Assembly: GCA_019636475.1 (NCBI GenBank)
Contig: JAHBXN010000006.1
Location: 62,001 to 126,000 of the forward strand
DNA length: 64,000 nt
Direction of reading: 5' to 3'
From: Phycisphaerae bacterium
Lineage (GTDB): Bacteria; Planctomycetota; Phycisphaerae; UBA1845; UTPLA1
In this document: positions 1 through 64,000 of the stretch, in pieces
Numbering within the stretch: the first letter of the stretch is position 1
How the letters are laid out: each line of letters opens with the position of its first letter
Notes under the pieces: model-generated
Database searches by the model: none
Told to the model about the DNA's origin: nothing
Seen by the model: the letters and a program-made list of their open reading frames with translations, nothing else
Made by a program: the position numbers and the translations under genes

Positions 1-1
1 T

Positions 2-1207
2 CCGCTGCGTTACGGGCCACACCCCGCGTACGGCTACGTCGAGCTGGACGTGGACAGCGACGAAAACACCGGCGGCGAGCTTGATGCGCCTCAATATCGC
101 TACCTTGCGCAGATCGGGCGATTCGGCGGCGTTCCGACAGAGTCCTGGTACGCCGGACGGGTGGCGATCGACCGGAGGGCAAACGATTACGATTTTCTGT
201 CGCCGCCGTTTATCGATCGAAGCGGGGAGGAGTTTCACCTTGTCTTGCGTGGCGAAGAGATGGACTCTTACACCGTGCGCGTCGAAAAGCCGGGCGGCGA
301 TCCCGACATCTTCGAGGAGGGCGAACAGTGGGAGCTTGACGGAGACTTCTTTCATCGGGCACACGGCTTTGAGAACTACGCTTTTCAGTGCGTTGGCGAG
401 CCGGGGCGGTACAAGCCGCATGTGAAGCTGCTGTACACCCACCAGGCCGGACCGCTAACAACGACCATTTCGCTCGTATACCCGCTGACAAATGCCGCCA
501 GCGCGGCACTCGCCGACCCGGGAACCCCCGTTCAGCCGCAGGACGGGTGCGAGAACAACCAGAATTCAATCTCCGAGGCCCTGGAGGACCTGCGGTTCAG
601 TGCGACTTTTGCGGACCCGTGGACCACGCTGGAACCGGAGTTTCAACTGATCGCAGGCTGGGCCACGAAGCAGCCCGCCTTGTATTTGGAGCCGTCGCAG
701 TGGAGAGTCAACCTGCTGCTGGGCACGGCCTATGCCGCGCCGCAGTCGAGTTACGATCGCTTCATCTGGACGGACGCATGGCCAAACGTCACGCCGGGAG
801 ATTTCGACGGTGACGGCACAGTGACGCCGCTCGACGCGGCGATCATGACCGACTACGTCGCATCCGTGGACGGCGACCCCCTGCTCGACAGCGACGCACT
901 CGTTAACGGCGTGATTGCGGTAAGCTCATTCTCCCGGCACTTCATCCTTTACGATGTAAACTACGACGGCATGGTCGACGCGCTCGACCTGCCCGGAAGC
1001 GTGATCCTCGGCGACATGGACCTCAGCGGCACGCTCGACATCAACGACGTAAATGACTTTGTCATGGCACTCATCGACCCCGAAGCCTACATGACCGGGC
1101 ACGGCGGCGAGAGCGGACTGGCGCGCGGAGACATCAACGGGGATCAGGTGCTTGATGCACTGGATATCCAGCCGTTCGTCGAGTTGCTCCTCGCAACCGC
1201 TCCGTGA
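2..1207 (+). CDS. Secreted protein with C-terminal dockerin-like repeats, 5' truncated
   Basis: The frame is open to the left edge, so the start lies outside the window and the GTG at 50 is probably internal. The first two thirds match no family I recognise. The last third carries four EF-hand/dockerin-like calcium loops: DFDGDGTVTPLDA near 800, DVNYDGMVDALD near 950, GDMDLSGTLDINDVND near 1010, and GDINGDQVLDALD near 1130. Such dockerin type I-like tails are common on secreted planctomycete proteins. A cell-surface or extracellular role is inferred; no cohesin partner is visible in the window. The stop is TGA at 1205-1207. Confidence 0.8.
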   Translation, partial: PLRYGPHPAYGYVELDVDSDENTGGELDAPQYRYLAQIGRFGGVPTESWYAGRVAIDRRANDYDFLSPPFIDRSGEEFHLVLRGEEMDSYTVRVEKPGGDPDIFEEGEQWELDGDFFHRAHGFENYAFQCVGEPGRYKPHVKLLYTHQAGPLTTTISLVYPLTNAASAALADPGTPVQPQDGCENNQNSISEALEDLRFSATFADPWTTLEPEFQLIAGWATKQPALYLEPSQWRVNLLLGTAYAAPQSSYDRFIWTDAWPNVTPGDFDGDGTVTPLDAAIMTDYVASVDGDPLLDSDALVNGVIAVSSFSRHFILYDVNYDGMVDALDLPGSVILGDMDLSGTLDINDVNDFVMALIDPEAYMTGHGGESGLARGDINGDQVLDALDIQPFVELLLATAP

Positions 1208-1245
1208 CCGCTGCGGGAACGCCCGCTCCCGGGCCGCGCGTCCGT

Positions 1246-1740
1246 TTAGAGCTGCTCGGTCGCGGACTTCAAGCCAGGCCAGTGCTTCGTGTAATGGTCG
1301 AGATGGATGTCGATCCAGGCGCGAAGCGGCGTATCGCCAACAAGCTGCTTAGAATCAAGCCGGGACACGGCCTGAAGCAGTTTCTCCTCGGCCGACCGAA
1401 GCTGCGGCATCAACATGACAAAAGACATTCGGCGATACTTCCTGTAAACCTCGTCATTCACGCGATCAAGATCGTACGCGGGAAGCAATGCCATCGCGGC
1501 GGCTGCGCTGGCTTCGTCGTCATCGACCGGCCGGAACGCACTCGACGACTTGACGATCTCGGGCAGGCGTTCGGCGGCTTCCGTGGTCCAGAAGACGAAA
1601 TGACCAAGCAGGTCACGCACATTCCACTTCGGCCCGACTTTGATGCGTTCGGCGGATTCGTCGCCGAAGCAATCGAACGCGCCGCGCATCCGCATCATTC
1701 GATCACGAAAACGCTGGAGGATTGCCTCGATAAGGTTCAT
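1246..1740 (-). CDS. DinB-like four-helix-bundle protein
   Basis: About 164 residues. The pattern KWNVRDLLGHFVFWTTEAAER followed by a late histidine (HLDHYTKHWP) resembles DinB/DfsB-like (DUF1706-type) proteins, small helical bundles that often bind metal or act as thiol-dependent transferases; no specific substrate can be named. A frame opening at 1761 would add seven residues, but the ATG at 1740 has AGGTG a few bases upstream, so 1740 is preferred. It is transcribed in the same direction as the next two genes but separated from them by a 9-bp inverted repeat. Confidence 0.6.
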   Translation of the reverse strand: MNLIEAILQRFRDRMMRMRGAFDCFGDESAERIKVGPKWNVRDLLGHFVFWTTEAAERLPEIVKSSSAFRPVDDDEASAAAAMALLPAYDLDRVNDEVYRKYRRMSFVMLMPQLRSAEEKLLQAVSRLDSKQLVGDTPLRAWIDIHLDHYTKHWPGLKSATEQL

Positions 1741-1773
1741 ACGCGCACCTGTTCCATTCATTGAATCTCAAGA

Positions 1774-1802
1774 GGCTGGATCCCGCGCGGCGCGATCCAG
1801 CC
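1774..1802. repeat. 9-bp perfect inverted repeat (possible terminator or leader hairpin)
   Basis: GGCTGGATC at 1774-1782 pairs perfectly with GATCCAGCC at 1794-1802 around an 11-base loop. It lies after the stop of the metallophosphoesterase gene and about 35 bases before the start of the DinB-like gene on the minus strand. No U-run follows, so a true intrinsic terminator is uncertain. Confidence 0.4.
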
Positions 1803-1880
1803 GCGACATTACACGCCGGGCCACCATCCACGGCAAGCGGAGATTCCGCCGCAATCGGCCCACGGCCAACGCAATTGACC

Positions 1881-3056
1881 CTACTCAAGCGTAACAATCG
1901 AAACCTCGGGCGGGCAGAAGAGCCGGATGCGGGGAGCCTGGTTTCGTTCGCACCCCACGCCACGGCTGACATAGATCGCATTGCTGTTCAGATTGTGCAG
2001 GCCGCCGGCGGCAACCCGGCGCGGAACAGTCGTCAACGTGATGGGCGGGCCGAAAAACGGCATGACAACCTGCCCGCCATGAGTATGGCCCGCGACCACC
2101 AGATCAATGCGGGAATCAGGCTTCAATCGCGTCACCACGTCCGGCCGATGAGCGAAGAGAATGCGGACGTCATCCAAACCCGGTGCCGTCTCCATGTCAT
2201 GCACCAGCGCTTCGACGTAGGGCAGGTGCCAATGCAATTGTGTTCCGCCCAGCGTAATTTGCCGGTCCGCGAATTGGATCTTCACGGTCTCGTTGATGAG
2301 CAGACGGATCGGCGTCCCCTCGAACATCTGCCGCAGACGGTTGGGCGAATCGACATCGCCAAGAACGCAGTAGATACCCGCCGGCGCATGAAGCCGCGCG
2401 AAAATCTCTCGGAAGCCGGGCAGCACGGCATCAAAATCATCATACGAGCCCTGGAAGATGTCGCCGGGAATAAGGATGAGATCCGGTTTCTCCGCCATAA
2501 GGCGGCCGATTGCCCCGCGTTCGTAGTCGGTGACCTCCCGCGTCTGAATGTCGGCAAGCACGCCGATCCGGATCGGAGTTTTTCCGGCGCGGGCGTCCGG
2601 CAGCGCGTGCGTCGCGGTTTCCAGCTTGAGGCGAAACGGCTCGATGAAAGTGGCGTGGAATCCGATCGGGGCCGGCAGCATGAATGCCACCGCAGCGACA
2701 CTCACCGAGTGAGAAACGCGGCGCCGTGGCGCGCGATCCGGTCTGGATCGCCGCGCAATCAGAATCGCCAGGCCGATCGCCGGAAGCACGACGACAAGGT
2801 TCAAATAGGCCAGATACACCGTGCCGAACAGGCCGACGCCGAGCAGTCGGGCGATCAGCAGCTTGCCCGCGAACGCGGCGGCAACAATGACCACGGCGAT
2901 GACAAGGCGCGAAAAACCGACAACCGGCGGCGCGGACGCCTTCACCGCGTCCAAAGTGGGGACGGGGCTTGAGCGCCCGGCAAATAGAACGACCATCGCG
3001 ATTGCAAAATCGATGGCTGAATTAACGGCCGCAATGGACTCAATTGACCATTTCAT
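1881..3056 (-). CDS. Membrane-anchored calcineurin-like metallophosphoesterase with atypical N-terminal motifs
   Basis: 391 residues. The first ~140 contain several hydrophobic spans, followed by a YaeI/YkuE-like phosphoesterase domain. Visible motifs are ADIQTRE (family: DxH), GDIF (family: GDxxD), GDVDS (family: GNHD), FAHRPD and an intact AGHTHGGQ near residue 325. So the DxH histidine is Gln and the GNH histidine is Val, while the C-terminal metal-binding histidines remain. Relatives hydrolyse phosphoesters such as UDP-diacylglucosamine or phospholipid head groups; activity here is doubtful. The next gene upstream on this strand is the LOG-family gene, 95 bp away. Confidence 0.78.
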   Translation of the reverse strand: MKWSIESIAAVNSAIDFAIAMVVLFAGRSSPVPTLDAVKASAPPVVGFSRLVIAVVIVAAAFAGKLLIARLLGVGLFGTVYLAYLNLVVVLPAIGLAILIARRSRPDRAPRRRVSHSVSVAAVAFMLPAPIGFHATFIEPFRLKLETATHALPDARAGKTPIRIGVLADIQTREVTDYERGAIGRLMAEKPDLILIPGDIFQGSYDDFDAVLPGFREIFARLHAPAGIYCVLGDVDSPNRLRQMFEGTPIRLLINETVKIQFADRQITLGGTQLHWHLPYVEALVHDMETAPGLDDVRILFAHRPDVVTRLKPDSRIDLVVAGHTHGGQVVMPFFGPPITLTTVPRRVAAGGLHNLNSNAIYVSRGVGCERNQAPRIRLFCPPEVSIVTLE

Positions 3057-3151
3057 GCTGAATCTAACGATGCCCCCCGCCGAGTGGTTCGATACGCCCG
3101 CGAAAAACCGCCCGTGCCGATGACACGATCGGCCGCTCCGCCCGGAAAAAT

Positions 3152-3976
3152 TTAGACACGTTTGCCGCGTTTTCCGCTCGCCCGGCGGCCAACCAGGGGG
3201 CGCCGAGTTTTTGCTTTCGATCTGGTAAACGACGGCCGTCCAAGCCGGAGGCCTTCACCGGAGATCCGCCGCTCCATCGGCATGCGCAATTCCTCCTGTC
3301 GCGACGGATGACGAAGTTCGTGCAGCGATTTATCAACGCAGGAGCAGACGTGCATAACCGCCTCGTCGATGTCGTCCGTCAGGAAGAACAGGTCAAGATC
3401 ACGACGCGATATGGCGCCATACTCGTTTAGCAGCGTCTTCTCCATGAATTTGATCATCGGCCGCCAATAGGCCGTATCAAAAAGAACAACCGGGTGCCTC
3501 GGGCTTTTCTCCGTCTGAATAAGCGTCATCGACTCGAAGAATTCGTCTAGCGTGCCGAAGCCCCCCGGAAAACAGATCAGGCCCAGCGAGTACTTCACAA
3601 ACATGACTTTGCGCACAAAGAAGTAGTGAAACTCAACGCCGATTGATTGAAAGCGGTTCGGCTTCTGCTCGTGGGGCAGCGCGATATTCAAGCCGATGCT
3701 GTGGCCTCCGGCTTCGTGCGCGCCGCGATTTGCGGCCTCCATGATACCTGGCCCACCGCCGGTGATGACTGCAAACCCTTCCCGAGCGAGCCTCGCGCCA
3801 ACCTCTCGCGCGGCCTTGTAATGCGGCGCACTCGGCCGGGTTCGCGCCGAACCGAAGATGGAAATGGCCTTCCCGACCTGGCTCATGGCTTCGAAGCCGT
3901 CGACGAATTCCGCCATGATGCGGAAGAGCCGCCATGTTTCCTCGGCCGGATCGCGAAAAAGCGGGTGCTCGTTCAT
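3152..3976 (-). CDS. LOG-family (TIGR00730) Rossmann protein
   Basis: 274 residues. GGGPGIMEAANRGA and PGGFGTLDEFFE are the nucleotide/phosphate-binding and catalytic signatures of the LOG (lonely guy) family, often misnamed lysine decarboxylases; members cleave cytokinin-type nucleoside 5'-monophosphates to base and ribose 5-phosphate. The true cellular role in bacteria without cytokinins is unclear. A GTG at 3985 opens the frame, but AAGGTG just before the ATG at 3976 makes a good Shine-Dalgarno, so 3976 is chosen. The last ~40 residues are very basic (many K/R) and are not part of the fold. Confidence 0.85.
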   Translation of the reverse strand: MNEHPLFRDPAEETWRLFRIMAEFVDGFEAMSQVGKAISIFGSARTRPSAPHYKAAREVGARLAREGFAVITGGGPGIMEAANRGAHEAGGHSIGLNIALPHEQKPNRFQSIGVEFHYFFVRKVMFVKYSLGLICFPGGFGTLDEFFESMTLIQTEKSPRHPVVLFDTAYWRPMIKFMEKTLLNEYGAISRRDLDLFFLTDDIDEAVMHVCSCVDKSLHELRHPSRQEELRMPMERRISGEGLRLGRPSFTRSKAKTRRPLVGRRASGKRGKRV

Positions 3977-4172
3977 TGATATCACCTTAATGCCCGTTAC
4001 AAATCGATCAAAGCCTGCATACTACCGCCCGCACCGCATGTCGAGCCATCCGCAAGCAGCGCGATTTCGGCGACGCAACCGGCATGATTGCCCGTCCATG
4101 CCGGGCCGATAGAATGTCGATCGCATTGGCTGCGGACCGGAGACCGGAGCCAATGCCGCGAAGGAGCGTTGA

Positions 4173-5294
4173 ATGCGCCGACTTGTCCTGATCTCGAACA
4201 TCATACTGGCGCTGTGTTGGGCACATTCCGTATCGGCCCAGTCGAAGGAAAGAACCTACTACGAACGACTGGAGTACGACCCGGGCTCCGGGGAATGGAA
4301 GGAAATCGCCCCGCCTATTCCGGGAACGGACGCCGGCGACCTTGCCATCGCGCGATCGCTTCTCGCGCGCGGCGAGTTTGCCGGCGCGAGAAAGGCATTC
4401 GCCGCCTGGTTCAAGGCCTATCCTGCCTCAGAACTTCGCAATGAGGCGCTTTTCTACGCGGCGGAAACGGAGGTCAGCTCCGAGGATGCGAAACGCAAGA
4501 CCGGCGACCTGATTCAGGCCTACAAATGGCTGGAAGAGTTGCTCGAGGCGTGGCCGGGAACGGAGCTGGCGGACCGCTCGATGCGCAAGGAGCTGATCAT
4601 CGCCGAAATGCTTCTGTTCAAGGACCGCAAAGTCAGGAAACTGAAGGGAATGCTCTGGCTGTCCGGCGAGGACGAGGCGCACGACATTCTCAATCGCCTG
4701 ACGGATTACTGGGCGGTGAACACGCCGCTTGCCGAACAGGCGCTGCGCGTCAAGGCCGACTATCATTTCATCAACGCCGAGTTTGAAGAGGCGGAGCTGG
4801 CCTACTCGCGACTGATGCGGGAGTATCCGCGCGGCAAGTATCACAAGGTTTCGATGCTGCGCAGCGGGCAGTCCGCGCTTGCACGATTTCCCGGAGTCGA
4901 GTTCGACGACGCGGACCTGCTTGAGGCCGAGTCCTACTTTCAGGAATTCCAGCGGACCTATCCGCAGTCCGCGGGCGAATACCAGATTCCCCAGACGCTC
5001 GACCGAATCCAGGAAAGCCTCGCACAAAAAGAGTTCACAATCGCCCAGTTCTACGAACGCCTGAGAAAGATTGACGCGGCCGCGTTCTACTACCGCTATG
5101 TGGTTCGCACCTACCCCGAAACGACCTGGGCGGCACAGGCCGAAGGGCGCCTAGTGGCCCTGGGGGCCAGAGACGCTCCGCCGATGCCGCTGATCGAAAG
5201 CGACGAGTCAAACATCGGGCCCTCGCCCGGCCGGGACACGACGCCCGGCGGCAACGCCGGGGTCGAATCGCCCGGCGCGTCAGCCGATGAGTGA
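4173..5294 (+). CDS. Periplasmic BamD/YfiO-like TPR protein
   Basis: 373 residues. Residues 1-22 form a signal peptide ending in SVSAQS; there is no lipobox cysteine, so unlike typical BamD it seems not to be a lipoprotein. The body holds repeated helical hairpins with the outer-membrane-assembly spacing (AEQALRVKADYHF..., FEEAELAYSRLMREYPRG, FYYRYVVRTYPETTWA). The last ~45 residues are Pro/Gly/Asp-rich and probably disordered. AAGGAG lies 5-10 bases before the ATG. A role in outer-membrane protein assembly or envelope scaffolding is an inference from the family. The adenosyltransferase gene follows about 60 bp later. Confidence 0.7.
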   Translation: MRRLVLISNIILALCWAHSVSAQSKERTYYERLEYDPGSGEWKEIAPPIPGTDAGDLAIARSLLARGEFAGARKAFAAWFKAYPASELRNEALFYAAETEVSSEDAKRKTGDLIQAYKWLEELLEAWPGTELADRSMRKELIIAEMLLFKDRKVRKLKGMLWLSGEDEAHDILNRLTDYWAVNTPLAEQALRVKADYHFINAEFEEAELAYSRLMREYPRGKYHKVSMLRSGQSALARFPGVEFDDADLLEAESYFQEFQRTYPQSAGEYQIPQTLDRIQESLAQKEFTIAQFYERLRKIDAAAFYYRYVVRTYPETTWAAQAEGRLVALGARDAPPMPLIESDESNIGPSPGRDTTPGGNAGVESPGASADE

Positions 5295-5357
5295 TTTCTG
5301 TTGACGATTCGGCGGCGCAGATCATACACTCGATCCGTTCAAGAGTTCGCCGTCGGT

Positions 5358-6155
5358 ATGCTCTCCATGCTTCCACCCATCACACTGTTAACCGACTTCG
5401 GTTCCACGGACCACTACGTCGCGTGCATGAAGGGAGTCATTCTCCAGCGTGCGCCCGGCGCGCCGATTATCGATGTCACGCACAGCATCCAGCCCCACGA
5501 CGTCGTGCATGGCGCCTTTGTGCTCCGGCAGGTGTTTGAACATTTTCCGGTCGGTACGATTCACATCGCCGTGGTGGATCCCGGCGTGGGCAGTTCACGG
5601 CGAATGCTGGCGGCACGATATTCGGCCCAGACCATTCTCGCCCCGGATAACGGAATACTGACCTTTGTTCATCGCGACTTCATTCTCGAAGAGCTGCGCT
5701 CCATCGAAAATCAGCGGCTGTTCCGCCACGACATGAGCCGCACCTTTCATGGTCGAGATGTCTTCGCGCCCGTGGCGGCGCATCTTGCGGCCGGAACACT
5801 GTTCGACAAAGTCGGCCCGATCGTCCGTGAGTTGCAGCTTCTGAATCTTGCGAAGCCCAAGCGGCTGGAACAGGGCGGAATCGAAGGGCAGATTCTCTAT
5901 ATCGATCACTTCGGAAACTGCATCTCAAACATCAGCTCCTCGGATCTGGCCGCGGTCAAGGCCCCACCGGAGCGAATGATGGTGCAGGTCGGCCCCCTGA
6001 GGGTCGGGCGCCTGCACACGACCTACTCCGATGCGAATCCCGGCGATGTCGTGGCGGTGATCGGTTCAACCGGAATGCTGGAAGTGGCCGTAAATCAGGG
6101 CAATGCGGCGTCCCAGCTTCGCGCCGCGCCCGGAACCCTCGTAATGGTCCGGTAG
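5358..6155 (+). CDS. SAM hydroxide adenosyltransferase (DUF62 family)
   Basis: About 265 residues. The family signature is clear: LLTDFGSTDHYVACMKG at the N terminus, VVDPGVG, LAPDNG, TFHGRDVFAPVAAHL, and IDHFGNCISNI. Characterised members hydrolyse S-adenosylmethionine to adenosine and methionine and are related to fluorinases/chlorinases. The frame is open from 5301, but the conserved part begins right after the ATG codons at 5358 and 5367; 5358 is chosen, with no strong ribosome-binding site at either. It is convergent with sodA and shares a terminator with it. Confidence 0.85.
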   Translation: MLSMLPPITLLTDFGSTDHYVACMKGVILQRAPGAPIIDVTHSIQPHDVVHGAFVLRQVFEHFPVGTIHIAVVDPGVGSSRRMLAARYSAQTILAPDNGILTFVHRDFILEELRSIENQRLFRHDMSRTFHGRDVFAPVAAHLAAGTLFDKVGPIVRELQLLNLAKPKRLEQGGIEGQILYIDHFGNCISNISSSDLAAVKAPPERMMVQVGPLRVGRLHTTYSDANPGDVVAVIGSTGMLEVAVNQGNAASQLRAAPGTLVMVR

Positions 6156-6191
6156 CCACGCAGGGCCCCCTGGCGAACACTCGGTAAAAAT

Positions 6192-6227
6192 GACAAAGCC
6201 CGCGGATCGCAGCACGCGGGCTTTGTC
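6192..6227. terminator. Bidirectional hairpin terminator between the DUF62 gene and sodA
   Basis: GACAAAGCCCGCG at 6192-6204 and CGCGGGCTTTGTC at 6215-6227 form a perfect 13-bp stem with a 10-base loop. It sits between convergent genes and is flanked by A-rich (left) and T-rich (right) bases, fitting an intrinsic terminator used from both sides. Confidence 0.8.
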
Positions 6228-6253
6228 GTTTCAATCAGGGCGGCGCGAGATGT

Positions 6254-6868
6254 TCACTTCTTCATGGCCGCGGCGTACAGCTCGTCCACATGCTTCCAGT
6301 TGACGACATTCCACCACGCGGAAACATAGTCCGGCCGGCGATTCTGATAGTGCAGATAGTAGGCGTGCTCCCAGACATCCAGGCCCAGGATCGGCGCATG
6401 GCCGGTCATGATGGGCGAATCCTGGTTGGCGGTGCTGAAAACTTCGAGCTTGCCGTCCTTGACTGCCAACCAGGCCCAGCCGCTGCCGAAGCGAGTCGTC
6501 GCGGCCGTACCGAATTTCTCCCTGAAGGGATCGAACCCGCCGAATGTCCTGCTGATGGCATCCCCAATCGATCCACCGGGCGAGCCGCCCGCGCCTTTAC
6601 CCATGATCTGCCAGAACAGTGAGTGATTGGCGTGGCCGCCGGCGTTGTTGATGAGGGCCTGTCGAATGGAATCGGGCGCGGTACCAATGTGCTGTAGCAG
6701 GTCCTCGACGCCCTTGGAGGCGAGTGCGGGATGTGCTTCGAGCGCCTTGTTGGCGTTCGCGATGTATGCGTTGTGGTGCTTGCCGTGATGAATCTCCATC
6801 GTGCGAGCATCAATATGTGGCTCCAGCGCATCGAACGAATAGGGCAGCGGCGGCAGGGTAAAGGCCAT
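6254..6868 (-). CDS. sodA: Superoxide dismutase, Mn-type
   Basis: 204 residues, full length for the Fe/Mn SOD family, which converts superoxide to oxygen and hydrogen peroxide. Predicted metal ligands are H27 (in EIHHGKHH), H82 (in GHANHSLFW), D164 and H168 (in LDVWEHAYY). Gly78 together with Gln149 in ANQDSP is the pattern of manganese enzymes rather than iron enzymes, by established family knowledge. No signal peptide is seen, so it is cytoplasmic. AAGGAG precedes the ATG by about ten bases. A promoter-like sequence lies about 150 bp upstream with inverted repeats around it. Confidence 0.95.
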
Positions 6869-6919
6869 AATGGTTGCTCCTTTGCTTGTGGCATATCGCC
6901 ATTGGAACTCGGCGCGCGT

Positions 6920-6935
6920 CTCACGGGACCGTGAG
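6920..6935. repeat. Inverted repeat in the sodA leader
   Basis: CTCACGG-GA-CCGTGAG is a perfect 7-bp inverted repeat about 50 bp upstream of the sodA start. The half-site CCGTGAG recurs near 7006. It could be a regulator site or an mRNA hairpin. Confidence 0.4.
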
Positions 6936-7015
6936 CATCGACTGCAGACCGGGACGGGATGCTCGCAATCGGCGCAGAATCCGGATGGCTTTTAAGGGGT
7001 CATTCCCGTGAGGTA

Positions 7016-7044
7016 ACTCTAGCGCGCCGCATCGACAGGGTCAA
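7016..7044 (-). promoter_or_regulatory. Putative sigma70-type promoter of sodA
   Basis: Read on the minus strand, TTGACC (7039-7044) and TAGAGT (7016-7021) are 17 bases apart, close to the TTGACA/TATAAT consensus. It points towards sodA and would give a leader of about 140 bases. The palindrome at 7047-7062 abuts the -35 box. Confidence 0.45.
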
Positions 7045-7046
7045 GA

Positions 7047-7062
7047 AACGGTGAACACCGTT
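7047..7062. repeat. Operator-like palindrome upstream of the sodA promoter
   Basis: AACGGTG-AA-CACCGTT is a perfect 7+2+7 palindrome directly upstream of the proposed -35 box. The rest of the gap from 6945 to 7453 shows no convincing gene on either strand. Confidence 0.4.
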
Positions 7063-7453
7063 GACTCTTCGCAGCCGGGTGACGCAACGCACAGGTTTTC
7101 CCGAGGAATCCCGCCAGCCGTGCATTCAAGAAACAGCGTGCAGCCACGGCAACAGCAGCCGGCGAGGCCGGCGGGCTTGCGGCCGGGCGCGCCGGGGGGG
7201 CGATGATTTCCCTTGCTTCATTTCACTCGGGGCGCCGGCCCGCGCCGCCCGTTCACGAGCCGTTCTCGGAGTCACCGCGACAAACGCCCGAAGTCTCGTG
7301 CCGCGCAATTGACATCGTCGGACACGCGCGACCGGCCAACAAGCCCTCCGCGGCGCCTCGGGGAACCGGGCCGCTAAACGAGCCGGGCCGCTACAAGGCC
7401 ATGGGGATCGGAGACGTTCGACGCATCCCGCCGGTTTGGCTATTCTGTCACAC

Positions 7454-7879
7454 ATGGAGACCATTCGTCGAAACCGGCTATGCGTCTGGCTGATCATTCT
7501 GGGCCTTGGAAACTTCCTCCTCTATGCCGTCTTCTATCAGATCATCGGCGGCGACGCGGTGAACGGCTATATCAAGACCGTCGACGGACAGAACGTTTAT
7601 TACGTCCGCGGGCATTTCATCCATCGACCCATCGGCTATGAGCAGAATCGGCCGCGATGGGTCTGGATTTACAGCTACATCCACTCGATCAGCATCTGGC
7701 CGTCGATCGCAACCGTTCTACTCGCCATGTTGGCGCTGGCGAAGCCGCATATCATGGCGACATACCAGCACGGCTTGCTACAGGGCTCCACGCTCGTCAC
7801 GGTGATGGCGACGCTGATCGTGATTGTCACGTCGATCATCATGATGATCTTCATCTGGGAGTTTGTGACGAGCCTGTAA
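7454..7879 (+). CDS. Small integral membrane protein, function unknown
   Basis: About 141 residues, with three hydrophobic spans: one near the N terminus (VWLIILGLGNFLLYAVFYQI) and two in the C-terminal half (SIWPSIATVLLAMLALA and TLVTVMATLIVIVTSIIMMI). I do not recognise a family. An upstream TTG at 7436 extends the frame, but the ATG at 7454 gives a normal N terminus (METIRRN). The helicase gene starts 32 bp after the stop, so the two are probably co-transcribed. Confidence 0.6.
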   Translation: METIRRNRLCVWLIILGLGNFLLYAVFYQIIGGDAVNGYIKTVDGQNVYYVRGHFIHRPIGYEQNRPRWVWIYSYIHSISIWPSIATVLLAMLALAKPHIMATYQHGLLQGSTLVTVMATLIVIVTSIIMMIFIWEFVTSL

Positions 7880-7911
7880 GCGACGCCGCCACACGGGGAT
7901 CCATCGGCCAT

Positions 7912-9855
7912 ATGCAAACCACCGGCGAGGACAAATGGCAACAGTTGATTGCCAGGGCGTTGCCTAAAGCGGAATCGCGCCCCCAGCAGATTGCGATGGC
8001 GGTGGCGGTCTCTCGGGCCATGTCGTCGCGGCGGCATCTCCTGGTGGAGGCCGGCACGGGCGTCGGAAAAAGCTTCGCCTACCTGTTGCCGGCAATCGAC
8101 CGAGTTCTGTCGGCCAACGAGCGCGTGGTCGTTGCGACGCACACAATCACCCTTCAGGAACAGCTGATCGAAAAAGACATTCCCGCCCTGCAAAGGGTCT
8201 TCGACAAGCCGTTCAAGGCCGTGCTCGTGAAGGGGCGCAACAACTACATCGGACTGCGGCGATTGATGCAGGCCAGCCGACGGCAACAGGCGGTTTTCTC
8301 CGGCGCGTTCGCGCTGGGACAACTGCACCGGATCGAGGACTGGGCCTATCAGACAACGGACGGCTCGCTGTCCGATCTTGATTTTCAACCCATCCCGGAA
8401 GTCTGGCAGCGTGTCCGCAGCGAAAGCAACAACTGCATGGGCTCAAAGTGCGAACAATACAACAAGTGCTTCTACCAGCGGGCCCGGCGAAACGCAGAGA
8501 GCGCCAATCTGCTGGTGGTGAATCATGCGATGTTCTTCGCCGATCTGGCGCTACGCCGCCGGGATGTCTCGGTGCTGCCGGACTATGACCACGTCATCTT
8601 CGACGAAGCGCACAACATCGAAAGCGTGGCCGGCGACCACATGGGCATGAGCATGTCCAACCTTCAGGTGCGAAACCTGCTGCACAACATCTTCAACGAA
8701 CGCACCGGACGCGGTTTCCTGGGAATGCTTGACTGCCCCGACGCCGTTCGACAGGTGATTGACGTCGAATCGCGAAGCGATGCGCTCTTCGAGGAGCTGC
8801 GCGGGCGCTATCCGGCAGCACGGGGCGCCGTGCGATTGTCGCAGCGAGATCCGATCGTGAACACAGTCAGCTCGGGACTCACCGAGCTGGCCGAGACCCT
8901 CGGAGAGCTGCGCGATCAGTTCGAAAGCGAGGACGAGCGGTTCGAATTGTCCAGCTTCGTCTCGCGGTGCAAGGAAACGGCCGCAACACTCGACATGCTG
9001 CTCTTGCAGGAACTCGATGGCTTCGTCTATTGGATGGAATCCGCGTCGGAGGGTCGCGACCGCCGCGTCAGCCTCCACGCAGCTCCACTCCGCGTCGATC
9101 AGGTCATTCGGGAAATGCTCTTCGAAAAGGTAAAGAGCGTGATCCTCACCAGCGCAACGCTCTCGACCGGCGGCGAATCCGGCTTCGCATACATGCGTGG
9201 CCGCCTCGGCGCAACTTCGGCGGACGAACTGCAGCTTGACTCGCCATACAACTACCGCGAGAAAGTGACGCTCCACATTGAGACCGCGCTGCCGGAGCCG
9301 ACGGCGCCGGGCTTCGTCGCGGCGGCCTGCGAACGCATCAAGGATTACCTTCTGCATACGCGGGGGCGCGCGTTTGTGCTGTTCACGAGCTTTGCACAAA
9401 TTAACGAGGCTCAGGAGCGGCTGGAGCCATTCTGCGAAGAACACGACATGACCCTGCTGGTGCAAGGCAGGGACTTATCGCGCGGAAAAATGCTGGAAAC
9501 CTTCAAGCGAAGCGAGCGGGCCGTGATTCTCGGAGCGGATTCATTCTGGCAGGGCGTCGATGTCCCGGGCGAGGCGCTCTCAAACGTGATCATCGCAAAA
9601 CTGCCGTTCGCCGCGCCGGACCGGCCGCTGATCGAAGCGCGCATCGATGCGATTCGCAGCGCCGGCGGCAATCCGTTCATGGAATTCCAGGTCCCGGAAG
9701 CCGTACTGAAGCTGAAACAGGGATTCGGCCGACTGGTTCGCAGTCAGTCCGATGGCGGAATCGTCGTCATCCTTGATAAGCGCGTGAAAACGAAGTTCTA
9801 CGGCCGGCGCTTTCTGGAAGCACTTCCGCCCTGCGCGGTTGAGTGCCATCGTTGA
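7912..9855 (+). CDS. DinG/XPD-like superfamily 2 ATP-dependent DNA helicase
   Basis: 647 residues from the ATG at 7912 (the frame is open further upstream over the preceding gene, but that part is not helicase-like). Motifs in order: EAGTGVGKSFAYLLPA (Walker A), THTITLQEQL (Ia), CMGSKC followed by CEQYNKC (Fe-S cysteines), VIFDEAHNIE (Walker B, DEAH), LTSATLS (III), and QGFGRLVRS (VI). The family unwinds DNA 5'-3' in repair. The usual first Fe-S cysteine, in a KGRxNYxC context, is Gly here (KGRNNYIG), leaving three of four cysteines. No N-terminal exonuclease domain is present. Confidence 0.88.
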   Translation: MQTTGEDKWQQLIARALPKAESRPQQIAMAVAVSRAMSSRRHLLVEAGTGVGKSFAYLLPAIDRVLSANERVVVATHTITLQEQLIEKDIPALQRVFDKPFKAVLVKGRNNYIGLRRLMQASRRQQAVFSGAFALGQLHRIEDWAYQTTDGSLSDLDFQPIPEVWQRVRSESNNCMGSKCEQYNKCFYQRARRNAESANLLVVNHAMFFADLALRRRDVSVLPDYDHVIFDEAHNIESVAGDHMGMSMSNLQVRNLLHNIFNERTGRGFLGMLDCPDAVRQVIDVESRSDALFEELRGRYPAARGAVRLSQRDPIVNTVSSGLTELAETLGELRDQFESEDERFELSSFVSRCKETAATLDMLLLQELDGFVYWMESASEGRDRRVSLHAAPLRVDQVIREMLFEKVKSVILTSATLSTGGESGFAYMRGRLGATSADELQLDSPYNYREKVTLHIETALPEPTAPGFVAAACERIKDYLLHTRGRAFVLFTSFAQINEAQERLEPFCEEHDMTLLVQGRDLSRGKMLETFKRSERAVILGADSFWQGVDVPGEALSNVIIAKLPFAAPDRPLIEARIDAIRSAGGNPFMEFQVPEAVLKLKQGFGRLVRSQSDGGIVVILDKRVKTKFYGRRFLEALPPCAVECHR

Positions 9856-10002
9856 CCCGGATCAGCTCGAATTCGGTAAAGCCCCGAGCGGCCCACAAGG
9901 CGCCGAATGTGACCGGTATGCACATCGTCGGCTGCGCCACACCGAGTCCATATGACATCGGCATGGCGCAGCCTCAATGCGACGGAACGAACGACTACAG
10001 AA

Positions 10003-11937
10003 TTACTGGAACGTCTGGCCCGTGTTCTTCGAGCCGCTCGAATGTGCAGCCGGCGATTGCCACGAGAAATCGGAATACTGGCTGCCAGCACCCGAAAGCC
10101 GCAGCGAATAGCCGGTCGGCGTGGATTCAGATTCACTGACGCCGATATCTATCGATGTCAGGCCGTTCGCGGGGCCATTGGTTGCCATGAACGATCCTTC
10201 ATAGCTAAGGAACTGAATCACAACGCCCGACCCGTCCACAAGCGCGATACCATCGGGCGCGCCGTTCTGAAGCCCTGTCATGGAGAACGCAAGCGTGCCG
10301 AAACCGTTCTGTTCATCGGGAATCGACCCGCTCAGGTTGACGGTGAGGTATTGGGCGCCCCCCGAGCCGTTGTAGGCGATGAGTTTCCAGCCGGAGAGAT
10401 TCAATCCGGCCGGCCCGGCCACTTCGACAAATTCGTTCGTGTCGCTTCCGGCATTGTCATAGTGAAGTTCGTTGATCCATGGATCCGCGGGCGGCTCTCC
10501 GCCGCCTCCGCAGTTCGAACCGGTGAGCGATTGGCCGCTGTTTGGGCTTCCACTGGTCGCGGAGGCCGGCGCGCTCCAGGCGAAGTCGCCGTAGCTATCC
10601 CCGGTTCCGGCGAGTTGCAATGAATAGCCGACGGGCGTCGATCCAGTTTCGCTGACGCCGACATCCACCGCGGTGAGCCCGGAAGCGGGCCCGTTTGTCG
10701 CGGTGAATGCCCCTTCGTAGCTGATGAACTGAACGACAAATCCCTGTGCATCGACAAGAGCAAGACCGTCGTGGCCGTTCTGCATGGCCGAGAACGCGAC
10801 AGACACTGTGCCCATGCAGCCGGATTGGCTGGGGATTGATCCGGACAGGGAAACAGTCTTGTATTGGGTGCCTGTTGCGCCGTCATAGCCGACGATAGTC
10901 CAGCCCGCGAGATCGGTTCCGGCGTAACCGGCGACCTCCACGAATTCGTTTACATCGGTGCCTGAATTGTCGTAATGAAACTCATTGATCCACGGATCGC
11001 CGCCCGAGGAGCAGGCATCCTCGAAGATGCAGGCGACCCACTCGGGATGGTCGACGAAGGGATTTCGGTTGCCCTGATAGGAATAAACCACCTCGTTCCG
11101 ATCTCGTTCGAAGTCATCCACAGGGTCTTCGTAGTGCCATTGTATCAGCACGGACAGCATGCCCATGTAGGCGACCGACTGATTCTGCGATGTATTGGAG
11201 ACAATCAGCGAGGGATCGTCGGTGAGGATAAGGTCAGGCTCGGACGCGCCGGTGACACCGTGAACACCCCCTTCGTAGCGAACATCCATGTACATCAGTG
11301 CGCGCGCGACGTCACCACGCCGCCCGATCCATGTCTCCCACGCGCCGCTCGCGCCGCTGCCGCTTGTCCAGTTGGAATTGCCGGGATACGTGCCGCTCCC
11401 GCCGCCTTGCCCGTTATTGGAGACAGTCGCTTTCTCGGTGCATGACGTGGAGCAGTATTTGTATGGCTTGTTGCCGCGCGAGCTGTTGTAGCTGCTGTCA
11501 CCATTCATCAGGTGGTGGCAGTCCGTATAAGGATAATTCATTGATCCGTCGATCGGAAATCCATATGACTTGGGCCATGTGTGTTCGCGATTATAAAAGC
11601 TGTTCCCCGCGCCGGCCTTGGTGTACGACGCATTCTTGTACACGTCCAGCATCTTGCTGGAGTCGGATGGATCGGTCTGCGCCGCATCACAAATGTCCCA
11701 CGTGTCAGTGGCCGTCGATGTATAAGGATAGCGCTGGTGATCGTCGATGATCTCGTGCAGACTGGCACGCAGAGTGGCCGGACTCGTGGTGTCCGCGCTG
11801 TCATAATATCCCGCGGGCGGATCGGCATTGGCGCCCGTCGGAATGAAAAGGACGGCGGCCAGCAAGGCCGCGGCTGCCGTCAAATTCCAAGGACGGTGGT
11901 TGAACCGGACAAAAACATGATTCTCAATCTCGGGCAT
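10003..11937 (-). CDS. Secreted endonuclease I with two lamin-tail domains
   Basis: 644 residues. A hydrophobic signal segment ends around residue 39 (FIPTGANA). Residues ~40-310 form an EndA/NucM-type endonuclease I domain with the His-Me finger NREHTWPKS and nearby DCHHLM; such enzymes are extracellular non-specific nucleases. Two similar modules of about 155 residues follow, each starting DPWINE(F/L)HYDN and containing VNEFVEVAG/TNEFVEVAG and FLSYEGSF-type strands: lamin-tail (LTD) domains, thought to be adhesion modules. AGGAGG precedes the ATG. DNA scavenging outside the cell is the likely role. The LTDs are separated by a GGGGEPP linker. Confidence 0.87.
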   Translation of the reverse strand: MPEIENHVFVRFNHRPWNLTAAAALLAAVLFIPTGANADPPAGYYDSADTTSPATLRASLHEIIDDHQRYPYTSTATDTWDICDAAQTDPSDSSKMLDVYKNASYTKAGAGNSFYNREHTWPKSYGFPIDGSMNYPYTDCHHLMNGDSSYNSSRGNKPYKYCSTSCTEKATVSNNGQGGGSGTYPGNSNWTSGSGASGAWETWIGRRGDVARALMYMDVRYEGGVHGVTGASEPDLILTDDPSLIVSNTSQNQSVAYMGMLSVLIQWHYEDPVDDFERDRNEVVYSYQGNRNPFVDHPEWVACIFEDACSSGGDPWINEFHYDNSGTDVNEFVEVAGYAGTDLAGWTIVGYDGATGTQYKTVSLSGSIPSQSGCMGTVSVAFSAMQNGHDGLALVDAQGFVVQFISYEGAFTATNGPASGLTAVDVGVSETGSTPVGYSLQLAGTGDSYGDFAWSAPASATSGSPNSGQSLTGSNCGGGGEPPADPWINELHYDNAGSDTNEFVEVAGPAGLNLSGWKLIAYNGSGGAQYLTVNLSGSIPDEQNGFGTLAFSMTGLQNGAPDGIALVDGSGVVIQFLSYEGSFMATNGPANGLTSIDIGVSESESTPTGYSLRLSGAGSQYSDFSWQSPAAHSSGSKNTGQTFQ

Positions 11938-12231
11938 GAACTGACCTCCTGTCAGAGTCGTGACTCAGTGCCGATCCAACGACACTTATTCATCCATGAG
12001 TCGACCGCCCGCGGCCCGCTCCCCTCCGCGAATCTCGACAGCGGTATATTGATCCCCCGCCCCCTCCGTTACAAAAGAAAAATTGATGAATATTGGGTCA
12101 AATCCTGCAATTCCCCGAACCAATGCCGAAAAATCAGATGCCGGGATCAAATTCAACTGATGACAAGCCCTCGCCCGGCCCCGCGCCAAAGCAGAACCAC
12201 CCGGCGTTGCTGGATGAGTACCCGCCCGTGT
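11938..12231. other. Intergenic stretch, no gene seen
   Basis: Upstream region of the endonuclease gene up to the terminator of the PEP-CTERM gene. It should hold the endonuclease promoter, but I see no convincing -35/-10 pair. A short GAGTC-GT-GACTC palindrome sits about 15 bp upstream of the start codon. Confidence 0.4.
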
Positions 12232-12273
12232 AAAAAAACCGACGGCGGGAAGGATGTCGCCAACCCGCCGTCG
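12232..12273 (-). terminator. Intrinsic terminator of the PEP-CTERM gene
   Basis: On the minus strand CGACGGCGGG and CCCGCCGTCG (12264-12273 and 12240-12249) form a perfect 10-bp stem, followed by G and seven T residues (the A-run at 12232-12238). It lies about 90 bp after the stop codon of the PEP-CTERM gene. Confidence 0.88.
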
Positions 12274-12363
12274 CAACAGATTGTGATGGCCTCATTTCCC
12301 CTGCAAGGTCGTGACCGATTGAGTCCGGTCCTTCGGCCGAATTCAGAATCGATCGCATGCAGG

Positions 12364-13092
12364 TCAGCGCCGCCGCCGAATGGCGAACAGGCCGCTGAAT
12401 CCGAGCAGGGCGAGTGTTGCCGGCTCGGGAACGAGATTGCCGCTGATCGTCACGTTGTCGAAGCGCCAGGTGCCCGCCGGGCCGTAGTCGCCGGTGCCAA
12501 TGCCGCTTCCGGGATCAAAGCCGGACTGGGCGTTGGCCCGCTGATACGCGGTGTTCGCGGCAAAGTCAGGGAGCGACGCGTTCTGGTCAAATGCGACCGG
12601 CGCGAAGATCGAGACAATGCGAATGCCGAAATCAGGATTGTTGTTCGCACCGGCGATCGAGCTCAGATTGAAGCTCTGGGCATAAAACGTGTCGTGCGGC
12701 GAAAGCAATCCGCCGTTGTCGCCGAAGGAATTCCAGGTCGAGCCATCGAGCGTGTACTGAAGTTCCGACCAGCGCGATGCCGTTCCGCTCGCGCGATGAT
12801 CGTAGGACACGGTGATGTCCTGATATCCGGCCGTGCTCACCAGAAACTCAACGCCTCGCGTGCCGCTTCCAGTGCCTTGCGCCGCGTAAGTCGTCGTATT
12901 CCAGCCGCGCCCGGCGGGATTGCCGGTTGCAAACGTCGCGGTTGTGCCGCCCACCAGCGAAGCGCTGCCCGATCCGGTGGATGGCGTGGTGACATCGCCT
13001 TCAAAATTCCACTGAGTGATGACATCTGCAAAGGTCGAGCCAGCCGACAACGCCAGCACGACAGCCATTGAAACGAACCCTCTCTTGAACAT
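12364..13092 (-). CDS. PEP-CTERM sorting-domain protein
   Basis: 242 residues from the ATG at 13092, which has AAGGAG ten bases upstream; the frame continues open to 13179 but without a start signal. Residues ~1-24 are a signal peptide (ALSAGSTFA). The middle is a Gly/Ser/Thr-rich beta-type domain of unknown function. The C terminus is VPEPATLALLGFSG, a short hydrophobic stretch, then a basic RRRR end: the tripartite PEP-CTERM signal recognised and cleaved by exosortases. The exosortase in this window (47.3-48.3 kb) is the natural candidate enzyme. The protein is probably displayed at the surface or released into an exopolysaccharide matrix. Confidence 0.9.
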   Translation of the reverse strand: MFKRGFVSMAVVLALSAGSTFADVITQWNFEGDVTTPSTGSGSASLVGGTTATFATGNPAGRGWNTTTYAAQGTGSGTRGVEFLVSTAGYQDITVSYDHRASGTASRWSELQYTLDGSTWNSFGDNGGLLSPHDTFYAQSFNLSSIAGANNNPDFGIRIVSIFAPVAFDQNASLPDFAANTAYQRANAQSGFDPGSGIGTGDYGPAGTWRFDNVTISGNLVPEPATLALLGFSGLFAIRRRR

Positions 13093-13429
13093 ATCTGATC
13101 GCTCCTTCTCCGCCCCCGGAAAGCGCCGGGAGACCATACCCTCTTCCGCGAGCGAACCCATGTCGCCCCTGCGGCACACTCGGTGCGCACCATCATCCCC
13201 TCGATAATGGGCACCCTCTTGATTTCAGATCGATGCGGAATTCTAGTAGTCGCGCATGAGCCCAGTGCGAGCCCAACAATAAAATCGCGCAAAGACGCGT
13301 GTGCCCAAACACAAAATGAAGGCCCCCCCCGGACCCCGACAACGGTTCGTCGAACCGGATCATCGCCTTCCTAAATCTACAAATTTTCGAAAGTTACATC
13401 CGCCGCGGCAATCACATGACCGAGGCGGG
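13093..13429. other. Intergenic stretch, no gene seen
   Basis: Upstream region of the PEP-CTERM gene and downstream region of the polyferredoxin gene. It contains a 7+1+7 palindrome, CGGTTCG-T-CGAACCG, at 13343-13357 and a run of nine C. No coding signal is convincing on either strand. Confidence 0.4.
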
Positions 13430-15748
13430 TCATGGCTGCATTTTTTCCCGCGAATGTTCCATCTCGGCGATTTGGGAAAGGAGGCTTCTGGCCGTCTGCC
13501 GCTCGTCCGGCGTACCGCTTTTCTCCACCGCCAGAAGCAATCGCCGGGCATCATCCATACGGCCGACACGCGCATAAAGAAATGCGAGCTTGATGGCGTG
13601 TTCGCCGCTGTCCGGCAGGAGTTGATGAACGATCTCAAACTCGCGGATCCCGCCGGCGGCATCATTCTTCGCGAGAAGAACTGCCCCCAGCGTCGCATGC
13701 AGCGCTGCGGAATTGGGCGAAATCTCCAGCGCCTTGCGACAAACTCCCACGGCCTCCTCAAGCTGACCCATTCCCGTGAGCGCCGTTGCGAGATTGTTCA
13801 TGACAGCGACATTCCCGGGAATCCGCCGCAAACCGTTGCGATAGGCCTCCACGATCGCGAGCGACGAGGGTTCAGTCGTGCGAAGCCGTTCAAGGTGGGA
13901 ATAAATCGCGGGCGATTCGACGTGACGCGCGAGACAGTCAATGACCAGATCGCGCGCGGCATCCAGGTCGCCGATTGCTCCATGGTACTCCAGCAGGGCG
14001 AGCGGCGCATTGCCGTTGCGCGGATCAAACGAGATCGCGCTCTCCAAAGCCTTCACGCCCTCGGTGGTCTCGCCGCTGGCGAGCAGGAATTGTCCCCATT
14101 CCGTCCAGATTTCCGACGAAAGCGGGTGCAATGCATCTGGCACTTTACGAGTCAGCGCCTCGCGCGCCGGCCGCTCGCATTCCATGGCCCGGCCAAAGCT
14201 CGCGCGGGCGGATTCAAGCTGACCAAGAAACACCTCGATTCGCGCCCGCCAGAGCCAGTACGCCGCTGTATCCGGGTGCGCGTCGGTCGCAACGCAAAGC
14301 TGGGCCAGCGCGTCCGGTCCCCGATCCAGAAACAGATAACACCACGCCAGCGAAACGCGGTAGGCGGCGACATCGGCAAGCCCCCAGTGCTGCATCGTCT
14401 CGAAATGAAGCGCCGCATCCTGCGCGGCCGCCTTCTCCGAAGGCTGCGCGCGTTTGACAAAGTCCGGATTGTACGGCCACCCGAACGCCTGCGCCGGCGC
14501 CGCCGCAAAAGAACGCCCCGCGCGGATATCGTGATAGCGCCATATCGCCGAGTGCCCCAGCAAAACCAGAAGAACAGCGGTGGATGCCAGAACGGCGATG
14601 CCCGCCGGCTGTAGCCTGCCGCCGATCTTGAGGCGGATCTTCTGGATCATCGCATCAGGAGAGTAAAAGACGCGAGCGGTCTTCATGAAGACAAATGTCA
14701 AGATGCCCGCGATTGCCAGCGACATCAGATAGGGAAACTGGCCGTACAGTCCATTCACCGTCACGAGCACCAGCACAAACAAGGCCAACGACACAACCTC
14801 CTCAACGAGCGTGAGGTCGTACTTCGGCGCCTTCGGCTGCCCATCGGGCCTCGAGCCGACCGCCGGCCTGCCGAGGCCGACATACAATGCGTCGTTTGGA
14901 CAGACTTCAACGCAGTCCAGACACTTCATGCAACCGGGATCGACAACCATCTTGAAGAGGTTGACCTCCTCGGCGACGTTGACGTTGGAAGTGCAGCTCG
15001 CCGTGCAGTGCCCACATTGATTGCATGCGTCCGTCACCCGAATTCGAGACGGCGCAAAGCGGTCGCTGATCGCGAAAATCGCGCCATAAGGACATGCGTA
15101 CGTACAAAAACCCTTGGGGCCGAGAAAGTAGATAATCACGATGCCCGCGAACAACACGCTGAGAACCGCAAAAACAGGACCCGGAAACGTGTCCCAATAG
15201 CCCGTCCGCGTCAGGTGCAGCGTGATCTCCGGTCCGGAGTGCCCGTTCAACGCGGACCAGACGCGGTCAATGAGCGGCACGAAGTAGAGCCAGCCCGCCG
15301 CGAGAACCAGAGTCGTGAACTTGAACAGAAACCGAGTGCGAAACGCCTTCGGACGCAGGTGCAGCTTCTTCAGCAGCCAGAGAGTCAGGTCCTGATAGGC
15401 CACCAGATGACAGCCCCACCCGCAGACCCATCGCCCCAGAACAAGAGTCGAGAGAATCGCGAGCGAAAAGAAAATGAAGCCCAGATTGATCTCGCCATGC
15501 CAGAAAACGTCCTTGGCTTCGGATGGCTCGATCGGCGTAAGCGTCTTGCCGGCCCAAAGCCAATGCACGAAATGCGCGATCATGAGAACGTGAACCCCGG
15601 CCAGCACATAAAAACGCCGACGCCCGGCGCGCGAATGCTTCATGCCGGTTTGCGGATCAATCAACGGCAGGGAGATCGTGCGCGAGACGGAGGACGCCGC
15701 CGGAGTCGGCTGACACTGTTCCTTTCGAGACTTGGAAGCGGATTTCAT
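13430..15748 (-). CDS. Membrane polyferredoxin (NapH/CcoG-like) fused to TPR domain
   Basis: 772 residues. Roughly residues 45-215 carry membrane spans with a CGWGC motif (109-113) and CTYAC (215-219), as in NapH/NosR/CcoG-type membrane Fe-S proteins. Two [4Fe-4S] ferredoxin motifs follow: CNQCGHCTASC (242-252) and CMKCLDCVEVC (273-283). More membrane spans occur up to ~410, then a soluble region of tetratricopeptide repeats from ~430 to the end (LLASGETTEGVKALESAI; VAVMNNLATALTGMGQLEEA). Electron transfer across or at the membrane is the family role; the electron donor and acceptor are not evident. The TPR half is expected outside or inside as a protein-docking platform. Confidence 0.85.
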   Translation of the reverse strand: MKSASKSRKEQCQPTPAASSVSRTISLPLIDPQTGMKHSRAGRRRFYVLAGVHVLMIAHFVHWLWAGKTLTPIEPSEAKDVFWHGEINLGFIFFSLAILSTLVLGRWVCGWGCHLVAYQDLTLWLLKKLHLRPKAFRTRFLFKFTTLVLAAGWLYFVPLIDRVWSALNGHSGPEITLHLTRTGYWDTFPGPVFAVLSVLFAGIVIIYFLGPKGFCTYACPYGAIFAISDRFAPSRIRVTDACNQCGHCTASCTSNVNVAEEVNLFKMVVDPGCMKCLDCVEVCPNDALYVGLGRPAVGSRPDGQPKAPKYDLTLVEEVVSLALFVLVLVTVNGLYGQFPYLMSLAIAGILTFVFMKTARVFYSPDAMIQKIRLKIGGRLQPAGIAVLASTAVLLVLLGHSAIWRYHDIRAGRSFAAAPAQAFGWPYNPDFVKRAQPSEKAAAQDAALHFETMQHWGLADVAAYRVSLAWCYLFLDRGPDALAQLCVATDAHPDTAAYWLWRARIEVFLGQLESARASFGRAMECERPAREALTRKVPDALHPLSSEIWTEWGQFLLASGETTEGVKALESAISFDPRNGNAPLALLEYHGAIGDLDAARDLVIDCLARHVESPAIYSHLERLRTTEPSSLAIVEAYRNGLRRIPGNVAVMNNLATALTGMGQLEEAVGVCRKALEISPNSAALHATLGAVLLAKNDAAGGIREFEIVHQLLPDSGEHAIKLAFLYARVGRMDDARRLLLAVEKSGTPDERQTARSLLSQIAEMEHSREKMQP

Positions 15749-15820
15749 TCTTGCACGCCATTATAGGCAAACGCATTCGCCTTGTGCTTTGCGCTCGGCT
15801 CCCGCACCGTGTAAACGAAG

Positions 15821-15851
15821 CGAGCCGCTTGTCCGGATGACAAACGGCTCG
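15821..15851 (-). terminator. Candidate terminator after rplK
   Basis: CGAGCCG-c-TTGTC pairs with GACAA-a-CGGCTCG around a five-base loop, a 12-bp stem with one internal mismatch. It lies ~45 bp after the rplK stop on the minus strand; the following bases are only moderately T-rich. Confidence 0.55.
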
Positions 15852-15896
15852 CGGGGGTGCTAAGGCTGGCGACTCGAGTGAATAGCGCGGAGCAAA

Positions 15897-16334
15897 TCAC
15901 TCCGATACGACAATGCCCATGTTGCGGGCCGTGCCGGCGACAATTCGCTTTGCCGATTCGATTCGCCCATGACAGTTGAGATCGTTGATCTTCTGCTTGG
16001 CGATGTCGGCCACCTGGGTCCACGTAACGGTCCCGACCTTCTCGCGGTTCGGAACGCCGGAGCCTTTTTCAACCTTGGCGGCCGCCTTGAGCAGGACCGA
16101 CGCCGGCGGGCTCTTGATGATGAAATCGAACGTGCGGTCCGCATACACGCTGACGACGGCAGTAACAGGCATGCCGTTGAGCGCCTTCGTTCGATCATTG
16201 AACTGCTGAACGAACTGTCCGGGATTGACGCCGTACTGTCCGCATGCCGGTCCGATGGGCGGAGCGGGAGTCGCCTGTCCGCCGGGGCCCTGGACCTTGA
16301 ATACTGCTGTTGGAACCTTCTTCTTCTTTGCCAC
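15897..16334 (-). CDS. rplK: 50S ribosomal protein L11
   Basis: 145 residues, full length. GPGGQATPAPPIGPACGQYGVNP is the conserved L11 N-terminal signature and the C-terminal domain ends ...CHGRIESAKRIVAGTARNMGI. L11 binds the GTPase-associated centre of 23S rRNA and is needed for EF-G function and RelA activation. It follows nusG in the usual bacterial order, but rplA, rplJ, rplL and rpoB do not follow; the next gene is the unrelated polyferredoxin. Confidence 0.97.
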   Translation of the reverse strand: MAKKKKVPTAVFKVQGPGGQATPAPPIGPACGQYGVNPGQFVQQFNDRTKALNGMPVTAVVSVYADRTFDFIIKSPPASVLLKAAAKVEKGSGVPNREKVGTVTWTQVADIAKQKINDLNCHGRIESAKRIVAGTARNMGIVVSE

Positions 16335-16424
16335 GTTTCAAACCTCTGTCGTCTATGTCACTGCGGCGTCCATGCGCGGGTTCTGTCTTACAGGCGGATC
16401 AATCGCACCGATCCGCGGGCATCA

Positions 16425-17051
16425 CTATTCGTTGCCGGTCAGCTCGATCTGCCAGTATTCCAGCTCGATCGGCGTCGTTCGCCCGAAAATGGAGACGTTG
16501 ACGCGAACCTGACCCTTGTCGGGCATGACCTCGTCGATCTCGCCCTCGAAATTCTCGAAGGGACCTTCCTTCACCTTGATGCGGTCACCCTTCTTCATGC
16601 CGGCCATCCCCGCGAGCGTCGGCTGCTCGGCGGATTTCTCGACGACGGCAAGCATCTTCTCAACATCGTGCGGCTTCATCGCGGTCGGCTTCCCGTCGGA
16701 GCCGATGAAATCGCCGACACTCATCGTCTCTTTAATCATGAACCAGATGTCTTCCGGAATGCTGCCGTCTTCTTCGACAAGCATCTCGACAAAGACATAG
16801 CCGGGATAAAGCTTCCGATCGAAAACCTTGGCGACACGGCCGCGCATGCGCTTCTCACGCTGCGAAGGAACCAGGATCCGGCCGATGCGGTCATCAAGAC
16901 CTTCCACGGTCACTTTTCGCTTGAGCGCCTCGCAGACCTGGTCTTCGCGATTGCTGGCGACGCGGAGTACATACCACTGCATGCCGGGCTTGGTGGGCGT
17001 GAGCGCGCTGATGGCCGGCGCCGATCCCGCCGCGACATCATCCTGCGACAT
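16425..17051 (-). CDS. nusG: Transcription termination/antitermination factor NusG
   Basis: About 208 residues. The NGN domain (MQWYVLRVASNREDQVCEAL ... KLYPGYVFVEM) is followed by a KOW domain (KKGDRIKVKEGPFENFEGEIDEV). NusG binds RNA polymerase and couples it to Rho or the ribosome. The start is uncertain: ATG at 17051 gives MSQDDVAAG; a GTG at 17087 with AAAGGGA upstream would add 12 residues; the frame opens even earlier but would then overlap secE. It lies directly after secE and before rplK. Confidence 0.93.
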   Translation of the reverse strand: MSQDDVAAGSAPAISALTPTKPGMQWYVLRVASNREDQVCEALKRKVTVEGLDDRIGRILVPSQREKRMRGRVAKVFDRKLYPGYVFVEMLVEEDGSIPEDIWFMIKETMSVGDFIGSDGKPTAMKPHDVEKMLAVVEKSAEQPTLAGMAGMKKGDRIKVKEGPFENFEGEIDEVMPDKGQVRVNVSIFGRTTPIELEYWQIELTGNE

Positions 17052-17128
17052 GGCGTAAGGCTTGGTTGTGGTCTCCGTTGAAAACACCCTGATTCCCTTT
17101 CGAGCCAGAATCCCGAATCGCAAACAAC

Positions 17129-17713
17129 CTACTTCCCGAAAATCGACGACAACAGGCCCTCGGCCTTGAGGACGCCAATCCACGAAAAGAACAGTATGAA
17201 CAGGATATCCACCACGAACAGCAGCAGCGACATCGCGACCACAACGAAGACGACAACCTTCGTCGATCCGATGATCTCCTTGCGACTCGTCCAGTTGACC
17301 TTCTTCATCTCGCCTTCAGTGGCAATGAGAAAGTCGCATGCCTTCCGGTTCAGGCCGAGCGCCCAGTATCCGAGCAGACCAAACGCGGCGATGATGACCG
17401 CGGCCACACTCACCGGCACAATCGTATGCATCGCGCCCGTAAACATGGCCTGAAGCTTGTCGAAGATGAAATAGGCGAACCAGCACACCAGCGAGCCATA
17501 CGCGACACCGGACCAGACCCGTATGACAGAGCCTTGCGTCGGCTTATACACGTCAAAAAAACTGCCGGAGCGATCCGGCTCGCGCGGGGCCGCCTTCTCG
17601 CCTCCACCCCCGCTCGTTGCAAAATCAGACACGGGTTTCTTCCTTTCCGCGAGCGCGACCGGCGAATGTCCCAATGCACCCGCGCCCTTCGACTGATTAT
17701 CGTATGCGGCCAT
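17129..17713 (-). CDS. secE: Preprotein translocase subunit SecE, extended form
   Basis: 194 residues, long for SecE (usually 60-130). The C-terminal part has the family core: an amphipathic segment GEMKKVNWTSRKEIIGSTKVV followed by a membrane helix (VVFVVVAMSLLLFVVDILFILFF). Two additional hydrophobic helices lie at ~68-90 and ~98-120, as in three-span SecE such as that of E. coli. The first ~50 residues are polar and Gly-rich, probably disordered. SecE clamps the SecY channel. Position between tRNA-Trp and nusG confirms the identity. Confidence 0.9.
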   Translation of the reverse strand: MAAYDNQSKGAGALGHSPVALAERKKPVSDFATSGGGGEKAAPREPDRSGSFFDVYKPTQGSVIRVWSGVAYGSLVCWFAYFIFDKLQAMFTGAMHTIVPVSVAAVIIAAFGLLGYWALGLNRKACDFLIATEGEMKKVNWTSRKEIIGSTKVVVFVVVAMSLLLFVVDILFILFFSWIGVLKAEGLLSSIFGK

Positions 17714-17768
17714 CAGGCTGCCTGCCCATCTTCATCGGCCGATCGACGCGTCACATTCGACTCGCGAT

Positions 17769-17841
17769 CAGGGGCGGAGGGACTCGAACCCCCAACCGCC
17801 GGTTTTGGAAACCGGTGCTCTGCCAATTGAGCTACACCCCT
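17769..17841 (-). tRNA. tRNA-Trp (CCA anticodon)
   Basis: Complete 73-base cloverleaf. The acceptor stem is AGGGGTG with CGCCCCT, the D arm TAGCTCAATTGGCAGAGC, the anticodon stem CCGGT/ACCGG with loop TTCCAAA carrying CCA, and the T arm GGGGGTTCGAGTCCC. The discriminator base is G, as expected for tRNA-Trp. The 3' CCA is not encoded. It lies between rpmG and secE, a common position in bacteria. Confidence 0.96.
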
Positions 17842-17918
17842 TTGTCAGAGTTCCTGGTTTCGAGATTTTGGTTTCTGCTCACTGGGGCCTGGCAACTCGA
17901 AACCAGCCACCATGAATA

Positions 17919-18095
17919 TTACTTCCGCTTGATCTTGTGCGGCGTGTGCTTGCGATCCGCCTTGCAGTACTTGTTCAGGCCTTCCTTCAGTCCTTCAGGA
18001 ATGCCGGACTTCGCATTGATCTCGGTGCGATAATTCAACTGATCGCACTCCTTGCACTGAAGCCACACATACTCACGCTTGCTTGCCTTCGCCAT
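17919..18095 (-). CDS. rpmG: 50S ribosomal protein L33
   Basis: 58 residues. MAKASKREYVWLQCKEC, then LNYRTEINAKSG, and NKYCKADRKHTPHK, match L33. The family's zinc-ribbon form has two CxxC pairs; here the first is intact (C14, C17) but the second has only C44 (CKAD), so zinc binding may be lost or incomplete. GAGG lies before the ATG. The gene sits between tuf and tRNA-Trp, the standard tuf-rpmG-trnW-secE-nusG arrangement. Confidence 0.93.
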   Translation of the reverse strand: MAKASKREYVWLQCKECDQLNYRTEINAKSGIPEGLKEGLNKYCKADRKHTPHKIKRK

Positions 18096-18180
18096 GATTC
18101 GCCAACCTCATCCTTCGCTCGGTCTCGCCATCCAAACTTCACCGATCCCGGACCAGGCCAGATCGGACTGCACGCTGAAA

Positions 18181-18220
18181 AGAAAGGCGGCCCGGCCGAC
18201 GCATCGACCAGGCCGGCCTC
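18181..18220 (-). terminator. Candidate terminator between tuf and rpmG
   Basis: On the minus strand AGGCCGGCC, a 13-base loop and GGCCGGGCCGCCT form a GC-rich, slightly bulged stem followed by TTCTTTTC. It is located directly after the tuf stop and may reduce readthrough into rpmG. Confidence 0.5.
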
Positions 18221-18238
18221 TTGCGCACATCAATTCGC

Positions 18239-19447
18239 TCACGCGATGATCTTGGTCACAACGCCCGACCCGACCGTTCGACCGCCCTCGCGGACAGCGA
18301 AGCGGACACCCTCCTCAAGAGCGACCGGCGCGACCAGCTCAACCTCAAGCGAAACATTGTCACCCGGCATGCACATCTCCGCGCCGCCGAGCAGCTTCAG
18401 GCTGCCGGTCACGTCCGTCGTTCGAACGTAGAACTGCGGCCGATAGTTATTGAAGAACGGCGTGTGACGCCCGCCTTCCTCTTTCGTCAGAACATAAACC
18501 TCGGCCTGGAACTTCGTGTGCGGCGTGATCGAACCGGGCTTGGCCAGAACCTGGCCACGCTCAAGCTCGTTCTTCTCAACACCTCGAAGCAGAAGACCGA
18601 CGTTGTCACCCGCCTGACCCTCGTCGAGCGTCTTGTTGAACATTTCGACGCCGGTGACGACCGTCTTCTTGTTTTCCTTCATCAGGCCGATGATTTCGAC
18701 TTCCTCGCCGACCTTGATGATCCCGCGCTCGATTCGACCGGTCCCGACCGTCCCGCGACCTTTGATGCTGAAGACGTCTTCGATCGGCATGAGGAACGGC
18801 TTGTCCTGCTCTCGAACCGGCTCCGGAATCTCGCTGTCAAGCGCCTCCATCAGTTCGCCGATGCACTTGGACGCCTCGGGATCCTTCGGATTGAGCAGCG
18901 CCCGGTTCGCCTGACCCCGGATGATCTTGGTCTTGTCGCCGGGGAAGTCATACTTCTTGAGCAGATCGCGAACTTCCTCCTCGACCAGGTCGAGCAGTTC
19001 GGGATCGTCAAGAAGATCGATCTTGTTCAGGAACACGACGAGCTGCGGAACGTTCACCTGGCGAGCAAGCAGAACGTGCTCGCGCGTCTGCGGCATCGGA
19101 CCATCCGCCGCGCTCACAACAAGAATCGCGCCGTCCATCTGGGCGGCGCCGGTGATCATGTTCTTCACGTAGTCGGCGTGGCCGGGACAGTCAACGTGTG
19201 CGTAGTGCCGCTTGTCAGACTCATATTCAACGTGCGATGTCGCGATCGTCAGAATCTTGGTCGGGTCACGACGACCATCCTTCTCCGACGCCTTGGCGAC
19301 TTCATCGTACGCCTTGAACTTCGCGAGACCCTTCGCCGCCTGGACCGCGGTGATCGCTGCCGTCAAAGTGGTCTTACCGTGGTCGACGTGGCCGATCGTG
19401 CCGACGTTCACGTGTGGTTTCGTTCGTTCAAACTTTTCCTTGGCCAT
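18239..19447 (-). CDS. tuf: Translation elongation factor Tu
   Basis: 402 residues. GTP-binding motifs: GHVDHGKT (G1), DCPGH (G3), NKID (G4); domains II and III are complete and end in [15 protein letters not shown]-Tu delivers aminoacyl-tRNA to the ribosome. The switch I region is unusual: the general RGITINTAHVEY is [12 protein letters not shown], preceded by [10 protein letters not shown]. The essential Thr is kept. I recall similar switch I changes in planctomycete EF-Tu, so this looks lineage-specific rather than a defect. It is transcribed after tRNA-Thr from the promoter at 19.9 kb. Confidence 0.97.
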
Positions 19448-19734
19448 GCCAGCGATTCCTCCGCGAGTCTAGTCGCAAAACAAAAACAAAAGGTCTATGG
19501 TTCGTTCCTTATCTTCCGTATTTTCGCACAAGGCGAGCCGGGCGTCGATTCCAACACGGCCCCGGCCGCCTGGCCTTGAATCGAATCCGCGATTCAGTTT
19601 CGACGGGGAGTCCGAAACACAACGCTCCGCGAGGTCCGTCGGGCCACGCTTGCCGCAGGGCAAAGCATTGCAGCGGAATTGCCGCCATCGAGCAGGGGCG
19701 TCGACCCGCGCCGCGAGACGCCGATGCCCCGACT

Positions 19735-19807
<73 letters not shown>

Positions 19808-19901
19808 GGATAGGACCACGCCCACACGCCGGTCACGGCCCCGCACCCATCAAACATCGCGGCAATCTATTGACGCGCGCTGACGGGAAAACAGACCCGC
19901 C

Positions 19902-19929
19902 AGTATAAGGTTTCACATCCGCGCGTCAA
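19902..19929 (-). promoter_or_regulatory. Putative promoter of the tRNA-Thr/tuf transcript
   Basis: On the minus strand TTGACG (19924-19929) and TATACT (19902-19907) are spaced by 16 bases, near the sigma70 consensus. It lies ~95 bp upstream of tRNA-Thr. The remaining bases to 20144 are strongly C-rich and hold no gene. Confidence 0.6.
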
Positions 19930-20144
19930 TTGCCCCGGGTCCTCCGAATTTCAGGCCCCACGCCCGAAAATAGCCGCCCATCAAACAGCCCACCCCAACC
20001 TCGCCGCCGACCCGCCCCCCCAGCCCCGACAACCCGCCGGCCCCACATGAAACACCACCCCCAAACCGCCCAACCCGAAGCCACAGGCTCTCAACCACCC
20101 AAAGCCTATAACGCCGCAATCTAATACCAATCATTAACTTGCAA

Positions 20145-21902
20145 TCACTCACGCGCCCCAGCCATACCCCCGCGCGAAGACGGCTCCAGCACGAATGCAA
20201 TCAATGACTCCGAGAGCCTCACTTCCTTATAACGTTTGCGCAGCGGCAACAGCGAATCTCCGCCGCGCGCTGCCTCACCCACCGACAACACGAACAGCGC
20301 ATACCGACCACTCGCCGCCAACTCGGCCCACCGCTCCGGATCCGGCTCTACCGTGAACGCCCGGTCGGCATAAAACGCAAACTGCGGCGGCACAATGTTC
20401 CTAAATAGGTAACCACCCCGCCGCTCAGGCCACGTCGGATCTCGCCACAGGATGATCCGGTCATCAGGCCCGGTCACCTCCCTGATCCGCCGCCAACCAG
20501 CGACCGCCTGAACAATGGCCTGCTCCCCACGATCAAAATAGGTGAACTGCGCGATCCACGCGAGCGACATCACAAAGAGCATGCACCCCGCGCGAGCGAT
20601 TCGACCCTCGGCCGAACCAGCGGCCAGATTCGTCGGCGACGACAAATCGCGCGAAGGCGCGCCCACGCGCGAACGAGTCAACATCAGCACCGCGCGCGCG
20701 GCATACATCGCGATCGCCGGCCCCAGATAAAACAACCAATACTGATGCAACGCATACTGCCTCGGAAAAACGGCCAGCCAGATGACGCCGGTCACCCCAA
20801 TGATCGCCAGCGCGCCCCGAGCCGCAAACCGCCGCTCGACGCTCGCGGATGCCTCATTGCCGGCACTCTCCTTCGACCGCTCGCGAATCAGCGAGAGAAG
20901 CCGAGCCACTAATCCGATCGCCGCGAGAACCAGCAGCGGCCAGGACAGGTTTTCGACGGTATTTTGCCAGACATCCCCGCCCTGCGCCAGCGCCGGCCGC
21001 GGCGCAACGCCGCGATCATCCGTGGCGCGTGAAAAGAAGATCGCCGCCAGATCAGCCCAGCGGCCGCCAAGACCCGCATAGACGATGTATGCCATCATCG
21101 CGGCACATCCCGTCGCGACCGGCAAGGCGGTCAGCATCGCGGCCTGACGACCGATTCCCCCGCGCCCTTCGCCGTCCCGTACGGGCCTGCGGCGCGAACG
21201 ATGGAGGACATACGAAAGAAAGACCGCCGCAAACAGACACGAAGACCAGTCAATCCAGCAGCCGGCGACCAGGAACGTGCCGAATAGTGTCAAAAAGGTG
21301 GCATCTCGCGCGGGGGCGAGCCGGCCGCGATCGCCGCTCGCCGACGGCCCAGACCGGCACGATTGAACCCAGCACGCCGAGGCCGCCAGCATCGCACAAA
21401 GGCAGACCGCTTCGTGATTGACCATCCGGCCGAAATAAACGGACATCGGCATGACGGCATAGAAACCCGCCGCGATCAGAGCCGGCGACGCGCCGAATGC
21501 AACACGCCAGAGATGAACCAGAAGAACCAGACTCGCCGCGGACGCAACGATCGGCACCACACGAGCCGCCCACTCCGATTCGCCAAATACGCGAAACGCA
21601 CCGGCCACCAGCCAGACCAGCCCCGGCGGATGCGTCGCATAGATCGAACGCTCCGTCGGCGGAGGAACCTCGCTCCCGACCGCAACAATCGGCATTCCGT
21701 GGTGAATCCCAAACGGATAACGATCCAGATTCCGGGCCAGCTGTGAAAAGAACGCACCATTCCAATCATGAAGCCCGATCCACGGCTCGGTCACATCGCG
21801 GCAAAGTCCGATGGCATATATTCCTACGACGAGCACGATAAAAACCCACCACCCCCGGGGATGGTGGCGTTCAGTCATCGGCTCAGGGTGGAATGAAGTC
21901 AT
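20145..21902 (-). CDS. GT-C family glycosyltransferase (GT39/ArnT-like)
   Basis: 585 residues with about ten membrane spans. The first loop has GLHDWNGAFFSQLARNLDRY; an acidic residue here (D in HDWN) is the position where GT39/ArnT enzymes have their catalytic Asp. The pattern continues with THPPGLVWLVAGAFRVFGESEWAARVV, also typical. The C-terminal ~120 residues are soluble and probably periplasmic. Family members move a sugar from a polyprenyl phosphate to protein or lipid; the substrate is unknown. GAGG is present six bases before the ATG at 21902. Confidence 0.75.
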   Translation of the reverse strand: MTSFHPEPMTERHHPRGWWVFIVLVVGIYAIGLCRDVTEPWIGLHDWNGAFFSQLARNLDRYPFGIHHGMPIVAVGSEVPPPTERSIYATHPPGLVWLVAGAFRVFGESEWAARVVPIVASAASLVLLVHLWRVAFGASPALIAAGFYAVMPMSVYFGRMVNHEAVCLCAMLAASACWVQSCRSGPSASGDRGRLAPARDATFLTLFGTFLVAGCWIDWSSCLFAAVFLSYVLHRSRRRPVRDGEGRGGIGRQAAMLTALPVATGCAAMMAYIVYAGLGGRWADLAAIFFSRATDDRGVAPRPALAQGGDVWQNTVENLSWPLLVLAAIGLVARLLSLIRERSKESAGNEASASVERRFAARGALAIIGVTGVIWLAVFPRQYALHQYWLFYLGPAIAMYAARAVLMLTRSRVGAPSRDLSSPTNLAAGSAEGRIARAGCMLFVMSLAWIAQFTYFDRGEQAIVQAVAGWRRIREVTGPDDRIILWRDPTWPERRGGYLFRNIVPPQFAFYADRAFTVEPDPERWAELAASGRYALFVLSVGEAARGGDSLLPLRKRYKEVRLSESLIAFVLEPSSRGGMAGARE

Positions 21903-22211
21903 TCAGGCCTCAGTCTAACGATGGCGCCGACCCGAAAAAACGTAGCCGGAACGCCGGAATCGATCCCACGCCATTCAACGACACGATGGCCCCGGGGCGA
22001 CCCGGCTCACCCCTTGTCCGGCCCGGAAGCTCGGATATCATATTGGATCGGTCGGACGTGACGACGTGGTTTGAGGTTTGCGGATTCTGGACGAGCCTGC
22101 CCCTTCTTGCCTGTTTCGCCTGTTCCTGCCACTGGGCCGACGGCGGCCCCTTTCGTGTACCCTGAAAGAGAAACCGGGGTCAAGTGCGTTTTCCTGAACG
22201 GAGCGTTTTGC
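21903..22211. other. Divergent intergenic region upstream of the RNA-binding protein gene
   Basis: Separates the glycosyltransferase and the RRM gene. A weak promoter candidate for the latter is TTGTCC (from ~22017) with TATCAT about 16 bases later, which would leave a leader of roughly 165 bases. No coding signal is visible. Confidence 0.35.
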
Positions 22212-22628
22212 ATGGCCAAGAAACTCTATGTTGGCAACCTGTCTTACTCAGTTACCGGCGCGGACCTGGAGCGTTTGTTCTCCCAGCACGGAGCAGTCCA
22301 ATCCGCCCAGGTCATCAGTGATCGCGAAACAGGACGAAGCAAAGGATTCGGTTTCGTCGAGATGAGCTCCGATTCCGAAGCCGATGCCGCCATCACGGCG
22401 CTCAATGGCCAGGAGCACGAAGGCCGAACACTGACCGTGAACGAAGCCCGGCCTCCCCAGAACAAGGGCGGCGGCGGCGGACGCGGTGGCTATGGCGGCG
22501 GCGGCGGACGCGGTGGCTATGGCGGCGGAGGTGGTCGCGGTGGCTACGGCGGCGGGGGTGGGGGTGGTCGCGGCGGCCGAGGTGGCGGTCGACGCGATGA
22601 TTACGGCGGCGGCGGCGGCGATTGGTGA
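22212..22628 (+). CDS. RRM-RGG RNA-binding protein
   Basis: 138 residues. Residues 1-80 form one RNA-recognition motif with RNP2 (LYVGNL) and RNP1 (KGFGFVEM). Residues ~86-138 are a Gly/Arg/Tyr tail with three exact GGGGGRGGY units, then GGRGGRGGG and RRDDYGGGG. It resembles cyanobacterial and planctomycete cold-inducible RNA-binding proteins. Role: single-stranded RNA binding and chaperoning, possibly phase separation through the RGG tail (inference). The frame extends upstream but the RRM begins at this ATG. Confidence 0.92.
   Translation: MAKKLYVGNLSYSVTGADLERLFSQHGAVQSAQVISDRETGRSKGFGFVEMSSDSEADAAITALNGQEHEGRTLTVNEARPPQNKGGGGGRGGYGGGGGRGGYGGGGGRGGYGGGGGGGRGGRGGGRRDDYGGGGGDW
22467..22547 (+). 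repeat. Three tandem 27-bp units encoding GGGGGRGGY
   Basis: Codons 22467-22493, 22494-22520 and 22521-22547 encode the same nine residues, the first two units being identical at DNA level. Copy number could vary by slippage. Confidence 0.85.
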
Positions 22629-22664
22629 TCCCGCTCCGCAAACCGGCTGAACTCCAAAAATAAC

Positions 22665-22699
22665 AAAAGCCCGTGCGTTGAATCGCGCGGGCTTTTTCT
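22665..22699. terminator. Intrinsic terminator after the RRM gene (bidirectional)
   Basis: AAAAGCCCGTGCG and CGCGCGGGCTTTTT form a stem with one mismatch and a six-base loop, with a T-run on the plus side and A-rich bases before it that become T-rich on the minus strand. It separates the convergent RRM gene and the hypothetical gene at 22749. Confidence 0.9.
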
Positions 22700-22748
22700 T
22701 GCGCAAACTCTGTCTCATGCGACGCGCGCCGGGAAATCGTCCGCCCAT

Positions 22749-23156
22749 TCACACGCCGATATCGGCAAAGATCATCCGTTGATCGATGCCGACCACCATG
22801 TGCCGTATCCACGTGCCGCCGGATTCAAACCCCGGCCTCGTAATGTGAAACCATAACTCGATGACGGCCTCGCTGCGCTCCGATCGCGCGACGTGAACGA
22901 TCATCCTGAAAAAGCCGCCGTCGTCATCGCCGAGAAATTCGTCGATCCGGCTGCAAAGCAAATCGAGAAATCCGTCGCGCGGCCTCAATCGATAAGCACG
23001 TTCGTCTTCGCCGGCGGTCGCAACCAGGTCTTCGGCCTCCGATTGCGACACGAAGCCCAGGCCGTCCAGCGCGAGCGCAAGCTCCTCTCGATAAACGGAC
23101 GTCGAGCCTTCCATCGAAAGAATGCGCCGTTCCACATTGAAAGATTCGGTTGCCAT
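22749..23156 (-). CDS. Hypothetical protein
   Basis: 135 residues, no signal peptide or membrane span. It has a mixed alpha/beta look with a central acidic helix (CSRIDEFLGDDDGG) and strands (RMIVHVARS, AVIELWFHITRPG, WIRHMVVGIDQRMIFADI). I do not recognise a family. Sense-strand character is supported by its place against the shared terminator and by a clean stop. The start at 23156 has only GGGG upstream. Confidence 0.5.
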   Translation of the reverse strand: MATESFNVERRILSMEGSTSVYREELALALDGLGFVSQSEAEDLVATAGEDERAYRLRPRDGFLDLLCSRIDEFLGDDDGGFFRMIVHVARSERSEAVIELWFHITRPGFESGGTWIRHMVVGIDQRMIFADIGV

Positions 23157-23524
23157 CTGCCCCGCGCAGTGTACCGCGCCGGCCGAATCGCGCGGCCACG
23201 CATCCCGAAAGGATTCTTTGCATCAATCAAAAAGAAATGGCGCGATGCTCGGACGCAGATTATCGGGGCGGCCGTCGGCGGAAAACCCGCACCAGACGTG
23301 CAAGCGCCGCGATACTCTCGGAACGAACAAAGAATGACAAGGTTTTTGCTTCTCGACCGGTTTGTATCTTAAGTTTGTGATGCCTTCGTCGTGACTGTCG
23401 CCGCGACGCGGGCCGCTGACGAAGTCGGCGCCGAACCGCGTGCGACATGCAGTAAAAGGATCGAACAACATCGACCCATACCCGGCCTGATCGCAAGGCC
23501 TGAACTCATCCCTAATTCTCTGCG
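23157..23524. other. Intergenic stretch, no gene seen
   Basis: First part of a 758-bp gap between the hypothetical gene and the Lys-rich gene. Only short low-quality frames occur, and the base composition is close to its surroundings. The structured element at 23525-23608 follows. Confidence 0.4.
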
Positions 23525-23608
23525 GCGTCCGGCTCTGGCTGCCTCCTACAGAGCCGGGCGCCCACCTTTTTACCGGGTGAATTCCCTGATTAAACTCGCC
23601 CCGGACGC
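23525..23608. ncRNA. Structured element: candidate small RNA or palindromic repeat
   Basis: An outer helix GCGTCC (23525-23530)/GGACGC (23603-23608) encloses a perfect 7-bp hairpin GGCTCTG/CAGAGCC (23531-23537 and 23549-23555) followed by GGGCGCCC, CACCTTTTTACC and GGTG. The string GGGCGCCCACCT next to TGCGGCGTCCG faintly resembles 3' parts of alphaproteobacterial 6S RNA as I remember them, but no complete 6S fold could be drawn. It may instead be a REP-like dispersed repeat. Confidence 0.3.
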
Positions 23609-23782
23609 AAGCACGACGCCGTGCGCCGCGACGACAAAGCTGTCCGGAATCGACTCAAAAAGGGGAAGATTCCGCGTAAATCACCGGACCGAGAACTCAT
23701 GACAAACAAAGAGAAGAAAGATGAGAAGCCTGCCTGAAGTCTCGACCGGCGCGACAGACATGGCGGATGTGTGGTGAAGCGC

Positions 23783-23826
23783 AATAAAAAATGGAAGGTG
23801 CCGCCGTGGCTGGAGCACCTTCCATT
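23783..23826 (-). terminator. Intrinsic terminator of the Lys-rich gene
   Basis: On the minus strand AATGGAAGGTGC, a 13-base loop, and GCACCTTCCATT form a 12-bp stem followed immediately by TTTTATT. It lies about 90 bases after the stop codon at 23915. Confidence 0.9.
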
Positions 23827-23914
23827 ATTTCTGTGGCCTCCGATTTCTCGAAGACCTTGCCTGATGTCACCGGAAAATTTTCGTCAGCGACACCAGGCAC
23901 TTGTCGGCGGCTAC

Positions 23915-23995
23915 TTACTTCTTCTTTGTAGCCTTCTTCTTCTTGGTGGCCTTCTTCGTGGCCTTCTTGGTGGCGCTCTTCTTGCGTTTAGCCAT
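23915..23995 (-). CDS. 26-residue Lys/Ala/Thr-rich basic peptide
   Basis: A 27-codon frame starting MAKRKKSATKK and made mostly of four ATKK tetrads; 14 of 26 residues are Lys, five Ala, four Thr. Expression signals are unusually good: AAGGAGG six bases before the ATG, a near-consensus promoter just upstream, and an intrinsic terminator downstream. The composition matches the tails of histone H1-like and HU-tail proteins, so nucleic-acid binding is a reasonable inference; a tiny ribosomal protein of the Thx kind is an alternative. It is too short for standard gene callers. Confidence 0.75.
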   Translation of the reverse strand: MAKRKKSATKKATKKATKKKKATKKK

Positions 23996-24018
23996 GCGTC
24001 ACCTCCTTTCTGCAAAAA

Positions 24019-24046
24019 AGAATAGACTCGGCCGAATCTTTGTCAA
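24019..24046 (-). promoter_or_regulatory. Near-consensus sigma70 promoter of the Lys-rich gene
   Basis: Minus-strand TTGACA (24041-24046), a 16-base spacer and TATTCT (24019-24024). The predicted leader is only about 15-20 bases and contains the Shine-Dalgarno. Confidence 0.75.
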
Positions 24047-24083
24047 CAGAAAAGTTCGGCATCATCACATAAAATGTTTTCGG

Positions 24084-24103
24084 CATGATCGGCGCCGATC
24101 ATG
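24084..24103. repeat. Perfect 20-bp palindrome between divergent genes
   Basis: CATGATCGGCGCCGATCATG reads the same on both strands. It lies ~37 bp upstream of the Lys-rich gene's -35 box and ~57 bp upstream of the gph start, so it is placed to bind a dimeric regulator of one or both. Confidence 0.65.
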
Positions 24104-24159
24104 ACTAAATCATCTCAAGTTCATCCGACTTCATTCACCCGCGATCAACAAACGACGAC

Positions 24160-24822
24160 ATGAACAACGCGCGCGCGATACTCTTTGATCTCGATGGAAC
24201 ACTCATCGACTCGCTCCCGGACATCAACGACGCGCTCAATCGCGCGCTGCTCGACGCAGGATTGTCCCGCGCCAAAGAGCGCGATGTTCGCGCGTGGATC
24301 GGCGACGGAATCGAGACGCTCTGCCGACGCGCGCTGATCGCTCAGACGGCGGAGCATCGGCTCAACGACGTGCTCACACACATGAGCGCCGCCTACGAGG
24401 CCGCGCCGGCCAATCGCACCACGTGCTTCCGTAACATATTAGAAATGCTTGATTTAACGATTTCAAAAAACCTCTTGACAGCCGTCCTGACCAACAAGCC
24501 GCACGCGCTGGCGGTCCGGATACTCGATGCGATGTTGCTCTCCTCGCGATTGCGCGCCGTGCGAGGATACGTCTGTGAGTCCGACAAAAAACCGTCGCCC
24601 ACGCACGCCTTGTCGATCGCGCGCGAGCTGTCTGTCGAGCCGTCGCAGTGCGTCATCGTCGGCGACTCGCCCGTCGACATTCAGACCGCGCGCAACGCCC
24701 AAATGCGCGCGATCGCGGTCAGTTGGGGATACCGTGATCGTGATGAATTGATTGCCGCGCGACCCGACGCGCTGATCGATGACCCGTCCGAACTGATCGA
24801 ATTATTGGAACAGGTCCCGTAA
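24160..24822 (+). CDS. gph: HAD phosphatase, phosphoglycolate phosphatase-like
   Basis: 220 residues. HAD motifs: FDLDGTLIDS (I, nucleophile D), LTNKP (II), K of KKPSP (III) and VGDSPVDIQTA (IV). A helical cap lies between motifs I and II. The arrangement fits Gph-type enzymes that dephosphorylate 2-phosphoglycolate from DNA repair or oxygenase reactions, though pyrophosphatase or other HAD substrates are possible. Divergent from the Lys-rich gene, convergent with pyrK. Confidence 0.78.
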   Translation: MNNARAILFDLDGTLIDSLPDINDALNRALLDAGLSRAKERDVRAWIGDGIETLCRRALIAQTAEHRLNDVLTHMSAAYEAAPANRTTCFRNILEMLDLTISKNLLTAVLTNKPHALAVRILDAMLLSSRLRAVRGYVCESDKKPSPTHALSIARELSVEPSQCVIVGDSPVDIQTARNAQMRAIAVSWGYRDRDELIAARPDALIDDPSELIELLEQVP

Positions 24823-24872
24823 AAAAATTTTCGATTTGAGCCGGCCCCGGACCGATGCAATGAGAAATTTCC

Positions 24873-25805
24873 CTACCAGATCACCACGCGCGAATCAAAG
24901 ACGGGGCCTTCGCGACAACAAAGCGCATATCGCCAGCCGTCCTGTGCGCCTGCATCCTTCACCGGAACGACACACGACTGACACGTCCCCACACCACAGC
25001 CCATCACGCGTTCCATCGCAACCTGGCAAGACACCCCGCGCTCATCACACAGAACACTCACCGCCTTCAGCATCGGCTCCGGTCCGCACGCATAAACGCA
25101 AAACGCGCCGCCCGCCGTCCCGCTCAACCGATCAAGCGAAGCACCCAGCGCATCCGTCACCCGGCCCTTCAGACCGAAACTCCCGTCATCCGTCGTGATC
25201 AGTCCGGGAATGCCCATCCGGGAAAATTCATCGGCGATCTGCTCAAACTCCCCGGGATTCTTCGGTGAATGAGTGACGCGCAGCGGCAGCAACGCCTTCG
25301 ATTGCGCGCCCACGATCGCAAGGCAGGGAACACCATCCGATGCGAGCACCTCACCCAGCCATCGAATCGGCGGAAGTCCGATGCCGCCGGCAACCAGCAC
25401 GGCCGTCTCGCCGGCGCTTGGCGCGACAAACGAGCCGCCCAGCGGGCCGAGAAGATCAACTTTCTCGCCTCGCCTCAGCCCCGCCAGCCAGGCCGTGCCG
25501 ACGCCAACCACGCGACCCATGATATCGATCTCGGTGAATGAACCCGTCGATCGAAGCCCGCCAATGCTGAACGGGCGACGAAGCATCGGCCGCTCCGGAC
25601 ACGCGTCCGTGTTCCACCTCATCGCGTCGAAATCTTCGATCGATGTGCAGAATGCGTCCGGCTCGTGACAGAGTACCTGAATGAACTGCCCCGGCGCTGC
25701 CGCCGGAAATCCTTCAACAGCCAGAGTAATTTCAAAATGCTCGCGGCAAACAACCCGATTGCCCAGAACCTGCGCTTGAAAAATGCCCGATGCGGTCGGC
25801 GACAT
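24873..25805 (-). CDS. pyrK: Dihydroorotate dehydrogenase electron-transfer subunit
   Basis: About 310 residues. FAD-binding RRPFSIGG, NAD-binding AGGIGLPPIRWL, and a C-terminal [2Fe-2S] cluster site CGVGTCQSC plus a later Cys (YALCC). PyrK passes electrons from dihydroorotate dehydrogenase PyrD to NAD+ in pyrimidine synthesis. The reading frame extends to 25928, but that extension runs through the T-run of a terminator and is not protein-like; the ATG at 25805 begins just before the conserved N terminus. No clear ribosome-binding site is seen. The leader has terminator and switch-like structures. Confidence 0.85.
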   Translation of the reverse strand: MSPTASGIFQAQVLGNRVVCREHFEITLAVEGFPAAAPGQFIQVLCHEPDAFCTSIEDFDAMRWNTDACPERPMLRRPFSIGGLRSTGSFTEIDIMGRVVGVGTAWLAGLRRGEKVDLLGPLGGSFVAPSAGETAVLVAGGIGLPPIRWLGEVLASDGVPCLAIVGAQSKALLPLRVTHSPKNPGEFEQIADEFSRMGIPGLITTDDGSFGLKGRVTDALGASLDRLSGTAGGAFCVYACGPEPMLKAVSVLCDERGVSCQVAMERVMGCGVGTCQSCVVPVKDAGAQDGWRYALCCREGPVFDSRVVIW

Positions 25806-25906
25806 GCAGGGAATGTTAGTGAACGCCGCCGCCTGTGTGAATGAGACCCGAAGCGACGTACCGCGCGCACAGGTCAGCTCAATACGCCGACGAGCGAGAT
25901 GCCTGC

Positions 25907-25948
25907 TCAAAAAAAACCACCGGCTCAAGACAACTCTTGAGCCGGTGG
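25907..25948 (-). terminator. Strong intrinsic terminator in the pyrK leader
   Basis: Minus strand: CCACCGGCTCAAG (25948-25936), loop AGTTGT, then CTTGAGCCGGTGG (25929-25917) and eight T residues. It is a perfect 13-bp stem. It lies ~100 bp upstream of the pyrK start and downstream of a promoter, so it either ends a small RNA or attenuates pyrK. Confidence 0.9.
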
Positions 25949-26021
25949 AGCGCCACGGCTAATAGAAGTAGCCGATAGCTGTGGCGATTAGCCTCTTGTT
26001 TAACCGGCGACGAAACGCCGG
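25949..26021 (-). ncRNA. Structured pyrK leader (attenuator/riboswitch-like) or small RNA
   Basis: Downstream of the promoter at 26.03 kb the minus-strand transcript has hairpin CCGGCG-TTTCGT-CGCCGG (26021-26004), then GGCTAAT-CGCCAC (25993-25981), a 17-base loop, and ATTAGCC-GTGGCG (25963-25951). GGCTAAT/ATTAGCC (7 bp) and CGCCAC/GTGGCG (6 bp) cross each other with no linker, so they should exclude one another: a bistable switch. GCCGGT of the first hairpin can also pair with ACCGGC of the terminator, giving an antiterminator. I know no named riboswitch with this layout. Confidence 0.55.
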
Positions 26022-26025
26022 AAGG

Positions 26026-26054
26026 AATCTATCACATCGCGCCGGGGGTGTCAA
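26026..26054 (-). promoter_or_regulatory. Putative promoter of the pyrK leader transcript
   Basis: Minus strand TTGACA (26049-26054), 17-base spacer, TAGATT (26026-26031). AT-rich sequence at 26070-26130 lies directly upstream and could act as an UP element. Confidence 0.65.
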
Positions 26055-26059
26055 CGAAA

Positions 26060-26520
26060 CAATCGCGATTTAACCTGCCGGCTATGATGATTATAACTAA
26101 CTGGAATAAATATAGTTACAATCGATACAGCGGGCCGGCCTCGCCTCAATCCACCGACCGCAGCTATTCCTAATCTACGGCAAATTACCGCCTCTGGTTT
26201 TATGTGAGAAAATTTCCTCACCGCCGGCTGGTGATAAACGATCGGCGCGCAATATAATAATCCATAATAGTTTATGCCTCGAAGCCCGTGGTCGCGGCGG
26301 CAAACTCATTTTTTTGACGCGGTGATTGTGATTTTCGGACGGCCCGGCCCGGCGACAGCGAGGCCAATTTTCTGGATAGGGGGGCGGCGGACGATCAATG
26401 GCGCGGCCATCGATCACCCGACATGCCGTCCGCGACGCCCAAACTATTGCGATGCGCACGCGGCGCTCGTATCTTCGAACAGGACATTCCCAAATTGGTC
26501 CCTTGTGAGAACTCCGCCCC
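26060..26520. other. AT-rich divergent intergenic region upstream of ffh
   Basis: Much more AT-rich than its surroundings (e.g. ATGATTATAACTAACTGG near 26085 and AATATAATAATCCATAATAG near 26251). It separates the pyrK leader from ffh and probably carries the ffh promoter. No gene or known RNA (no 4.5S signature) is seen. Confidence 0.45.
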
Positions 26521-27963
26521 ATGTTCGACGCCCTGACAGATCGCTTTCACGACGTATTCCGTAAGCTCCGCGGCCGAGGAAAGATCACCGAGGAAAACGT
26601 AAGAGAAGTAATGCGCGATGTTCGCACGGCGCTGCTTGAAGCCGACGTTCACCTCGACGTGGTCAAGCGCTTCGTCAACGACGTCACCCAGCAGGCTATC
26701 GGCGCCGAGATCATCAAGACACTCCAGCCCGAACAGGTCATGGTCAAAATCGTCCATGACGAATTGATCCAGTTGATGGGACCGATTGATTCGCGCATCC
26801 CCTGGGTCACGCCCGGGCCCACAATCATTCTCATGGCTGGTCTCCAGGGTTCCGGCAAAACGACCACCTGCGGCAAACTCGCAAAGTATTGTCTTGCCAA
26901 GGGAAAGAAACCGATGCTCGTCGCCGCCGACTTGAAGCGCCCGGCGGCCATCGATCAGTTGCAAGTACTCGGCGAACAGCTCGGCGTCGAAGTCCACACC
27001 GAACGAGATCATCAGAACCCCGTGAAAGTCTGCCGAAACGGCGTCATGGCGGCTCAGCGAAAGCTGCTTGACGTTGTCATCCTCGATACGGCCGGACGAC
27101 TCTCAATCGACGAAGAACTCATGCAGGAAGTCGCCAATGTCGCATCGGCCGTCTCGCCACACCAGATCTACCTGGTGCTCGACGCAATGACCGGCCAGGA
27201 TGCCGTCACGACCGCCAGACACTTCAACGAGCGCCTCGAGTTGGACGGCGTCATCATGACCAAGTTCGACTCCGACACGCGCGGCGGCGCGATCCTGTCC
27301 GTAAAAAGCATCGTTCAGAAACCGATCAAGTTCATCGGTGTCGGCGAGAAGCTGGATCGGCTCGAAGAGTTCCATCCCGACCGCATGGCGAGCCGAATCC
27401 TCGGCATGGGCGACGTCGTCTCACTCGTCGAGCAGGCCCAGCAGCAGGTAACCGCCGAAGACGCCGCAAAGCTCGAAGCAAAAATGCAAAAGGGCACGCT
27501 CACGCTCGACGACTTCATCGGCCAGATGGACAAAGTGATGAGCGGCCGCTCGATGAAGGACATGCTGAAAATGATCCCCGGCGTCGGCAAACTCATGCGC
27601 GACGCGGATATGAACATCGACGAAGGCGAAATCGTTCGCATGAAAGCGATCGTCCAATCGATGACCCCGCGCGAAAAAGCGAATCCCAAGCTGATCGACG
27701 CATCGCGAAGGCGGCGAATCGCCCGCGGCAGCGGAACCGATCCGGAGGATGTGAGCGGCCTGTGCAAACAGTTTCTCCAGGCGCGCGACATGATGAAACA
27801 CATGGCAGGCATGTCAATGATGGACCGCATGCGCTTCGGCTCACAGTTTGCCCAGTTGTCGATGGCCGGCGGCAAGATGCCGACGGTCAAATCAACGAGC
27901 GCCCCAAAGTACAAGCCAAACAAAAAGGACAAGCGCAAAGACCGCAAGCGGAAAAGCCGCTGA
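26521..27963 (+). CDS. ffh: Signal recognition particle GTPase Ffh
   Basis: 480 residues. The N domain (ALLEADVHLDVVKRF) is followed by the G domain: GLQGSGKTTTCGKLA (G1), DLKRPAA (G2), DTAGRL (G3), TKFDSDTRGGA (G4) and GVGEKLDRLEEFHP; then the methionine-rich M domain (~300-440) with the RNA-binding SRRRRIARGSGT. The last 30 residues are Lys-rich. Ffh with 4.5S RNA targets nascent membrane proteins to SecYEG through FtsY. AT-rich region upstream. Confidence 0.97.
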   Translation: MFDALTDRFHDVFRKLRGRGKITEENVREVMRDVRTALLEADVHLDVVKRFVNDVTQQAIGAEIIKTLQPEQVMVKIVHDELIQLMGPIDSRIPWVTPGPTIILMAGLQGSGKTTTCGKLAKYCLAKGKKPMLVAADLKRPAAIDQLQVLGEQLGVEVHTERDHQNPVKVCRNGVMAAQRKLLDVVILDTAGRLSIDEELMQEVANVASAVSPHQIYLVLDAMTGQDAVTTARHFNERLELDGVIMTKFDSDTRGGAILSVKSIVQKPIKFIGVGEKLDRLEEFHPDRMASRILGMGDVVSLVEQAQQQVTAEDAAKLEAKMQKGTLTLDDFIGQMDKVMSGRSMKDMLKMIPGVGKLMRDADMNIDEGEIVRMKAIVQSMTPREKANPKLIDASRRRRIARGSGTDPEDVSGLCKQFLQARDMMKHMAGMSMMDRMRFGSQFAQLSMAGGKMPTVKSTSAPKYKPNKKDKRKDRKRKSR

Positions 27964-28059
27964 CCTCACGCCGGATGAGGGTCATCGGGTTTCACTTTCG
28001 ATGTGCCGCGCCGCCCACTACAATGCACCACGGCACTCGGGAACGAAAGGACGCGGCCC

Positions 28060-28860
28060 GTGATCGCAAAAACCAACGCCATCAGGAAAAAGCTGGCTGA
28101 AAACCTCAAGCGTGTGAAAGACCGCATCGAAGCCGCCTGCGCGCGTGCCCATCGAGACCCCGCCACCGTCAGGCTGATCGCCGTAACCAAATACGTCGAA
28201 CTCGACGTCATCCGCAATGCACTCGATCTGGGAATCCTCGATCTCGGCGAAAGCCGAGCCCAACACCTCAACCAGCGCGCGGGCATGATCCACGAATTCA
28301 TCGAACGAAAAAGCGTCCTCTCCGGACGCCGCGAACCGCCCGGACCGCGCCCGCGCTGGCACATGATCGGCCACCTTCAGCGAAACAAGACCAAACTGGT
28401 CATTCCCTGGGTCGAACTGATCCACAGCGTGGACAGCCTGCGCCTGGCCGAAGACCTGCACGATCAGGCCAAAAAACTGGGGCGCACGATCGACTTCCTC
28501 CTCCAGGTCAACACAAGCGGCGAAAAAAGCAAATTCGGCGTCGCCGTCGGAGCCGTGCCACACCTTATGGAGCACTTCGCCGAATGGCCAAACGTTCGAT
28601 TGTGCGGGCTCATGACCATGGCGCCGGCGGACGCCTTGCCCGGCGAATTGCGTTTGTATTTTGATCGCCTGCGTGATGTGTTCGAGGACCTGCGCGGCGA
28701 AAAACATCTCGGCCCGCATTTTCGCGAAATGTCGATGGGAATGTCCACAGACTTCGAAACAGCCATCGAAGCCGGCGCAACCATGGTGCGCATCGGCAGC
28801 GCACTCTTCGATGGCATGATGTCACCCACAAGTCACGACGAAGACACGGATGACAACTGA
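28060..28860 (+). CDS. YggS/PLPBP-type pyridoxal phosphate homeostasis protein
   Basis: 266 residues from the GTG at 28060, which has AAAGGA eight bases upstream; the frame is open from 28003 but without a start signal. The PLP lysine is in RLIAVTKYVE; LGESRAQHL, WHMIGHLQRNK, LLQVNTSGEKSKFG, GLMTMAP and SMGMSTDFETAIEAGATMVRIGSALF are the family blocks in order. It binds PLP on an alanine-racemase-like barrel and buffers its level. ~95 bp after ffh, possibly co-transcribed. It is convergent with the permease gene, 29 bp apart. Confidence 0.92.
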   Translation: MIAKTNAIRKKLAENLKRVKDRIEAACARAHRDPATVRLIAVTKYVELDVIRNALDLGILDLGESRAQHLNQRAGMIHEFIERKSVLSGRREPPGPRPRWHMIGHLQRNKTKLVIPWVELIHSVDSLRLAEDLHDQAKKLGRTIDFLLQVNTSGEKSKFGVAVGAVPHLMEHFAEWPNVRLCGLMTMAPADALPGELRLYFDRLRDVFEDLRGEKHLGPHFREMSMGMSTDFETAIEAGATMVRIGSALFDGMMSPTSHDEDTDDN

Positions 28861-28889
28861 CTCCGCCTCATTCCCGGTTCCGCCCCGTT

Positions 28890-30104
28890 TCACTCAAATC
28901 GCAACGCCTCGATCGGATCAAGGCGGCTGGCTCGAAATGCCGGGTAGAATCCGGACACAATTCCCGTCAGAAATGCGCAGCCAAGGGCAATTCCCGCGAC
29001 AAACGGAGAAATCTCCGTTTCGTAGCCCTGCTGCGTCATGAAATACGTAAAAAGCCAGCCGCACAGCATGCCCACCAGCCCACCGATGGCACATAGCATC
29101 GTGGCCTCTATCAAAAACTGAAGCAGCACATCAAAACCATTCGCTCCGATAGCCATGCGCAGCCCGATCTCCCGCGTTCGCTCCGTAACACTCACCAGCA
29201 TGATATTCATGATGCCGATGCCGCCCACGACCAGCGACACACTCGCAATCATCCGCAGAAGCCATTGAAACTCCGCGCTCGCCGCAGCCTTCGTTTCGGC
29301 GTTCTCGCTCTGCGCGAAAATCCGGAAATCATCCGGCTCGCCCTCACGCAGCCCGTGAAGCTGCCGAAGCAACGCACGAATCTGGCCCTCCGCGATCTTC
29401 GGATCAACGCCATGCTGAGCCGCCGCCAGCATCGTGCCCGAGCGTTCGCTCCCCGCGATCTTCCGCTGGGCCACCATGAACGGCACAAAAATGATGTCGT
29501 CAAGATCGCGCCCATCCTGCTGACCCTTGAACGAAAGCAGACCGACAACATGAAATCGCGAATTCTTGATCGTAATGTATTCGCCTACCGGGTTGATTGA
29601 ACCAAACAACTCACGCGCAGCACTCTGTCCCAGACAGCAGACCGGATTCAGACTGTCTTCGTCCGCCTGATCGAGCTTCCGCCCGGCGACAACGTCCCAC
29701 CGGCGAATGTCATGAAAATTCGGATAAGCGCCATACACCGCCGCAAGATAGTTGCCATAGCTCGATTTCACCGGAAGGGAAATACGATTGCTCGGCGTGG
29801 CGGCCCGCACGGCCGAGCACTGTCGCATGATCTCGTCCGCTTCCATCTTCGTCTGAAACGGCTTCCGCTCCTGATCGCCGCGACGAACCCCACTGCTCGG
29901 TATGCCCCAGTACCCTATGAACATCCAGTCGTCGCCAAGACGCGCGATCTCACCTTCCACGCGGGTCTTTGTCGCCTGGGCCATCGCCACGAGCACAATG
30001 ACCGCCCCCACACCGATCACTATGCCCAGCATCGAAAGGGCCGTGCGAACTTTGTTCTTCCCCAGGCTGATCAGCGCTTCGGCGATAAGAGTGAATATTC
30101 CCAT
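28890..30104 (-). CDS. MacB/FtsX-type ABC transporter permease
   Basis: 404 residues from the ATG at 30104 (AGGGG upstream); the frame extends to 30200 without signal. One membrane span at ~20-45 (NKVRTALSMLGIVIGVGAVIVLVAMA) is followed by a periplasmic MacB_PCD domain (~50-270) and an FtsX domain with three spans to the end, containing VTERTREIGLRMAIGA and ending FPAFRASRLDPIEALRFE-like, the usual permease ending. The family drives efflux or lipoprotein release with a cognate ATPase. No ATPase or membrane-fusion gene is adjacent, so it is an orphan permease here. Confidence 0.85.
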   Translation of the reverse strand: MGIFTLIAEALISLGKNKVRTALSMLGIVIGVGAVIVLVAMAQATKTRVEGEIARLGDDWMFIGYWGIPSSGVRRGDQERKPFQTKMEADEIMRQCSAVRAATPSNRISLPVKSSYGNYLAAVYGAYPNFHDIRRWDVVAGRKLDQADEDSLNPVCCLGQSAARELFGSINPVGEYITIKNSRFHVVGLLSFKGQQDGRDLDDIIFVPFMVAQRKIAGSERSGTMLAAAQHGVDPKIAEGQIRALLRQLHGLREGEPDDFRIFAQSENAETKAAASAEFQWLLRMIASVSLVVGGIGIMNIMLVSVTERTREIGLRMAIGANGFDVLLQFLIEATMLCAIGGLVGMLCGWLFTYFMTQQGYETEISPFVAGIALGCAFLTGIVSGFYPAFRASRLDPIEALRFE

Positions 30105-30180
30105 GACATCCCCTGTTTCAGGCTCTTTTCCAGCAAAATTGTAGCACGAACATGGGCACCCCGCGAGACGAACCACCCAA

Positions 30181-31776
30181 ATGGCTGATACACGTTTCAC
30201 GCTCGATCAGCATGGCGCTGCTGCGAAGAACCACGATTCGTCACATAATCCGGAAATGAACGATGCTCCCCACGTCGTCCGTTCTCGCCGCATGTTCCTC
30301 GCGGCGATCGCCGTCGCCGCAATACTCCGAACTGCCCTGGTCGGGTTTCCAATCTGCATCGATCGAAACGGCGTCCAACTTGTTGAATTCGCAAAGCGAA
30401 TGGCAGACGACCCGATCGCCGCCATGAAACTGACAACACGCCAGCCTGCATATTCCTGGCTGCTGCTCAAAACACATCAACTGATCGGCCCGCTCGCGGG
30501 GGGCGACACGCCGGAAGCGTGGCAACGCTGCGGCGAGTTCATCGCAATGCTCGGAGGACTGGCGGTCTGCATCGCGATCTGGGCTGTCACGCGCCGATTG
30601 TTCGACGATCGCATCGCGGCCTTCGCGGCCGTGCTGGCGGCATGCTGGCCGCAGGGCGTCACGCTGTCCGCGGGGGTCTTGTCGGACATGCCGCATCTCG
30701 CGGTATTTCTGGGAGCAATGCTCCTGATCATCGACGGCTGTTCGCGCCGAAGCATCGGAAGACTGGCGGCCGGCGGCGCAATGGCGGGAATCGCATATCT
30801 CTTCAAACAGGAGGCGATCTCGCTGCTCGCCGGCGGATTGATCGCCTGGTGGATGTCGAGCCGCTCTGAACCGATCGCACGGCGACTCGGCGGCGCAGCG
30901 GCATTCGCCGTCGTATTCGCAATGGCCGTTTCGCCGCATTCAATCGCGACAGGCGCACTGATCCCGAATAAGAATCCAATGGACATTCTGCGACTCGTCG
31001 CAACACCGCAAAGCGACGCAAACAACCCGATCCTCGCGTACGCCGTGCCGTGGTGGCAGACACCGGGCCGGTTTCTCGAAGACTGGCTGCGAAGCGGCCG
31101 ATATGTGATACCGCTGCTCTTTCTGGCCGGCGCATTCCTCAAGCAGTCCGCGACCGCCCAACGCGAGGGGCGCACGCTCGTCGTCGCGACGATCGCGACA
31201 TACATCGTGCTGATTCAGGCTCGCTCAATCCTCTACGGCGAAATCAGCGAACGCTACGCGGCGATTCCCGGAGTCCTCGCAATTCCCTGGGCCGCGGCCG
31301 GATGGTGCGCGCTGGCCGATCGACTCAACGTCCGAAACCCCCGATGGGTGACCGCGCTCGGAGCACTCCTCCTGCTTCCATTGGTCGCATACAGCCTGCG
31401 CCCCGTCGCTGCGCCAAAATCCGGATTTCGCGAAGCCGGCGCCCGCCTTCGCGCCGCCGCAGCAGCCGATGATCGCGTCCTCGCGCACGAGCATCTTGAG
31501 CAGATCATGTTCTATGCCGGGCGGACCTATCCCGATACCACGTGGATCAAGTGCCGTCGCAGTGACGCATCAGATCGGATCAGACGCTACATCCGCGGAA
31601 AGCGACCGGCATGGTACGTGGACGCCGAATCCACCCATCGCGGAGCGCTGGACGAAACACGACATTTCGCCTGGCTGCGGCAGGCGAGCGACCTGTTCGA
31701 GCCGCTGACCGAGGCCGGCCCCGAAGGCAATCGCGTCTTCGTATACCGAATCAGAACGGCCAATGCAGCGCGATAA
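30181..31776 (+). CDS. Polytopic GT-C-like glycosyltransferase
   Basis: 531 residues with about ten membrane spans and a C-terminal soluble domain of ~110 residues. The first loop (GFPICIDRNGVQLVEFAKRMADDP ... RQPAYSWLLL) resembles GT39/PMT-type mannosyltransferases: an acidic residue in the first loop and R-x-P-x-Y. The sugar and acceptor are unknown. The start could also be ATG at 30256 or 30292. Divergent from the permease gene with a 76-bp gap and followed by another GT-C gene after ~70 bp. Confidence 0.65.
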   Translation: MADTRFTLDQHGAAAKNHDSSHNPEMNDAPHVVRSRRMFLAAIAVAAILRTALVGFPICIDRNGVQLVEFAKRMADDPIAAMKLTTRQPAYSWLLLKTHQLIGPLAGGDTPEAWQRCGEFIAMLGGLAVCIAIWAVTRRLFDDRIAAFAAVLAACWPQGVTLSAGVLSDMPHLAVFLGAMLLIIDGCSRRSIGRLAAGGAMAGIAYLFKQEAISLLAGGLIAWWMSSRSEPIARRLGGAAAFAVVFAMAVSPHSIATGALIPNKNPMDILRLVATPQSDANNPILAYAVPWWQTPGRFLEDWLRSGRYVIPLLFLAGAFLKQSATAQREGRTLVVATIATYIVLIQARSILYGEISERYAAIPGVLAIPWAAAGWCALADRLNVRNPRWVTALGALLLLPLVAYSLRPVAAPKSGFREAGARLRAAAAADDRVLAHEHLEQIMFYAGRTYPDTTWIKCRRSDASDRIRRYIRGKRPAWYVDAESTHRGALDETRHFAWLRQASDLFEPLTEAGPEGNRVFVYRIRTANAAR

Positions 31777-31844
31777 ACCGCCTGGACAACCCCCGAATCG
31801 CGCGGTTTGCGCCGGAACCCGGCGTGATTAGACTCACCAGCAGG

Positions 31845-33155
31845 ATGAATCAGAATCATCAGGGTGATTCCAGCGCGCCGGCCGGTAAACAACCGCCGCC
31901 GGCCATTCAGCGAGTTGACCGTGCCGCCCGATTGCGCGTGCGGATCATCCGGATTCTCGCCGTCCTGTTCGCCTGCTACTGCGTTGGAGATGCCATCTCC
32001 TTCCTGCGAGCATGGGACAAACGCAAGCCGACATTGAAGCGCTTCCTGCCCTATGCCGCCGAAATCGGCTCGGATGACAGGCTCTATCAGAAACACCCGG
32101 ACTACATCTATCCGCCGTTCTTTCTCACGATCCTAAAGCCGCTTGCACACGTGCCTGCGCCGGTCGCGGCGCTGATATGGCAGACCATCAAGTACGGCTG
32201 CATCATCGCGGCCTTCAGCCTGTCCTGGCGAATGTTCCGGGTGCATGGGCCGCGGTTCGATTGGGTGAGGATCGTCAGTGTCATAGTTGCGGCACGGTTC
32301 ATTCATTCCGACCTGCGTCACGGAAACATCAACCTGTTCATCGCCGCCATGATCATCGGCGCCGGCGTGCTCCTCGTGCGACGACAGCGTTTTCTTTGCG
32401 GCCTGCTGATCGCGCTGGCGGCCTGTATCAAGGTCACGCCCGGGCTGTGGGCACTGTACCTCCTCTACAAGCGCGACGTCCGGGCCCTGGCGGGCTGCTG
32501 GGTCGGCGCGCTGCTCGCGCTCGTGGTTGTCCCCGGCGCGATCATCGGCTTCGAACGCAATCACGCACTGCTCATGCAGTGGCGGTCACATGTCATAGAT
32601 TCATTTGTCGAAAAGGGAACGATCGATTCGGACGGCATGAACCAGTCCCTCTCCGCGGTGATGAATCGCTGGCTGGGACACTCCGAAGTCCCCGGCAAGG
32701 ACCGCGTGGCGATCCTTCAATGCGGAGATTCCGCGATTCGCTTGGCCTATCGCGGCGCAGCGCTCGGGCTGCTGGCGCTCACGTTCTGGATTGCTCGCGC
32801 CGGACCAGGATCACCGTATGATCAGACCGTGCTGGACTGGGCACTCCTCGCGCCCGTATCCCTCGCCCTGTCAGGTTTGACCTGGACAGGGCATTTCTGC
32901 CTCTTGATCCCGGGAATCGTCGGTGCGTTCGCATGGATCGAAAGATCCCGCGGAGAAGGACGCCGGGATCCGACCACGATAGCGCTGGCGGCCGCGGCGG
33001 CTGCCATGTTCATTCTCACAACAGACATCCTGACCGAAACCGGCCGGGAATGGACATCCCGGATGGGCGCGCCGCTGATCGGAGCAATGATCCTCTACGC
33101 GGCGCTCGCCCGCCTGCGGCGAAGTCGCTCGATCACGGACACGGACCGCCAATAA
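31845..33155 (+). CDS. GT87-like (DUF2029) membrane glycosyltransferase
   Basis: 436 residues from the ATG at 31845. About nine membrane spans. HPDYIYPPFFLTILKPLAHVPAPVAALIWQ and later LRHGNINLFIAAMI followed by ACIKVTPGLWALYLL are typical of the GT87 family (mycobacterial mannosyltransferase-like), which uses polyprenyl-phosphate sugars. The frame extends upstream to 31611 over the previous gene. Its last 23 bp overlap the 3' end of the convergent multicopper oxidase gene. Confidence 0.78.
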   Translation: MNQNHQGDSSAPAGKQPPPAIQRVDRAARLRVRIIRILAVLFACYCVGDAISFLRAWDKRKPTLKRFLPYAAEIGSDDRLYQKHPDYIYPPFFLTILKPLAHVPAPVAALIWQTIKYGCIIAAFSLSWRMFRVHGPRFDWVRIVSVIVAARFIHSDLRHGNINLFIAAMIIGAGVLLVRRQRFLCGLLIALAACIKVTPGLWALYLLYKRDVRALAGCWVGALLALVVVPGAIIGFERNHALLMQWRSHVIDSFVEKGTIDSDGMNQSLSAVMNRWLGHSEVPGKDRVAILQCGDSAIRLAYRGAALGLLALTFWIARAGPGSPYDQTVLDWALLAPVSLALSGLTWTGHFCLLIPGIVGAFAWIERSRGEGRRDPTTIALAAAAAAMFILTTDILTETGREWTSRMGAPLIGAMILYAALARLRRSRSITDTDRQ

Positions 33156-35853
33156 GGCAATCGACAAACAACGCAATGTCCTCTGATTGTTCGAGTTGGC
33201 CGTCGTCATCCATGTCCGTTGCACAGAATGCAGCCGTCCCAGGGGTTCCACCCGTCAGCAGGGTGTTCACGAACAGCCGAATGTCATCGCCGTCAACGCG
33301 CGTGTCCTGGTTCGTGTCACCCTTTCGGCATACCGCCATGAACTGCCGCATCATCTCGTGATCCTCGTGCTCGAGAATGTGGCAGTGATAGGGGAAAAGC
33401 CCCGTGTAGTCCTCGAACTTCGCAATGACGCGCGTGATCTCGAACGGATTCACGCGAACCGTGTCCTTCCAGCCAACTTCATTCGCGGGCGGTGGCGCCG
33501 GGACGCCCACCGGCACAACGTCATCGCCAACAATCTGAAACGCCTGCCGATCAAGAACCTGAAACATCGTCAGATGCATGTGCATCGGGTGAACCGTCCC
33601 CGATCGATTGATGAAGCTCCAGATTTCCGACGTCCCCAGCATGGGAAATTCAGTGATGTCATCCCAGAGCAGACCGTTGATGTACCACGCCGTCCCGGTA
33701 CACGGTTCACTCAAGGCGCGAAGCACGAACTCGCGCTGCGCGGCCGCCTCCGCCGGCGGCAACGGCTCGAGCGGGCGCAAAGCCTCCGGAATCGCCGCGG
33801 TGTGCCCCGTCTCCGAGCCAACCACGAATTTCATCACATTCGGCACGACGCCCACGCCCACGCCACCAGGATAAGGCGCCGGCGCGCTGTTCGTCAGAAT
33901 GATCTCAGTGCCCGCGGAATAAGGCTCGAAGTCGATCACAATCTCCACCCGCTCGCCCGGAGAGAACGTCATGCTCGTCAGCGATACCGGCGCGGGAAAT
34001 AAACCCCCGTCAGAGGCAATCTGCTGAAACGTCGCCCCGTTCGACAATGCGAGCGTGTACGTTCGCGAGGACGAACCGTTCAATAAGCGGAATCGATACT
34101 TGCCGCGCTTCACATTGAAATACGGCCAGACCTTCCCGTTCACGAGAATCGTGTCGCCGAAAAAGTGCTCCATCCACATCGCCGGATACTGGAAACTGCC
34201 GTCAGGATTGAAGGTGCGGTCCTGAATCGCCATGCCGATATCGTACGCGCCGGCAGGCAGACCCAGTGCCGCTTCTTCGGCATCGCTGATAAGATAGAAG
34301 CCCGCAAGACCCATCGTGACATTCAGCCGCGTGATGCCGAGTGCGTGATCGTGATACCACAAAGTCGCGGGAAGCTGTTCATTGGGATAGAGGTATGTCG
34401 CGTCGCCGCCGGGCGGAAAAGCGAATTCCGGGTATCCGTCATCCATTGCGGAGACGTGCCCGCCATGAAGATGCACCACCACGCGCGGCGGCGATGAATT
34501 CATGTGCGCGCCATGTGGACAGTGATCCACCGGAAGCGCGTGCTCGGTCAGATAGTTGTTCTGCTCATCACGAAGATTGTTGATCCAGCGAACCGTCACG
34601 GGCTGATTCCGCGTCGCGAGAACGGTCGGACCGGGATACGTGCCGTTGTAGCCCCAGGTCTTCGTGGGAGGCAGATCGCGATGCAGGGTCTGATACTGCT
34701 GAGTTATCGAAATCTCGTAATACGCCTCGCCGCCCTGCGTGCCACTCGTCGGAGTCGCAACCGCCGGAATCGGTAGCGCATCCACAAATGGCTCAAGGAT
34801 GACCGGACAAACCGTCTGTGCGCAAAGCGAACCGTCGCCGTTGTAAGTGCCCGAAGCCGCCGCGCAATCCACCGAACTGAGCGTCGAACAATTGCCATTG
34901 TTCAGACAACAGGCCCCGAACGTGGGGCACAGACCGGGAGAGCAGGGCGTGTTGTCACCTTGATAAGTGCCGCTCTGCGCGCTGCACTGGGCCGGCGTCA
35001 GCGTTGCACAAACACCGATCGGAAGACAGCACGCACCGCTCGACGGCGGCGTAAAGTTGATGAGCAGCCGCGGCCGCGTGGCCGTCGTGCCATGATGCCG
35101 GGAATTGAAACGACGTGCAGTTCGCGTGGTCGATTCGTCGCCGACAAGTATCCATCCGAAATTCGTGGCCGGATCGTTAAGCCACTGCTGTACGTCGGCG
35201 GCCATCGGCGCGGAGGACCATGTGTAATCGCCAACCCCCGCGACATTGGAAGACGTGCTCTGACCAACGTTGTTGAACGTCCCGCCGGGCGTCGTCCATT
35301 GATCGAGGTCGTAGAAACGATGAATCCACGTAGCGTCCCCAATCGTCGATGTCGTTCCGGAACCCTCGTTGCTGAAGGCGTTGGACGTGCCCTCACCCCA
35401 ATCCTGCAAGAGCTTGTAAATCGACATCCGGCGGATCGCGCCGTCCGTCGTCCGCGACATCCTCAGCGTCAGTGAAACACTGTTGATCGTCGAACCCGCC
35501 GGCACGGCGCCGACAAGATTAAACGCCAGCACCGCGCGGCGACGGTCATAAAACTCACCCTGGTTGGCTGTCCGGCCACTGAAAAGATAATCCCCCTGCC
35601 CATTACTGACATCGCCGTTCGGATGATCGTAAAGCGTGTTATCCTTGTACGGATTGATCGTGACCGTGTCAGCGACCGTCGTGCGCGTAAAACACAACAG
35701 CACCACAACAAGGCTCGATAAGAAAGCCCTCCCCAGACCCCGGGACACAGACTTCAAGCGCACTGCGACCGCAACCGCCAAAGCCTGTCCCAAAATTGAC
35801 ACAAACGACGACGACGCAAGCGCGACATCGCGTCGCAATTTCAATCGATTCAT
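33133..35853 (-). CDS. Secreted multicopper oxidase with DNRLRE, Cys-rich repeats and dockerin-like tail
   Basis: 906 residues. A long N-terminal signal region ends near residue 61 (TRTTVADT). Residues ~62-270 are a DNRLRE-type carbohydrate-module-like domain (KDNTLYDHPNG ... RRAVLAFNL). Two GACCL-type Cys-rich repeats follow (~275-350). The CotA/bilirubin-oxidase-like core (~355-840) has all copper motifs: HLHGGH, WYHDHALG, HPMHMHLTMFQ and HCHILEHEDHEMM. The C terminus has two EF-hand dockerin-like loops (DTNQDTRVDGDD; DMDDDGQLEQSED). Substrate is probably a phenolic or metal ion; copper oxidation of extracellular compounds is inferred. Confidence 0.9.
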   Translation of the reverse strand: MNRLKLRRDVALASSSFVSILGQALAVAVAVRLKSVSRGLGRAFLSSLVVVLLCFTRTTVADTVTINPYKDNTLYDHPNGDVSNGQGDYLFSGRTANQGEFYDRRRAVLAFNLVGAVPAGSTINSVSLTLRMSRTTDGAIRRMSIYKLLQDWGEGTSNAFSNEGSGTTSTIGDATWIHRFYDLDQWTTPGGTFNNVGQSTSSNVAGVGDYTWSSAPMAADVQQWLNDPATNFGWILVGDESTTRTARRFNSRHHGTTATRPRLLINFTPPSSGACCLPIGVCATLTPAQCSAQSGTYQGDNTPCSPGLCPTFGACCLNNGNCSTLSSVDCAAASGTYNGDGSLCAQTVCPVILEPFVDALPIPAVATPTSGTQGGEAYYEISITQQYQTLHRDLPPTKTWGYNGTYPGPTVLATRNQPVTVRWINNLRDEQNNYLTEHALPVDHCPHGAHMNSSPPRVVVHLHGGHVSAMDDGYPEFAFPPGGDATYLYPNEQLPATLWYHDHALGITRLNVTMGLAGFYLISDAEEAALGLPAGAYDIGMAIQDRTFNPDGSFQYPAMWMEHFFGDTILVNGKVWPYFNVKRGKYRFRLLNGSSSRTYTLALSNGATFQQIASDGGLFPAPVSLTSMTFSPGERVEIVIDFEPYSAGTEIILTNSAPAPYPGGVGVGVVPNVMKFVVGSETGHTAAIPEALRPLEPLPPAEAAAQREFVLRALSEPCTGTAWYINGLLWDDITEFPMLGTSEIWSFINRSGTVHPMHMHLTMFQVLDRQAFQIVGDDVVPVGVPAPPPANEVGWKDTVRVNPFEITRVIAKFEDYTGLFPYHCHILEHEDHEMMRQFMAVCRKGDTNQDTRVDGDDIRLFVNTLLTGGTPGTAAFCATDMDDDGQLEQSEDIALFVDCLIGGPCP

Positions 35854-36278
35854 CTAATTCCTACCCTACCCTCCCGCAACGGACGCTCCCAGATTGCGTC
35901 CGCCCGGCTCGTTATCACCTATTCTAACGCCTGGCCACACCTAACTTCGAGCGATTCCCCCAAAGACTCGCGTCCGATGTAAGAAAACCCGCCCGGCAGT
36001 TTCTGCCGACCCCAGACAATTCCCCAGATGGAACTACCAGCCTATCAACAAGTTATCCACAGCGTTCTCATGGGCCAAACAGTGCGTTTGATGACGCATT
36101 TGTTGTCGATTCCGGCGCTTTCCAGGGTTGTATTCACAACGCGATTCGGTTACGATCCACACTCGCCGATTCAGTTTAATACAAACATTAGTTGTTATTT
36201 GATAATAACTTACATTCGCGGCAATTGCGTGCGCCTCCCCCGCGCAACAGCCGCCATGCACATTTCGGACCCATCTTC
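35854..36278. other. Upstream part of the replication origin region
   Basis: 425 bp between the multicopper oxidase and dnaA, with one perfect DnaA box (TTATCCACA at 36053-36061), a relative GTATTCACA at 36130, and an AT-rich block (36173-36215) with TTGTTATTTGATAATAAC. It is probably the dnaA promoter region and one lobe of oriC. Confidence 0.6.
36053..36061 (+). promoter_or_regulatory. DnaA box, consensus TTATCCACA
   Basis: Exact match to the 9-mer DnaA recognition consensus, about 220 bp upstream of dnaA. It may be used for origin function and for DnaA autoregulation. Confidence 0.8.
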
Positions 36279-37622
36279 ATGAGCATCCAGACCGAAACTT
36301 TCTGGACCAACGTCCTCGCATATGTGAAGCGTCAGCACCCGGCCGTGAATCGCGGTTGGTTTTCGCAGCTTCAGCCCGGGGCGATTGAGCAGGGCCGCTA
36401 TCAGATTTTTGCATGCGATCCGGCTCAGGTGATTTATTTGAATCGTCACTGCTCGCGGGCGTTCACGGAGGCGGTGCAGGCCGCAACGGGTCGCTTGATC
36501 GGTGTGGATTTCCTTACATCAAACTCGTCGGCGGACCGAAATTATTCCGCCGAGGTATTAGACGAGGACGCTCCATCATTCGAGCGGGACTCGTCGGTTC
36601 TCCGTTTGATTCCCGACTACACATTCGAGACGTTCGTGACCGGGCCGTGCAATCGATTCGCGCATGCCGCGGCGTTGGCAGCCACCGAATCGCCCGGCAC
36701 GGCGTACAACCCACTGTTCATTCACGGCTCATGTGGATTGGGTAAGAGTCATCTTTTACAAGCCATGTGTCATCGTGTTCTCGATCGATCACCCGCCACG
36801 CGGATCATGTACGTTTCATGCGAGACGTTCGTGAATCAGTTCATCGAGGCCGTGGAGCGCGGCGCGCTGCATTCATTTCGGAATCTGTATCGCAGGGTGG
36901 ACATGCTGGTATTGGATGACATGCAGTTCCTCGCGGGACGGGACGGCACGCAGGAGGAGTTTTTTCACACATTTAACGCGCTGCACCAGGTGAACAAACA
37001 GATTGTTCTTTCGGCCGATTCGCCCCCGCATCAGATACCCAGCCTTGAGGAGCGGCTGGTCAGTCGATTCAAATGCGGACTGCTCGCGCGGATCGACGCG
37101 CCATGTCTGGAGACGCGCGGTGCGATCATTCGCAAGAAACTGAGGTTGCGTCAGCTTCAATTACCGGAAGATGCAATCATGCACATCGCCGAGTTCGGCC
37201 CGTCGAACACGCGGGAGTTGGAGGGTGCGCTAAACCGGATTCACGGACTGTCGGTACTGGTCAATCGGCCGATCGATTTGCCGCTGGTGCGCGAAGCGCT
37301 GGGGGGCGAACCGCAGGCGCCGACGCGCGAAATCAAGATTCAGGACATCATTCATTTCGTGACGGATCGATTCGGCGTCAAGCTCTCGGATTTGCAGGGT
37401 CGCAAGAGAAGCCGTTCGATTGCGCTGCCGCGGCAGGTCTGCATGTACCTGGCGCGTCAGTTCACGAGACACAGCCTGGAAGAGATTGGTGGATTCTTCG
37501 GCGGCCGCGATCACACGACGGTACTGCATGCGAACAAGCTGGTGGCAGGTCGGCGGCGATCAGACGCAGCGCTTCGGGCCCGATTGGATGAAATCGAGTC
37601 GACGCTACTGAAGGGCGAGTGA
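36279..37622 (+). CDS. dnaA: Chromosomal replication initiator DnaA
   Basis: 447 residues from the ATG at 36279 (the frame opens earlier at 36192). Domain I is residues ~1-75; domain II is short (~76-110); the AAA+ domain III has HGSCGLGKSHLL (Walker A, with Ser in place of the usual Thr and Cys after Gly-Ser), LVLDDMQFL (Walker B) and VSRF (sensor/Arg finger region). Domain IV has the helix-turn-helix signature GGRDHTTVLHA near residue 410. DnaA opens oriC. It is the first gene of a dnaA-dnaN-dciA-gyrB cluster. Confidence 0.96.
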   Translation: MSIQTETFWTNVLAYVKRQHPAVNRGWFSQLQPGAIEQGRYQIFACDPAQVIYLNRHCSRAFTEAVQAATGRLIGVDFLTSNSSADRNYSAEVLDEDAPSFERDSSVLRLIPDYTFETFVTGPCNRFAHAAALAATESPGTAYNPLFIHGSCGLGKSHLLQAMCHRVLDRSPATRIMYVSCETFVNQFIEAVERGALHSFRNLYRRVDMLVLDDMQFLAGRDGTQEEFFHTFNALHQVNKQIVLSADSPPHQIPSLEERLVSRFKCGLLARIDAPCLETRGAIIRKKLRLRQLQLPEDAIMHIAEFGPSNTRELEGALNRIHGLSVLVNRPIDLPLVREALGGEPQAPTREIKIQDIIHFVTDRFGVKLSDLQGRKRSRSIALPRQVCMYLARQFTRHSLEEIGGFFGGRDHTTVLHANKLVAGRRRSDAALRARLDEIESTLLKGE

Positions 37623-37662
37623 AGCGTTCCGGCGGACTGACTCACAGCGTGTTGGGAAATCG

Positions 37663-37671
37663 GGTGGATAA
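37663..37671 (-). promoter_or_regulatory. DnaA box, near-consensus (TTATCCACC)
   Basis: Eight of nine bases match TTATCCACA on the minus strand, 40 bp after dnaA. Confidence 0.6.
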
Positions 37672-37775
37672 CCTGCTTCTTGCTTGCGAAGTGCCTTGTG
37701 TGCAAAGGCTGATGGTCAGGGCAACTGTGACTATCAGCACTGAAACCCGCGTCAGGTGACAGGACTGTTCACAGG

Positions 37776-37784
37776 TTATCCGCA
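37776..37784 (+). promoter_or_regulatory. DnaA box, near-consensus (TTATCCGCA)
   Basis: Eight of nine bases match TTATCCACA; it lies ~110 bp left of the AT-rich tract. Confidence 0.6.
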
Positions 37785-38112
37785 TGGACCTTTCCGCGAA
37801 ATTCGATTAAGATTCGTCCTCGCTTGAGGTTGCGACTTCGGCCTCAAAGAAGCGTCGAATTTGACAGGTTCTAAGAGAGACTACAACGGTTCATTCAATA
37901 TAAGTTTTTCCTCTTTATAAGTGTTTGAGTTTCCTCAATGTGAGCCGAGTGAGTTTGGGAATCTGTCCTTGCTCGGCGGCGACTGATTCGTATGATCGAT
38001 GATCGTTGAGATGGCGGTGGGTCGCGGGATCGCTGCATTCGATCGGCATGGCAATTGTTGGCGGGTCAGTGCCTCCGGGACCGCGGATCGGCCGACCCTG
38101 TGGGAATCGAAG

Positions 38113-39207
38113 ATGAAATTCATTTGTGAGCGTTTGGCACTACAGGAAGCCCTTGGCGCTGTTTCGAGCGTTGCGATGACGCGTACGCCGCGTCCGATTC
38201 TGGAGTGCGTTCGATTGACGGCTGAGAAAGACAGTCTGCTGTTGACGGCATATGACCAGGAGCTGGGGATTCAGTATCGCGTGACGCAGGTTGATGTGTC
38301 GAAACCCGGCGAGACGCTGGTGAAGTGTGATCGGCTGATGGCGATCGTTCGCGAGTCTTCGGACGAGACGATGACGTTCGAGACCGACGACGACATTCTG
38401 AGTATTCGGGGGCGCGACAGTCATTTTCGGGTGAACGGGCAGAACGTTCGGGAATTTCCGCCGGTTCCCGGCATGGAAGGCGAAGCGAATCTGACATTGC
38501 GCATCGGTGATTTGAAGTTTGCCATTGAGAAGACGCTTTTCGCGGCGGCGCGTGAGAGCACGCGATATGCGATTAATGGCGTGTTGTGGCAGAAGAAGGG
38601 CAAGCAGCTTCGCCTGGTGTCCACGGACGGGCGGCGGCTTGCGATGAGCGGAGCGCCGATTCAATCTGGGACGGACGCCGACGTGAATGTGATTGTTCCG
38701 ACGAAGACACTGAATCTGATTCAGCGGCTGCACTTTGATGCTGACGAGTCGGTCGATATTCGCGTGACGGCGAATCAGATCGCGATTCGATCGCCGAAGG
38801 CGACGATCAGCAGCGTGCTGGTGGAGGGCAATTTTCCGCGATGGGAAGATGTCATACCCCGGGACAATGACAAGACGATGTCACTGAATTCCTCGATTTT
38901 TTTGAGTGCAGTGCGGCGGGCGGCGCTGTTGTCCAGCCCCGAATCCAAAGGCGTGCTGCTGAAGGCCGAGAAGGGGATGCTGGAGCTGACGTCGCGTTCG
39001 GCTGAGCAGGGCGAAGCGAATATCAAGGTCGAGGTGGATTACAAGGGGCCGGAGATTCGGATCGGTTTTAACCCGGAATTTCTTGTCGACGCCTTGAAGG
39101 TCTGCGACGATGAGTTGTCGATCGATCTCAAGGACGGCACGCGGCCGGGGCTGATCAAGAGCGGCAAGGAATTTCAGTATGTCGTGATGCCGGTCAATCT
39201 TTCGTAG
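38113..39207 (+). CDS. dnaN: DNA polymerase III sliding clamp (beta subunit)
   Basis: 364 residues from the ATG at 38113 (MKFICERLALQEAL), the standard DnaN beginning; the frame opens at 37999 without a start signal. The three clamp domains are present: TPRPILECVRLTA, RYAINGVLW followed by LRLVSTDGRRLA, and the conserved C terminus KSGKEFQYVVMPVNL. The homodimeric ring tethers DNA polymerase III. It follows dnaA after the presumed oriC. Confidence 0.97.
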   Translation: MKFICERLALQEALGAVSSVAMTRTPRPILECVRLTAEKDSLLLTAYDQELGIQYRVTQVDVSKPGETLVKCDRLMAIVRESSDETMTFETDDDILSIRGRDSHFRVNGQNVREFPPVPGMEGEANLTLRIGDLKFAIEKTLFAAARESTRYAINGVLWQKKGKQLRLVSTDGRRLAMSGAPIQSGTDADVNVIVPTKTLNLIQRLHFDADESVDIRVTANQIAIRSPKATISSVLVEGNFPRWEDVIPRDNDKTMSLNSSIFLSAVRRAALLSSPESKGVLLKAEKGMLELTSRSAEQGEANIKVEVDYKGPEIRIGFNPEFLVDALKVCDDELSIDLKDGTRPGLIKSGKEFQYVVMPVNLS

Positions 39208-39213
39208 CCATGG

Positions 39214-42335
<3,122 letters not shown>

Positions 42336-42364
42336 TCACGACCCCGCGGCGTGATCATTTCGGC

Positions 42365-44266
42365 TTGTCCGCTTCGCGCGGGACGAATTCCCATCCATAC
42401 TTTCCGCCGGTGATCAACGAAGCCCCGACCATCGTCAAGAATCGATTGCCCCGAAGTGCGGACGGTTCGCGCGTTGTGCGACGGCGTCGAATCGCACTCT
42501 GGTACGAATCAAGTCGTCGACCGGCGTGGGTGCTCGTGGGGCTGGTTCTTCTGCTTTATGGCCGAACTTTGCCATGGGGGCTGGTGCTGGATGATCATCG
42601 TCATTTTCAGATTTTTGAGGACTATCGGGCCGGGAGGATAGCTTGGGCGCCGATTTACGAATTTCTCGATGGAGAGCGGACGAACGCGGCCGCGCGGATG
42701 GACGGGGATTATCCGTGGTGGCTGGGTGACGACCTTCGCTATCGGCATTGGCGTCCGGTTGCGGAGCGCCTGATGTATGGCCAGTTCATGTTGTTTGGCC
42801 GGGAGCCGCTGGGGTATCGATTGATAAACCTGGCGTTGTATGCGGCGGGGGTTGTGCTGGTATACCGGTTGTTTCAGGCGTTGGCGGATGACGAACGCCT
42901 GGCACGCTGGGGTGCGCTGGTCTTCGCATTGATGGCTTCGCATCTGATTCCCGTGGTTTTCATTTCCGCACAGGGCGACCCGCTGTCATTGGTGTTTGTG
43001 GCCGCTGGGCTGCTCGTGGCGATGCGTTTTACGGGAGATGGGACCTGGTGGTGGGCGGTCGTGGGGACGGCTTGTTACGTTCTTGCCCTGGGGACGAAGG
43101 AGGCCTGCCTTCCCGCTGCGGTGGGTCCTGCGTTGTTTGAATGGTCACGATCGCGGACGGGGCGCGCCGGTTTGTCCGAGGCGGCCTCGGCGGAGCTTCG
43201 TCGGCGCCGGGCGCGGGCACGTAGGCTGTCGGCCGTATGGACGCTGATCGGGTGTGTGTGGCTGATCTACTATCTTCGCGGCGGCTATGGATCGAACGCG
43301 CTGCCGATGCTGAATCCGGGGACGGACCCGCTCGGATATCTTGCGGAGCTTCCGTTGCGGGTGGTTGTGCTACTGACGGGCATGGTGATACCGGTGAATC
43401 CGTTTCTGTTTTATCTGCGGGAGCAGCCGATGTTCCTGCTGGTGTTTTACTGCGCCGTGGGCGCGGTCACGGTGGCGGGTCTGTCATGGGTGACATATCA
43501 TTGGCATGGATCGCGCCCGGGCATCGTGGCGATGTCGATCTGGATTGTGATGTTCATGCCGCTGCTGGCGTGTACGGTGCCGGACGATCGAATTCTGATG
43601 CTGCCGAGCATCGGGCTAGCGTTTCTTGCGGGGGCGTGGGTCACTCGCGTTCGCGGTGACGTGCGATTGAGCGGTTTGCCGCTGATGTGGTTCCTTCTGG
43701 CGCACACGACCTGTGTGATCATCGGGTGCCAGATCATGCGGGTTCTGGAGCGGGAGGGAGATCGATCGATGCGGCTGGCGTATGAGCGGATCGGACGCGA
43801 GCCGCGGGCCGGCGATCATATTTTCCTGCTTAATTCGACGCTCGATTCGAATGTACTCTTCGCGCAGGCGCATCTGAATTCACTGATCGGCCGGCGAGAT
43901 GTCCGGGTATCGTTTCTGACGGACACGGATCATCCGGTCGTTACACGGCTGGACGACCGCACGCTTCGGCTACAGGCGGTCGGGTCACGCTTCTTCACCG
44001 GATTTCTGGGGGCGATGAGTCAGAGCCGAGAAAAGCGACGGAGCGTGGGTGAGATATTTCGAACGGACGCTTACACCGCGCGTATCACACGGGCTGACGA
44101 ATCGGGCGGCATCGTCGAAATAGAGATCGAGTTCGATCGGCCATTGGAGGATGAGACGTATCACTTCTTCGAATGCGGCCATTTCGGGGAGCCTTCGCGG
44201 TGGACTCCGCCGCCGTCAACCGCTCAATCTCCGGAGGTCATCGGGCGCCAGCATTTGTCGTTTTGA
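42365..44266 (+). CDS. Polytopic membrane protein, GT-C-like
   Basis: 633 residues. About ten membrane spans occupy ~50-440 and a soluble domain the rest. The first external loop after span 1 has GLVLDDHRHF, where GT-C enzymes keep acidic residues (DD), and later HWRPVAERLMYGQFMLFGREPLGYRLIN, as in TMTC/PMT-like and O-mannosyl-like proteins. Family assignment is tentative. The frame opens with a TTG at 42365; the real start may be a GTG near 42410. Its 3' end overlaps the convergent NeuD-like gene by 29 bp. Confidence 0.6.
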   Translation: MSASRGTNSHPYFPPVINEAPTIVKNRLPRSADGSRVVRRRRIALWYESSRRPAWVLVGLVLLLYGRTLPWGLVLDDHRHFQIFEDYRAGRIAWAPIYEFLDGERTNAAARMDGDYPWWLGDDLRYRHWRPVAERLMYGQFMLFGREPLGYRLINLALYAAGVVLVYRLFQALADDERLARWGALVFALMASHLIPVVFISAQGDPLSLVFVAAGLLVAMRFTGDGTWWWAVVGTACYVLALGTKEACLPAAVGPALFEWSRSRTGRAGLSEAASAELRRRRARARRLSAVWTLIGCVWLIYYLRGGYGSNALPMLNPGTDPLGYLAELPLRVVVLLTGMVIPVNPFLFYLREQPMFLLVFYCAVGAVTVAGLSWVTYHWHGSRPGIVAMSIWIVMFMPLLACTVPDDRILMLPSIGLAFLAGAWVTRVRGDVRLSGLPLMWFLLAHTTCVIIGCQIMRVLEREGDRSMRLAYERIGREPRAGDHIFLLNSTLDSNVLFAQAHLNSLIGRRDVRVSFLTDTDHPVVTRLDDRTLRLQAVGSRFFTGFLGAMSQSREKRRSVGEIFRTDAYTARITRADESGGIVEIEIEFDRPLEDETYHFFECGHFGEPSRWTPPPSTAQSPEVIGRQHLSF

Positions 44267-45008
44267 GCGGTGCGCGTCGGCGTGGGGTCGGAGGCGGGAC
44301 CGCCATGGGATCTCGATAGTCCGCGCGGTCGCCGCCGGCCGCGGGCATGAGCAGTGATGCGAATTGTGAGCTGGACGGCGCGGATTTGATGATATGGGCC
44401 GGGACTCCGACGACGGATGTCATCGGATCGACGTCTCGAATTACGACGGCCCCGGCGCCGACGACTGCGTCGAATCCGACTCGGACGCCCTGTATGACGG
44501 TCGCTCCGATGCCGATGAACGCTCCGCTTTCGACGGCGACATGTCCGGCAAGCTTCACGCCCGGGCAAATATGGACGGAAGTGCCGATCATGGATTCGTG
44601 ATCGACGATGCTGCCGGTGTTGAGAATTACGTAGTCGCCGATCTGGCAATGCGCGCAAACAATCGCGCCGGCCGCGATTACCACTCCCTGTCCGATCGAG
44701 GCACCGGCGGCGATGTTGGCTGACGGGTGGATGGCGCTGACGATTTCAAGTCCCGCATGTTGAACCTGCAGCGCAAGGCCGCGTCGCACGCCGTTGTCAC
44801 CGATGGCGATGACGGCCTTGGAGACGCCTTGGTCCCGGATGGCTGCCAGTTGATTGATCGATCCGAGAACAGGCAGGCCATCGACGCGCCGGCCGTGGAG
44901 GGCGGCGTTGTTGTCGAGGAAACCGACGGGTTTGTACTTCTTTCCAGCGAGGAGAATATCGAGGACGACTCTCCCGTGTCCGCCGGCGCCCAGGATGATC
45001 GTTTCCAT
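44238..45008 (-). CDS. NeuD/PglD-like sugar O-acetyltransferase
   Basis: 256 residues. METIILGAGGHGRVVLDIL is a Rossmann-like PglD_N domain (~1-75); from ~90 there are left-handed beta-helix hexapeptides (IAAGASIGQGVVIAAGAIVC ... GHVAVESGAFIGIGATVIQGVRVG). The catalytic His of the family is in VDHESMIG (~135). Such enzymes acetylate amino sugars for surface glycans. The ~45-residue C-terminal tail is Pro/Arg-rich and unconserved. It is the only minus-strand gene between dnaA and ~60.9 kb. GGAG lies before the ATG. Confidence 0.82.
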   Translation of the reverse strand: METIILGAGGHGRVVLDILLAGKKYKPVGFLDNNAALHGRRVDGLPVLGSINQLAAIRDQGVSKAVIAIGDNGVRRGLALQVQHAGLEIVSAIHPSANIAAGASIGQGVVIAAGAIVCAHCQIGDYVILNTGSIVDHESMIGTSVHICPGVKLAGHVAVESGAFIGIGATVIQGVRVGFDAVVGAGAVVIRDVDPMTSVVGVPAHIIKSAPSSSQFASLLMPAAGGDRADYRDPMAVPPPTPRRRAPLKTTNAGAR

Positions 45009-45534
45009 AATTCAATCTCCGTAACGAAGTGGCGCGGGAATTGGAATCGCGCGGACAATCGAGAGGACCGGCGGGCCTCGTTCAATATGGGTATCGGATG
45101 GGCCGGTGAGTTCGTTGAAAGAATCGCAGCGGCCGCCGGGGGAAGACGGCGGACTGTCCGGGGTGTGGTTGAAGTGCGGCGCATCGTTAATCTAGATTAA
45201 GCGAACCGCAGGGCGGGGCGAGCGTAAATTGAGCGGGGGTCTCCGCGCAAAAATCGCGCGTTCAGTCGGACAGGCGGGACGGCTTGCGGCGCGCGACAGC
45301 GCTGCGGGAGATCGAAGGTAGCTGCGAGCAGCATCGGAACGACGGAGGCGTGCGTGGTTATCGGATGATTCGGCCGTCATTGCGCTGCGGGCGGCGAAGT
45401 CTGCGATTTCGGATTTGCGAGTAAAATGATTGTTTCGGCGGCGAAAAACGGTGTGATCTGGATTCGGAGGTGTCGATAAGAGCGATCTGGAAGATGCGTG
45501 TTATTGGGCTTTACATGCCAGAGGAGCTCTTGAC
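45009..45534. other. Intergenic region upstream of the exopolysaccharide locus
   Basis: 526 bp with no gene seen. It holds the divergent promoters of the NeuD-like gene and of the export gene. TGGCGCGGGAATTGG at 45030-45044 is one base off a sigma54-type -24/-12 pattern, but it is ~490 bp from the start codon. A 14-bp palindrome lies at 45187-45200. Confidence 0.45.
45187..45200. repeat. 14-bp perfect palindrome, possible operator
   Basis: TTAATCTAGATTAA, AT-rich in a GC-rich context, located between the divergent NeuD-like and export genes. Confidence 0.5.
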
Positions 45535-47181
45535 GTGAAGCGTACGCCCCGAAATTCCGAGTTCCGACGAATTGTTCGAATTGGCCGGGCCACAGGATGG
45601 CTGAGCGCGGTGACCGCGATCGGCCTTGTCTCTGCATGTAGTCAGCAATTTCCGAGTATGTCATGGTTGAAGAACGGATTGCTGGATCCATCGCAGTCGG
45701 GCAATTTTGAAAAGCCGGTTCGACTGGAGATTCGCGATTCCGTCAGTGTGCTGGACGAGCCGATGGGCATTCAGGATGCCGAGGAGCCGACCGAAGAGGA
45801 TGTCGCGGTCACCTATGAGGAACTGCCGATCGGTCCGGGCGACTTTCTGCGGGTGACTGTCTTTGAACTGCTTGCGCCGAGCATCACGTCGGAGTTGCAA
45901 TTCCAGGTTCGGGCCTCGGGGTATGAGACGTTTCCGGTGGTTGGACCGGTGCGGGTTGCGGGAATGCGCCCGCGCGAGCTGGAATTATCCATCAAGGATC
46001 AATTGCGTGAGGCGGGCATTCTGGAAAACGCCGACGTGCAGGTCACGGTGCTGCGGTCGGAGTCGCAGCAGTATTCGGTGGTGGGCGGCGTGGTTCAGCC
46101 TGGCAACTATCCATTGACGCGTCCGAATCTGAAATTGCTGAATGCACTTGCCGCGGCAGGTGGGTTGCCTCCGCAGGCGCAGACCGTGATCGTGATCCGC
46201 AACGGCGCGGCCAACCGCGGAATGGATTTTCCTTCGCCCCCCCCGACTTCCATGCCGGGTGGTGTGCGGCCGATGAACTCGACGTTATCCGATTCCCCTG
46301 TTTTCACCATGTCGGATGTTTCACCTCAGGGCGTGGCGGGCGCGACGACGGCTCCGGCCACGACCACTCGCGCGGCGGGCGAGGGCCAGGCGGTGGACGA
46401 GCTGGAAATACTGGAAGGGGGGCCGAAGCCCAATTCGGATCCGCCAACACCGATTTACAATCCCGAGACCGGCGAATGGGAGGTTGGCGGGGTGAAGCCG
46501 GTTACGACGATGACGGGTGAGCCGGGCGACATGATGCGTGGTGAGCACGCGGATGAGGGTGAATTCACGTCTGATCAGCCTGCGTCAATGCCGACGACGG
46601 CCGTTGCGGGCGACGGCGAGATGTTTCCGGAAACAGAGGAATCGTTGATTCCGAGTGTGCGGATTCTGGAGATTCCCGCGAAGGCTTTGAGAGAAGGTGA
46701 TCCCCGGTACAATGTGGTGATTCGCCCGTCGGATTTGATCGACGTGCCCGTCGGCGACGTCGGCGAATTCTACATGTACGGGAATGTGTCGCGGCCGGGG
46801 GCGTACCAGTTAACGGGCCGTCGGATTACGGTGAAGCAGGCGATTGCTTCGGCCGGGGGATTCGGACCGTTGGCACTTCCGTCGCGGGCGGATCTGATTC
46901 GGCGTGTCGGCAAGGATGAGGAGCAGTTTATCCAGATTGATCTGGACGCGATCTTCGCGGGTACGGCACCGGATTTCTATCTGCGGCCGAACGACATCGT
47001 AAACGTTGGATCGTCGCCGGTGATGATATTCCTTGCGGTGGTTCGGAACGCTTTTCGATTCAGCTACGGGTTCGGATTTGTATACGACCGCAATTTTGCG
47101 GACAGCGATTCATTTTTCGCACAGGAGCAGGTGAAGCAGCGTCGGCGGTTGGAGGCGCAGCAGCGCGGATTGCCGTTCTAG
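45535..47181 (+). CDS. Polysaccharide export lipoprotein (Wza-like, SLBB domains)
   Basis: 548 residues with a GTG start preceded by GAGGAG. The lipobox is GLVSAC (Cys ~35). A polysaccharide export domain follows (LPIGPGDFLRVTVFELLAPS ... ~90-170), then SLBB-type domains (QYSVVGGVVQPGNYPL ~180; FYMYGNVSRPGAYQLTGRRITVKQAI ~405). Residues ~225-365 are a Pro/Thr/Gly/Glu-rich insert not seen in typical Wza proteins. The protein should form the outer-membrane channel for exopolysaccharide. It starts the exosortase/EPS gene cluster. Confidence 0.9.
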   Translation: MKRTPRNSEFRRIVRIGRATGWLSAVTAIGLVSACSQQFPSMSWLKNGLLDPSQSGNFEKPVRLEIRDSVSVLDEPMGIQDAEEPTEEDVAVTYEELPIGPGDFLRVTVFELLAPSITSELQFQVRASGYETFPVVGPVRVAGMRPRELELSIKDQLREAGILENADVQVTVLRSESQQYSVVGGVVQPGNYPLTRPNLKLLNALAAAGGLPPQAQTVIVIRNGAANRGMDFPSPPPTSMPGGVRPMNSTLSDSPVFTMSDVSPQGVAGATTAPATTTRAAGEGQAVDELEILEGGPKPNSDPPTPIYNPETGEWEVGGVKPVTTMTGEPGDMMRGEHADEGEFTSDQPASMPTTAVAGDGEMFPETEESLIPSVRILEIPAKALREGDPRYNVVIRPSDLIDVPVGDVGEFYMYGNVSRPGAYQLTGRRITVKQAIASAGGFGPLALPSRADLIRRVGKDEEQFIQIDLDAIFAGTAPDFYLRPNDIVNVGSSPVMIFLAVVRNAFRFSYGFGFVYDRNFADSDSFFAQEQVKQRRRLEAQQRGLPF

Positions 47182-47346
47182 TTCTGTTTTCACTGCGTAT
47201 TCATAGGATTGCAGCGCGCCAGGGGACAATGGGCGGGTTGCGGTGAGAAATTTCGGCAAGATGAACGGAGTCATCGGTTTTGCCGTCGAGCGCATGGAAC
47301 GTGGACGATGGGAAACGATGGTTGCTCCGTTGAATCTGAGCCGGTC

Positions 47347-48333
47347 ATGAGCGGGACTCCTGCATCCGAGATCAGCCGGTCGTCCACCGCGATGGAGGGC
47401 TCGAGCGCGGCGCGCCCGAATCAGATGGGCTGGTGGTCGTATCTCGGCGCCTGGGGCGTGTTCAAAATCCTCTCTTTGGCGGCTGTTCTAGGGTGGTTTT
47501 ACTTCGATCACATCAAGCGGATGTCCCAGATCTGGAAACAGCCGGACTGGTCACATGGTTATTTGGTTCCGTTCTTCAGCATTTACCTGATTCATCAGAA
47601 CCGCAAGCGGCTGATGGATGATCGTCATGAAGGGTCGCTGCTCGGTCTGCTGATGATCGTGATCTCGCTGGCGGTCTATGTCGCGGCGGTGTATGCCAAG
47701 GTGGGGTATCCGCAGCCGTTGTCGATCGTGTTTGTGCTGGGCGGGCTGGTCTGGCTTCTGCGCGGGTTCCATGCGCTGCGGATCGTCTGGTTTCCGCTCG
47801 CTTTCCTTTTTCTTGCGATTCCGCCTCCCGATCGGCTTTATCGCGAATTGACCCAGCCACTTCAGCAACTGGCGGCGCTGGTGGCGAAGCATGTTCTGTC
47901 GATGCTTCCCGGAGTCTATGAGGTTCAGCGGGCCGGATTCAATCTGGCCTATTACATGGACAGCGGGCGGGAAGGTTCGTTTACCGTTGCGGGTGCGTGC
48001 AGCGGGATGCGTTCGCTGATGGCGTTCGTGGCGATCGGGCTTGCAATGGCTTACATGTCTCCGCGTCCGGCCTGGCATCGGATCGCGCTGGGCGTAAGCG
48101 TCATACCTGTGGCACTGTTCTGCAATGTGGCCCGCGTGATCATCACGGGCAGTCTGCAGATGTATGACCACGGCAACCTGGCGACTGGAACGCCGCATAC
48201 CGTGCTCGGGTTGATCATGTTCGCACTGGGATTTGCGATATATCTGGGCATCATCTGGCTGCTGGATCATCTCTTCGTGGATGATGCGGGCGATGACGAC
48301 GCCTCCGTCGTGGCGGCCGGAGGCGGGGAATGA
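47347..48333 (+). CDS. Exosortase (PEP-CTERM-processing membrane transpeptidase)
   Basis: About 328 residues with eight to nine membrane spans. The three catalytic residues are visible: C218 in AGACSGMRSL, R263 in CNVARVIITG and H284 in GTPHTVLGL. Exosortases cleave the PEP-CTERM signal and are thought to attach the protein to exopolysaccharide or lipid. The subtype cannot be decided by eye. The start could be 47308 or 47347; the frame opens at 47209. Its TGA overlaps the start of the next gene (ATGA). Confidence 0.9.
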   Translation: MSGTPASEISRSSTAMEGSSAARPNQMGWWSYLGAWGVFKILSLAAVLGWFYFDHIKRMSQIWKQPDWSHGYLVPFFSIYLIHQNRKRLMDDRHEGSLLGLLMIVISLAVYVAAVYAKVGYPQPLSIVFVLGGLVWLLRGFHALRIVWFPLAFLFLAIPPPDRLYRELTQPLQQLAALVAKHVLSMLPGVYEVQRAGFNLAYYMDSGREGSFTVAGACSGMRSLMAFVAIGLAMAYMSPRPAWHRIALGVSVIPVALFCNVARVIITGSLQMYDHGNLATGTPHTVLGLIMFALGFAIYLGIIWLLDHLFVDDAGDDDASVVAAGGGE

Positions 48334-49070
48334 GTCGTTCGTCGAAATCGAATTTTCATTTCGTGCTGGGTTTTTCGGTGCTGCTGGCCGCGACGGTGAG
48401 CATTCAGGCGGCGAAATCGCGCGGCTGGCTCTACATCATCAAGAAGCCGTTGTCGATCCTGAAGCCGCTGAGCGACATGAACCGGTCGGCGCTGGCGCCT
48501 TACGGCGTGGTGGAGATGGCGCCTTTGTCTCCGGAGCTGATTCAGGAGCTGGGTACGACGGAGTATCTGAACTGGATTCTGCGCGAGCCGGGCGTCCGCA
48601 GTCGATCGAATCAGGACGTCACGCTAAGCATCACCTATTACACGAATGTGCAGGACCAGGTTCCGCACGTTCCGGAAGAGTGCTACTTTCAGTCGGGGAA
48701 TTTCACGGCGGCGGGCGACACGTCCATGATGTTTCATTGTGTGTCGCTGGGCGCGGATGTGGCCGTTCGGAGGCTGGCGTTCTATCGGGCCGGCGAAATG
48801 GTCAAGAAGAGTTATGTGTATTACACTATCTGCGTCAACGGTGAATTCTGTTCAGATCGAACAACGGTGCGCACGCACATGGCGAATCCGTTCGACACGC
48901 ATTTGTACTATTCCAAGGTAGAGATCGCGTTTGATCAGACGCTGCCGAAAAACGAACCGGAGCTGGATGAGAAGGCGCGTCAGTTGTTTGACAAGGTACT
49001 TCCGGAACTGGTGAAGGCTCATTGGCCTCCGAAGGGATCGGAGCGGGGCGGCATGTTGCCGGCGCCGTGA
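48330..49070 (+). CDS. EpsI-like exosortase-associated protein (DUF3485)
   Basis: 246 residues. One N-terminal membrane span (~9-27), then an extracytoplasmic domain containing LSITYYTNV and VPHVPEECYFQSGN, the H-x-P-E-x-C pattern of EpsI/DUF3485, and later YVYYTICVNGEF. In other bacteria EpsI lies next to or is fused with exosortase and is needed for EPS/PEP-CTERM sorting; its chemistry is unknown. It overlaps the exosortase stop by four bases, so translation is coupled. Confidence 0.85.
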   Translation: MSRSSKSNFHFVLGFSVLLAATVSIQAAKSRGWLYIIKKPLSILKPLSDMNRSALAPYGVVEMAPLSPELIQELGTTEYLNWILREPGVRSRSNQDVTLSITYYTNVQDQVPHVPEECYFQSGNFTAAGDTSMMFHCVSLGADVAVRRLAFYRAGEMVKKSYVYYTICVNGEFCSDRTTVRTHMANPFDTHLYYSKVEIAFDQTLPKNEPELDEKARQLFDKVLPELVKAHWPPKGSERGGMLPAP

Positions 49071-49140
49071 TTGCGGCGCGCCGCGGAGTTCGATCCGGTT
49101 GCGCGTGACAGGGAAAGAAAAAACCCTCAGGGCGAGATTC

Positions 49141-52100
49141 ATGGCTCAGAAGCTGAACAAGAAACTGGTTGGGTTGCTGGTTGCATCGGCAATGGTCCTC
49201 ATGACGGTGACAGGCATCGTTCTTTTGAACAATCTGCCCGATCAGGATCCTTCGAAGTATGCCGCCGACGGCGACAGGTTCATGGCGCAAGGCGAGTATC
49301 AGAAGGCCGCGCAGTCCTTCAGCCGGGCTTATGCGAAGGATCCGGCGCAGAGCCCCGATTATCTCGTGAAAGCCGCCAAGTGCATTATTGAACTGGGCGA
49401 AATCGGCAAGGCCCGGCCGCTGATTCAACTGGCAAAGACGCGTGACGGGCGACACAAGGCGGCGCTTGAAACCGAGCTGGAGATTGAATTCGAGATCGCG
49501 CCGTACATCGGCACGGCCAACCAATGGTACAAAGTGGTTGAGTGCGCGAAGGCGATGCTGGATCTTGAAGAGTTTTCCGGATCGGCGCGGGTTCACCTCG
49601 TGCTGGGACGCGCGTATCTGGAGCTTCGGAAGGAAGACGCCTCCTTTGACAGCAAGGGTGAAGCGCATCTGAAGCGGGCGCTGGAGCTGGATCCGACGAA
49701 TGTCGAAGCCCTGACACTGCTTGCGGACCAGATGTCGCGAACGGCGATGGAGCGCGAGGCGGATCGACAGTTCGAAGAAGCGCGGGCGACGCGTGCCGGT
49801 CGGACGGGACTGATCGTGGCCGCGATGGAGAAGGTGAAGGCGTCGGGCGACACGGAACGGCTTGCGGAGCTGGACGAACTGCGTGCGCGCTGCCTGTTGA
49901 TGGATGGCGAAATCGCCGAAGGCGAGCGGCTGCTGCGGGAACTGGCGGCGAAGGAAACGACGCGCAATCGCGCCAGATTGATGCTGGGCCGCATGCTGGC
50001 GGGCGCCTCCCGATTCAAGACGAATCGAAACCTCGAAGAGGCGCTGTCGGTGCTGAAGTCGGCCCACGAGGCGGATCCCAAGGACATTGAACCGTATTTC
50101 GCGCTGAACAATACCTATCGGATGCTCGCGGGAGAGACGACCGATGCGGCCAAGCGGGCTCAGTATCTGCTGGAGCTAGAGGGCCTCTTTGAGGAAGGGT
50201 TGACGAAGATCGAGGCCAGCAAGCACTTTCGAAAGCTAGTGAATGCGCGGGCGAGAATTCAGTTTCTCGAAGAGCTGGCGATGCTGGACATCGGGCGCGC
50301 GCGGGAGGCGGCGACCGACGCCGAGCGTGAGAAGTTCCTTGCATCGGCCGAGCGGAAGATCGAGCGTTTGAAGTCAGAGGCGGATCCGACGTCGATGCCC
50401 GTTCGTTACACCACGGCGCAGTTGTACGCGGCGCGAGGCGACATCGTCGCGGCGACGCGCGAAGCCGAGGCGGCCTACGCGCTGAAGGAAGGCTCGTCCA
50501 ATCTTCAGGTGCTCAGGCTGTGCGCGGAGCTTTATACCCGCCAGAGCCAGTGGGGCACGGCGCGCGAGATGATTCGGAAGATGCTGGCGCTTGATGCCAA
50601 TGATCCGTCGCTTTACATCGGCATGGCGCGAGTGCTTCTCAATTTGAACCAGGCCGCGGAAGCGCTGGCCTATCTCAAGCCGAGCGAACCGGCGGAGCTT
50701 CGGGCGATTCTGGAACAGGATCGAACGGCCATCAGCCTTCAGATCGAGGCGCTCCGACAGTTGAAGCAGTTTAATCTGGCGGAGGAGGCGAGCCGCAAGC
50801 TGGGTGAGGGATCGCCCGATGACGCCGTGCGGTCGGCGCAGATTCTGACCTGGGAGGGCAAATACTCCGAGGCCGAACAGAAACTTCTCGGCGTGCTGGC
50901 GTCGAATCCGGGACAGGAGACGGCGGTGCGGGCAATGCTTCAGCTGTATGAAGAGTCCGGCCGGCGGCCGGAAGCCCGGCGGATGATCGACGATCTGATC
51001 GCAAAATTTCCGGAGAATCGGCGCTTCAAGCAGTTCCGAATCGCGCTGCATGACGACCTGCCCGACGAGGCGCGGGACCAGCAGATTCTCGATTTCATCA
51101 ACGAGGAGCCGGACGAGTTCACCCGGCTGTCGGCGTTGGTGGGTTTTTATGAGCGTCGCGGACAGCTCGACAAGGCGACGGAGAATCTCGACAAGGCCGA
51201 GCGCCTGAAGCCAAACGATCCCAAGGTGATTGAAGCGCAATTCACGTTCGCGCTTCGCCAGAAGGACTGGGACAAGGCGGCGAAATATGCCCGAAAGTCG
51301 GGCGAATTGAACATCGACGGGACCATGGGCAAGATTGCTGAAGGGCGTCTGGCACTGGCCCGCGCCGCCGTCTTCCGTGATGAGGGAAACAAGGCGGAGT
51401 TTACGAGTTTCAACAATCAGGCGATCGACCTGATTCGTTCGGGGCTCGACGCGTATCCCAACTATTCGCAGGGCTGGACCTTCCTGGCCGGCGCGTATCT
51501 GGATGCCGGACGGGTGGATGATGCGAAGGCGACGCTTCAGCGGGCGCTCCAGATCAATCCGGCCAACGGCTATGCCAGTTTGTTCCTCGCCCGAATCGCG
51601 CAGTCGCAGGGCGACGAGGTTGCGGAGCGCCGGTATCTGGCGGACGCATCACGAAGCATCGATGACGACAAATGGCTTCGCGACCGCCAGCGATACTACG
51701 CGGAGCGCGACGATCCGCGTTCGGGAATCGAATCGCGCGAGCTTGCCGCGAAAGAGAAGCCGGACGATGTCGAGAACTGGGTGGTGTTGGCTCGGCTCTA
51801 TGGAGATCCCAAGGTCGGCGCGATTGAGAAAGCGGCTGACGCGTATCGCAAAGCGCTGGCGGCGTCCCAAAACGACATTCGCATCGCCGTCGAACTCGCG
51901 AACTTCTACGGTTCGCCGGAGGTCAACCAGCCAGCTGAGGGCGAGAAGCTGCTGAAGGGTCTTTTTGATTCGGAGCCGGATGGCGCGAAACGGGCGCGAA
52001 TCGCGGTCGCGATGGGCGGCTTTTATGAGAAGCAGGGCGTGCTAGCCACGGCTGATCGCCATTACCGGCAGGCGGCGTTTCTTGATCCGTCGATTCCGAT

Positions 52101-53760
52101 CCTCAGCGTCGTTGCCGATTTTTATTCCCGCACCGGAAAACACCGTGAGGCGGCCGAACAGTACGAAAAGCTCGTGACGCTGGCGGCGGACAATCCGGAC
52201 CAGCTTCGGGATTTCAAGGCGCGGTTGATTGCGATCTTCCTGACAACGGGCGATCTGGATCGTGCCCGTACGATGATCGACGATTATCTCGCGAAATATC
52301 CGGATGATTCGCAGGGCATGATCCTCGATGGGGCGTACCACCGCGTCGGCGGGGACATCGACAAGGCCAAGGCGGCGCTCGACGCCCATCTGGCCAAGGA
52401 TCCGGACAATGCGGTTGCATTGTGGCAGCGCGGCTCGCTTTATGTGCTGTTGGGCCGCTGGCAGATGGCGATTGAAGATTTGCGCAAGGCCAAGGCGCTC
52501 CGGCCGGACGGATTTAACTATCAGCACCGTGTCGCGCTGTCGGATGCATTGATTGAAGCGGGGCGCGGTGACGAGGCCATCAGCGAGTTGCAGCTCATCC
52601 TTGAGGCCAATCCCGATCAATCTCTGGTGGCCGAATCGCTGATCGATGCGTACACGCGCGTCCGGCCGCCGCGGTTCGCCGATGCGGAGAACCTGATCTA
52701 CCGATTGCAGGTTCGGTTTCCCCGGGAGCCGAAGTGGCCTTCGATGCTGGGTCGAATGGGCGAGCTGGCCCAGGACTGGGACAAGGCGATCGCGGGCTAT
52801 GAGAAGGCGGCGGAGGTCTCGAATTATCAGGCGCAGTCTGTGCGCGACCTCTTCAATGCCTATCGGCTGGCGAATCGGCCTCAGAAGATCGTTCATGCGG
52901 CAACCGAGCGGATGTCTTCGACATTGCTGGACCGAATGCCCGAGGCGCTGTCGACCCTGGCGTGGGCGTATGCTCAGATGCGGGTGAATGAGAAGTGTTA
53001 TGAGGCGTTTGATCGCGCGTTGGCGGCGACCCAGGGGAACTTCCAGCTTTATGCGCGGGTGATCAACGATATCGTGGTGACGTTGGGGCCTGCGGTTGCG
53101 TTGGAGCGCGCGAAAGAGCAGAGCGATGCGGACCCGCGCAACGTGGGCAAGCTGCAAGCGCTGGTCCATCTGCTGAAATATAACGATCGCGGCGCCGAGG
53201 CGATTGAGATTTGCGATCGGATTCGGGACCTGGCCACCGGCGACGCGGACCTCATTTTTGCGCATCTGGCCAAGGGGATGCTGTTGTCGGCCGAAAAGAG
53301 ACTGACCGAGGCCCGCGACGAGTATGAAACCATCCTGAAGCTGAATCCCGACCAGCCGCTGGCATTGAATAATCTGGCGTATTTGCTGGGTGAACAGCTG
53401 AATATGCCCAAAGAGGCGCTGCCGCACGCGAAGAGGGCCGCGCAATTACAGCCGAACGACACGAACGTTCTGGACACTTACGGCTGGATTCTGTTCCTGA
53501 ACGAAAGATACGGTGAGGCGGCCGGCACCCTGCTTCGGGCGATTGAAATCGAGGGTGATCGCGTTCCTGAGTCGATGAAAAACATCGATATTCGCTATCA
53601 CATGGGCCTTCTGTATCGCAAGCAAGGAAAGCCGGAAGAGGCGCAAGCGATGCTCGAAGTGGCGGAGCGATTGTGTGAGACCCAAGGCCGCAAGGGTGAT
53701 TTGCCGAAGAACATCAAAAAGGCGCTGGAGGAGCTTGGCCAGCCCGGCGGCCGTAACTAG
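49141..53760 (+). CDS. Giant TPR protein of the exosortase/EPS locus
   Basis: About 1539 residues from the ATG at 49141. Residues ~9-30 are a membrane anchor (LLVASAMVLMTVTGIVLL), so the rest is probably periplasmic. Tetratricopeptide repeats cover almost the whole length, for example GEYQKAAQSFSRAYAKDP, GRVDDAKATLQRALQINP, and a clear C-terminal set (MLLSAEKRLTEARDEYETIL, ERYGEAAGTLLRAIEI). This is the place and type of PrsT, the TPR protein of PEP-CTERM/EPS systems, although it is longer and lacks a lipobox. It probably scaffolds polymer synthesis or export. The start at 49099 is possible. Confidence 0.85.
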   Translation: MAQKLNKKLVGLLVASAMVLMTVTGIVLLNNLPDQDPSKYAADGDRFMAQGEYQKAAQSFSRAYAKDPAQSPDYLVKAAKCIIELGEIGKARPLIQLAKTRDGRHKAALETELEIEFEIAPYIGTANQWYKVVECAKAMLDLEEFSGSARVHLVLGRAYLELRKEDASFDSKGEAHLKRALELDPTNVEALTLLADQMSRTAMEREADRQFEEARATRAGRTGLIVAAMEKVKASGDTERLAELDELRARCLLMDGEIAEGERLLRELAAKETTRNRARLMLGRMLAGASRFKTNRNLEEALSVLKSAHEADPKDIEPYFALNNTYRMLAGETTDAAKRAQYLLELEGLFEEGLTKIEASKHFRKLVNARARIQFLEELAMLDIGRAREAATDAEREKFLASAERKIERLKSEADPTSMPVRYTTAQLYAARGDIVAATREAEAAYALKEGSSNLQVLRLCAELYTRQSQWGTAREMIRKMLALDANDPSLYIGMARVLLNLNQAAEALAYLKPSEPAELRAILEQDRTAISLQIEALRQLKQFNLAEEASRKLGEGSPDDAVRSAQILTWEGKYSEAEQKLLGVLASNPGQETAVRAMLQLYEESGRRPEARRMIDDLIAKFPENRRFKQFRIALHDDLPDEARDQQILDFINEEPDEFTRLSALVGFYERRGQLDKATENLDKAERLKPNDPKVIEAQFTFALRQKDWDKAAKYARKSGELNIDGTMGKIAEGRLALARAAVFRDEGNKAEFTSFNNQAIDLIRSGLDAYPNYSQGWTFLAGAYLDAGRVDDAKATLQRALQINPANGYASLFLARIAQSQGDEVAERRYLADASRSIDDDKWLRDRQRYYAERDDPRSGIESRELAAKEKPDDVENWVVLARLYGDPKVGAIEKAADAYRKALAASQNDIRIAVELANFYGSPEVNQPAEGEKLLKGLFDSEPDGAKRARIAVAMGGFYEKQGVLATADRHYRQAAFLDPSIPILSVVADFYSRTGKHREAAEQYEKLVTLAADNPDQLRDFKARLIAIFLTTGDLDRARTMIDDYLAKYPDDSQGMILDGAYHRVGGDIDKAKAALDAHLAKDPDNAVALWQRGSLYVLLGRWQMAIEDLRKAKALRPDGFNYQHRVALSDALIEAGRGDEAISELQLILEANPDQSLVAESLIDAYTRVRPPRFADAENLIYRLQVRFPREPKWPSMLGRMGELAQDWDKAIAGYEKAAEVSNYQAQSVRDLFNAYRLANRPQKIVHAATERMSSTLLDRMPEALSTLAWAYAQMRVNEKCYEAFDRALAATQGNFQLYARVINDIVVTLGPAVALERAKEQSDADPRNVGKLQALVHLLKYNDRGAEAIEICDRIRDLATGDADLIFAHLAKGMLLSAEKRLTEARDEYETILKLNPDQPLALNNLAYLLGEQLNMPKEALPHAKRAAQLQPNDTNVLDTYGWILFLNERYGEAAGTLLRAIEIEGDRVPESMKNIDIRYHMGLLYRKQGKPEEAQAMLEVAERLCETQGRKGDLPKNIKKALEELGQPGGRN

Positions 53761-53867
53761 TTTCATGGCCGCGTCCCCGGAGTCGGGTTGCAGTTCGGTT
53801 GCTTGCGATCGCATGGGCCCCGGGGGACGGGGATCAAGCCGGCTGCTGCGGCCACGAGGTTGAGGTC

Positions 53868-56800
53868 ATGACAACGCTGACGGCGGCAACGCCCGCATTT
53901 GGAAGCACATACCTGCCGGGGCCGTTCCAGCGCCCTTCGCAGCAACAGGCGGCGGCGAGCCTTACCGCGGCCGACTTCATGCGCGCGATTCGTCAGCGTC
54001 TCGTGATGATTCTGCTGTTGTGGTTTCTGCTGATCGGTGGAACGGTTGCCGGCACCCTTTATGTTCAGGCGAAGTATCCGAAGTTTGAGGCGAACGCCCT
54101 GATTCGCGTGGAATCGCTCACTCCACCCGACCCGAAAGATCCTCTTCGACGCGAGGCGACGGCTTCCAAGGCAGACATCGAACGCGAGCTTCAAAACCAG
54201 ACATTCTTGATTCGCAGTCCGGACGTGCTGACCGCGGCGATTCAGGCGCCGGACATGAAGCGTCTGAAATGGTTTGCCGAGGCCGAAGTCGTCGCGAAGG
54301 AGAAGGGCGAGAAGCTCCAGGACCTGCTGGGCGATATTCTCAATGTCGGGCCGCTTCCTGATACGAACTATCTGAGCGTGTCGGCCTCCTGGCGGGAAAA
54401 GACCGAAGTCGCAACCATCGTCAACGTGGTGGTTAATCAATATGTTTCGATCGTGAATCGCCGACAGCGCGAGATGGTCAGCGATGCCAAGGATCAGTTG
54501 TCTCAGGAACTGGATCGCGCGCAGCGGGCCTTGAAGTCGAAGAACGATGAGATCGCGACATTTCGGACCACCGCGAACTATTCCGAGTCGGCCCAGGCGG
54601 AATCACAGGAGACACTCCTGACGCTGAACGCGATGGTCACCGAGCTTGAAGTGGAAATGGAAGGCCGCAAGGCGCAGTGGGAATCGCTACAGACCTATCG
54701 TCCCGAGGATCTTCCGATCACTGGAGAGCTTCAGGCCTACCTGGACAGTGATCCGACTTTGTTTCAATTGCAGATGCAGTTTCAAGGCGCGCAGCAGCAA
54801 TTGGAGCAGGCGATGCGGCGCTTCGGCCCCAACCATCGCGTCGTGAAAGATGCGACGATGTCGCGCGATGCGGCTTATCAGAATTTCAGCCGGGACCGGT
54901 CGGCCAAGATCATCCAGTTTCAGTCGCGTCAGCAGGAGCTGGCCCAACGAAACTACATTGAAGCCAACGCCCAGTTGCTTGGGCTGAAGGACCGGCTGTT
55001 CAAGGCAAAGAGCGAGCAGCAGGACCGCGAGGCGAAACTCACACAATACAACGCGCTTCTCGATGATCGGGAAGTCATCAAGATCAATTACGAGAGTCTG
55101 CTGGATCGCAAGAACCAACTGGAAATGATCATTCGTCAGGCGCGCACGGTGCAGATCGAGGTCGCTTACAACGCGACGGAGCCGATGCGCATGAGCAGTC
55201 CGAAGCTGGCGGTGTGGATTCCCGCCGGGACCTTTCTCGGCTTGATGGTCAGCGTGGGTCTCGCGCTGCTGCTCGAGTTGGCGGACAAGTCGGTTCGAAC
55301 GCCCCGTGATGTCACCCGTGCCCATCTCGCGGTGCTCGGAACCATTCCGACGACCGATGATGACGAAGTCGAGATCGATCGCGTCGAAACCGCTTCGCTC
55401 GATGCGCCGCATTCGGTGGTGGCGGAAGCGTTCAGGAATCTGCGCGCCAACCTGTTCTTCAGCGCGCCGGCCGAGCAGCAGGGCGTCATACTTGTGACCA
55501 GCCCGAGCGGCGGCAACGGCAAGACGGCGGTTGCCTGCAATCTGGCGATTTCGATCGCGCTGAGTGGCCGGCGGGTTCTGCTCGTGGATTCGAATTTTCG
55601 ACGGGCGGCCTTGCCGCGGGTGTTCCCGAATGTGCGCGCGGAAGGGCTGAGCAACATCCTGATCGGCCAGGGCGATCTGAAGGATTATGCCACGAGCACG
55701 AATGTGCCGGGTCTCGATATTCTGAGTGCCGGTCCGCTGCCTCCGAATCCGGCGGAACTGCTCGGCAGCAGCTACCTGCGCGACGTGGTGGTTGATGCCC
55801 GGTCGCGATATGACCAGGTTATTTTCGATGGTCCGCCGGTGCTGCTGGTCAGTGATGCGATGGTTCTCGCGGGCGCCGTCGACGGCGTGCTGCTTGTCTG
55901 CGAATATCGGAATACGTCACGTGGCGCGCTGCAACGAACGCAAGTGAACCTGGAAGCCATCAACGCACGAATCTTCGGCGCGGTGTTGAACAAGGTTCAG
56001 TCACGTGCCGGCGGCTACTTCCGCAAGCAGTATCGCGAATTCTACGAGTACCACGAGACTGACGAGGAGGCCAACGTTCCGCGTCCGCAATTGGATGTTG
56101 CGGCGGCGGCCGCTGCCGGCGCTGTGTCGCGGCTCGACTCGCACGGCCCGGGGCCCAAGGGCTCGGGTGGCGCAGCGGATCGAGATTCGGCAGGCGGAGT
56201 GACTTTCCTTCCGTCCGATCGATTTGAGGCCGATTCGCGCGGAGGGGTTCCGGATGTTGCCGCCGAAACAGCGGCGGAGAACATCGACGCCCTGTCACGG
56301 GCTGCCAGCGCGGCCGTGGTTTCGAACGAAGAAACGGTCGTCGATGAGATCGGCGAAGACGCACTGGTCGAAGTCGAGGACGAAGCACTCGACGCTGTCG
56401 AGGCCGGGCCCGTGGAACCGCCGATGGCGGCGACGATCGAGGAGACCGATGCGTCAATCGAAGACGCCATCGCTGGCGCGTTCCGAGATGTCGGCGAGCC
56501 GCCCGCTGCCGGCTCCGGTCTCATTCCGGACATGTCTGACGTCGAAGGCGTCGATGAGTTTCGACTTTCCGAGGACGAGTTGCGTCGAGTTGAGGAATCG
56601 TTTCAGCGGCCGGAAATGCCACCGACGATCGCGGCTCCGGCGACGCCCGATGTCGCCGGAGGTTCGGAAGCCGATGCCCCGACGACGGTCGGCGATCTGG
56701 ACGAGTTTTCGGATGTGTCGGACGACGACATCCTCGCGCGTCTGAACGACGAATCCGCGATCGATCTCGCATCGTCTGATTCGGCAGTCGAGCCTGCCGG

Positions 56801-57008
56801 TGAGATGGAAGCGCCTGCGGACGAGGAGCATGCGCGGCCGTCGACGTCGATGTCTGATCCGTCCGCATCGCCGTTCGATCTGCTTGAAGACGAGATCGAC
56901 CTGGGTGACGACTTGACCGATCTGGACAGCGATGAGTTCCGGATTGATGATAAGTTCGACCTGGATGACGATTTTGACGATCCGTCCGACCAGGGTCCAC
57001 GTCGGTAG
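53868..57008 (+). CDS. Wzz-type chain-length determinant fused to BY-kinase, with long acidic tail
   Basis: 1046 residues from the ATG at 53868 (GAGGT upstream). Wzz part: span 1 at ~44-68, a periplasmic coiled-coil region (~70-440) and span 2 at ~446-470. Kinase part: SPSGGNGKT (Walker A, ~546), LLVDSNFRR (Walker A', usual VDADLR altered), VIFDGPPVLL (Walker B, ~650). A Tyr cluster, YFRKQYREFYEYH (~716-728), as in the autophosphorylated C terminus of BY-kinases, is then followed by ~315 residues of Asp/Glu-rich, low-complexity tail, unusual in this family. It should control EPS polymer length by phosphorylation. Confidence 0.9.
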   Translation: MTTLTAATPAFGSTYLPGPFQRPSQQQAAASLTAADFMRAIRQRLVMILLLWFLLIGGTVAGTLYVQAKYPKFEANALIRVESLTPPDPKDPLRREATASKADIERELQNQTFLIRSPDVLTAAIQAPDMKRLKWFAEAEVVAKEKGEKLQDLLGDILNVGPLPDTNYLSVSASWREKTEVATIVNVVVNQYVSIVNRRQREMVSDAKDQLSQELDRAQRALKSKNDEIATFRTTANYSESAQAESQETLLTLNAMVTELEVEMEGRKAQWESLQTYRPEDLPITGELQAYLDSDPTLFQLQMQFQGAQQQLEQAMRRFGPNHRVVKDATMSRDAAYQNFSRDRSAKIIQFQSRQQELAQRNYIEANAQLLGLKDRLFKAKSEQQDREAKLTQYNALLDDREVIKINYESLLDRKNQLEMIIRQARTVQIEVAYNATEPMRMSSPKLAVWIPAGTFLGLMVSVGLALLLELADKSVRTPRDVTRAHLAVLGTIPTTDDDEVEIDRVETASLDAPHSVVAEAFRNLRANLFFSAPAEQQGVILVTSPSGGNGKTAVACNLAISIALSGRRVLLVDSNFRRAALPRVFPNVRAEGLSNILIGQGDLKDYATSTNVPGLDILSAGPLPPNPAELLGSSYLRDVVVDARSRYDQVIFDGPPVLLVSDAMVLAGAVDGVLLVCEYRNTSRGALQRTQVNLEAINARIFGAVLNKVQSRAGGYFRKQYREFYEYHETDEEANVPRPQLDVAAAAAAGAVSRLDSHGPGPKGSGGAADRDSAGGVTFLPSDRFEADSRGGVPDVAAETAAENIDALSRAASAAVVSNEETVVDEIGEDALVEVEDEALDAVEAGPVEPPMAATIEETDASIEDAIAGAFRDVGEPPAAGSGLIPDMSDVEGVDEFRLSEDELRRVEESFQRPEMPPTIAAPATPDVAGGSEADAPTTVGDLDEFSDVSDDDILARLNDESAIDLASSDSAVEPAGEMEAPADEEHARPSTSMSDPSASPFDLLEDEIDLGDDLTDLDSDEFRIDDKFDLDDDFDDPSDQGPRR

Positions 57009-57086
57009 ACGAATTCTTTTTCAGCATTCGAAATTGCCGGGTCCGCCCTGGGGCAGACGCGACAGGCCTTGCATCCGGAGCCCGCT

Positions 57087-58082
57087 TTGAGTTCATCCCT
57101 CGATCTGGCACGTCGTTTCATTCGCGAACAGGCGGCGGCCTTGGGTGCGCTCGCAGATCAGATGGAGGAATCTTTTGATCGCGCGGTGAAGCTGGTGCTG
57201 GCGTCTTCCGATCAGATGATCGTATCGGGTATCGGCAAGAGTGGATTGATCGCGCGAAAAGCCGCCGCGACGCTTGCGAGCACCGGGACGCCGGCGATTT
57301 TCATGCATCCGGTCGAGGGGGTTCACGGCGATCTCGGCGCAGTGGGCGTCGGTTCGGTGCTGCTTGCGCTTTCGAAGAGTGGGCACACGGAGGAGTTGGT
57401 CAAGTTCGTCAGCCATTTTCGGCGGATCGGCGGCCATGTGATCGGAATCTGCGAGGTCGGTCGATCGCCGCTGGCGGAGTTGGCGGACGAGGTGCTGGCG
57501 ATTCCGGCGATGGCCGAGGCCGGACCGCTGGGGCTGGCGCCGACGACGAGTACGCAGATGATGCTGGCGTTGTGTGACGCGCTGGCGATGGCGCTGCTGG
57601 ACGCGCGCGGATTCGCGGCGGAGGATTTTGCCCGTTATCACCCGGACGGCAGTCTTGGCCGCCGGCTGCTCCTGCGGGCGAGCGATCTGATGCATGGAGG
57701 CGGCGAGCTACCGACGGTGTGTGAGTCGGCATCGTTCAATGATCTATTGCTGGTAATGACGTCTCGCCATCTTGGCATGGCGTGCATTGTGCGGGATGAC
57801 GGCTCGCTGCTTGGGGTTTTTACTGATGGCGATCTGCGTCGACTGTTGACGCGCGTTGAGACGCCGGGTCGGCTGTCCGCGATCGAGGCATGGCGGCAGA
57901 GTCGGCGCGATCCCGCGGAGCCGCAGGTGAAATGCTCGACCGTTCATCCGCAGATTCTTGCGGTCGAGTGTCTGCGATTAATGCGTGAAAGCGAAATCAC
58001 TGTTTTGGTTGCATCAGAAGATGGTAACATTCCGATGGGAATTGTACGTTTGCAGGACATCGTTCGAGCCGGCGTCGGTTAG
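57087..58082 (+). CDS. kdsD: D-arabinose 5-phosphate isomerase (KdsD/KpsF-like)
   Basis: About 331 residues. SIS domain: VSGIGKSGLIARKAAATLASTG and FMHPVEGVHGDLG with ALSKSGHTEE, the KdsD pattern; two CBS domains follow from ~210 (LGMACIVRDDGSLLGVFTDGDLRRL; ...LMRESEITVLVASEDG). It converts ribulose 5-phosphate to arabinose 5-phosphate for KDO and thus LPS or capsule. The start is a TTG: 57087 has GGAG six bases upstream; TTG at 57069 is the alternative. It follows the EPS genes on the same strand. Confidence 0.9.
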   Translation: MSSSLDLARRFIREQAAALGALADQMEESFDRAVKLVLASSDQMIVSGIGKSGLIARKAAATLASTGTPAIFMHPVEGVHGDLGAVGVGSVLLALSKSGHTEELVKFVSHFRRIGGHVIGICEVGRSPLAELADEVLAIPAMAEAGPLGLAPTTSTQMMLALCDALAMALLDARGFAAEDFARYHPDGSLGRRLLLRASDLMHGGGELPTVCESASFNDLLLVMTSRHLGMACIVRDDGSLLGVFTDGDLRRLLTRVETPGRLSAIEAWRQSRRDPAEPQVKCSTVHPQILAVECLRLMRESEITVLVASEDGNIPMGIVRLQDIVRAGVG

Positions 58083-58121
58083 TCGGCGGGAAAACATGTC
58101 ACGACACATCATTGGACGGGA

Positions 58122-58775
58122 ATGTTACTTCGAAATTCAACCAGGCTGAATTCGCTTCGATTGGAGCGGATGTTTCGGGACGCCATTGCGGGATGGCCGC
58201 ATGATGGCGCCCAGGTTTTCGTGCGTTACAGCCGCGGCAGCGATTTTTCCGGCGCGTGCTATTACGAGTCCGACCGCATCTTCATCAATCTGGGTCGGCA
58301 TGTTTCCTATCCTTACAAGCTGCGAATCAATGTTGCCCGTCCGCAGTCGAATCGAACGCACTGGTGGCGGGAATTGTATGCGCTGGAGATTCGTTCGCCG
58401 GAAGAGCTGGCCTTGTTCATCTTTCTGCACGAGTTCTACCATCGGCTGGTCAAGCGCGCCGGCCGGAACATTCGGCAGAAGGAGGCTCGGTGTGATCGGT
58501 TCGCGACGCGCGTGCTGGTGGACCACTATGGCTGCGTGATCCGCGATACGGCGGGCCGGCTGGTGAATCGCTCCGAGTGGGATTTTCAGGATCTTAATGG
58601 ATTCGTCGAAGCGGCGCGCGGCTCCGTTCGAAAGTCGGCGCGCAAGCCACTCGGGCGACCGCGTCGGAAGGGCGTCGGGCGGCCTGGCGAGGTCGGCGGC
58701 GCCGGGTCTGCCGGGTCCGGCGCGGCGGTGAAGTCCATCTTGAGCACGCTGCAGGGGATGCTGTTCGAGGTGTGA
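58122..58775 (+). CDS. Putative zincin-like metalloprotease (HExxH)
   Basis: 217 residues, no signal peptide. LFIFLHEFYHRLVKRAGRNIRQKEARCDRFATRVL near residues 100-140 contains HEFYH, matching the zincin HExxH motif, followed about 19-24 residues later by EARCD, a plausible third ligand and Met-turn-like region. The C-terminal 60 residues are Gly/Arg/Lys-rich and probably disordered. I know no family for the full protein. It may be an intracellular metallopeptidase or a non-catalytic relative. ~40 bp after kdsD. Confidence 0.55.
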   Translation: MLLRNSTRLNSLRLERMFRDAIAGWPHDGAQVFVRYSRGSDFSGACYYESDRIFINLGRHVSYPYKLRINVARPQSNRTHWWRELYALEIRSPEELALFIFLHEFYHRLVKRAGRNIRQKEARCDRFATRVLVDHYGCVIRDTAGRLVNRSEWDFQDLNGFVEAARGSVRKSARKPLGRPRRKGVGRPGEVGGAGSAGSGAAVKSILSTLQGMLFEV

Positions 58776-59163
58776 GGCGCTGCTTCATGCAATAATTGCG
58801 CGGATTCTATTGACTCGATGCGCTGTCTGAAATATCATTATCCAAAGTAGCAATGAGGGCGTCTCGCATGGCCCTCCCGCACCGCTTTTTCAGATTCGAA
58901 ATTCGAGTTGCCGCCGATTCGGCCCGTTCCGAAGCGCTGCTTCGTGCGCGGAATGCAGGCCTTAGCGAACCAGGAAGGCGGGTGCGTCGTTCATAGAATG
59001 TCTTCCACTCGCTGCGGCGCCCCTTGACCGCGCCAATATCCATGGGGCGCCGCACGCCTTTTTACACGGCGACCCTTTGGGTTCTTCACGTCGCTTCGCC
59101 GATTCCACCATTGCCGATTTGCCGTTCGGGTGAATAATCACTTCCACTGAAAGGGGTGCGCTG
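58776..59163. other. Intergenic stretch, no gene seen
   Basis: 388 bp before the M3 peptidase. Minus-strand frames of ~80 codons occur but look like Arg/Ser-rich non-coding translations. No promoter or terminator is convincing. Confidence 0.35.
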
Positions 59164-60864
59164 ATGTCAGAACATGGAAGCAGTTCGGGCCGGCGATTCA
59201 TCGCGGCCGACGCCGATCTGGGTTCGCCGGCGGTTGTTGAGTCTTATTACAGGGAATTGCAGGCTCGCTCGATCGGATCGCCTTCGTCGCTGGAGGCATG
59301 GTTGCTTGATCGGTCAGAGTTGGACAGCTGGCTCAGCGAGGAGGGGTCGGTTCGTTATGTTAACATGACATGCCACACAGATGACACGGCGGTCGAGAAG
59401 CGCTATCTGGACTTCATCGAGGAGATTGAGCCGCTCAGCCGGCAGTGGGAGCACCGGCTGGATGAGAAGCTGCTGGCTTCGGAACATCGCATGGCGCTTC
59501 CGCGGGATCGGTATGGCATTCTATGGCGACAGACGGAGGCGCGGGTCGCGATTTTTCGTGAGGAGAACATCCCGCTGCATACCGAGGATGAGAAGCTCAG
59601 CCAGCGGTACCAGAAGCTGGTCGGTGGAATGACGGTACAGCAGAACGGCGAAGAGCTAACGATGCAGCAAATCGGCCGTGAACTGGAGAAGCCCGACCGG
59701 GAAGCCCGCCGTACGGCGTGGGAGAAAATCAACGCGAAATGGCGGGAGATTCGCGAGGATGTCGAGTGCATCTACGATGAGATGGTGAAGACGCGGCATC
59801 GCATGGCCGTGAACGCGGGATTTGCGAACTACCGCGATTATGCCTTCAAGGAGAAGCAGCGGTTTGATTACACGCCCGCGGACTGCGTCGCATTTGCCGA
59901 TGTGATTGCGGAGATCGTCGTGCCCGCGGCGAGACATCTTGCGGAGACGCGGAAGCGTCAGCTCGGCGTGGATCGGCTGCGACCATGGGACATGCAGGTT
60001 GATCCGCTGAGTCGGCCGCCGCTGGCACCGTTTGATTCAGTGGCCAGGCTGAATTCCGGCTGCGAGGCCATTTTCGACCGGGTGAATCCGGTGTTTGGCG
60101 AACAGTTTCGCTTCATGCGGAACGCGGGGCTGCTGGACCTGGACAGCCGCAAGGGTAAAGCGCCAGGCGGCTATATGAATACTTATCATGGCCGGCGCGT
60201 GCCGTTCATTTTCATGAATGCAGTGGGCACGCAGCGCGACGTTGAGACGCTTCTGCACGAAGGCGGGCACGCGTTTCACTCGTTCGCGGCGGCCGGCGAG
60301 TCGTTGTATGAGCTTCGCGAGGCGCCGATTGAATTCGCGGAGGTGGCGTCGATGTCGATGGAGCTTCTTGCGCTTCCGCACATGGGCGCGTTCTATCAGG
60401 ACGCCGACCGGGCGCGGGCGGAATCGGACCATCTCGACGGGATTGTGCGTTTTTTTCCGTATATGGCGACGATCGACCAGCTTCAACACTGGGTTTATAC
60501 GCATCCGTCACACACCCGGGATGATCGCCGTGCCGCGTGGACGGCACTTGTTTCTAGCTTCGGCGATTGGGTGGACTACGAAGGAATTGAGGATGCTCGC
60601 GGGTATGACTGGCATCGCAAGCAGCATCCATTCACGGTGCCGTTCTATTATGTGGAGTATGGCATTGCCCAACTCGGAGCGCTTGGCGTGTGGCTGAATT
60701 CGCAGCGAGACTATCAAGCGGCGGTCGCGAAGTATCGCGCCGGCCTGTCGCTCGGTGGGACGCGGCCGCTGCCGAATCTGTTTGAGGCGGCGGGGGTCCG
60801 GCTGGATTTCAGTGCGGGGGCGATCCGGCCGGTGACCGATGAGATGATGCGGCGAATTGCCTGA
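59164..60864 (+). CDS. M3-family oligoendopeptidase (PepF-like)
   Basis: 566 residues. The zinc motif HEGGHAFH (~360) in LLHEGGHAFHSF fits the M3 HExxH signature HExGH, with the third ligand in EFAEVASMSMELL (~380-395). The N-terminal helical part (MNTYHGRRVPFIFMN just before the zinc site) is as in PepF. It cleaves oligopeptides of about 7-20 residues in the cytoplasm. AAAGGGG is well placed before the ATG. Confidence 0.92.
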   Translation: MSEHGSSSGRRFIAADADLGSPAVVESYYRELQARSIGSPSSLEAWLLDRSELDSWLSEEGSVRYVNMTCHTDDTAVEKRYLDFIEEIEPLSRQWEHRLDEKLLASEHRMALPRDRYGILWRQTEARVAIFREENIPLHTEDEKLSQRYQKLVGGMTVQQNGEELTMQQIGRELEKPDREARRTAWEKINAKWREIREDVECIYDEMVKTRHRMAVNAGFANYRDYAFKEKQRFDYTPADCVAFADVIAEIVVPAARHLAETRKRQLGVDRLRPWDMQVDPLSRPPLAPFDSVARLNSGCEAIFDRVNPVFGEQFRFMRNAGLLDLDSRKGKAPGGYMNTYHGRRVPFIFMNAVGTQRDVETLLHEGGHAFHSFAAAGESLYELREAPIEFAEVASMSMELLALPHMGAFYQDADRARAESDHLDGIVRFFPYMATIDQLQHWVYTHPSHTRDDRRAAWTALVSSFGDWVDYEGIEDARGYDWHRKQHPFTVPFYYVEYGIAQLGALGVWLNSQRDYQAAVAKYRAGLSLGGTRPLPNLFEAAGVRLDFSAGAIRPVTDEMMRRIA

Positions 60865-60888
60865 TCCGGAGGAGGTTGTCGAGCGGCG

Positions 60889-61134
60889 TCATACGCGGTC
60901 GTCGGGCTTCTCGTCCTTGGATCTGGGCAGCGGCACTTCGAACGTGAGCTGGCAGAACTGGCAGCGCACGACTTTGCCGCGGCAGTTCGTCGGAACACGC
61001 AGCACTTTCCGGCACTTGAGATTCGGGCAGAGCAGCATCACGATTTCGCTGGAATGTGCGGTTCCATCCATGACAGTTTCCAATCCGGCGGGCGATTCGG
61101 TGTGTGCTTCCGATACCGCTCCCCCCTCCGACAT
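60889..61134 (-). CDS. Small MJ0042-type zinc-ribbon protein
   Basis: 81 residues. The C-terminal half is LLCPNLKCRKVLRVPTNCRG followed by VVRCQFCQLTFEVP: two Cys pairs with the VP-x-x-x-x-G and F-x-V spacing of the MJ0042 zinc ribbon, abundant in planctomycetes. The N-terminal half is unconserved, and a later ATG could be the start. Function unknown; such ribbons often precede membrane domains, absent here. Convergent with the M3 peptidase (25 bp apart) and divergent from the next gene. Confidence 0.65.
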   Translation of the reverse strand: MSEGGAVSEAHTESPAGLETVMDGTAHSSEIVMLLCPNLKCRKVLRVPTNCRGKVVRCQFCQLTFEVPLPRSKDEKPDDRV

Positions 61135-61307
61135 CGGACGGATCGGCGTTGGAATTGAGATCGTTCGGAGGCGATTGAAGGTCAGATAAGAACCGCCACG
61201 GGGCCGCTTGCATTGCGATGCGCGGGTGCCACCGGGTAGACTGCGCGGGCTTGTCTCGCCGGCCGGTGCGGATGGCGGGCCGCGGTTTGCGGGGAGCGAG
61301 GGAAATC

Positions 61308-63125
61308 ATGCCGGGCTTGGCGCTGTGGATGACAACGAAGGCCGGTCCGGATGCCGCCGGGCGGTTTTCCTCGGCCCTGGGCTCGATGGTGCATGGGCCT
61401 GACTTTGGTTCGACGACGCTCGTCAACGGGCCGCATCTGTTCGCGGGATACGCCGGCTATGCAGCGTATCCGATTCGGGTGTTTGGCGGCGGCGCCGGCG
61501 CATCAGTCTATTTTGAGGGCCGAATTTATAACAAGACGGAAGCGCAGGCCGAGCAGGAACTTCTCGCACTGGCGGATCGCGTGCTTGCGGAACCGGATGG
61601 CGCGGACGGGATGTTGTCACGCTGGATTCGGGACAGCGAGGGCGAGTACGTCGTTGCAATGTTCGACTCTTCGGGACGGACGGCGGCGGTATTCGGCGAT
61701 CCGCTTGCAAGGCTGGCGCTGTTTCATCACTCGGCCGATGGGGCCTTTTTGCTTGCGAGGGAGTGCAAGTTTGTTCAGCGGCTGAAGGCGGATCCGGCGT
61801 TTGACCGTGTCGGCTGGGCGGAGATTCTGACGTTCAATCACCTGTTGGGCCGACGAACGCTGTATGAGGGTGTCAGAAGCGGGCCGACCGGCGCGCTGTT
61901 TGTGTGTCATAACGACGGCACGCGGGTCAGGGCGAGAAGCACTTCGCTCTATATGACCAATCTGGACGATAAAGATCCGCCGGGCCGGTCGTCGACGGAT
62001 TATGCACGCGAGCTGGTGGATTTGTGGCGGGAGCGGTGCGGTCCCTGGGGACAATGTGCTGGCGTTTCGCGGAATGTGATCAGTTTGTCGGGCGGAAAGG
62101 ACTCGCGGATTGTCGCGGCGATCTTGTCGGACCTTAAGCTGCCTTACACGGCCACGACATATATCGACGTGCATCGCGACGCCAGCGCGGATGCAAAGTG
62201 CGCCGAGGGACTTGCGCACGCGATCGGTTTTGACTGGCGGCTGCTCAAGATTCCAGCGCCGTCGCAGGCGCAGGTCGATTTTCTTGTTCGCGCGACGGAT
62301 GGGATCAATCCCGTCGCGAATGCGAGGATGCTGCCTTATCTGGAAATGATCGTCGGCGAATTCGGCCGATCGGCGATGTACATCACCGGCGACGGGGGCG
62401 ACTACATATTTCCTGACCTGCGATTGGGCTCAAGGGTCCGCTCGCTCGACGACGTGGCCCGGGCGTTTCTGGGATTTAATCCGGCGGCGACGCCGGCGGC
62501 GGTCTCGGAGGAGATGATGGGCCTTTCTCGCGGCACGCTTGAAGGCGAGTTGCGGGATTTGCTGGCGTCGTATCCCGAGAAGCAGGTGATGCAGAAGGCG
62601 ATTCACTATCGCGGATTCGAGCGCGGACAGAACTGGGTTTACGGCGGCGAAGAGCGGGCTCGTTTCTTTCTCTGGGAAAGCTCGCCGCATTATCTGTTCA
62701 GGATTTTCGAACGATCGATGCGCATTCCGGACGAGGTGAAATCAGACGATGCGTTGTATATCGAATTTCTGCGGGCGCTCTCGCCGCGGTGGGTTGAGTT
62801 GCCGGAGGCGAATTATGGACTGCCGCTATCGAGCCCGCTTCGTTCACGCAAGATGAAATTGAAGAGCTTCGCGTTCGGGCTGCCGCTGCCGTTGCGCGAG
62901 GCCGTTCGTTTCGTGCTGAAGGGGCGGCGCAGGCCGTATGTACCACCGACGGACGTGGCTGCATCGATCCATGAGCAACTGTCGAAGCAGTCAGGACTCG
63001 GAGGCATCATGAATGCGGACGCTGTTCGGCGGCGGCTGCCTCGGATGAGCCGGCATGAGTTCGAGAATTTTCGCACGCTGGTTGTTCTTGAGCGGCTGAT
63101 GAATTCAACGGGTGCGTTCGGGTAA
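61308..63125 (+). CDS. Asparagine-synthase-like protein without glutaminase Cys
   Basis: 605 residues from the ATG at 61308 (AGGG upstream). The N-terminal ~190 residues look like an Ntn-type glutaminase fold (FEGRIYNKTEAQAEQ; DSEGEYVVAMFDSSGRTAAVFGDPLARLALFHH), but the protein begins MPGLALW, so the catalytic Cys at position 2 is missing. The synthetase half has the PP-loop SLSGGKDSRI (~265) and TGDGGDYIF, then the long C-terminal helical region. Such proteins are ATP-dependent amide- or nucleotide-transfer enzymes; the substrate is unknown. It lies beyond the EPS locus. Confidence 0.8.
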   Translation: MPGLALWMTTKAGPDAAGRFSSALGSMVHGPDFGSTTLVNGPHLFAGYAGYAAYPIRVFGGGAGASVYFEGRIYNKTEAQAEQELLALADRVLAEPDGADGMLSRWIRDSEGEYVVAMFDSSGRTAAVFGDPLARLALFHHSADGAFLLARECKFVQRLKADPAFDRVGWAEILTFNHLLGRRTLYEGVRSGPTGALFVCHNDGTRVRARSTSLYMTNLDDKDPPGRSSTDYARELVDLWRERCGPWGQCAGVSRNVISLSGGKDSRIVAAILSDLKLPYTATTYIDVHRDASADAKCAEGLAHAIGFDWRLLKIPAPSQAQVDFLVRATDGINPVANARMLPYLEMIVGEFGRSAMYITGDGGDYIFPDLRLGSRVRSLDDVARAFLGFNPAATPAAVSEEMMGLSRGTLEGELRDLLASYPEKQVMQKAIHYRGFERGQNWVYGGEERARFFLWESSPHYLFRIFERSMRIPDEVKSDDALYIEFLRALSPRWVELPEANYGLPLSSPLRSRKMKLKSFAFGLPLPLREAVRFVLKGRRRPYVPPTDVAASIHEQLSKQSGLGGIMNADAVRRRLPRMSRHEFENFRTLVVLERLMNSTGAFG

Positions 63126-63133
63126 AAACGACA

Positions 63134-63157
63134 TCGGCCGAGCATTTGCCCGGCCGA
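63134..63157. terminator. Weak hairpin after the asparagine-synthase-like gene
   Basis: TCGGCCG and CGGCCGA form a perfect 7-bp stem with a ten-base loop directly after the stop codon, without a U-run. The rest of 63158-63359 shows no gene. Confidence 0.35.
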
Positions 63158-63359
63158 GTCGCGGCTTGGAAGGTCCCCTCACATCGCTGTGCGTGCAACT
63201 GGTGATGACGACCACTACTTTTGTCGGTCAGCAGGCTCGCCGTCCTGAGTCTGGCGCGGCCGATTGCCGCACTACTCGGTCCATGAACGCGGACGCCGCG
63301 GACCGTGCCGGTCGGGCGATTTTATCGCGCAAGCCCGTCGAACGCGGGGCAGACTCGCA

Positions 63360-64000
63360 TCAGCCTTTTTTACCCTGCAGTTCGTCGGCCAGGGCCCCCG
63401 CGTTGTACACGTTTCTCAGTGCTTCGATGATGGCTTGCGAGTGAACAGCCAGGGCGCGGCCGCGTTCTTCGTCGAACTGGAAGTCCCATACGAGGCTGTG
63501 AATGTTCCCGTCAAAGATAAGTCCGACGACTTCGCCGCGTGTATTGATCATCGGGCTTCCAGAATTGCCGCCGATAATGTCATGGGTTGTCACGAAGTCG
63601 AAGGGCGTGGCGAGATCAAGCCGGTCCTTCGTTGCGATCCAGCTCTGGGGCAGCGTGTAGGGCGCTTTCTGCAGGTGGCGATCGGCGGTCTCGAAGGCGC
63701 CTTCGAACGTGGTCATCGGCGCGATTCGTTTTCCTAGTTCATCGTAGCCCTTCATGGCGCCGAATGCGAAGCGAAGCGTGAACGTGGCGTCGGGGTAGAC
63801 GCGCTCGCCGAGCATTTCAAAACGCGCTTTCGCGATTTTCGCGTAGGCGGATTTCTCCACGGCCTCGAATTCCCGGTCGTATTTCTCTCGCAGCGGCCGG
63901 GCGTGCTGATCCATCTCGCGGGCGAATCGGATCATCGGGTCATCGCATTCCTCAATCGCGACGGAGCCGCCCTCATAGAGTTTCTTGCGGAAGGCCACAT
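63360..64000 (-). CDS. S46-family dipeptidyl peptidase, 3' end
   Basis: The frame is open to the right edge, so the 5' part (signal peptide and catalytic His and Asp) is outside. GGNSGSPMINTRGEVVGLIFDGN contains the catalytic Ser of family S46 (GNSGSP), and the C terminus RGRALAVHSQAIIEALRNVYNAGALADEL is typical of these enzymes. S46 peptidases (DPP7/DPP11) remove dipeptides from extracytoplasmic peptides. The GTG at 63998 is probably an internal Val. Confidence 0.88.
   Translation of the reverse strand, partial: VAFRKKLYEGGSVAIEECDDPMIRFAREMDQHARPLREKYDREFEAVEKSAYAKIAKARFEMLGERVYPDATFTLRFAFGAMKGYDELGKRIAPMTTFEGAFETADRHLQKAPYTLPQSWIATKDRLDLATPFDFVTTHDIIGGNSGSPMINTRGEVVGLIFDGNIHSLVWDFQFDEERGRALAVHSQAIIEALRNVYNAGALADELQGKKG

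Follow-up and report, generated by a model that had tools for sequence, protein, structure and literature searches.

Upstream of pyrK on the minus strand of the window (the whole stretch of DNA analysed, 64,000 nucleotides from a Phycisphaerae bacterium) lie, in this order, a promoter, a structured leader and an intrinsic terminator. The arrangement raises the question of whether the leader is a bistable attenuator of pyrK, as a preliminary description of the locus proposed, or is itself the gene of a small RNA of ~110 nt that stands alone, as the same description offered by way of alternative. The features of the locus, in window coordinates, are:

26049..26054, minus strand: -35 hexamer TTGACA, seen in the sequence.
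26026..26031, minus strand: -10 hexamer TAGATT, separated from TTGACA by a 17-nt spacer and preceded by TG.
25909..26019, minus strand: predicted RNA of ~111 nt, with the 5' end estimated 7 nt past the -10 box and the 3' end within the T run.
26004..26021, minus strand: 5' hairpin CCGGCG-TTTCGT-CGCCGG, 6 bp (arms 26021-26016 and 26009-26004), lineage-variable.
25993-25987 and 25963-25957, minus strand: helix GGCTAAT/ATTAGCC, the first of two crossing helices.
25986-25981 and 25956-25951, minus strand: helix CGCCAC/GTGGCG, the second crossing helix, preserved in 15 nearer relatives.
25956..25974, minus strand: hairpin H2 (CGGCT 25974-25970, loop, AGCCG 25960-25956), conserved class-wide.
25952..25959, minus strand: near-invariant core GCCGUGGC, made up of the 3' arm of H2 and a linker.
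25909..25948, minus strand: intrinsic terminator with a 14-bp stem (25948-25935 and 25930-25917), a 4-nt loop and T8 (25916-25909).
25909..25980, minus strand: segment matched by both covariance models, R1 (71 positions, E 1.1e-15) and R2 (70 positions, E 4.4e-15), each of which has the window's own sequence among its rows.
24873..25805, minus strand: pyrK, dihydroorotate dehydrogenase electron-transfer subunit (Pfam DHODB_Fe-S_bind, E 1.2e-11), outside the RNA gene.
26521..27963, plus strand: ffh (SRP54), the divergent upstream neighbour (Pfam SRP54, E 1.9e-75).

The TTGACA-17-TAGATT promoter, the 6-bp hairpin and the same-strand pyrK about 100 bp further on were all found where the preliminary description had placed them, with the ATG at 25805, ~103 nt past the T run, judged by eye to be the likeliest pyrK start. 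The terminator is likewise present with its T8, but its stem is 14 bp and not the 13 bp given. The estimated +1 (~26019) cuts into the first hairpin (26021-26004). The leader folds at -63.2 kcal/mol vs. -41.0 +/- 3.8 kcal/mol in shuffles (z -5.87; 0/200 shuffles as good). The 8-mer GCCGUGGC by itself occurs in the window about as often as expected (6 matches vs. 5.3) and is not rare there. In line with the earlier statement that the leader matches no known riboswitch or PyrR site, Rfam 15 at gathering threshold yielded no relevant family in the window or in 10 relatives, and a permissive Rfam scan of 451 bases yielded only matches far below threshold.

According to the hypothesis that the leader is a cis-acting attenuator, the RNA adopts one of two exclusive folds, and a pyrimidine signal picks the terminator or the antiterminator. 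A nucleotide search through 41 related genomes located the same element in the window's own family and a few neighbours, and we assessed the helices in 15 aligned sequences by using RNAalifold and by counting paired cells for each helix. The terminator is part of the consensus, together with an outer CGCC/GGCG helix and the hairpin CGGCU/AGCCG. The two crossing helices emphasized in the preliminary description are indeed both complementary in the window's own sequence and do cross without a linker, but GGCUAAU/AUUAGCC is paired in just 64.8% of cells across the 15 sequences, vs. 93.3% for CGCCAC/GUGGCG and 100% for CGGCU/AGCCG. This last, a third helix that had been missed, is the helix conserved across the class; because the AGCC strand is common to it and to the GGCUAAU helix, the two are mutually exclusive, and it is CGGCU/AGCCG that has been retained. 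Two-sided changes in the inner helices are nil or single in the 15 sequences, and the conclusion therefore rests on the pairing percentages together with the class-wide picture.

The antiterminator shows the same pattern of presence in the window and absence from the class. The proposed pairing of GCCGGT with ACCGGC in the 5' arm of the terminator exists in the window's own sequence (z -1.27 for this copy) but has no class counterpart: across 69 copies linked to pyrK, pairing between the terminator's 5' arm and the sequence that precedes the terminator does not surpass that of shuffles (mean z +0.39; 1/69 at z <= -2). The same test on 44 copies not linked to pyrK gives a mean z of +0.31, with 1 copy at z <= -2. 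A transcription attenuator with conserved, mutually exclusive terminator and antiterminator is rejected by the helix pairing counts and the antiterminator test together.

We next consider how far the element extends. A degenerate pattern gave 72 matches in the named genome collection, 71 of which were read by eye as the element (two being truncated where the stored stretch ends); a Streptacidiphilus match was read by eye as a chance occurrence. The titles of the matched records comprise Phycisphaerae, Phycisphaerales and other planctomycete bins, plus two odd labels. In two records, titled Alphaproteobacteria (L039) and Blastopirellula marina (L043), the RNA lies beside pyrK; these are probably mislabelled or mis-binned contigs.

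Two covariance models were built, R1 from 71 sequences and R2 from 85 more diverse copies, with a choice of rows that is partly circular (the R1 sequences had been selected by pattern and by search, and the R2 copies were hits of R1). Among 298 genomes assigned to the class Phycisphaerae by record titles, R1 matches 158 (E <= 0.01) and R2 matches 156 (E <= 0.001), with two matches in three genomes and one in each of the others, and with no R2 match in the remaining 142. A laxer filter, applied to 40 chosen genomes (37 of them previously without a good match), gave matches in 11 at E <= 0.05. Of the copies so obtained, three look real: L211 and L212, whose positions coincide with those of L014 and L008, respectively, and also L213. 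In the eight remaining genomes the scores are 7e-4 or weaker; 9 of their 12 loci were read by eye and none was convincing, with L217 the most doubtful case. The existence of class genomes with no match, even under the laxer filter, indicates that some Phycisphaerae lack the RNA or carry it in an unrecognisable form. Phylum-wide, R2 matches 35/382 genomes at E <= 0.01, 18 of them in the class (E <= 1.5e-8) and 17 outside it (E >= 6.5e-6), and R1, run on 294 genomes, gives 2 matches outside the class. None of the out-of-class matches read by eye (2/2 for R1, 7/17 for R2) combines promoter, H2, core and terminator. We conclude that the RNA family spans much of the planctomycete class Phycisphaerae, usually as a single copy per genome. 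One out-of-class match, L200, has a core and a terminator and is by eye without a promoter-like site.

The preliminary description had staked its reading on conservation and covariation in related genomes, and both are present and strong. In 85 aligned copies (82 distinct), standard pairs occupy 97.2% of cells, a count that leans towards the model structure because the copies were aligned to the model; two-sided changes occur at 12/17 pairs, and the covariation score is 0.519, vs. 0.175 for shuffled alignments and at most 0.130 with partners slid. The covariation is located in the terminator, of which the upper stem covaries and the lower stem is conserved in sequence. H2 is paired in 98.8% of cells in the same copies and shows one-sided changes only, with no compensatory change, because its 3' strand hardly varies. 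The core GCCGUGGC is exact in 83/85 aligned copies; 49 of these 85 deviate from the pattern used in the scan, and among them the core is exact in 47. In one family (f15; L126, L156, L159), an extra apical stem-loop is inserted into the H2 loop.

A near-consensus sigma-70 promoter is present within 140 nt upstream in 114/121 distinct copies, vs. 5/459 control windows from the same loci, and 83 of the 114 promoter-bearing copies have a perfect TTGACA. By a promoter-based length rule, the predicted RNA is 74-169 nt long in relatives and 111 nt long here. The 5' part varies between families, as judged by eye, and often contains a hairpin. The element thus has what a stand-alone small RNA gene should have: a promoter and a terminator of its own, both predicted, and conservation independent of neighbour genes. 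Small proteins and leader peptides are rejected as products, the length of the segment between the H2 arms taking all three residues modulo 3; a coding frame through the core is rejected likewise, a stop being found near the core, in each phase, in 33 to 82 of 114 RNAs.

The genes that follow the RNA bear directly on the choice between attenuator and stand-alone RNA. Of 121 distinct loci, 74 have pyrK as the next gene (by blastp at E <= 1e-6), 10 a DegT-type aminotransferase and 2 PanC (pantothenate synthetase), the last two names having been given by eye from the sequences, with no family search behind them; the other 35, which include loci truncated at the end of a contig or stretch, have none of these. 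Pfam identifies a class II (D/K/N) tRNA synthetase, probably lysS, after the RNA at both loci of family f12, HAD hydrolases at 6/8 loci examined in f17 (the chosen frame at the other two having no Pfam match), an ACP phosphodiesterase at a single f22 locus, and, downstream in convergent orientation, cstA at one locus each of f10 and f20. On the other side, ffh adjoins the RNA, among the loci examined, in the window's own family and in one f3 copy (L162).

For 15 RNA-bearing genomes, all with a listed completeness of 90% or more and contamination of 5% or less, we searched for pyrK elsewhere. A pyrK match is absent in 5 (G003, G060, G082, G117 and G257; E <= 1e-10), lies elsewhere in 9, on another contig or far from the RNA, and is adjacent but divergent in 1 (G190). 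These counts are not a frequency, since the genomes were picked because the fetched locus had no downstream pyrK, and any one absence could reflect a gap or a divergent pyrK, since some genomes are drafts and the query was a single protein. One member of the window's own family (G003; L163:1-6001) has the order ffh, RNA, gph; pyrK is gone, with no match at E <= 1e-10 in a 92% complete draft. At two loci (L149:3683-4801 and L152:1208-2107), a PyrK-like oxidoreductase is encoded upstream, on the other strand; since the better pyrK match in G163 is ~5 Mb off, the upstream oxidoreductase is probably a paralogue. Across loci, the RNA is retained independently of pyrK. An attenuator should lie upstream of the gene that it regulates; here there are loci with no downstream pyrK and loci with other or convergent genes. 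The claim of a bistable pyrK attenuator accordingly does not hold up, its competing helix not being conserved and the RNA being kept where pyrK is undetectable or elsewhere, or where the next gene is convergent; the alternative offered beside it, a stand-alone RNA, is the better supported of the two.

The association with pyrK is nevertheless stronger than a wholly independent RNA gene would need: a co-directional downstream pyrK at 74/121 loci counts against a purely stand-alone reading. Among the 72 pyrK-linked loci for which a start codon could be assigned, by a mechanical choice, the gap from terminator to pyrK start has a median of 51 nt and does not exceed 60 nt at 44; 8/72 have an intervening promoter-like site of similar quality. 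Since pyrK is often too close to have a promoter of its own, and the gap is mostly free of promoter-like sites, read-through from the RNA's promoter is likely to be the simplest source of pyrK transcription.

The explanation that we favour, and regard as probable, is that the locus is the gene for a stand-alone, probably constitutive small non-coding RNA, usually single-copy, found in much of the Phycisphaerae and presumably acting in trans, with a leaky terminator that would feed pyrK in many lineages. The conserved promoter, structure and core are established by computation, as are the copy number and the independence from pyrK. A housekeeping-type sigma-70 promoter would start the predicted RNA, which would consist of a lineage-variable 5' part followed by a conserved 3' chassis, in which the CGGC/GCCG hairpin runs into GCCGUGGC and is followed by the terminator. 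The product would be transcribed as a discrete RNA, its GCCGUGGC strand and linker may be recognised by a protein or RNA partner, and its variable 5' part may carry lineage-specific contacts. In a secondary role, read-through of the RNA terminator would supply pyrK transcription in many lineages; dependence of pyrK on such read-through would explain why the linkage of RNA and pyrK persists.

The element represents a new family of predicted RNAs within the known category of stand-alone bacterial small RNAs, and an unusually conserved one. 6S RNA (RF00013) is stand-alone, single-copy and lineage-wide. The present RNA shares single-copy and stand-alone status with it but is shorter and has no long bulged hairpin; a divergent 6S is rejected, the genome's own 6S match above cut-off lying at a separate locus (G000:C3:352155-352348). 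Like the bacterial small SRP RNA (RF00169), the present RNA is short, ~100 nt, and stand-alone, and here it lies beside ffh, but the ffh adjacency is limited to the window's own family and the one f3 copy among loci examined; a divergent SRP RNA is rejected, the genome's own SRP match lying at a separate locus (G000:C1:561342-561441). Hfq- and ProQ-dependent trans-acting sRNAs combine a hairpin and a U-tailed terminator with a variable 5' part. The present RNA has all three but, unlike them, keeps its core sequence over the whole class. Within the window's own order and family, to which the searches were confined, Hfq was found in 0/41 relatives and ProQ in 0/21, and an sRNA dependent on either chaperone is rejected on that ground. 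In PyrR-dependent pyr attenuators, a leader and a terminator stand ahead of a pyr gene, as they do here; the present RNA differs in having no Rfam match at threshold and no antiterminator signal, and in occurring in genomes without a detectable pyrK. The Rhodopirellula-1 motif, given in excerpts of Weinberg 2010 (PMC2864571) as a candidate structured RNA for Planctomycetes, with no Rfam number, resembles the present RNA by that description only, and the present models have no convincing out-of-class copy among those read. Among the matches listed, the titles and abstract openings of literature on Phycisphaerae or planctomycete small or noncoding RNAs, on pyrK attenuation and on the core sequence contain no account of the present RNA, and no literature on small RNAs of Phycisphaerae was found among them.

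A more specific form of the favoured explanation, which we put forward tentatively, is that the RNA is a housekeeping-type non-coding RNA of the Phycisphaerae with a standing like that of 6S RNA: a single, constitutively expressed gene, whose GCCGUGGC would take part in an essential interaction, independent of Hfq and ProQ, with a protein, polymerase or the ribosome, and whose leaky terminator would have come to supply a promoter to pyrK and, subsequently, to other genes.

Overlapping with the favoured explanation, and differing from it in that read-through is controlled, is a dual-function reading in which the RNA acts in trans and its terminator is also regulated, a protein on the GCCGUGGC hairpin controlling read-through into pyrK or a replacement gene. 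The position of the conserved hairpin directly before a terminator with a sequence-conserved lower stem fits this reading, as does the lack of a promoter-like site in the gap before most pyrK genes (present in 8/72); but no structure that would compete with the terminator is apparent, and in some lineages nothing co-directional lies downstream, and we regard it as rather unlikely. The cis-acting attenuator is improbable. It accounts for the order promoter, leader, terminator, pyrK, for the downstream pyrK at 74/121 loci and for the short gaps mostly without promoter-like sites, but its alternative helix is not conserved, the 69 pyrK-linked copies give no antiterminator signal, and the RNA is kept in genomes where pyrK is undetectable or far away and at loci with other or convergent genes downstream.

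Very improbable, in our view, is that the RNA serves to bind CsrA as a sponge. CsrA is present in 20/21 relatives, and there are 3.1 GGA per RNA vs. 1.7 in letter shuffles (114 RNAs), an excess due in part to the conserved CCGGAAG stem. A GGA lies in the terminator loop in all copies examined of f12 (2), f20 (3), f21 (7), f22 (7) and f25 (3) and in single copies of f13, f28 and f29. Against this, the loop GGA is present in just 1/8 copies of f17 and is absent from the copies examined of f1 (9), f2 (1), f4 (4), f5 (2), f8 (4), and f14, f15 and f16 (2 each). With GGA loops in some families and none in others, CsrA binding would be at most lineage-specific, and for the window's own copy a sponge is ruled out, that RNA having no GGA at all. 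Within lineages, the GGA loop sequences UCGGAGC, AUAGGAG and CAGUGGAUGA occur repeatedly; none of the nine own-family copies examined has them. Least probable of all is that the locus is just a strong promoter and an ordinary terminator, with a functionless RNA between: any promoter-terminator pair yields a short transcript, and the 5' part is not conserved between families, but ordinary terminators, to our knowledge, do not keep their sequence, and here the core is near-invariant over the class, covariation is present, and the RNA is kept up where a neighbour gene is undetectable.

Class-wide single-copy non-coding RNAs beyond the few universal ones are, as far as we know, rare. The present locus yields an RNA family for which a covariance model is ready for use, whose core is fixed and can be mutated, and which includes natural cases without the neighbour gene. 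A promoter-terminator unit serving as the promoter of pyrK, as suggested here, is a plausible route by which a metabolic gene becomes tied to an RNA gene. The finding, though not the switch first described, is more interesting than an attenuator would have been. In the window, the ffh intergenic region also contains, just upstream of the RNA promoter (26074-26138), an imperfect inverted repeat of 26 nt that is 73% complementary.
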